Positions 1 to 24,490 of a stretch of 24,490 bases of DNA are shown piece after piece. Location of the stretch: the IMG/VR virus record IMGVR_UViG_3300022562_001029, positions 1 through 24,490 of that record. One strand, written 5' to 3'. The DNA comes from a virus. A program made the translations under genes and the position numbers. The notes beneath the pieces were generated by a model, which was not told the DNA's origin, ran no database searches, and saw nothing but the letters and a program-made list of their open reading frames with translations. Numbering within the stretch: the stretch's first letter is position 1; each line of letters begins with the position of its first letter.

Positions 1-5
1 TACAG

Positions 6-33
6 CTAGTGCCAACTAAAAATGTAGCACTAG
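6..33 (+). other. Perfect 7-bp hairpin at the left edge of the RNA cluster
   Basis: Bases 6-12 (CTAGTGC) are exactly complementary to 27-33 (GCACTAG), with a 14-nt A-rich loop. The hairpin ends three bases before the tRNA-like element at 37. It may be the last hairpin of a structure that starts outside the window, or a processing signal in the tRNA leader. No U-tract follows, so it does not look like a terminator. Seen directly; role unknown. Confidence 0.4.
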
Positions 34-36
34 AAC

Positions 37-107
37 CGGGATGTAGTGCATTGGGTAAGCATCCTACCCAAGGGTAGGGGATAGCGGTTCGATTCCGTTC
101 GCCCCGG
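37..107 (+). tRNA. tRNA-like element with a 4-nt anticodon loop
   Basis: Canonical tRNA parts are visible in order. Acceptor 37-43 pairs with 100-106 (one A-C mismatch, one G-U). T44/A45 occupy positions 8/9. The D stem is GTGC 46-49 with GCAT 59-62, around a loop containing GGG. The anticodon stem CTACC 64-68 pairs with GGTAG 73-77. A 5-nt variable region (78-82) precedes a T arm 83-87/95-99 with a perfect TTCGATT loop (88-94). The discriminator would be G107 and no CCA is encoded. The oddity is the anticodon loop, only C69-A70-A71-G72, three bases short of seven and without U33. Everything else has normal spacing. It may be a pseudo-tRNA, a decoy or a structural element; no amino acid can be assigned. 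Confidence 0.6.
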
Positions 108-120
108 CAAATTAAAAATT

Positions 121-237
121 AGACCTGCAAAGACTAATTGGTGTAAGATTGAATACGGCCCTGTGCGAATAGAAGCACCTGTCGGACATTTTCCGGACGC
201 CTGAACATCACTGAAAAATTTCAACCTTTGCAGGTTT
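121..237 (+). ncRNA. Structured RNA domain A, closed by a 10-12 bp helix
   Basis: Bases 123-132 (ACCTGCAAAG) are perfectly complementary to 226-235, and the flanking G122/T236 and A121/T237 can extend the helix to 12 bp. Two hairpins lie inside: 163-166 with 175-178 (GTGC/GCAC), and 181-186 with 192-198 (GTCGGA with TCC, a bulged G, then GAC). An isolated 10-bp perfect inverted repeat 93 nt apart with nested hairpins and no open reading frame is good evidence for a folded RNA. The segment 136-146 resembles a tRNA D loop (TTGGT), but no T loop is present. I do not recognise an Rfam family. Confidence 0.45.
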
Positions 238-240
238 TAA

Positions 241-252
241 CGTTCTTTGACA
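241..252 (+). promoter_or_regulatory. boxA-like antitermination site
   Basis: The sequence CGTTCTTTGACA resembles the boxA element (E. coli TGCTCTTTAACA) and, more closely, the GTTCTTTGACA found just upstream of 16S rRNA in Bacteroidetes. boxA RNA binds NusB-S10 and makes RNA polymerase resistant to Rho on untranslated transcripts. Its place inside a long noncoding, highly structured tract, just before a 12-bp closing helix, mirrors an rRNA leader. Alternative reading: TTGACA at 247-252 as a -35 box, with a poor -10 (TAATCT) at 271-276. Confidence 0.5.
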
Positions 253-258
253 TCTTAT

Positions 259-416
259 AAAAACAATATCTAATCTTTAGGCATCATGAGTCGCAATCAT
301 GCAATAATATCGATCATCAAAGGAACCCTCTGCCAAGATCGAGGTTGTTAACATTCTGCAATTACTCTAGAGCTATGATTGTAGTTTGGGGGAAACAACG
401 AGTGGATATTGTTTTT
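259..416 (+). ncRNA. Structured RNA domain B, 12-bp closing helix with three internal hairpins
   Basis: Bases 259-270 (AAAAACAATATC) are perfectly complementary to 405-416, 134 nt apart. Inside, three hairpins follow one another. Hairpin one is 285-289/297-301 (CATGA/TCATG, 7-nt loop). Hairpin two is 310-315/337-342 (TCGATC/GATCGA). Hairpin three is 344-349/394-399 (GTTGTT/AACAAC), which encloses a 9-bp helix 356-364/376-384 with two G-U pairs. This is a classic multibranch fold. It begins seven bases after the boxA-like site. No coding capacity and no family recognised. Confidence 0.5.
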
Positions 417-427
417 GAAAATATTGG

Positions 428-512
428 TAAAGCTTTAGTCTTAGCATTAGATTTATGTGGCCGTAGACACAAAAGATTGAGTGTTGTACCAAAAGACTAA
501 GTTTTAGCTTTA
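428..512 (+). ncRNA. Structured RNA domain C
   Basis: TAAAGCT 428-434 pairs with AGCTTTA 506-512, and after a 5-nt one-sided bulge (501-505) TTAGTC 435-440 pairs with GACTAA 495-500. This gives 13 bp in two stacked segments. A small inner hairpin, TGTG 456-459 with CACA 468-471, lies in the apical part. The domain sits between domain B and the permuted tRNA domain, with only 2-11 nt on either side. Function unknown. Confidence 0.4.
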
Positions 513-575
513 ACGGATTGTACCAGTGTTTATACCAACCTTAAGACGGGGGTTTGACTCCCCTTCGGGGCGCGA

Positions 576-593
576 TGGTCAGAGAGCTGATCA
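576..593 (+). other. Hairpin in the spacer of the permuted tRNA
   Basis: TGGTCA 576-581 pairs with TGATCA 588-593 (one G-U), with a 6-nt loop GAGAGC. It begins four bases after the discriminator G572 of the upstream tRNA half, so it may position the 3'-end processing cut. Seen directly; role inferred. Confidence 0.35.
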
Positions 594-635
594 TTACACC
601 AGTTTTTAATTAAGTTTTAGGATTTTCCAAACTCC

Positions 636-665
636 GGGCTGGTGGTGACCTTATTCCACCAGCCC
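636..665 (+). other. Perfect 10-bp GC-rich hairpin in the permuted tRNA spacer
   Basis: GGGCTGGTGG 636-645 is fully complementary to CCACCAGCCC 656-665, with a 10-nt loop. Only five bases (AACCT) separate it from the 5' end of the tRNA 5' half at 671, where an RNase P cut would be expected. No U-tract follows, so it is probably not a terminator but part of the folded spacer. Confidence 0.5.
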
Positions 666-743
666 AACCTGCCCCGGTAGTTTAGTGATTAGAACGTAGG
701 GTTTTAAATTGTTATCTTAAAATACACTGAATGTATCAATCCA

Positions 744-787
744 CACTTGCTTGTGAAAAGCAACTGACGTTTAATCAGTTTAAAGTG
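744..787 (+). ncRNA. Three-way-junction RNA element (domain E)
   Basis: CACTT 744-748 pairs with AAGTG 783-787. Directly inside lie a hairpin GCTT 749-752/AAGC 758-761 (5-nt loop) and a hairpin AACTGA 762-767/TCAGTT 775-780 (7-nt loop), leaving only two unpaired bases (781-782) at the junction. It starts two bases after the helix that closes the permuted tRNA domain. I checked it against a hammerhead core (CUGAUGA...GAAA) and it does not match. Function unknown. Confidence 0.4.
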
Positions 788-791
788 AAAA

Positions 792-823
792 ACCCCACGG
801 CGAAGGCGATTGACCCGTGGGGT
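792..823 (+). other. Perfect 9-bp hairpin upstream of the second tRNA-like element
   Basis: ACCCCACGG 792-800 pairs with CCGTGGGGT 815-823 around a 14-nt loop. It ends four bases before the tRNA-like element at 828, and no U-run follows. It is likely part of the precursor fold or a processing signal rather than a terminator. Confidence 0.45.
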
Positions 824-827
824 ACTT

Positions 828-896
828 GACGATGTGGTGCAGCGGTAAGACACACAGCTACGGATGTTTGCGGGGGTTCAAATCCTTCCATCGTCA
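828..896 (+). tRNA. tRNA-like element with a shortened anticodon arm
   Basis: Acceptor GACGATG 828-834 pairs perfectly with CATCGTC 889-895, and the discriminator is A896. The T arm is 872-876/884-888 (two G-U) with the loop TTCAAAT. The D loop AGCGGTAA 841-848 has A14, G15, G18, G19 and A21. The D stem closes as GTG 837-839 with CAC 851-853 only if A850 is bulged. Between the D stem and the T arm there are 18 nt instead of 22-23, so a normal 17-nt anticodon arm does not fit. The best local hairpin is ACA/TGT with the 8-nt loop GCTACGGA (857-864). CCA is not encoded. A tRNA-finding program might report it as Arg(ACG), but that assignment is unsafe. It could be a degenerate tRNA or a tRNA-like structural RNA. 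Confidence 0.6.
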
Positions 897-942
897 CGAT
901 CCCTTTTCATAACGGGGTGATTTAGGTTTTGGTTGATTGGTA

Positions 943-968
943 AAGCCCGGTGTTGGCCGGGCTTCTTT
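943..968 (+). terminator. Terminator-like hairpin closing the RNA cluster
   Basis: AAGCCCGG 943-950 pairs with CCGGGCTT 957-964 (8 bp, 6-nt loop), followed by the weak U-rich tail CTTTA. It lies between the last tRNA-like element and the first protein gene at 1000. It is the expected 3' end of the RNA transcript, although the short U-tract suggests partial read-through into the downstream genes. Confidence 0.55.
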
Positions 969-999
969 AGGACTTACTTTTAACTTAAAATAGAAGCAA

Positions 1000-1263
1000 A
1001 TGAAAATGAAAATTGACAAAGTGACACATGCGTTGGTCGGCTATGCAATAGGTTTGACCTTCTCATTTTGGCATCTGTGGATTGCCTTTGCTCTTTTTGC
1101 TTTTTTTGGATGGGCCAAAGAAATGTATGACAAATATAAAGCAAATCCTACCGGGTTCAATGCAAACGACATGTATGCTACTTGGTTAGGTGGATTACTT
1201 GGCGTTGGGGCATACGCCTTGATCTGTGAATTCTTTTTGGACATTAATTTATTCACAATATGA
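1000..1263 (+). CDS. Small YfiM/DUF2279-like membrane protein
   Basis: 87-residue hydrophobic protein. Its sequence follows the pattern of small phage and YfiM-like envelope proteins: an early D-K-x-x-H (residues 6-10), a Gly-containing hydrophobic stretch (about 12-37), a W-A-K-E-M-Y-D-K-Y turn, then N-D-M-x-A-T-W-x-G-G-x-x-G and a last hydrophobic segment. Two or three membrane segments are likely. Proteins of this type often sit near phage lysis genes, but their biochemical role is not established. It is the first gene after the RNA cluster, and its stop overlaps the next start (ATGA), so the two are probably co-translated. Family placement is from memory of the motif, so treat it as tentative. 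Confidence 0.6.
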   Translation: MKMKIDKVTHALVGYAIGLTFSFWHLWIAFALFAFFGWAKEMYDKYKANPTGFNANDMYATWLGGLLGVGAYALICEFFLDINLFTI

Positions 1264-1526
1264 CCTACTTAACTGCCACATTACAAGGTATCGCAATGGT
1301 CGTATGTGCTTTTTTTGTGATACTTGCAAACAAAAAATACAAGATGGCGCAATCAACTTTGGACGAAGCTAAAGCAAGATGGAAAGAGGTTGAGGAATTA
1401 AATAATGCTGTGGCAGTGCAAATCAAATTTGATCAAGAAATTTTGGAAAAAACAAAGAATTTACTGGCTGAAACAAGGAGGGTGCAAAATCAAATTGCAA
1501 ATACTTCAAGAAACATTTTAAATTAA
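1260..1526 (+). CDS. Single-pass membrane protein with cytoplasmic or periplasmic coiled coil
   Basis: 88 residues. A hydrophobic segment (about residues 8-24, ending before N-K-K-Y-K) is followed by a long charged amphipathic helix to the C-terminus, rich in A/E/K/Q with heptad-like spacing (about 30-80). This layout resembles inner-membrane spanins or small holin-associated proteins, but there is no diagnostic motif. It overlaps the upstream membrane gene by four bases (ATGA), and the pair could be a small lysis or envelope module separate from the minus-strand one at 20956-22591. Function otherwise unknown. Confidence 0.65.
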   Translation: MTYLTATLQGIAMVVCAFFVILANKKYKMAQSTLDEAKARWKEVEELNNAVAVQIKFDQEILEKTKNLLAETRRVQNQIANTSRNILN

Positions 1527-1545
1527 TTTTTAATCATTAACCATT

Positions 1546-2460
1546 ATGGCTGTAACTAAATTGACAAAAACAGCGTTGGTCGCCGCACACGACGAGATCG
1601 ACAAGGAAGTGGGTATCCAACCCCCATTGAAAGAAGACATGAAATTGGATAAGTACGCTAAAGAGCTGTACGATACCATCAATGACCTTGAAATTGACAA
1701 GGAAGAAATCAAAGGTTTCTCCAAAGACACTCAAAAGGTTATTGCACTTTTGCAGGAAAAATTTGGTGACGAAGAAGAAGAAGAAGAAGAAGAAGTCGAA
1801 GAAGAAGAAGCAGAAGAGGAGGAAGTCGAAGAAGAAGAGGAAGTCGAAGAAGAAGAAGAGGAGGAGGAAGAAGAAAAGCCCGCTCCTAAAAAGTCTTCAA
1901 AGAAAGCCCCGGCCAAACCAGCTGCAAAATCTTCGAAGAAAAAACCCGAACCTGAACCCGAACCGGAAGAAGAAGAAGAGGAGGAGGAAGAGGAGGAAGA
2001 AGTCGAAGAAGTGAAGCCTACGAAGAAAAAAGGCAAAACTCCAGCGAAGGAAACACCCAAGCCAAAAGCAGCCACCAAAAAGGGCAAATCCGCCCCGGTA
2101 GAAGAAGAAACCGAAGAGGAAGAAGAAGAAGCCGAGGAGGAAGAAAAACCCGCTAAAAAGGGCAAAAACAAGGCTAAAAAAGAAGAAGCTGAAGAAGAAG
2201 AAAAATCGGCCAAAAAAGTGCAACGAAACGCAAGCTATCCTAAACGGCAAGCCGCAGTTGATTCGCTTACTGCATCCAAAAAAGGTTTAACCTTGGATCA
2301 GTGGACTGAAAAAATGAATTCGTTGTACGTTAAAAATGGTGGCCCGGACAACCTATCAGGTACGAAAGTATTTTTGCAGCTGGTAGCTCCTACGTTGGAA
2401 GCGTTCGGAACAATCAAAAAATCCGGTAAAGGGCCGGGTGCGATTTACAAACTGGCGTAA
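1546..2460 (+). CDS. Glu/Lys/Pro-repeat acidic protein with a C-terminal globular domain
   Basis: 304 residues in three parts. The N-terminal part (1-76) is a plausible helical domain. Residues about 77-225 are low complexity: long Glu runs alternate with basic KPAPKKSSKK-like and Pro-Glu segments. The C-terminal part (about 226-304) looks globular: residues from Y-P-K-R-Q through a helix-rich region to G-P-G-A-I-Y-K-L-A, a pattern reminiscent of a winged helix. The alternating acid/base tails recall nucleoid or histone-like proteins, and resemble the tail of the ssDNA-binding protein at 11770. A DNA- or histone-like-protein-binding role is inferred only. The coding strand is almost pure purine in the Glu runs. 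A strong terminator follows at 2498. Confidence 0.75.
   Translation: MAVTKLTKTALVAAHDEIDKEVGIQPPLKEDMKLDKYAKELYDTINDLEIDKEEIKGFSKDTQKVIALLQEKFGDEEEEEEEEVEEEEAEEEEVEEEEEVEEEEEEEEEEKPAPKKSSKKAPAKPAAKSSKKKPEPEPEPEEEEEEEEEEEEVEEVKPTKKKGKTPAKETPKPKAATKKGKSAPVEEETEEEEEEAEEEEKPAKKGKNKAKKEEAEEEEKSAKKVQRNASYPKRQAAVDSLTASKKGLTLDQWTEKMNSLYVKNGGPDNLSGTKVFLQLVAPTLEAFGTIKKSGKGPGAIYKLA
1769..2215 (+). repeat. GAA/GAG purine microsatellite tracts
   Basis: Successive GAA/GAG codon runs (main blocks near 1769-1877, 1966-2011, 2101-2150 and 2180-2204) make the plus strand almost all purine. Such tracts are prone to replication slippage and can form triplex DNA. Because every unit is a codon, copy changes would keep the frame and only alter the length of the acidic tail. 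Confidence 0.8.
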
Positions 2461-2497
2461 ATTCCTATCCCTAATATCTCTATCTAGTTTACCGAAA

Positions 2498-2527
2498 GGG
2501 TGTGGTGTGTCACCACACCCTTATTTT
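2498..2527 (+). terminator. Strong intrinsic terminator
   Basis: GGGTGTGGTG 2498-2507 pairs perfectly with CACCACACCC 2511-2520 (10 bp, 3-nt loop TGT), followed by TTATTTT. It ends the transcript of the acidic-protein gene. The next start codon is only nine bases past the U-tract, so the methylase gene must depend on read-through, or antitermination, or on a promoter within or upstream of this hairpin. Confidence 0.85.
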
Positions 2528-2536
2528 CACTTAGCT

Positions 2537-3331
2537 ATGATCATACGCAGACTTGGAAATAAAAAAGCTATCGCTAAGAAGATAATCCCACACTTCCCAA
2601 AACACAGGTTGTATATTGAGCCTTTCTTCGGGGCTGGTGGTATGTTCTTTGAAAAGCCTTTGGCAAAGTACAATTTTGTCAATGATATAGATTCGGACGT
2701 TTACAATGTATTTGATGTCATAATGCACCGTTTTGATGAATTGGTACAAATGGTAACGTTAATGCCAATCCATCAAAAACTGTTGGAACATTGGCAGACA
2801 AATGAAGAAACTGATCCAATCTTAAAGGCTATACGTTTCATATTCTTGTCGAATTACACTTTGTACGGGGCAGGAAATACGATGAGATTCACTTCCAGCA
2901 ATTCAAAGAAAATTCTCCTTGATATGATATGGAAGGTAAACAAGCACATGATGCACGTTCAATTTGCTTGCAAGGATTACCGGGAATTTCTGAAAGCTTA
3001 TTCCGTCAAAGAAAATGAAAAAGGGGTTACTTTTATTTATTGTGATCCACCGTACTTACACACGGGGAATAATTATGCGGAAGGTTTTTCCAAACAGGAT
3101 AGTAAAGACCTATTTGCGGCGTTGCAAGCTACCGGATGCAAGTGGGCAATGAGTGAGTTTGATTCCCCTTTCATTTTAAGACAGGCGCAGCAGCTTGGTT
3201 TGAACGTTATTCTAATTGGTGAACGCACCAATATCAAAAATAAACGAACTGAAATTTTGATTACAAACTATCAAAACAAAGCCGGAATGTTTTCATACCA
3301 CGACATAAAAAACAACAAACATGAAAGTTAA
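2537..3331 (+). CDS. DNA adenine methylase, D12 class (Dam-like)
   Basis: 264-residue N6-adenine methyltransferase that transfers a methyl group from S-adenosylmethionine to adenine, typically in GATC for this class. The N-terminal R-L-G-N-K-K and E-P-F-F-G-A-G-G (28-35) form the SAM-binding motif I; the catalytic motif IV D-P-P-Y is at 170-173; the conserved N-D-I-D follows strand two. Length is normal for the class. I chose ATG 2537 because the family begins exactly at the R-x-L-G-x-K motif and an upstream in-frame ATG (2438) would read through the terminator hairpin. The start codon overlaps a TGATCA palindrome (GATC 2539-2542). The gene overlaps the clamp gene start by 11 bases. It probably protects phage DNA from host restriction. 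Confidence 0.9.
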   Translation: MIIRRLGNKKAIAKKIIPHFPKHRLYIEPFFGAGGMFFEKPLAKYNFVNDIDSDVYNVFDVIMHRFDELVQMVTLMPIHQKLLEHWQTNEETDPILKAIRFIFLSNYTLYGAGNTMRFTSSNSKKILLDMIWKVNKHMMHVQFACKDYREFLKAYSVKENEKGVTFIYCDPPYLHTGNNYAEGFSKQDSKDLFAALQATGCKWAMSEFDSPFILRQAQQLGLNVILIGERTNIKNKRTEILITNYQNKAGMFSYHDIKNNKHES

Positions 3332-4337
3332 AACGTCAGACTTCAAAGAAGCTATCAATGCGGTGAAACCTGCATTAGCCAAACAAGAAATTATTGAGCA
3401 GTCAACATCATTTGCATTTTTGGGCAAAGAAGTTGCGGCGTACAATGATGAACTTTGCATCCGTTGCCCCCTTCCGAAAGGTTTGAAACTGAAGGGTGTC
3501 ATCAAATCTGAAGAGCTTTTAAAGCTCCTTCCAAAACTATCGAAAGAAGAATTTGAAATTGACATAACTGAAAACGAAGTCGTAATGAAAGCTGGTCGGG
3601 CAAAGGCCGGGTTTGCTTTGGCTTCAGAAATTTTGCTACCACTTGACGAGGAAGTCGCAGAAATGGGAGATTGGGAAGAACTTCCAGCAACTTTCGGGAC
3701 TGCTTTGAAGTTTGCAGCCAATACAGCTGCAAAGGGTGATAGTGACCCTAAATTACTTTGTGTCCATATCGTAGAAAGCGGTATCGTTGAAGCAACAGAC
3801 AACTACCGCATGCTGATTTGGGATTTTGGTGAAGCCTTGGGTATTTCAGAGGCTATGATTCGGGCTTCATCCGCAAAGGAAATTGCCTCACTTATGCCAA
3901 CACACACGGCATCAGGTGAAGGTTGGGTACACTTCAAGAATGAAGAAGGTGTCATTATTAGCTGCCGTTTGATCGATGAACAATTCATTGATACGAGCAG
4001 GATTAATACTGGCTTTGATGGGAAGAAAATCACCTTTCCGAAAGAAATCCTCGAAGTGTTAGACAAGGCGTCCGTGATTGGACAAAAGCGTGAAGATTCA
4101 GGGGTCACGCTGGCGTTCAAGAACGGGCGCATCCTTGTAACAAGTGAAAGTGAATCAACTTGGTTCAAGGAAACTGTACCCTACAAAGGGGTTGAAGGAT
4201 TTTCATTTGCAATTCAACCTTACCTCTTAAAAGACATTCTGAAAGACAACATGGAATGTGTCATTAACAAGGGAATGCTGAAGTTCTCTAGCGACCAGTG
4301 GGTTTATATCACATCAACAAGGGAGTACACAGAATGA
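3321..4337 (+). CDS. DNA polymerase sliding clamp (beta-clamp-like)
   Basis: 338 residues, close to the size of bacterial DnaN (about 366). The fold signature is three repeated clamp domains: an N-terminal K-T-S-D-F-K-E-A-I-N-A-V start, a middle section with L-K-F-A-A-N and V-E-A-T-D-N-Y-R-M (the typical T-D-x-x-R-L of beta clamps), and a third ending I-T-S-T-R. The clamp encircles DNA and tethers the polymerase. Context supports this: polymerase modules are at 4660 and 6409 and a clamp loader at 8856. It overlaps the upstream methylase by 11 bases and the next gene by four (ATGA). Sequence is divergent, so the call rests on pattern and neighbourhood. Confidence 0.75.
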   Translation: MKVKTSDFKEAINAVKPALAKQEIIEQSTSFAFLGKEVAAYNDELCIRCPLPKGLKLKGVIKSEELLKLLPKLSKEEFEIDITENEVVMKAGRAKAGFALASEILLPLDEEVAEMGDWEELPATFGTALKFAANTAAKGDSDPKLLCVHIVESGIVEATDNYRMLIWDFGEALGISEAMIRASSAKEIASLMPTHTASGEGWVHFKNEEGVIISCRLIDEQFIDTSRINTGFDGKKITFPKEILEVLDKASVIGQKREDSGVTLAFKNGRILVTSESESTWFKETVPYKGVEGFSFAIQPYLLKDILKDNMECVINKGMLKFSSDQWVYITSTREYTE

Positions 4338-4660
4338 AACCATCCCGTAAGTTACTTGTAATGGTTGAAAGCCCCTACGCCGGGGATATTCAAAAAAACG
4401 TAGCGTATGCAAGAAAGTGCATGCGTGATAGTCTTGATAGGGGTGAAGCCCCATTCGTCAGCCATTTGCTTTACACACAAGTGCTGGATGATAATGTTCC
4501 TGAATTGCGTAGGCAGGGTATTGACTCCGGGTTAGCTTGGGGGTTCATTGCTGATAAGTATGTCTTCTACATTGATTATGGTTATTCACAGGGAATGACG
4601 GATGCTAGGAACTTTGCGATACAATTTGGAATTACAATTGAAGAAAGGAAAATTCTATAA
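4334..4660 (+). CDS. DUF7768-like small protein (nucleotide-binding-like fold)
   Basis: 108 residues. The pattern V-E-S-P-Y-A-G-D-I-x-x-N-V-x-Y-A-R at the N-terminus, followed by G-E-A-P-F-V-S-H-L-L-Y-T-Q-V-L-D-D and a late S-x-G-M-x-x-x-A-R-x-F-A, matches the common phage and bacterial DUF7768 family, which looks related to nucleoside 2-deoxyribosyltransferases. Enzymatic activity is not established. I chose ATG 4334 because it forms an ATGA overlap with the clamp stop and matches the family start; an upstream in-frame ATG at 4298 would add 12 residues inside the clamp. It overlaps the following gene by one base (TAATG). Confidence 0.75.
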   Translation: MKPSRKLLVMVESPYAGDIQKNVAYARKCMRDSLDRGEAPFVSHLLYTQVLDDNVPELRRQGIDSGLAWGFIADKYVFYIDYGYSQGMTDARNFAIQFGITIEERKIL

Positions 4661-5898
4661 TGCCACTATTCAGTAAAGAAGAAACAAAATCATTGGTCAT
4701 TCGGCCTGATGGCAAGACATTGTCCTGCTATTCTTGTGGCCTTATGTACGAGGCCCGCAATCCAAAGTTGAAACCATCCGGAAATTTCCGTAAAAAAATA
4801 ATGGTAGTGAGTGAAGCCCCTACCCTTATGGATGATGCAAACGGGGTATTGTGGAGTGACCAAGATGGTGAATTACTGGAAAGAACATTAAGAAGATTTG
4901 GATACGATTTACATGAAGACTGCATTTCAATTAGTGCTGTCAATTGTGTTCCTTTAGTTCCGAAAAAGAGAATTGCAAGAGCCCCTGTTAACTTTGAAAT
5001 TGATTGTTGCCGTAAAATTGTAATGGGGTATGTTAAAAGATACAAACCTTCTGTCATAATTGTATTGGGTAAATTCGCTTTGTATTCCATCATAGGTAAC
5101 AGGTGGAACAAAGACTTTGGCAAGTTTGAAAAGTGGCGTGGCTGGGCAATCCCCGACCAAGATTTAGGTTGTTGGGTTTGCCCGGTGTATGCCCCAAATT
5201 TGGTAAGGCATATGGACAAAGAAGAAATGACAAGGGTGTGGGAAGAAGACATTAAGAATGCGTTGTATCACAGTAAGTTAGAGCACAGAAAGTACGCCGA
5301 ACCTGAAATTGTTTATTTGAAGGATGATTTAAGTGTTTTGCGTTCTATTAAGAACTTTTCTACAATAGCATTTGACTACGAAGCTACCGGGCTGAAACCA
5401 CACGGAAAAGAACACAAGATTGTTTGTGCTAGTGTGGCCGTGTCAGAAGATTTGGTTTACGTGTTCCCAATACCGAAGAAACGAAGACTATTGCTGCCAT
5501 TTACCGACCTGCTTGAAAATGAATTGATCAAGAAAATGGCACACAACATGAAATACGAACGGCACTGGAGCTTGCACAAGCTTGGTGTTAAAGTCAAAGG
5601 ATGGCATTGGGATTCAATGTTGGCCGCACACATTCTTGATAACAGGCAAGAAATAACCGGGTTGAAGTTCCAAACTTACGTACAGTTTGGTATCATTGAT
5701 TACAGTAGTGAAATTGAACCTTGGTTGAAAGGTATGGATGACAAAGATGCCAATAGCATGAACCGATTACTTGAGTTCGTTCAGAATGAAGACAACATGA
5801 TGAAGGTGTTGAAGTATTGTGCCTATGATAGTATTTATGAATACCGATTGGCTATGTGGCAACAAAGAGTCATTGAAGAGAATTCATTACCATTTTAA
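4660..5898 (+). CDS. Uracil-DNA glycosylase / 3'-5' exonuclease fusion
   Basis: 412 residues with two domains. Residues about 20-185 resemble family 4/5 uracil-DNA glycosylases: I-M-V-V-S-E-A-P (47-54), N-x-V-P-L at 95-99, I-I-V-L-G-K-x-A (133-140), and Cys pairs at 23/26, 116/117 and 171/174 that could hold a 4Fe-4S cluster. Residues about 235-412 are a DEDDy exonuclease: D239-Y-E241 (Exo I), A-H-N-x-K-Y-E (Exo II), and Y386-C-A-Y-D390 (Exo III). This is the proofreading part of a family A polymerase, while the polymerase domain is encoded separately at 6409. A uracil-sensing domain joined to proofreading would couple uracil removal to replication; that role is inferred. The stop is a clean TAA. 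Confidence 0.85.
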   Translation: MPLFSKEETKSLVIRPDGKTLSCYSCGLMYEARNPKLKPSGNFRKKIMVVSEAPTLMDDANGVLWSDQDGELLERTLRRFGYDLHEDCISISAVNCVPLVPKKRIARAPVNFEIDCCRKIVMGYVKRYKPSVIIVLGKFALYSIIGNRWNKDFGKFEKWRGWAIPDQDLGCWVCPVYAPNLVRHMDKEEMTRVWEEDIKNALYHSKLEHRKYAEPEIVYLKDDLSVLRSIKNFSTIAFDYEATGLKPHGKEHKIVCASVAVSEDLVYVFPIPKKRRLLLPFTDLLENELIKKMAHNMKYERHWSLHKLGVKVKGWHWDSMLAAHILDNRQEITGLKFQTYVQFGIIDYSSEIEPWLKGMDDKDANSMNRLLEFVQNEDNMMKVLKYCAYDSIYEYRLAMWQQRVIEENSLPF

Positions 5899-5909
5899 AA
5901 CTAGATATT

Positions 5910-6116
5910 ATGAAGTATTACACGGGAATAGAAATCGAACAATTTGCTGATGAATGGTATCAAAATGAACAGTACAGTTCATCACATATTGCTGACAAAG
6001 AAAGCTTCATCCAAGGGTTTGAAGCCGCACAAATGAAATTTGCTTTGAGTGAAAACGAAAAAGCGCAAAAGAAATTCAGCCAGCCCCAACAGTTGGAATT
6101 TAAACACATATTTTAA
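5910..6116 (+). CDS. Small hypothetical protein between exonuclease and polymerase genes
   Basis: 68 residues, mixed charge, rich in Gln, Glu and Phe, with the segment S-F-I-Q-G-F-E-A-A-Q-M-K (about 40-51) forming a likely amphipathic helix. That segment is common in small phage proteins of unknown function. Begins 11 bases after the exonuclease stop behind an A/T-rich leader and ends two bases before the next start, so it is in the same operon. No motif gives a function. Confidence 0.6.
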   Translation: MKYYTGIEIEQFADEWYQNEQYSSSHIADKESFIQGFEAAQMKFALSENEKAQKKFSQPQQLEFKHIF

Positions 6117-6118
6117 TC

Positions 6119-6412
6119 ATGGCAGACTATACTTTAAAGGCAGAGCCGGAAGTAAAACCCCTTCGGTGTGCCGCAAATGGATGCAAAGAAACCCCAAGGT
6201 ACAAGGTTTCTTTGATTTTACGGGCCACTAAAGGAGGTGTTGCTGCGAACGGCATGTCTAACCTGTTGGTGTGTGAGCACCATAAGGATATCAAAATTAT
6301 GGAAATATTCCCTACTGCTGAATCTTGGAGGAAAATTGAAACAAGATTTATTTCTGCTGGGTATCACCCACCAAAACGCCAATATTCAGAAGTTAAACTA
6401 ATCAAATTATGA
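6119..6412 (+). CDS. Small Cys/His-containing hypothetical protein
   Basis: 97 residues. The N-terminal half holds C-x4-C (residues about 17 and 22) and a later C-E-H-H about 30 residues on, a plausible C2H2/C3H zinc site. The rest is basic and ends near K-L-I-K-L. It sits between the two halves of the split polymerase and overlaps the polymerase gene by four bases (ATGA), which argues for tight translational coupling. It could bridge or regulate the polymerase modules, but no family was recognised. Confidence 0.6.
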   Translation: MADYTLKAEPEVKPLRCAANGCKETPRYKVSLILRATKGGVAANGMSNLLVCEHHKDIKIMEIFPTAESWRKIETRFISAGYHPPKRQYSEVKLIKL

Positions 6413-7809
6413 GTGTAGATCATATTTATATGCCTGATACTGCTTCGGCTTACAAGTTATTCCACGATGGAATACTTACACTGGCTGAAATGGAAGATGT
6501 CGGAATGCGTATTGATGTTGATTACATTCATGCAGAATGTGACAGAATTGACAGACGCATTGCCAAGCTTGAACGTATCATTTATGATTCAAAGTTCTTT
6601 GAAGATTGGCAAGCAAGTGTTGGTGGTAAAAAAATCAATATGTACTCCGGGCAGCAGTTAGGGGCTTACCTTTATGATGTACTCGGTTTAAAAGTTAACA
6701 AGACAACGAAAGCTGGTAAGGGTTCAACGGATGATGAATCCCTATCTGAAATGGGCATTTATGAATTGCATGTACTGCTAGACATAAAAAGCCTGAAGCT
6801 GATGAAAAAGACCTACCTTATTGGGTTAGAACGTGAAGCGGTGGACGGTGTTATACACCCGTTTTTTAACCTTCATTTAGTTAGAACCTATCGGGGTAGT
6901 GCGAATAACCCGAACATTCAAAACGTTCCAAAACGGGACGAAAAGGCCATGAAAATGGTTCGCCGGGCAATATACCCACGGGAGGGCAACCAACTGCTTG
7001 AAATGGACTACTCACAGCTGGAAGTGCGAATCGCAGCTTGTTACCATGCTGACCCAAATATGGTCAAGTATATTGAAACAGGGCACGACATGCACGGTGA
7101 TGTTTGTGTTCAAATATTCAAGCTTGATAAGCTGGATAAGAAAGTCCATAAGATGTTGCGTAGTGCTACCAAGAACGGTTTTGTGTTTCCACAATTCTAC
7201 GGTGATTATTACAAGCATTGTGCCGAGTACCTTTGCAAACAATGGGTGAAACTTCCAACCAAAGGTCGCTGGCGTCCGGGGCAAGGTATTATGGTTGGGG
7301 ACGAACACTTGTCAGACCATATGATACGAAAAGGTATTAAGAGCTTCAATGATTTTGTTGACCATTTAAAAGCAATTGAAGATGATTTTTGGGATAACCG
7401 TTTCCCCGTTTACAAGAAGTGGCGGGAGGATTGGTGGAAAGAGTACCAAAAGAACGGTTTTTTCGTAGGCAAAACCGGGTTCAGGTATTCCGGTTTAATG
7501 AAGCGAAACGATGCTATTAATTACCCTGTACAGGGTGCAGCATTCCACGTACTTTTGCTTGCTTTGATTTTGGGCAACCGGGCACTGAAGGAGGAAGGGC
7601 TGGAAAGTAGAATCGTGGGCCAAATTCACGATGCTATTGTAATTGATGTTGTGCCGAAAGAACTCAAACGAGTTACAGCTATTATGAAGTGTATCATGGA
7701 AAATGATGTACGTCAATACTGGAAATGGATTAACGTTCCATTAAATGTCGAAGCTGAACTTTGCCCGGTTGACGGAAGCTGGGCCGAAAAAGAGGAGTAT
7801 GCCATATGA
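6409..7809 (+). CDS. Family A DNA polymerase (polymerase domain only)
   Basis: 466 residues. All three family A catalytic motifs are present: motif A D-Y-S-Q-L-E (about 200-205), motif B R-S-A-T-K-x-G-F-x-F-x-x-F-Y-G (about 250-264, O-helix Arg and Lys intact), and motif C Q-I-H-D (about 404-407). R-x-x-x-x-N-P-N-I-Q-N-V-P precedes motif A as in Pol I. There is no 5' nuclease and no proofreading domain; the exonuclease is the separate gene ending at 5898, so the usual single polypeptide is split with two small genes between. It is expected to be the replicative polymerase, working with the clamp at 3321 and loader at 8856. Overlaps the next gene by four bases. Confidence 0.93.
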   Translation: MSVDHIYMPDTASAYKLFHDGILTLAEMEDVGMRIDVDYIHAECDRIDRRIAKLERIIYDSKFFEDWQASVGGKKINMYSGQQLGAYLYDVLGLKVNKTTKAGKGSTDDESLSEMGIYELHVLLDIKSLKLMKKTYLIGLEREAVDGVIHPFFNLHLVRTYRGSANNPNIQNVPKRDEKAMKMVRRAIYPREGNQLLEMDYSQLEVRIAACYHADPNMVKYIETGHDMHGDVCVQIFKLDKLDKKVHKMLRSATKNGFVFPQFYGDYYKHCAEYLCKQWVKLPTKGRWRPGQGIMVGDEHLSDHMIRKGIKSFNDFVDHLKAIEDDFWDNRFPVYKKWREDWWKEYQKNGFFVGKTGFRYSGLMKRNDAINYPVQGAAFHVLLLALILGNRALKEEGLESRIVGQIHDAIVIDVVPKELKRVTAIMKCIMENDVRQYWKWINVPLNVEAELCPVDGSWAEKEEYAI

Positions 7810-7979
7810 AAACCGATTACTACACTGACCAATTATGCAATGTGCCAATTGATGGTAAATACCCTGCTAGGTTTGTTTTAACTTGTGGTGACAAGAAAAC
7901 GAATAATATTGATTTGAATAGGGAATCTGCTATTGCATTGATCAATTTTTTGACAGATAACTATTTAAAACTAAAATGA
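7806..7979 (+). CDS. Small hypothetical protein (57 aa)
   Basis: An open frame of 57 codons runs from ATG 7806 to TGA 7979 and fills the otherwise empty gap between the polymerase and the next gene. It has four-base ATGA overlaps at both ends, the same coupling as its neighbours, which is the main evidence that it is real. The product is soluble, with a strand-like middle (F-V-L-T-C-G-D) and a C-terminal helix. No family recognised. Confidence 0.65.
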   Translation: MKTDYYTDQLCNVPIDGKYPARFVLTCGDKKTNNIDLNRESAIALINFLTDNYLKLK

Positions 7980-8281
7980 AGCGAAGTGAATGCTATCAAA
8001 TTGTCAAGGCCAAAGGTGACAAAGTGCTCGAAAATCGAGAAAAGTACCGGGGTTTGCAATTGGGGGATCACTTCCGGCTTGCCGGGCAACCGCTATGGAA
8101 AAAGACGTACACAATACTTTTTTTCTACAAAGATAAAGTTTTTGATATGTCTGCTTTTATTTGCGGTTATGATGAGGTTAACAAAGAATCAATCTTTGTA
8201 AGTTATTCAATGGTTGAATTAATAAATAAAAAAGATGGAAAAAGAACAACTGATTCAAATCTTCGAGGGCTTTTTAAATGA
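7976..8281 (+). CDS. Hypothetical protein (101 aa)
   Basis: 101 residues, basic, with a beta-rich central part (H-F-R-L-A-G-Q-P-L-W-K-K-T-Y-T-I-L-F-F-Y) that looks like a small OB- or SH3-like barrel. It overlaps the 57-codon gene upstream by four bases, and its 3' end overlaps the next small gene by 47 bases in another frame. Function unknown; no catalytic motif seen. Confidence 0.6.
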   Translation: MKRSECYQIVKAKGDKVLENREKYRGLQLGDHFRLAGQPLWKKTYTILFFYKDKVFDMSAFICGYDEVNKESIFVSYSMVELINKKDGKRTTDSNLRGLFK

Positions 8282-8369
8282 CATGGGCCTTTGGAACGAC
8301 TTCGTGGAGTATGTTGAAAACACGGAGGAAAAAACAGTCGAAGAACTAGGGTTTTCCCCTGAAGAATAA
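8235..8369 (+). CDS. Very small acidic protein (44 aa)
   Basis: The 44-codon frame from ATG 8235 to TAA 8369 fills the gap before the gene at 8375 and has a normal A-rich leader (AATAAATAAAAAAG). The product is strongly acidic, starts M-E-K-E-Q-L and ends in F-S-P-E-E, with a Trp-containing amphipathic helix. Five bases separate its stop from the next start. It overlaps the previous gene by 47 bases, longer than usual here, which lowers confidence. Possibly a protein-protein inhibitor or peptide adaptor; function unknown. Confidence 0.5.
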   Translation: MEKEQLIQIFEGFLNDMGLWNDFVEYVENTEEKTVEELGFSPEE

Positions 8370-8374
8370 AAGTT

Positions 8375-8854
8375 ATGGCAAAAGTACATCACGTAAAATC
8401 AGCAAGGAAACCGAACCCCGCAGCCGGGATTGAAATCGGTGACAGTTACTACTGGTGGCAGCTTTACAAGCGTCCGAAGCAGTACAGTAAAACGTACCCA
8501 AAACCAAGTCAATTGACACAAAGTGAATTTCTAATCCAAATTTACGATTGGCATGAACAAGGTGTCATTGAATACTCCGAAGGTTTGACAGAAACTGAAA
8601 TTTCAGCAGCTATTCAAGAGCTTGTATCTGAAATTGGTGAATTGCGGGATGAAACACAAGAAAAGTATGACAACATGCCTGAACAACTCCAATGCAGTGC
8701 AACAGGCGAATTGCTTGAACAACGTGTTTTAGACCTTGACATTTGGATTAATGAACTCGAATCCAAAGAAAGTGAATGGGATGATGATATGCCTGAAGAA
8801 GACAAAGAAGAATTCATCTCAGAACTAAACGAAATTCAATACGAAGGGAACTAA
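8375..8854 (+). CDS. Conserved phage protein of unknown function (HHVKxAR family)
   Basis: 159 residues. The N-terminus carries H-H-V-K-S-A-R-K, then G-D-S-Y-Y-W-W, then K-x-Y-S-K-T-Y-P-K-P-S-Q-L-T-Q-S-E-F. This pattern is common in phage hypothetical proteins and easy to recognise, but no function is known to me. The remaining two thirds are a very acidic helical region, suggestive of a coiled coil (about 60-159). It lies one base upstream of the clamp-loader gene, so it is probably in the same operon and may act at the replication fork; that is inference only. Confidence 0.75.
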   Translation: MAKVHHVKSARKPNPAAGIEIGDSYYWWQLYKRPKQYSKTYPKPSQLTQSEFLIQIYDWHEQGVIEYSEGLTETEISAAIQELVSEIGELRDETQEKYDNMPEQLQCSATGELLEQRVLDLDIWINELESKESEWDDDMPEEDKEEFISELNEIQYEGN

Positions 8855-8855
8855 C

Positions 8856-9764
8856 ATGAGTTTATATCAAGAACATAGACCGCCTACGTTACCCGATATG
8901 TTCGGGAATAAGTCTTTAATTCTGACGTTGCGCAACTTGCTAAAGGATAAAGCGAAGATACCGCATGCCTTTTTATTCTTCGGCCCTACCGGGTGTGGCA
9001 AGACCACTTTGGCACGAATTGTAGCGTCAGAATTAAATTGTTCCCCATCAAATATTGTTGAAATTGACACAGCACAATTTACAGGGATTGACACTGTTCG
9101 GGATATTCGTAAAAGTGCTCAATTCATTCCGCTTGGTGGTGGTGCACGGGTTTTCATTATTGATGAAGTTCACAGAATGACAGGGGATGCACAAAATGCC
9201 TTGTTGAAAATTTTGGAAGATACACCAAAAGACATTTATTTCATTCTGTGTACAACCAATGAAAAAAGCCTGTTACCAACCATCCGGGGGCGTTGTTCAC
9301 AATTTCAAGTTTCTTTGTTGACTGATGGTGAAATGGAGTTGTTATTGTCAAACGTTTGCAACAAAGAAGGTGTTGAACTTTCTGAAACAGTTGTGGCACA
9401 CATTGTCAAAAGTGCAGCCGGGCATCCACGGAACGCCTTGACCATTCTTGAACAGGTTATAGCAGCCCCGGAACGTCAAAGAGAAAAGGTTGCACAACAA
9501 GCCCAAATTGTTGAAACAGCTGGCTTCGACTTAGCAAAAGCTTTGTATGCCAATAAAAACTGGAAAGAAATATCAACCATTTTACAAGGCTTGAAGGAGC
9601 AAGATGCTGAATCAGTACGGCGTATCGTACTTGGATACATGACTACGGTCTTACTTAAGGCACACGACCAACATGCAGCTTTTGTCATGGAACAATTTGA
9701 AGAGCCATTTTATAACATTGGCTTTCCCGGCCTAGTGTTGGCGTGCGCACGTGTTAAAGCTTAA
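8856..9764 (+). CDS. Clamp loader ATPase (DnaX/RFC-like)
   Basis: 302 residues, AAA+ clamp loader. It opens with Y-Q-E-H-R-P, the usual Y-x-x-x-R-P of DnaX/RFC subunits. Walker A is G-P-T-G-C-G-K-T (43-50), Walker B D-E-V-H (103-106), sensor 1 T-T-N (133-135), and the SRC-like arginine finger is R-G-R-C (144-147). The zinc-binding module of bacterial DnaX is absent, and so is a long tau-like C-terminus, so it is a minimal loader like RFC small subunits or T4 gp44. It loads the clamp encoded at 3321. Only one loader gene is visible; a partner subunit may lie outside the window or be unrecognised. Confidence 0.92.
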   Translation: MSLYQEHRPPTLPDMFGNKSLILTLRNLLKDKAKIPHAFLFFGPTGCGKTTLARIVASELNCSPSNIVEIDTAQFTGIDTVRDIRKSAQFIPLGGGARVFIIDEVHRMTGDAQNALLKILEDTPKDIYFILCTTNEKSLLPTIRGRCSQFQVSLLTDGEMELLLSNVCNKEGVELSETVVAHIVKSAAGHPRNALTILEQVIAAPERQREKVAQQAQIVETAGFDLAKALYANKNWKEISTILQGLKEQDAESVRRIVLGYMTTVLLKAHDQHAAFVMEQFEEPFYNIGFPGLVLACARVKA

Positions 9765-9767
9765 AAT

Positions 9768-10100
9768 ATGAACTTACACACAATTTCGGTGGAACTTACC
9801 GCAAACGGGCTGAAAGTGGCTAAAACAAGCCATACGGCGGCTTTTAACGGAAGTAGAAAGTACACGTATGAAAACGGAAGAGTTATTTACGAAGATGGGC
9901 TATTAAAAGCTAATCAGAAAACCAATCTTAACAAGCTGCCACGGGATGGTTTTGCGTTAATACACTACGAAGTTGTGTGCAAAGATAATCAAGAAAGTGA
10001 AGCTGAGCGGATCGCTATAACCGCTATTGGTGAACGTCTGTTGGCGATTCAGTCTCAGCTGAACTTTCTGTATGAAGGTTTACTTAAATCCCGTATGTAA
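9768..10100 (+). CDS. Hypothetical protein (110 aa)
   Basis: 110 residues. The first 70 residues look beta-rich (I-S-V-E-L-T-A-N-G-L, Y-T-Y-E-N-G-R-V-I-Y-E-D-G); the last 30 are an amphipathic helix. No known motif. It begins three bases after the clamp-loader stop and overlaps the next gene by one base (TAATG), so it belongs to the replication operon. Function unknown. Confidence 0.6.
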   Translation: MNLHTISVELTANGLKVAKTSHTAAFNGSRKYTYENGRVIYEDGLLKANQKTNLNKLPRDGFALIHYEVVCKDNQESEAERIAITAIGERLLAIQSQLNFLYEGLLKSRM

Positions 10101-10387
10101 TGGAACAAGAAAAAAAGAAAGCAATAAGCCAAGATGAAGACAAAGTATGGATAACTATTAAATCCATTGTAAATCTTGGTAATTTTGAAAACTATGCTGT
10201 CGAAGCCGGGTTTTCAAGAACGTTGAAGCCTAAAGAAAATCCAATCGAAGTATTGGAAGAAATGGATGAAGAATTGTCGGAGTACGTCATAAAGACTACA
10301 AAAGCAGTGAAATCCGGGAAAACCCTGAAAAGAAAAATGCGAAACGAAATTGATGCTGATCCAGTTATTCGAAAAAGGAAAAAATAA
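10100..10387 (+). CDS. Small basic-tailed hypothetical protein
   Basis: 95 residues with a central strand-helix pattern (V-W-I-T-I-K-S-I-V-N-L-G-N-F-E-N) and a Lys/Arg-rich C-terminus. It is flanked by one-base TAATG junctions on both sides. The segment V-N-L-G-N-F-E-N-Y-A-V-E-A-G-F-S resembles small phage proteins with an OB-like fold, but I cannot place it. The basic tail suggests nucleic-acid binding; inference only. Confidence 0.6.
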   Translation: MEQEKKKAISQDEDKVWITIKSIVNLGNFENYAVEAGFSRTLKPKENPIEVLEEMDEELSEYVIKTTKAVKSGKTLKRKMRNEIDADPVIRKRKK

Positions 10388-10950
10388 TGACACCTTCACA
10401 AGTCATATACGTTTTTACTCGCTTGCAGGATTTGAGAACACTCAATAGGGTGTTAAGTGAATTTGTAAAAAATAAATTTCGGGATGATCTAGAAAGCGAA
10501 ATGTTCGTAATCCAAAGTGCAAAAGGTTTTTCAAATTTAATCCTTCCAAATTCTTTGAAGGAAGAAGTTAACATCTTTGTGCAAAAAAAGAAAAAGGAAC
10601 TTAACGAAGAGTTTTTGGATTTTTTGAAAGAGCAATCAACTGCAATAGAAGAAGAATTGACGGATTTGGGGATAGATTTTACACAAGAAGATGATAAAAA
10701 ATGGTTGATAGCTGATCCGAAACCAATACAAATGTCAAAGGAAGCTTCCTTTTCCAGTTTACTTATGCCAGCTCCACAAATTGCACCTATTGAAGATTGT
10801 CCTTCAGGGCATATTTTTGGAGAGGATTGTGATTCTTACTTTGAATGTGAAGATTGTAAACTTTGGAACGGATGCCACCGTAATATGATAACAATTGCAC
10901 GCCCTGCTACCAATGATAAACCTAGAAAGAAACGCCCACCATACACCTAA
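10387..10950 (+). CDS. Hypothetical protein with C-terminal Cys4 knuckle shared with the ssDNA-binding protein
   Basis: 187 residues. The N-terminal two thirds are helical and mixed charge. At 138-163 there is a Cys motif, C-P-S-G...F-G-E-D...C-x2-C-x-x-W-N-x-C, with spacing C-x15-C-x2-C-x5-C. Exactly the same spacing and most of the same residues occur at the very C-terminus of the gp32-like protein encoded at 11770. This points to a shared zinc knuckle used as a docking tag or nucleic-acid contact. A basic tail of 24 residues follows. Starts with a one-base TAATG overlap. Function unknown apart from the link to the ssDNA-binding protein. Confidence 0.7.
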   Translation: MTPSQVIYVFTRLQDLRTLNRVLSEFVKNKFRDDLESEMFVIQSAKGFSNLILPNSLKEEVNIFVQKKKKELNEEFLDFLKEQSTAIEEELTDLGIDFTQEDDKKWLIADPKPIQMSKEASFSSLLMPAPQIAPIEDCPSGHIFGEDCDSYFECEDCKLWNGCHRNMITIARPATNDKPRKKRPPYT

Positions 10951-10956
10951 AATATT

Positions 10957-11361
10957 ATGATTCAATTAACTGAAGATTACGCAATTGATACTGATAAGTA
11001 TAATTTCGTTGTTAAAGAAAAGAAAGTGTATAATGATACATCTAAACATGCTGGTGAAACGTATTGGGCAGATGTGTCATACCATGCAACGCATAAACAA
11101 ATGCTGGATAAAATTACCGACTTAGCAGTAAGTTCTGCTATCAGCGGTGACTTCACTAAGTTGAAAAGACTTAGTGCTTCTATTGCCGAAGTAATCGAAA
11201 AAACATTAACCTTAAAAAGAACAACAAATGAGTCTGAATTACGAAAGGGACATGAGAATCGACGTCACCGCTCTAGACGTGGAATGGACGGAACAAGCGG
11301 AACTGGCGATGAAGTACGGGAGAATGTGGGCCGACGCCAAAGAAGAATTAGAAAGAGCTGA
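10957..11361 (+). CDS. Hypothetical protein (134 aa) overlapping the next gene
   Basis: 134 residues. Residues 1-88 look like a real compact domain (start I-Q-L-T-E-D-Y-A-I-D-T-D, with Y-W-A-D-V-S-Y-H and a C-terminal helix K-L-K-R-L-S-A-S-I-A-E-V-I-E). The last 44 residues are Arg/Gly-rich and of odd composition because they are read out of frame over the start of the next gene, a 134-base overlap. Six bases follow the upstream stop. The domain resembles small phage proteins in the DUF5405 style, but I am not certain. Confidence 0.6.
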   Translation: MIQLTEDYAIDTDKYNFVVKEKKVYNDTSKHAGETYWADVSYHATHKQMLDKITDLAVSSAISGDFTKLKRLSASIAEVIEKTLTLKRTTNESELRKGHENRRHRSRRGMDGTSGTGDEVRENVGRRQRRIRKS

Positions 11362-11752
11362 AGAAGACTTAAAAGTGATTCGCAGCGAACTTATTTTGGA
11401 AGCCAACAAAAATCCGGATAAATGTTTGGGGGATGGTGTAAAGCTAACTGACCCAAAGGTTGAAGCTTATTATCGGTCGCACCCGGATCACAAAGAAGCG
11501 AAAGAGAAATATTTCGCAGCACAAAAAAAGCTTGCGATTATTGAAATCGCAAAGAACGAAATTGCGTTCACCCGTAAAGCTGCTTTGGAAAATTTAGTTA
11601 CCTTACATGGGCAACAATATTTTGCCGGGCCTAAAATGCCAAGGGATATCAAGTACGAAGTTGGTCAACGCAGGGAAAAACGTGAACTTACAAAACAGAA
11701 AAACAATGCCAAAGTGTCTTTACGCAAACGACGTAGGACAGAAGATGAATAA
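11228..11752 (+). CDS. Candidate UvsY-like recombination mediator
   Basis: 174 residues, almost entirely helical and highly charged. A Y-G-R-M-W-A-D-A-K-E-E-L-E-R-A-E-E-D-L-K-V-I-R-S-E-L segment leads into a region with G-V-K-L-T-D-P-K-V-E-A-Y-Y-R-S-H-P and a second long helix. This layout matches small phage proteins next to RecA/UvsX genes that act as UvsY-like mediators, loading recombinase onto SSB-coated DNA. Neighbours agree: the ssDNA-binding protein is 17 bases downstream and RecA/UvsX at 13348. ATG 11228 overlaps the upstream gene by 134 bases; ATG 11252 is an alternative start. The last 30 residues are basic. Confidence 0.6.
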   Translation: MSLNYERDMRIDVTALDVEWTEQAELAMKYGRMWADAKEELERAEEDLKVIRSELILEANKNPDKCLGDGVKLTDPKVEAYYRSHPDHKEAKEKYFAAQKKLAIIEIAKNEIAFTRKAALENLVTLHGQQYFAGPKMPRDIKYEVGQRREKRELTKQKNNAKVSLRKRRRTEDE

Positions 11753-11769
11753 ACCTTAAATTTAAGATT

Positions 11770-12999
11770 ATGCCTAGAAAGAAAAAAAGTAGTTTTGCGG
11801 GTAAAACTCGATCAAATGCTGCAAAAAGAAAGCAAAACGGTTCTTACCCTTACATCAAGTTGCCGGAAGATGTTAAAGTATTGACACCGGAAATTGATGA
11901 AAAGTATGTGTTTGATATCATGCCGTATGAGGTTACGGACAAACACCACCCGGACAATGAGGTATCCGTAGGTGACCTATGGTACAAGCGTCCATACAAG
12001 CTTCACAAAAGTGTCGGCGTGAACAATGAAAAAGTTGTTTGCCCCCGTACCTTTGGAAAGCCCTGCCCAATTTGTGATTACCGGGACGAACTTCGTAAAG
12101 ATGAAGACGCCGATGAAAAAGAATTGAAGGAATTGAATACTTCAGATCGCAACCTGTATGTTATTCGGCTTTCGAAAATTGGCAAGAAAACTGTCAACGA
12201 AGAAGTAATGTTGCTTGACCAAAGTGACTACTTGTTCCAAGAAAAATTTGAACAACAACTTGCTGACGACGAACGTTTCGACACCTTCCCTGATCATGAA
12301 GAAGGTTGTTCAATTTCCGTTGCGTATGGTGAGGGTAAATTCGAAAGAAACAAGTACCCAATGCCAACCCGGTTCGATTTTGTAGATCGTAAAGAACAAT
12401 ATGATGACGATATATTGGATGAAATTCCAAACCTTGACGATCTTCTTGTTGTGTATTCTTACGAAGATTTGAAGTCTAAATTCATGGAAGCACCACGGGC
12501 TGATGACGACGACGACGATGATGATGATGAAGACGACACACCGAAACGTAAGAAAAAACCTGCTCCTAAAAAATCCCGTAAGCCCGAACCTGAAGAGGAG
12601 GAAGAAGAAGAGGAAGAGGAAGAAGAAGAGGATGAAAAGCCAGCTAAGAAAAAGCCGGTCAACAAAAAACGTCCTAAACCTGAAGAGGAGGAAGAAGAAG
12701 AGGAGGAGGAAGAAGAAGAAGAGGATGAAAAACCTGCTCCTAAATCACGCAAACGTCGCAAACCTGATCCTGAACCTGAAGAGGAGGAAGAAGAAGAGGA
12801 GGAGGAAGAAGACGACGACGACGAAGATGAAAAACCCGCTCCTAAAAAGAAGCCCGCTGGAAAAAGTAAACCAGCAGCCAAAAAAGGAAAGGATGAATGT
12901 CCTTCAGGCTTCACATTTGGTGAGGACAATGATCAGTACGACGAGTGTGATTCTTGTCAAGTTTGGAACGCTTGCTACAAACGAAGCCAAAAAGGTTAA
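11770..12999 (+). CDS. gp32-like single-stranded DNA-binding protein with giant acidic tail
   Basis: 409 residues. A basic N-terminus (1-25) and a core (about 26-240) carry the gp32-type zinc site H79, C91, C99, C102 (C-P-R-x4-K-P-C-P-I-C). An aromatic- and acid-rich core follows. The tail (about 245-375) is unlike T4: three blocks of 13-16 Glu alternate with Lys/Pro segments, plus Asp runs. It ends in a Cys knuckle, C377-x15-C393-x2-C396-x5-C402, identical in spacing to that of the gene at 10387. In T4 the acidic tail of gp32 recruits replication partners; here it could be a much enlarged version. The protein should coat ssDNA during replication and RecA/UvsX loading. The downstream gene begins three bases after the stop. 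Confidence 0.85.
   Translation: MPRKKKSSFAGKTRSNAAKRKQNGSYPYIKLPEDVKVLTPEIDEKYVFDIMPYEVTDKHHPDNEVSVGDLWYKRPYKLHKSVGVNNEKVVCPRTFGKPCPICDYRDELRKDEDADEKELKELNTSDRNLYVIRLSKIGKKTVNEEVMLLDQSDYLFQEKFEQQLADDERFDTFPDHEEGCSISVAYGEGKFERNKYPMPTRFDFVDRKEQYDDDILDEIPNLDDLLVVYSYEDLKSKFMEAPRADDDDDDDDDEDDTPKRKKKPAPKKSRKPEPEEEEEEEEEEEEEDEKPAKKKPVNKKRPKPEEEEEEEEEEEEEEDEKPAPKSRKRRKPDPEPEEEEEEEEEEEDDDDEDEKPAPKKKPAGKSKPAAKKGKDECPSGFTFGEDNDQYDECDSCQVWNACYKRSQKG
12589..12860 (+). repeat. Three 90-96 bp tandem Glu-tail repeats in the ssDNA-binding protein gene
   Basis: Near-identical units start CCTGAAGAGGAGGAAG at 12589, 12679 and 12775 (spacings 90 and 96 bp), each with a long GAA/GAG run and then a Lys/Pro segment. 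The high DNA identity, including codon choice, points to recent tandem duplication. The tract is almost all purine on the plus strand. Confidence 0.8.
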
Positions 13000-13001
13000 A
13001 G

Positions 13002-13379
13002 ATGCGGCGAGTTCTAAACGCAAAGAAAAAGCGGAAACGCAGAAATAACAAAGGATTCTTGGGGATTAGCCTCCCCAAGAAAACCTTTGATTTTATAACG
13101 TTGTATTGCAATGCGTTTGGTGTAGCTAAATCTTCTGTTGTTTGTGCATTGATCGAAGAATGGGTTATTGAACAACTTCGAGATATGGATGTTTCAGAAT
13201 TAGAAAGCAAAATTGCTTCAAAAGCTTTTGCATCTTTTATGAAATCTGACATAAAAAACTTTGAAAAATTCAAGCACTATTTAGAAATTGAATTGAAGCA
13301 AAAGAAGTTGGATGATGGTACAATTGGTAGAATACTAAATTTATTAAATGATGAGAAGGAGAAGGACAGACAAGACTGA
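13002..13379 (+). CDS. Small ribbon-helix-helix-like protein
   Basis: 125 residues. A very basic N-terminus (1-18, K/R-rich) is followed by G-I-S-L-P-K-K-T-F-D-F-I (about 20-31), then a helix with a turn and a second helix V-V-C-A-L-I-E-E-W-V. A short strand with I-S-L-P followed by two helices is typical of ribbon-helix-helix DNA-binding domains, though this core is divergent. The rest is helical and acidic. I chose ATG 13002, three bases after the upstream stop; an earlier in-frame ATG (12954) lies inside the ssDNA-binding protein. It overlaps the recombinase start by 32 bases. It may be a regulator of this operon; inferred. Confidence 0.65.
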   Translation: MRRVLNAKKKRKRRNNKGFLGISLPKKTFDFITLYCNAFGVAKSSVVCALIEEWVIEQLRDMDVSELESKIASKAFASFMKSDIKNFEKFKHYLEIELKQKKLDDGTIGRILNLLNDEKEKDRQD

Positions 13380-14412
13380 TGATTTGGAAAGCCAAATTAA
13401 AAGGCATGCCCGAACTAAAAAAGAAGCTACTGTATTTGAACCAAGTAAAGGTGACTTCGAAACTGTTATTTCAACCGGATCAACTTTATTGGATTTAGCT
13501 ATCAGTGGTAAACGTGTTCACGGTGGGGGTTTGCCTGTTGGGATTTTGGTTGAAGCTTTCGGCCCTAGTGGTTCAGGCAAAACCGTACTACTTTGTGAAA
13601 TTGCAGGGTATGTCCAACGATTGAATGGGCAAGTAATGTTTCATGACCCCGAAGCACGTTTGAACAAAACCTTTGCACAAGTATTTGATTTAGATACAGA
13701 TGCAATTGATTTACAAGCACCTGATAAAATTCCCGAAGTGTTTAAATCACTTAGGGAGTGGGATGTTGACCCCTCCGTTCCAAATGGGGTTTTCACCGAT
13801 TCATTAGCTGCCTTGTCAACTGACATGGAAATGGATACTGATGATGGTGACAAAATGGGTATGCGCCGGGCGAAAGAGTTCAGTGAAGAATTGCGAAAAT
13901 CGTGCCGTATTATTGCCAAGAAGAAACTTTTAATGGTTGCAAGTAACCAAGTAAGGGTGAACCAAAATGCTGGCCCCTACGGGCAGAAATACGTATCCCC
14001 CGGCGGCGAAGCTGTTGGGTTTTACAGTAGCGTTCGTTTGCGCTTCGGAACACCAACTAAGATTAAAATCAAAAAGAAATACAAAGGAAAAGATATTGAA
14101 AAAGTTGTCGGCATTGAAACTGAAATTGAAGTATTCAAATCATCAGTGGATGCACCGTACAGAAAAGCAACTGTCATAATTTACTTTGATTACGGAATTG
14201 ACGACATCCGGGCAAACTTGCAATACGTTAAAAGGTACACCGGGGCCTCTACCTACATGGTAGGCAATACGAAAGTTGGGCAAAGTTTGGACGATGCTGT
14301 GGCTGCTGTTGAAAGTAGTGGCCTTGAAAAGAAACTTAAGGAGCAAACAATTTCCATTTGGGAAATAATTGAAGACCAATTTAAAACTGAACGCAAAAAG
14401 AAAGAACGATGA
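13348..14412 (+). CDS. RecA/UvsX-family recombinase
   Basis: 354 residues, the expected length for RecA (about 350). Walker A is G-P-S-G-S-G-K-T (72-79), preceded by S-T-G-S-T-L-L-D-L-A-I-S-G (42-54). A Walker B-like V-F-T-D-S-L-A-A-L (about 145-153) follows, and an L1/L2-like S-N-Q-V-R-V-N-Q region (about 198-205) with S-P-G-G-E-A comes next, as in RecA/UvsX. The basic C-terminus (R-K-K-K-E-R) replaces RecA's acidic tail. It should form filaments on ssDNA and drive strand exchange, with the ssDNA-binding protein (11770) and candidate mediator (11228) as partners and the RuvC-like enzyme (14916) for junction resolution. Overlaps the next gene by four bases. Confidence 0.92.
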   Translation: MMRRRRTDKTDDLESQIKRHARTKKEATVFEPSKGDFETVISTGSTLLDLAISGKRVHGGGLPVGILVEAFGPSGSGKTVLLCEIAGYVQRLNGQVMFHDPEARLNKTFAQVFDLDTDAIDLQAPDKIPEVFKSLREWDVDPSVPNGVFTDSLAALSTDMEMDTDDGDKMGMRRAKEFSEELRKSCRIIAKKKLLMVASNQVRVNQNAGPYGQKYVSPGGEAVGFYSSVRLRFGTPTKIKIKKKYKGKDIEKVVGIETEIEVFKSSVDAPYRKATVIIYFDYGIDDIRANLQYVKRYTGASTYMVGNTKVGQSLDDAVAAVESSGLEKKLKEQTISIWEIIEDQFKTERKKKER

Positions 14413-14744
14413 AAAAGCTTTTGCTGTTAACCATGTTTTTGATCATTGGAATTTTTTCCTTTGGGCAAAAGATTGGGTACAATATTTGGTTGATTACATT
14501 CAATGAAAAATCTGTTACCCAACAAACGACCGAACTGTCCGCAGTGCAAGAAATGTGTGATTCCTTTATTCCGGGTGTCACCATTAATGTTGAAAAAGCT
14601 TTGGAAACAAGCAGGGGAATTGATATTATGATTGAAGGAAAAAACCTGATTGTCGAAAAAGTTTATTTTGTAGGCAAAAAGAAAAATGGAAAAATCAAAA
14701 CTAAACAAATCAAGCATGGCAGCAAAAGCAATTCAAATCGGTGA
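14409..14744 (+). CDS. Secreted small protein with Sec signal peptide
   Basis: 111 residues. A clear signal peptide: M-K-K start, hydrophobic core about 4-16, then F-S-F-G with cleavage before Gln20. The Gln at +1 is typical of Bacteroidetes exported proteins. The mature part is about 90 residues with no Cys pair and a basic C-terminus. An exported protein in the middle of recombination genes is unusual; it might act in the periplasm, for example in superinfection exclusion, but nothing in the sequence proves that. It overlaps the recombinase by four bases (ATGA) and the next gene by 29. No family recognised. Confidence 0.7.
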   Translation: MKKLLLLTMFLIIGIFSFGQKIGYNIWLITFNEKSVTQQTTELSAVQEMCDSFIPGVTINVEKALETSRGIDIMIEGKNLIVEKVYFVGKKKNGKIKTKQIKHGSKSNSNR

Positions 14745-14916
14745 TGTTCGTATCCTGTTCAGTACCATTAAACGGTACAAATGTGAAGCTGATGAAAAAC
14801 GGATATCAATCTACTACGCAGCTACACGGAACAGGATCGACTGTGATGTGTTCAGGTTTGATACTGAACAAGATTACACCATTGTAAGAAACGAACTTGA
14901 TGATTACTTTTTATAA
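14716..14916 (+). CDS. Small hypothetical protein (66 aa)
   Basis: 66 residues, beta-rich (I-Q-I-G-D-V-R-I-L-F-S, R-I-S-I-Y-Y) ending in an amphipathic helix. I chose ATG 14716 because it gives the shorter overlap (29 bases) with the secreted-protein gene; ATG 14686 would add ten basic residues. The stop forms a TAATG junction with the RuvC-like gene. The fold could be a small beta-barrel; no family recognised. Confidence 0.55.
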   Translation: MAAKAIQIGDVRILFSTIKRYKCEADEKRISIYYAATRNRIDCDVFRFDTEQDYTIVRNELDDYFL

Positions 14917-15413
14917 TGAGAAAAAAACGAACAAGAAAGAAATCAACAATACCAACCCAAGGTCTTAAAATACTCGCCATTGACCCGGCGAGTATGCTTG
15001 GTTGGGCTCTAAGTAACACTGAATATGGGACTTGGAACCTAAAGACCCGTAGGGATGAGTCTATGGGGATGAAACTGCTCCGGTTAAAAGCGAAGTTGGA
15101 AGAAATCTACAAAATGGAAGATTTTGATTTGATTGTGTATGAGCGACCAGCTGGTAGGCATACGGCTTCTGTAATTCATGAGGCCAAGTTGGTAGGCAAG
15201 ATTGAAGAGTGGTGTGAAGAGCATAATGTACAATACAAGTCTTTATCTGCTACTGAGATTAAAAAGTTCGCAACCGGGAAAGGGAATGCCGGGAAGCCAG
15301 CAATGATTAAGGCGGCAGCTGACAAGCTAGGTTACCAAGGCAATGATGACAATGAAGCAGATGCGTTGTGGATTTTAAATTTATGCAAATGGGAACTAAA
15401 TCTAAAGAACTAA
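14916..15413 (+). CDS. RuvC-like Holliday junction resolvase / crossover endonuclease
   Basis: 165 residues. RNase H-fold nuclease motifs are in order: I-L-A-I-D-P-A-S (D23) on the first strand, L-I-V-Y-E-R-P (E about 83) on the fourth, and D-D-N-E-A-D-A-L (about 147-154) at the C-terminus with the last two metal ligands. This is the RuvC arrangement D-E-D/D and the length is close to RuvC (about 170). It should cut four-way junctions produced by the RecA/UvsX pathway, or clean branched DNA before packaging. The N-terminus has 15 extra basic residues before the core. The next gene overlaps its 3' end by 25-31 bases. Confidence 0.88.
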   Translation: MRKKRTRKKSTIPTQGLKILAIDPASMLGWALSNTEYGTWNLKTRRDESMGMKLLRLKAKLEEIYKMEDFDLIVYERPAGRHTASVIHEAKLVGKIEEWCEEHNVQYKSLSATEIKKFATGKGNAGKPAMIKAAADKLGYQGNDDNEADALWILNLCKWELNLKN

Positions 15414-15655
15414 AGGAATTAAAAAGGATCGTTTCAAATGTTATCTGTAATGCACTTTACGTAAACACTGAAATAAATGTTGATGATTGTGCCAACATTG
15501 CAGATAAGTTTGTATATGATAATGACCCGTCAATTCAACCTTTGTACACTTTTTTGTACAACCATTTAAAGACTGCCATCATAATTGGCTTTATACTCGG
15601 TGGCTTTTTTGCTACACTAATCGGCATTATTACTCTTTATTTTTTATTCCGTTGA
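15383..15655 (+). CDS. Small single-pass membrane protein (C-terminal anchor)
   Basis: 90 residues. The N-terminal 55 are soluble and acidic/basic mixed; one strong hydrophobic segment (A-I-I-I-G-F-I-L-G-G-F-F through Y-F-L-F) ends at the C-terminus, so the protein is tail-anchored. Starts considered: ATG 15368, 15383 and 15389; I used 15383, which limits the overlap with the resolvase. Tail-anchored small proteins in a replication operon could attach the replication machinery to the membrane or change host physiology; function unknown. Confidence 0.6.
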   Translation: MQMGTKSKELKELKRIVSNVICNALYVNTEINVDDCANIADKFVYDNDPSIQPLYTFLYNHLKTAIIIGFILGGFFATLIGIITLYFLFR

Positions 15656-15656
15656 T

Positions 15657-15920
15657 ATGAAGAAACTTGATTTTTCCGCAATTAAAAAAGCACTTCACTG
15701 GTGGTGGAAAGACCGGGTTGATGTTGCTATGGCTGTTGTGTGTATTGCACTTGGGTACTATGATTTGTTTATCGAACCATTACCGGGGGCAGCTGCATTC
15801 ATAGCCTTTTACGCAATCTTTGCTGCGTACCGTGTCGGGTACATGAAAGCAATGATTGACGAATTTGTCACAGAACCATTTTTCAGAACGTATTTAGGTC
15901 TTAAAGAAAAGAAAAAATAA
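15657..15920 (+). CDS. Small two-pass membrane protein
   Basis: 87 residues with two hydrophobic segments (about 23-39 and 44-61) separated by a short E-P-L-P-G turn, and a basic C-terminus (K-E-K-K-K). It begins one base after the previous stop. An N-terminal amphipathic part with W-W-W-K (about 15-18) precedes the first segment. It follows another membrane gene, so the two may form a small membrane-modifying pair. No family recognised. Confidence 0.65.
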   Translation: MKKLDFSAIKKALHWWWKDRVDVAMAVVCIALGYYDLFIEPLPGAAAFIAFYAIFAAYRVGYMKAMIDEFVTEPFFRTYLGLKEKKK

Positions 15921-15925
15921 ATACG

Positions 15926-16144
15926 ATGATGGACAATGATTACATTGTTAAACACTTGCAAACGTTAGCCGGATTAATGTTTACTGGTGAACCTTTTGCA
16001 AAATACAACAAAAGGAGGGATTGCTTTATTTTTGGGGGCATTAAGGAAGACGGGACTTTTAAAAAGAATATTGTCACTAAGAATATTGCAATCTACCTTG
16101 TTGTTGGAATACCAGCTAAACAAGGAAAACCCAAGAAGTTATGA
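15926..16144 (+). CDS. Small hypothetical protein (72 aa)
   Basis: 72 residues, basic, with the pattern F-A-K-Y-N-K-R-R-D-C-F-I-F-G-G in the middle and a C-terminal G-I-P-A-K-Q-G-K-P-K-K-L tail. Starts five bases after the previous stop with two in-frame Met codons (15926 and 15929). Overlaps the next start by four bases (ATGA). Function unknown. Confidence 0.55.
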   Translation: MMDNDYIVKHLQTLAGLMFTGEPFAKYNKRRDCFIFGGIKEDGTFKKNIVTKNIAIYLVVGIPAKQGKPKKL

Positions 16145-16527
16145 AATGGTTTAAAAGGTTGATGATGACTGAAGAAGAAAAAATCGAAGATGTTAAGTTC
16201 ACTTTAAAGTTTGGCAAAAAAGTTAAGTGTGAACTAGACCCGAATGAACTGATTCAAGTACAAGCCATTACTAGTCCAACTGGTTTGTGCGTTTGGGATT
16301 TTAACTCCGTGTTTGTAAAAAGATCATGTTTCATTCTATTAGAGCAAAACCGATTGCTTATTAAAAATCTTGACGTTACTTTTATAGCAAACTGTGATTC
16401 TAAAATATACGGTGTGAAGGTAAGATGGAAAGATAACAGTTATGCCTACTTTTATTTTGAAGATGGTGTATTTATAGAAGTTAAAAAAGGGGCTTCACAT
16501 CCACTTAATCTTAGCCAATTGTTATGA
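16141..16527 (+). CDS. Hypothetical protein (128 aa)
   Basis: 128 residues, probably beta-rich: repeated short hydrophobic strands (V-K-F-T-L-K-F-G-K-K-V, V-T-F-I-A-N-C-D-S-K-I-Y-G-V-K-V, Y-A-Y-F-Y-F-E-D-G-V-F-I-E-V). An acidic segment with E-E-E-K-I-E-D is near the start. It is bounded by ATGA overlaps at both ends and directly precedes the SbcC N-terminal gene. No known motif. Confidence 0.6.
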   Translation: MKWFKRLMMTEEEKIEDVKFTLKFGKKVKCELDPNELIQVQAITSPTGLCVWDFNSVFVKRSCFILLEQNRLLIKNLDVTFIANCDSKIYGVKVRWKDNSYAYFYFEDGVFIEVKKGASHPLNLSQLL

Positions 16528-17567
16528 TAACAAAAATAATCATAAAGAACTTTCAAAGCCACAAGAAAACAATTTTGAATTTAACTAGTGGTTTAAATGT
16601 CATTGTAGGTACTACTGATTCGGGAAAGTCTGCCATACGCCGGGCCATCGAATTAGTTGTTAGCAACCGACCTACTGGTGATTCATTTAGAAGTTATTGG
16701 GGTGGTGATACATCGGTTTCACTTGTCACTAGTGAAGGGCATAAGGTGACTAGAAATAAAACGGATAAAAACAATTCGTATGTTATTGATTCAACTGAAA
16801 CTTTAAAGGCGTTCGGGGTTTCAGTTCCCAATGAAGTTAGCAACATATTGAATTTGACTGAACTAAACATGCAACAACAAATGGATGCCCCTTTCCTGCT
16901 TAGCAAGAATCCCGGTGAAGTTGCAGCACATTTCAACAAGATTGCGAACATTGAAGTTATTGACAAAAGTATAGCTTTAGCCAAACTTGAAAAAACACGT
17001 GTCAATCAATCAATTAAGCAACGTGAAGACGACTTAAAAGAAAAACAAAGCCAGCTTGAAAAGTATGTCAATCTTAATGAATTAGAAAAAGAACTTGACA
17101 AAATTCAGGGTTTAGATGATTCATTAGTTGATAAAAAGGTCGAATTAGCCGGGCTGGAGAAATTAATCCAACAACTAAAAGACATAGAAGTAGAATTGAA
17201 AGCCTGTGATGATGTCATTGCAATGGAGGCTGAAGTTCTTGAAATACTTGAATTAGACCAACAGAAAGCCCAAAAAGAAAAGGAACAAAAAGGTTTGCAA
17301 GCACTTGTGTCCAATTTGAGCAAGATTGAAGCTGAACTGGTTGCTATTGATAATTTAATAGCACTAGAACCGGATGTACTTGAAATAAATGAACTGCAAT
17401 TAAAGCGGGGCAATTTACAGGCTGAATTAAACACTATTTCAAGTTTAATAGGTGAATACACCTCCTGTTCTACTAAAGTGGCTAATTTAGGCCAATTAGT
17501 GGTTAAATTGGAAGGAAAACTCCCCGAAGTTTGCCCGGTATGCGGTGGAACAGGGAAATTAAAATAA
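16524..17567 (+). CDS. Rad50/SbcC-like ATPase, N-terminal half (split gene)
   Basis: 347 residues. N-terminal ABC-type ATP-binding half of a Rad50/SbcC/gp46 protein: K-N-F-Q-S-H-K (8-14), Walker A G-T-T-D-S-G-K-S (29-36), Q-loop-like N-M-Q-Q-Q (about 114-118). Then a long coiled coil (about 140-320), and C-P-V-C at 337-340, the zinc-hook motif, ten residues from the C-terminus. In a normal Rad50 the coiled coil would return from the hook to the second ATPase half; here the polypeptide stops at the hook and the C-terminal half is a separate gene (20112-20720), about 2.5 kb downstream. It should pair with SbcD (18024) to process DNA ends for recombination. Confidence 0.88.
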   Translation: MITKIIIKNFQSHKKTILNLTSGLNVIVGTTDSGKSAIRRAIELVVSNRPTGDSFRSYWGGDTSVSLVTSEGHKVTRNKTDKNNSYVIDSTETLKAFGVSVPNEVSNILNLTELNMQQQMDAPFLLSKNPGEVAAHFNKIANIEVIDKSIALAKLEKTRVNQSIKQREDDLKEKQSQLEKYVNLNELEKELDKIQGLDDSLVDKKVELAGLEKLIQQLKDIEVELKACDDVIAMEAEVLEILELDQQKAQKEKEQKGLQALVSNLSKIEAELVAIDNLIALEPDVLEINELQLKRGNLQAELNTISSLIGEYTSCSTKVANLGQLVVKLEGKLPEVCPVCGGTGKLK

Positions 17568-17573
17568 GATAGT

Positions 17574-17807
17574 ATGAAATTATATGTTACAGGTTTAAAT
17601 CGACAAACAATCGACGTAACCACAAAAGATGATGATATACACGATTTTGTGTATAGTGGTACTTACATTGATTACCGAATATTGTATGCTGGTGGAATTG
17701 AAGCTACGGGAACATTTTGCACAACTGAAAAAATAGAAAGTTTCAGTGAAGCAGAAGAGTTAATCAAAAAACGAATTCTTAATACTAAAGAAGAAAAAGG
17801 AGAATAA
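17574..17807 (+). CDS. Small hypothetical protein (77 aa)
   Basis: 77 residues, beta-strand-rich start (M-K-L-Y-V-T-G-L-N) and an acid-rich helical C-terminus. It shares its size and a K-x-Y-x-x-x-A/G-L-type start with the next gene, so the two may be distant relatives. Six bases follow the SbcC N-half stop. Function unknown. Confidence 0.55.
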   Translation: MKLYVTGLNRQTIDVTTKDDDIHDFVYSGTYIDYRILYAGGIEATGTFCTTEKIESFSEAEELIKKRILNTKEEKGE

Positions 17808-17809
17808 CA

Positions 17810-18037
17810 ATGAAAACCTACATTTTAAAAGCTGTAATGAGCGACACAGGTGATTTACAAATTACCCAAGATGGTGATATGGATCGTTTTACCGTTATGG
17901 GTGTTTTGAAGTACACCAGTGACATCATGAGTTCAGATATGTTGACTCATTCTTTGGCTGAAGCCAAAGAAGAAAGCCAACGTAAAATCGAAATTACACC
18001 AACAATGCAAGTGAAAAAGAACGATGAAAAAAGCTGA
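17810..18037 (+). CDS. Small hypothetical protein (75 aa) with a good Shine-Dalgarno
   Basis: 75 residues, similar in size and start to the preceding gene. The leader AAAGGAG at 17797-17803, seven bases before ATG, is one of few clear Shine-Dalgarno sites in the window. It overlaps the SbcD gene by 14 bases. A tandem duplication with the preceding gene is possible but not demonstrable by eye. Function unknown. Confidence 0.6.
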   Translation: MKTYILKAVMSDTGDLQITQDGDMDRFTVMGVLKYTSDIMSSDMLTHSLAEAKEESQRKIEITPTMQVKKNDEKS

Positions 18038-18896
18038 TGCAATACTTTGTGGTGATATTCACTTACGGGAAGACACACCTAAATGCCGGGTAGACAATTT
18101 TTTTGAAGCTCAATGCGCAAAATTAATGTTCATCAGCAACCTTCAAAAAGAACACGGTTGCCCTGTGCTTTGTAGTGGTGATTTATTCCATAAGGCAATT
18201 CCATCTTTATTTTTTGTTGGTATTATTGCCGGGTTAATTCCTGATATGTTTTACACTGTGTATGGAAACCATGACCTGCCAAACCACAATTTAAAGAATC
18301 AAAAAGATTGTGGGGTGTACCACTTGAATGCCATTGGGCGGATTGGAATTGTCCCTACCCATTTTGGGCAAACACCCGAAGGGCCAAGTTTTAAAGTGAA
18401 AGGCCGCAAAGTATTAATTTGGCACGTAATGACTTACAGGGGGCATGAACCTTACCCCGGTTGCACGCACCCAAAGGCACGATCAATTTTAAATAACTAT
18501 CCTGATTATGACCTGATACTGACCGGGGATAACCATGAACCGTTTGTCCAAACCCATAAAGGGCGGCTATTGGTGAACCCCGGCAGTATGATGCGTCAGG
18601 AAGCGGGTCAAATTGATTACAAACCAGCCGTATGGCTTTGGTATGCTGATACGAACACTGTTGAACCAGTTTATTTGCCAATTGTTAAAAATGCTGTAAC
18701 ACGGGAACATTTGGATTCCGTAGAAGAAAAAGAAACCCGTGTTGCAGCTTTCATTGAAAAACTGGATTCAAATGGTTTAGATTTTGTTGACTTTGAAAAG
18801 AACTTAGAAGTTTTCTTCGGAACTAACAGGGTGCGCAGTACCATTAAAGATTTGACGTATGAGATTGTAGGAACGGCTAAAGGAATTAAGAAATGA
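18024..18896 (+). CDS. SbcD/Mre11-like nuclease
   Basis: 290 residues. Calcineurin-like phosphoesterase motifs in order: L-C-G-D-I-H-L (8-14), S-G-D-L-F-H (about 52-57), Y-G-N-H-D (about 79-83), W-H-V (about 133-135), T-G-D-N-H-E (about 171-176) and N-P-G-S (about 188-191). These are the metal ligands of Mre11/SbcD/T4 gp47. With the split ATPase genes at 16524 and 20112 it should form an end-processing complex that feeds the RecA/UvsX pathway. The extra C-terminal part (about 200-290) would bind the ATPase coiled coil. It overlaps its neighbour by four bases downstream. Confidence 0.93.
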   Translation: MKKADAILCGDIHLREDTPKCRVDNFFEAQCAKLMFISNLQKEHGCPVLCSGDLFHKAIPSLFFVGIIAGLIPDMFYTVYGNHDLPNHNLKNQKDCGVYHLNAIGRIGIVPTHFGQTPEGPSFKVKGRKVLIWHVMTYRGHEPYPGCTHPKARSILNNYPDYDLILTGDNHEPFVQTHKGRLLVNPGSMMRQEAGQIDYKPAVWLWYADTNTVEPVYLPIVKNAVTREHLDSVEEKETRVAAFIEKLDSNGLDFVDFEKNLEVFFGTNRVRSTIKDLTYEIVGTAKGIKK

Positions 18897-19081
18897 CAAC
18901 TAGTATGAGTAAGGAGGAACATCGTGAACGCCACATCAAATTGCATGAAGCACTTGATGAACTGTTTGCTGATTTTGTGTTGCACAACAAAGATAAACGA
19001 GCAACTCAAACGCCAATTGTAGAATTAATATCATGGTCTTATAAACAGACTCAAAATCCAACCGAAACAAATGAAGACTGA
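18893..19081 (+). CDS. Small hypothetical protein (62 aa)
   Basis: 62 residues, charged, mainly helical (E-E-H-R-E-R-H-I-K-L-H-E-A-L-D-E-L-F-A-D-F). ATG 18893 overlaps the SbcD stop by four bases; ATG 18905 is an alternative. It overlaps the coiled-coil gene by 11 bases. Function unknown; it could be an accessory to the nuclease complex. Confidence 0.55.
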   Translation: MTTSMSKEEHRERHIKLHEALDELFADFVLHNKDKRATQTPIVELISWSYKQTQNPTETNED

Positions 19082-19301
19082 AAATTTAATTGAACTGCAA
19101 GAAGAAATTGCAGAAGCAAAAACAGACAAAGCAAAAGCTGAAGGACAGCAAACACAATTGATGAAACAATTGAAAGATGCTGGATGCAAATCTATCAAAG
19201 AAGCTGAAAAGCGGATTGAAGCTCTGAAAAGTGAAATCAATACACTTAATGCTAAGATTAAAGAAAAAATGGACGCATTAGAAATCAAATATGATTTATG
19301 A
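19071..19301 (+). CDS. Small coiled-coil protein
   Basis: 76 residues, nearly all predicted coiled coil (E/A/K/Q heptads from residue 4 to 40, then a short G-C-K-S-I-K turn and a second helix to the end). The antiparallel helix-turn-helix shape with a single Cys at the turn resembles a piece of a Rad50 arm. Because it lies between the two SbcC halves it might substitute for part of the missing returning coiled coil; that is inference. Confidence 0.6.
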   Translation: MKTENLIELQEEIAEAKTDKAKAEGQQTQLMKQLKDAGCKSIKEAEKRIEALKSEINTLNAKIKEKMDALEIKYDL

Positions 19302-19530
19302 CAAATTTTGTATAGATTGTGGGTACTCATATTGGCACGGGCCTTGTAATAGTCAGTATTTAGCTTGCAGACTTCACTACGAAGAAAAAAGGGGGATAAG
19401 TGTTATTCCATCTGCATGCCCGAACGAAGAAGCACTAAAAGCTTTCTTTGTTAAATCAAAGATGAGTAAAGCAAAAACAGAACTACCATTAATCAGAGTA
19501 CGATGGAAACCACGAGGACAAAAAGAATAA
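19291..19530 (+). CDS. Cys-rich paralogue 1 (zinc-binding-like)
   Basis: 79 residues. The family signature is visible: I-Y-D-x-F-C-x2-C near the N-terminus, a second Cys in the centre, then I-P-S-A-C-P-N-E-E-A-L-K-A-F-F-V-K-S-K-M. Five Cys and a His may hold one or two zinc ions. The two following genes share the same order of motifs, so the three are tandem duplicates. It overlaps the coiled-coil gene by 11 bases and the next copy by 28. No function known. Confidence 0.65.
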   Translation: MIYDKFCIDCGYSYWHGPCNSQYLACRLHYEEKRGISVIPSACPNEEALKAFFVKSKMSKAKTELPLIRVRWKPRGQKE

Positions 19531-19730
19531 ATTTTGATGGCTTTTGCTTTAATGTTGATTGCCCACATTGTGCATCAATGTACACAGGTGATTTTCCGCT
19601 GATGTACATTGTTTCTTGTCATCTTGATGCTGATTGCAAGTGGGGAAGTGCTAGATCAATACCTAATGGTTGCCCTCATTCAGATGATATTAAAGCATAC
19701 ATTGTTACCAAAAAAATGCAACAAAAATGA
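19503..19730 (+). CDS. Cys-rich paralogue 2 (zinc-binding-like)
   Basis: 75 residues. F-D-G-F-C-x3-D-C-x2-C at the start, V-S-C-x6-C in the middle and S-I-P-N-G-C-P-H-S-D-D-I-K-A-Y-I-V-T-K-K-M at the end repeat the pattern of its neighbours. The N-terminus carries about nine additional residues encoded within the upstream gene's 3' end. Overlaps copy 3 by four bases. Function unknown. Confidence 0.65.
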   Translation: METTRTKRINFDGFCFNVDCPHCASMYTGDFPLMYIVSCHLDADCKWGSARSIPNGCPHSDDIKAYIVTKKMQQK

Positions 19731-20167
19731 TTTATGATGCCTTTTGTCGTGCCGTAGGTTGTGAAAACTATTATGTGTATATACCTGATTCCCCTGATGT
19801 GGAGTACTCTAGTATATTCACAACTGTATCAAATTTAAGTTGTAGCAGTTGTGCCTTACAAAAAAGGTCATTTGGAATTCAAAGTGTACCTGAAGAATGC
19901 CCATTCAAAGATGATATCAAAGTATGGGTTGTCAAACAAAGAATGTTGTATGGAGCAGAAGTAAATCAAACAGCTGCACTAGTTGAAGAACTTCAGAAGA
20001 TGGCAGATGAATATAACAAATCATTAACAACTACACTAGATATTAATATAGCACTTGTACAAGTTGGCAATAAAATGATTCAAAATAGGGTAGAACAAAT
20101 AAAAGTACCAAATGAACCTTTACAAAGCAAAACAAATACTGGAGCAACGGAAGGGCCGAAAGATTGA
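19727..20167 (+). CDS. Cys-rich paralogue 3 with helical extension
   Basis: 146 residues. Residues 1-74 repeat the family pattern (I-Y-D-A-F-C-x4-C, L-S-C-x2-C, S-V-P-E-E-C-P-F-K-D-D-I-K-V-W-V-V-K-Q-R-M). Residues 75-146 form a helical, non-Cys extension not found in the other two copies. It overlaps the start of the SbcC C-terminal half by 56 bases in another frame, the longest overlap here apart from that at 11228. A link to the nuclease complex is suggested only by position. Confidence 0.65.
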   Translation: MIYDAFCRAVGCENYYVYIPDSPDVEYSSIFTTVSNLSCSSCALQKRSFGIQSVPEECPFKDDIKVWVVKQRMLYGAEVNQTAALVEELQKMADEYNKSLTTTLDINIALVQVGNKMIQNRVEQIKVPNEPLQSKTNTGATEGPKD

Positions 20168-20720
20168 ATTGGAGGATTCAATCGAAGAAATCCACAATAA
20201 GATACACAAAGCACAAAAGAAGTTGAAAGACTTGGAAAAGGTGCATGAAATTTTGAAGACCGTAGGTTTGCAAACCCAACAGCAATTGAGGTTCCATATT
20301 GCCGATGTCACTTCAATAGCACTGGAAAGTGTTTTCAATGAGCCTTACAAAGTAGTCCTGGACTTTGTTGACCGCCGGGGGCGTTCTGAATGCGATATCA
20401 TTTTTGAACGTAACGGACAGCAAGTAGATCCGATGACGGCTTCGGGCGGGGGTGTTGTGGATGTAGCAGCTTTCGCTTTGCGCATTGCCAGTTGGACAAT
20501 GCAAGTAAATAAAACCCGGAACACTATTGTGCTGGACGAACCCTTCCGGTACTTGAGCAAAGACCTTCATTCCCGTGCTGGTGAAATGTTAGATGAAATA
20601 TCTAGTAAACTTGGAATTCAATTCATCATCATAACACATGAACCATTACTAGGCCAATACGCCAATAAGGTTTTTGAAGTTACGCAAACAAAAGGAGTAT
20701 CACACGTTAAAGAAAGCTAA
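20112..20720 (+). CDS. Rad50/SbcC-like ATPase, C-terminal half (split gene)
   Basis: 202 residues. A short coiled coil (about 5-50) leads into the C-terminal ATPase half: ABC signature S-G-G-G-V-V-D-V (111-118), Walker B T-I-V-L-D-E-P (138-144) with the D-loop R-Y-L, and H-loop I-I-T-H-E (about 176-180). There is no zinc-hook CxxC, which the N-half supplies. Together with 16524-17567 it supplies all sites of a Rad50-type ATPase, split across about 2.5 kb and seven intervening genes. Its coiled coil is far shorter than that of the N-half, so the two cannot pair along their whole length unless another protein (for example 19071) fills in. Confidence 0.88.
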   Translation: MNLYKAKQILEQRKGRKIELEDSIEEIHNKIHKAQKKLKDLEKVHEILKTVGLQTQQQLRFHIADVTSIALESVFNEPYKVVLDFVDRRGRSECDIIFERNGQQVDPMTASGGGVVDVAAFALRIASWTMQVNKTRNTIVLDEPFRYLSKDLHSRAGEMLDEISSKLGIQFIIITHEPLLGQYANKVFEVTQTKGVSHVKES

Positions 20721-20721
20721 T

Positions 20722-20904
20722 ATGACATCAATTATTTATTTTGTGTTTATTATTTGGTACTTCTTTAGGTACACAAATGACAAAGAAGGTATGACAAAAT
20801 GGTTAGATATGTTCGGCGCAAGGTTGTTTTTAATCTTGACCGTAGCTTCAATACTGGACATATTTATAATGGTTCAATATGGCTTAACTTATTTCCACAA
20901 GTGA
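20722..20904 (+). CDS. Small two-pass membrane protein, last gene of the plus-strand operon
   Basis: 60 residues with hydrophobic segments at about 4-15 and 32-50 and a charged loop between. I chose ATG 20722, one base after the SbcC C-half stop, because an upstream in-frame ATG (20674) would overlap it by 47 bases. The gene ends seven bases before the terminator hairpin. Function unknown. Confidence 0.6.
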   Translation: MTSIIYFVFIIWYFFRYTNDKEGMTKWLDMFGARLFLILTVASILDIFIMVQYGLTYFHK

Positions 20905-20935
20905 CAAAAAAGGGGGCTTCCCGAGCCCCCACATT
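20905..20935 (-). terminator. Terminator between convergent operons
   Basis: GGGGGCT 20912-20918 and AGCCCCC 20924-20930 form a 7-bp GC-rich hairpin with a 5-nt loop. On the minus strand it is followed by six U residues (plus-strand A-run 20906-20911), so it is a strong terminator for the lysis operon. On the plus strand the tail is ACATTCCCTTT, weaker, so it may stop both operons with unequal efficiency. Confidence 0.85.
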
Positions 20936-20955
20936 CCCTTTCATCACTAAGCGCA

Positions 20956-21426
20956 TCACTTAGGCTTCTTAGAACCTGTGATCATACCTGTTAAAGTATT
21001 TTGAATTCCCATTTTTTCAGCACTTCGGCCTACACCGTAGACACTAACTACTGTACCCCATGACCACCAAAACTCTGTCGGTAGTTCAAGCTGTGGCAAC
21101 GCATTCGCTGGTGTGCCCGAAATGAAAGCTAAAATAGGAAAAATGACATAAACCAAAAGAATGAAACCAATACCCGCATACACGATTGTAGGTCTCGCCC
21201 GTTTCGTGTAATTATCCCCGGTAGCCATTTCAGCTTTGATTATCTCAGTGCGTGCCGTTAGTTCGGCTTGGTAGCTGTCTTCAATACTTTCTTGGATTTG
21301 CAGAAGCTTTTCCTGAATTTCCAATTGTATCTTTGCTTTTTCTTCAGGTGTGGTGATGAATTTATCCAAAATGTCACCTACGCCTTTGAGCAAGTCCCCG
21401 CCTAATAGTTTTGTAATGAATGACAT
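20956..21426 (-). CDS. Holin of 3TM type (GTA_holin-like)
   Basis: 156 residues. A first part with amphipathic helices (D-I-L-D-K-F-I-T-T-P-E-E-K-A-K-I-Q) and a mid region R-A-R-P-T-I-V-Y-A-G-I-G are characteristic of the 3TM holins of gene-transfer agents and phages; two or three hydrophobic segments follow (about 83-105 and 120-138). Holins permeabilise the inner membrane to release the endolysin. It is the last gene of the minus-strand lysis operon, with the endolysin at 21918. The stop is TGA, 20 bases or so before the terminator. Confidence 0.85.
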   Translation of the reverse strand: MSFITKLLGGDLLKGVGDILDKFITTPEEKAKIQLEIQEKLLQIQESIEDSYQAELTARTEIIKAEMATGDNYTKRARPTIVYAGIGFILLVYVIFPILAFISGTPANALPQLELPTEFWWSWGTVVSVYGVGRSAEKMGIQNTLTGMITGSKKPK

Positions 21427-21435
21427 AACTTCGGT

Positions 21436-21921
21436 TTAATAAATAAAGTAAAGTGTTATTGGGATGGATAAAGCTGCGGCAACTTCTTGCCAGTAGGTGT
21501 CGTTTTTTACCTTTGCCAAGAATTTGAAGTTTAGCTCTAAGCCTACGACAAAAACGGCAAAAAGTAAGAACACACAAAGCCCTACGACAAAGTTGGTCAT
21601 AATAAGCCCGGCATACCCAAGTAAAATAACCCCATACGAGCCGATATAGTGCATATCGTCTTGTAACCCTTCCTTTACCCAATAGACGGGATTAGAGGCC
21701 ACCAGTGCCAGCATTATGCCCGCTAAAATGAATATTCTATCGGGCGCAGCCATAAGCAACGGAACTAAGTAACCTAACAGGCCAATCGAAAACCAAGCTT
21801 TGCCTTTTTCCGGTAGAACCCTGTAAGTTTCTGAGATAGATTTTGTCTTACCGTACTTCTTGCGCACAAGAAGCAAATACAAAACCAAAATGATCGGTGA
21901 TAATAAGAATAGTAATTTCAT
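21436..21921 (-). CDS. Multi-spanning membrane protein of the lysis cluster
   Basis: 161 residues with about five hydrophobic segments (near 1-19, 45-60, 64-78, 93-128, 145-160). It lies between the endolysin and holin genes and overlaps the endolysin by four bases. It may be an accessory holin/antiholin, a pinholin or an immunity protein; no motif decides. The R-K-K-Y-G-K-T-K segment after the first hydrophobic stretch is a likely cytoplasmic loop. Confidence 0.65.
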   Translation of the reverse strand: MKLLFLLSPIILVLYLLLVRKKYGKTKSISETYRVLPEKGKAWFSIGLLGYLVPLLMAAPDRIFILAGIMLALVASNPVYWVKEGLQDDMHYIGSYGVILLGYAGLIMTNFVVGLCVFLLFAVFVVGLELNFKFLAKVKNDTYWQEVAAALSIPITLYFIY

Positions 21922-22346
21922 AACATTGGTTTTAACCTTCTATAACCTAAGACTTTTGTCTTGTCATATTCAGAAATCTGAACTTTATCGCCCTGATTCC
22001 CACCTAAACAGAATACAGTATTTTCATTTTGCGCAATGAAGATACCGACATGCCCCTTCCAACTTGACAACGATTCCCTCCAAAATACCACGATGTCCCC
22101 CAGCCTTGGGATGTAAATTTCTTCCCCAATGGATAGCCAACTGCGAGCACTTGCAGACCTAGTATATTCATACCCTGCCCGAAAAGCACACCAATTGACA
22201 AACACTGAGCACCACGATGTTTCGTCATTATCAATACTTGACATGCCTACCTCTTTTGCGTACTGTACAATTCTATTGTTGTGAACAGGGCCGGGAATTT
22301 CCTTGACCCCGTATTCTTGTAAGGCAATTTCTAGAACTGGATTCAT
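21918..22346 (-). CDS. Endolysin, TIGR02594-type CHAP-like cysteine hydrolase
   Basis: 142 residues, single domain. E-Y-G-V-K-E-I-P-G near the start, W-C-S-V-F-V-N-W (45-52, catalytic Cys46), A-R-S-W-L, G-D-I-V-V-F-W-R, G-H-V-G-I-F-I (catalytic His about 98) and G-G-N-Q-G-D with L-G-Y-R-R at the C-terminus: the complete TIGR02594 pattern. No signal peptide, so it needs the holin for export. It should cut peptidoglycan peptide bonds at the end of infection. Overlaps the gene upstream and downstream by four bases each. Confidence 0.93.
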   Translation of the reverse strand: MNPVLEIALQEYGVKEIPGPVHNNRIVQYAKEVGMSSIDNDETSWCSVFVNWCAFRAGYEYTRSASARSWLSIGEEIYIPRLGDIVVFWRESLSSWKGHVGIFIAQNENTVFCLGGNQGDKVQISEYDKTKVLGYRRLKPML

Positions 22347-22591
22347 GATGTCGGATGAGTCATTAACATTTTCTTAATATCATTCAATTCTCTTTGGATG
22401 TTTTCTTGATTTTTATTAACATCCTGTTTGAGTTCTTGAATCTCCTTAGTGTTGTTCTCGATCTTAACGGTATTTACCGCCGTAGATATCCTAAGAGTAA
22501 CAATCACAGTTACAGTGGACGTAAGGGCAAATAGAACAATGGCCGCAGCGGTGTTCTGCCAAATACGTTTGATTGCTTCTTCAGTACTCAT
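22343..22591 (-). CDS. Small membrane-anchored coiled-coil protein with strong Shine-Dalgarno
   Basis: 82 residues: one hydrophobic segment (about 14-36), then a coiled coil E-N-N-T-K-E-I-Q-E-L-K-Q-D-V (about 44-75). This layout fits small XhlA-like or spanin-like lysis accessory proteins. On the minus strand its leader reads AAAGGAGGT with five bases before ATG, far stronger than most genes in the window. It overlaps the endolysin gene by four bases. Product type certain, exact role unknown. Confidence 0.7.
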   Translation of the reverse strand: MSTEEAIKRIWQNTAAAIVLFALTSTVTVIVTLRISTAVNTVKIENNTKEIQELKQDVNKNQENIQRELNDIKKMLMTHPTS

Positions 22592-22593
22592 AA

Positions 22594-22602
22594 ATACCTC
22601 CT
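22594..22602 (-). promoter_or_regulatory. Strong Shine-Dalgarno site
   Basis: The minus-strand sequence is AAAGGAGGTATTTATG, a near-perfect ribosome binding site before the gene ending at 22591. It contrasts with the A/T-rich leaders of most genes here and suggests strong translation of the small lysis protein. Confidence 0.75.
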
Positions 22603-22623
22603 TTCGTGTGTTTATTTATTGGT

Positions 22624-24490
22624 TTACAACCATTCACTCGGAATGCTTGCGTAGTTAGTTAAACTTGATGCATTGTTACCCGAACCACCGAAACAACTTG
22701 CTGTATCAGGCGGATCATTAAATGTACAATTCCATAAGTCAGGGGCAGTACCAGCCCCACTATAATATGCGTTTCTTGCGAAACAATTATTAAACGTCAC
22801 GAAAGTTGATGCAAACCTAGTTGGTTGTTCACCCGAAGCATAGAAGATGTAAGGGCTAAGAACTAATCGTTCACAGCCATAGAATGTTGCATCAAATACC
22901 TCAACTGAAGTATTATATTTGAAAGTGTAATCCGGCAAAGCCAATAAATGATCGCATGCTTGGAATGTTCCGTAAAAAGCATCACCGGACAAACTAGTGC
23001 AATATCTAAATAAATCGGTTGGAATTGAGGCCAATCCGGTACAGTTTATAAACGTTTGCATGAAACCATCAGCTTCCACATTTGTACCATACGTAAATAA
23101 ACCTGATGGAACTGTTGTCAATGCCGAACAATTTTTAAATGTTTGATAGAACCCGGATAGAGATACATTGCCAATATTGTCAAACAAACCTGATGGTAAA
23201 GCTGTTAGTAAATCACAATATTCAAATGTATTTTGATACGCATGATCAGAAACAGCAGTACAAGCATCAAAGAAACCTGATGGAATGCTTGTAAACTGGC
23301 AACTATAAAATGCACCGTAAAACGCATAAGACGCTAAGTCCGGGTAACTTGCACCTGTAAAGATTGAATTTAGTGTTGTTAAGCTTGTGCAATTTTTAAA
23401 TGTTTGATAAAATCCATAATCACCAACTAAAGTATTATATTTGAACAAGTCAGTTGGAACGGATGTAAGGTAGAAACAATTTTCAAAAGTTCCGTAAAAG
23501 CCATAATCTGTAACAGCAGTACAAGCATCAAAGAAACCTGATGGTATGCTTGTTACCGAAGTTGACTTAAACGCATTATAAAAAGCATTATATGTCAAGT
23601 TAGGGTAACTTGCCCCTGTAAAGATTGGATTTAGTGTTGCTAAATTTGAACAGTTTGTAAACACCCCATAAAATCCAGCTGCTCCAACTGAAGTAGTATA
23701 TTTGAACAAGTCAGTTGGAACGGATGTAAGACTTGAGCAATTAGCAAAGCAATTCTGAAATCCATTATCCCCAACACCCGAAACACCTGAAAAAGCAGTC
23801 CCTAAAGATGTAAGATTTGTACATAGATTAAATGTTTGGTAAAATGTGAAGGTTGTAGCCCCTGTAATTGTTCCAAATGCACCATCAGCTATCGTCGTCA
23901 ATAAACCACAAATGGCAAACATATCCCTAAAACAAGATGATGGTGTTTCTTCAGCTATTATTGTGCCAAACAGTACAGGAACAGAAGCAAGTGAATTACA
24001 ATGATAAAATGTTTGGTAAAAGTCATAATTACGTAGAAATTGTTGATTTGCAAATAAATTTGCTGGTATTGAAACTAAACCATCACAATCACAAAATGTT
24101 TGATAGAAACTATTATACCCATTAGTCCTAGGGAATAAACCGGATGGAACTGAAGTAATTGCATCACAATTATAAAATGTTTGGTAGAAACACTGATTGC
24201 AATTGCCAATGGAAGCTCCACCAAATGAAAATAAAGTAGATGGAATTGATGTAAGCCCACTGCAATTTCTAAATGTGGCTGCAAAATAATCTGACGAACC
24301 ACCAAAATCAGGTACACCATAAAATAAATCTGATGGAATGGATGTGATTCCTGAACACCCGGCGAAAGTATAGGAAAACCAACTATCTGAGGCTGCTGCG
24401 TAATTAGTAGGAAACCATGATCTATAAATTGCTGTAAGTGATGTGCAGTATTCAAAAGCAGCCCTCCACCTTGAACAAGCTGTAAGATAT
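22624..24490 (-). CDS. BspA-like leucine-rich-repeat surface/adhesion protein, N-terminus outside the window
   Basis: At least 621 residues; the frame stays open to base 24490, so the true start lies beyond the window and the Met at 23922 is internal. It is built of about 20 repeats of 28-30 residues of the BspA type, with a core F-Y-x-T-F-x-N-C-x-x-L-T-S-I-P-x-x-L-F and many S/T/G-rich connecting turns. BspA-type LRRs occur in Bacteroidetes adhesins. In a phage such a protein is probably a tail-fibre-like or host-binding protein, or a secreted adhesin gained from the host. It is upstream of the lysis genes in the same direction. A 261-bp (87-codon) tandem duplication is visible. Confidence 0.85.
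   Translation of the reverse strand, partial: YLTACSRWRAAFEYCTSLTAIYRSWFPTNYAAASDSWFSYTFAGCSGITSIPSDLFYGVPDFGGSSDYFAATFRNCSGLTSIPSTLFSFGGASIGNCNQCFYQTFYNCDAITSVPSGLFPRTNGYNSFYQTFCDCDGLVSIPANLFANQQFLRNYDFYQTFYHCNSLASVPVLFGTIIAEETPSSCFRDMFAICGLLTTIADGAFGTITGATTFTFYQTFNLCTNLTSLGTAFSGVSGVGDNGFQNCFANCSSLTSVPTDLFKYTTSVGAAGFYGVFTNCSNLATLNPIFTGASYPNLTYNAFYNAFKSTSVTSIPSGFFDACTAVTDYGFYGTFENCFYLTSVPTDLFKYNTLVGDYGFYQTFKNCTSLTTLNSIFTGASYPDLASYAFYGAFYSCQFTSIPSGFFDACTAVSDHAYQNTFEYCDLLTALPSGLFDNIGNVSLSGFYQTFKNCSALTTVPSGLFTYGTNVEADGFMQTFINCTGLASIPTDLFRYCTSLSGDAFYGTFQACDHLLALPDYTFKYNTSVEVFDATFYGCERLVLSPYIFYASGEQPTRFASTFVTFNNCFARNAYYSGAGTAPDLWNCTFNDPPDTASCFGGSGNNASSLTNYASIPSEWL
23251..23736 (-). repeat. 261-bp tandem duplication inside the BspA-like gene
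   Basis: Matching stretches repeat at a constant offset of 261 bp: AACAGCAGTACAAGCATCAA at 23251 and 23512, GGGTAACTTG at 23342 and 23603, TTGAACAAGTCAGTTGGAAC at 23441 and 23702. This is exactly 87 codons, three LRR units, so the duplication keeps the frame. The high identity points to a recent event, as in tail-fibre or adhesin diversification. Confidence 0.8.

What the first reader, a model, noticed from the sequence alone, without database searches (positions are those of the whole stretch)
515..742. A circularly permuted tRNA embedded in a closed RNA domain
The 3' half of a tRNA (539-572) is upstream of the matching 5' half (671-708). All five helices pair, including acceptor 7/7 and anticodon stem 5/5 between the two halves, and the tertiary positions fit: U8-A14, G15-C48, G18-U55, U54-A58, and A19-U56 as a compensatory replacement of G19-C56. 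The leader before the 3' half and the trailer after the 5' half pair over about 21 bp, so the anticodon stem continues into a long helix, as in permuted pre-tRNAs of algae and archaea. I know of no such gene in a phage. If joined at the 7-nt loop, the anticodon is UUA (stop-codon reader).
Basis: partly seen in the sequence, partly recalled or inferred. Interest (0 to 1): 0.9.

Follow-up and report, generated by a model that had tools for sequence, protein, structure and literature searches.

The report
Phage RNA with reordered tRNA fold
A virus of bacteria carries a structured RNA in which a complete transfer-RNA fold is encoded back to front; many related and unrelated phages carry the same kind of reordered fold, and the evidence points to a non-decoding tRNA look-alike rather than a split tRNA gene that is spliced together.

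Summary
In detail: 539-572 and 671-701 make a full cloverleaf in circularly permuted order. ARAGORN calls a tRNA on the rejoined halves. My permuted-tRNA scan scores 38; the next in the window is 11, and the best in 249 Mb of random sequence is 32. The reading as a permuted pre-tRNA spliced into an ochre-reading tRNA is not supported. At least 45 other distinct permuted modules occur in other phage contigs. In 11 boxA-led ncRNA relatives, found through the same polymerase clade, the helices covary strongly. Most acceptor ends are capped by only 1-10 nt, and U33 is present in only 9 of 46. The two other tRNA-like elements beside it lack a 7-nt anticodon loop. The clade shows no RtcB or RNA_ligase, and UAA ends about half of the window's genes. 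The permuted fold is known from bacterial Y RNA (YrlA), and several of the other phages do encode Ro60 beside such modules. The window's clade shows no Ro60, so it is not filed as a Y RNA. Best reading: a tRNA-mimic module of a phage ncRNA, a new variant of a known kind.

The parts
37..107 (+). tRNA-like element TL1 in normal order; acceptor, D and T arms good, anticodon arm CUACC-CAAG-GGUAG with a 4-nt loop and no anticodon
   Evidence: Rfam tRNA 38.7 bits; ARAGORN tRNA-???; loop length read from the sequence
120..236 (+). closed RNA domain of unknown role (ACCTGCAAAG/CTTTGCAGGT)
   Evidence: 10-bp perfect inverted repeat; fold
242..250 (+). boxA-like GTTCTTTGA, also at the head of the relatives' RNA and of a clade permuted tmRNA
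   Evidence: same word in L098-L113 and L050; boxA role is inference
259..416 (+). closed RNA domain of unknown role
   Evidence: 20-nt arms, 85% complementary; fold
515..529 (+). 5' strand of the helix that closes the permuted tRNA-like domain
   Evidence: pairs with 724-742 in the MFE and centroid folds
539..572 (+). 3' half of the permuted tRNA-like module: anticodon stem 3' strand, variable loop, T arm, acceptor 3' strand, position 73
573..670 (+). linker that caps the acceptor end; two hairpins (about 575-597 and 636-665)
   Evidence: folds; GGGCTGGTGG/CCACCAGCCC
671..701 (+). 5' half of the permuted tRNA-like module: acceptor 5' strand, D arm, anticodon stem 5' strand
   Evidence: sequence
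724..742 (+). 3' strand of the closing helix
828..896 (+). tRNA-like element TL2 in normal order; anticodon arm best read as ACAGC-UACG-GAUGU (UACG tetraloop, one mismatch)
   Evidence: Rfam tRNA 34.9 bits; the free MFE fold of this segment differs
944..968 (+). terminator-like hairpin AAGCCCGG/CCGGGCTT followed by T, end of the noncoding region
   Evidence: sequence and fold

Best explanation
The element is a non-decoding tRNA mimic built into a larger phage noncoding RNA. Its ends leave through the anticodon stem into a closing helix, and its acceptor end is capped by a linker, so it folds as a tRNA elbow without any splicing. This is the architecture of the tRNA-like module of bacterial Y RNA (YrlA). 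Shown: the permuted cloverleaf, its covarying counterparts in related phages, and its place among tRNA-like elements without a 7-nt anticodon loop. Inferred: that the RNA is made and stable, and that the module works by offering a tRNA shape to a tRNA-binding protein, most likely as a decoy or docking module against host enzymes that act on tRNA. In phages that also encode Ro60 the same kind of module would work as part of a Y RNA; in the window's clade, which shows no Ro60, the partner is unknown.
For: Fold and chance level. In 10 related modules 97.6% of pair cells are standard pairs and 16 of 21 pairs, including acceptor 7/7, have two-sided changes; sliding the strands drops pairing to 35-49%. 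The 15-48 Levitt pair, whose position 48 was not scored in the search, is G-C or A-U in 44 of 46 modules. Caps are mostly 1-10 nt and U33 is present in 9 of 46. One relative, L103, has the host ncRNA without any tRNA module, so the module is a peripheral swap-in part. The modules match YrlA RF02553 below its gathering score in 27 of 31 records. TROVE/Ro60 is encoded in 8 of 27 non-clade records with modules, adjacent on the same strand in several. TL1 and TL2 lack 7-nt anticodon loops (read from sequence). No RtcB or RNA_ligase in the clade records.
Against: No close homologue of this exact element was found, so covariation is shown for relatives, not for this copy. Its linker (98 nt) is far longer than most caps, so model R1 finds it only weakly and misplaced, and RF02553 does not find it. 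Its closing helix does not carry the flank motifs seen in either larger group. The first 7 nt after its anticodon stem do look like an anticodon loop. Expression and any binding partner are untested.
Confidence: 0.62

Rival explanations
1. It works as a two-piece (nicked) tRNA-like RNA: RNase P cuts before 671 and a 3' nuclease cuts after 572, the 98-nt linker is discarded, CCA is added, and the two pieces stay paired through the anticodon stem and closing helix, as in two-piece tmRNA.
For: Five clade relatives (L032, L044, L050, L074, L075) carry genuine permuted tmRNAs; the one read in context, L050, sits directly after the clamp-loader gene. The linker here is long and structured like a tmRNA internal spacer. 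Position 73 is available.
Against: No tag frame and no tmRNA match in the window. The 4-bp D stem and the acceptor without G3-U70 are not tmRNA features. Most related modules have caps too short for such processing.
Confidence: 0.2
2. It is a true permuted pre-tRNA, circularised or spliced at the anticodon, giving a tRNA with anticodon UUA that reads UAA.
For: ARAGORN accepts the rejoined halves as tRNA-Stop(tta) with a well-formed loop. The leader and trailer can pair right up to the anticodon stem.
Against: No bulge-helix-bulge. No RtcB or RNA_ligase in 22 records (host ligases are not excluded). UAA ends 22 of 42 of the window's ORFs. Relatives mostly lack U33 and many have very short caps.
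Confidence: 0.08
3. It is a Y RNA in the strict sense, bound by a host-encoded or distant phage Ro60 protein.
For: Same permuted tRNA-like module as YrlA. Other phages with such modules encode Ro60 next to them.
Against: No TROVE match in 23 records, mostly of the window's clade, among them records of 65-75 kb. No GGUC-CGA/CUU-GACC-like motif in the closing helix. No RF02553 match in the window.
Confidence: 0.07
4. It is a decayed tRNA cluster, with no function left in the permuted order.
For: TL1 and TL2 have abnormal anticodon arms. No close homologue was found.
Against: All helices and the 15-48 pair are intact in this copy. Recurrence and strong covariation of such modules in relatives.
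Confidence: 0.03

Closest known systems
YrlA, bacterial Y RNA (RF02553), tRNA-like module, PDB 6CU1
   Same: Circularly permuted tRNA fold: the ends leave through the anticodon stem and the acceptor stem is capped. PMC11472068 reports circularly permuted superposition of Y RNA on tRNA.
   Different: No Ro60 in the window's clade, no Ro60-type stem motif seen, 98-nt acceptor cap, several tRNA-like elements on one noncoding stretch, no match to RF02553 in the window.
Two-piece permuted tmRNA (RF04321), also in phages (PMC9004378)
   Same: 3' part of the tRNA-like domain precedes the 5' part, with a spacer at the acceptor end and pieces held by a long helix; present in clade relatives.
   Different: No tag frame, no G3-U70, a full D stem, no covariance-model match.
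Permuted tRNA genes of algae and an archaeon (PMC3978253)
   Same: Gene order of the halves and cloverleaf pairing.
   Different: No bulge-helix-bulge; relatives have caps too short for end maturation and mostly lack a proper anticodon loop.
GOLLD/ROOL ornate phage RNAs
   Same: Large structured phage RNAs linked to tRNAs; tRNAs sometimes lie in the GOLLD linker (PMC12286853).
   Different: No Rfam match; here the tRNA fold is permuted and part of the helix system.

Membership tests
Bacterial Y RNA / YrlA | circularly permuted tRNA-like module | tested here: met
   counterparts match RF02553 in other phages
Bacterial Y RNA / YrlA | Ro60 (TROVE) protein encoded with it | tested here: not met
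   no PF05731 match in the window or 22 other records, mostly of the clade; the window record is a fragment and the host is unknown
Bacterial Y RNA / YrlA | Ro60-binding stem motif in the closing helix | tested here: not met
   helix 515-529/724-742 read by eye against the vertebrate Y RNA motif as I know it
Bacterial Y RNA / YrlA | RF02553 match at gathering score | tested here: not met
   the long linker hampers the model
Permuted tRNA gene (algal/archaeal kind) | halves in 3'-5' order forming a full cloverleaf | tested here: met
Permuted tRNA gene (algal/archaeal kind) | bulge-helix-bulge at the junction | tested here: not met
   leader and trailer can pair with a one-sided 7-nt bulge (702-708); read from sequence
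Permuted tRNA gene (algal/archaeal kind) | joined mature tRNA in the cell | not testable with these tools
   needs RNA from infected cells
Two-piece tmRNA | tag reading frame and tmRNA covariance match | tested here: not met
Two-piece tmRNA | G3-U70 and reduced D arm | tested here: not met
   acceptor GCCCCGG/UCGGGGC and a 4-bp D stem
GOLLD/ROOL | Rfam match | tested here: not met

The most novel reading that the evidence does not exclude
Phages of many kinds carry a Ro60-independent class of noncoding RNAs that use a circularly permuted tRNA as an exchangeable module, often in arrays. One large set shares the layout 7-8-bp stem, CAGCAA, permuted tRNA, stem, TGATAA-like linker, and the records checked show no TROVE protein. 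The window's element is a divergent member of this wider class, and the modules serve as tRNA decoys in phage-host conflict.
Probability: 0.35. Interest if true: 0.8.

Novelty: new variant of a known kind. Interest (0 to 1): 0.62.

Why it matters
A permuted tRNA fold has been tied to two settings in bacteria, Y RNA and two-piece tmRNA. Here it recurs in dozens of phage contigs, with and without Ro60, and swaps in and out of one ncRNA family. That makes two questions testable: what tRNA mimicry is for in phages, and whether it protects against host enzymes that attack tRNA, as was suggested for YrlA (PMC7790460). It also warns that tRNA finders miss these modules.

Tried and rejected
DNA similarity in 50,697 phage records gave nothing for 1-1000 and only 23-base chance matches for 500-760. 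A degenerate pattern from the D arm of this element gave no hit in viral contigs. Group I/II intron, GOLLD/ROOL and other Rfam families: none in the window. Permuted tmRNA in the window: rejected, no tag frame or match, though clade relatives have it. Suppressor tRNA with recoded UAA: rejected, TAA ends 22 of 42 ORFs. A model of the relatives' module (R1) finds this element only weakly, with the 5' half misplaced, because of the long linker; that is no support. The search for RNA_lig_T4_1 is uninformative because no control rang. Homology of the window's noncoding region with the relatives' 330-400-nt RNA was not shown (E 8.6). A resemblance by eye between the window's closing helix (GGATTG...CAATCC) and the L047 unit (GGATTGC...GCAATCC) may be chance and is not counted. 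A scan of bacterial genomes for the polymerase clade gave four MAG or genome contigs and no clear host.

Full report
What is there. The window is a whole 24.5-kb virus record with phage replication genes (polymerase, clamp, clamp loader, recombinase, RuvC). Bases 1 to about 970 are noncoding and end in a terminator-like hairpin. They hold three tRNA-like elements and several closed RNA domains. ARAGORN draws a full cloverleaf from the rejoined halves and nothing from the genomic order.

Chance. A scanner for T arm, acceptor, D arm and anticodon stem in permuted order gives 38 for this element and 11 for the next in the window. The best of 249 Mb of Markov sequence is 32, and the best of 5.1 Mb of reversed real phage DNA is 25.5. 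The region folds with z -3.6.

Relatives. The polymerase alignment brought in 80 related contigs. The scanner found permuted modules in several of them. A boxA-plus-stem pattern then gave 16 loci, 12 of them distinct, of a conserved RNA of about 270-400 nt; 11 of the distinct ones carry one or two permuted tRNA modules, and one (L103) carries none. In ten of these modules 97.6% of pair cells are standard and 16 of 21 pairs show two-sided changes, with all seven acceptor pairs among them; slid controls fall to 35-49%. In the same clade L047 has an array of tRNA-like units, one of which carries a permuted tRNA on its anticodon-arm position. Five clade members carry genuine permuted tmRNAs.

Wider search. 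Two further patterns and the scanner gave 43 modules that do not overlap ordinary tRNAs, in many other phage contigs up to 436 kb, often in arrays. Over everything fetched there are 46 distinct modules at score 33 or more, the window's included. Those between 30 and 33 are at the level of the best chance hit. The pairs used for scoring are biased by selection. The 15-48 pair is a fairer test because position 48 was not scored: it is G-C or A-U in 44 of 46. Caps range from 1 to 157 nt and are mostly 10 nt or less. Position 33 is U in only 9 of 46.

Ro60. Eight of 27 records with modules outside the window's clade encode a TROVE protein. In several it lies next to YrlA-like RNA on the same strand, for example G059, G068, G061, G072 and G070. 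The modules match YrlA below its gathering score in 27 of 31 records. In the 23 records tested first, mostly of the window's clade and including records of 65-75 kb, there is no TROVE match. A second set of flanks shares a stem followed by CAGCAA, in records without TROVE. The window's flanks fit neither set.

Mechanism. Shown: a permuted tRNA fold that recurs, covaries in relatives and is swapped in and out of a larger RNA. Inferred: it is a tRNA mimic that needs no splicing. The reasons are the short caps and missing U33 in the relatives, the neighbours without a 7-nt anticodon loop, the absence of RtcB and RNA_ligase in the clade records, and the use of UAA as a stop in about half the genes. 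What it binds is not known. A decoy for tRNA-attacking enzymes is the idea raised for YrlA (PMC7790460) and is the most likely use here, without direct evidence.

Known kinds. The permuted fold is known from Y RNA (PMC11472068 and references there) and from two-piece tmRNA, including phage tmRNA (PMC9004378). [quoted passage not shown] The window's element fails three of four YrlA tests, so it works like the YrlA module but is not filed as one.

Noticed in passing
L047:14600-15130: Tandem array of six small tRNA-like units, each a 7-bp stem followed by NACAGCAA and joined by TGATAA; only one carries a permuted tRNA. Looks like an undescribed RNA family, seen again in L211 and L240.
   Followed up: partly
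L137, L175, L211, L221, L228, L240, L245, L252 (flanks of permuted modules): Shared layout stem-CAGCAA-permuted tRNA-stem in phage records without a TROVE protein.
   Followed up: partly
L032:2913-3266, L044:1530-1874, L050:4484-4898, L074:3111-3464, L075:2771-3124: Permuted tmRNA genes in relatives of the window's phage; in L050 the gene follows the clamp-loader gene directly, near where other relatives have the permuted-tRNA ncRNA.
   Followed up: partly
L098-L113, columns 29-75 of A4: The ncRNA core has a hairpin whose loop can pair with upstream bases (CAGAG/CUCUG against AAGGU/ACCUU), a likely covarying pseudoknot, and a second hairpin with a palindromic loop (CCGG or CUAG).
   Followed up: no
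L106, L110, L112, L113, first module: A second type of permuted module with a leucine-tRNA-like D arm and a complete anticodon hairpin in the 5' half, so the cut lies in the variable region.
   Followed up: no
window 1000-23922: Of 42 chosen ORFs 22 end in TAA, 20 in TGA and none in TAG.
   Followed up: no
L088: A 12.5-kb contig whose start encodes the last third of the window's clamp loader at 100% identity; the part held does not cover the RNA region.
   Followed up: no
L121 reverse strand 1510-1830: A clade relative with a permuted module, a terminator-like hairpin and, after a boxA-like site, a normal-order tRNA-like element with a very long anticodon/variable region, the closest layout to the window.
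   Followed up: partly
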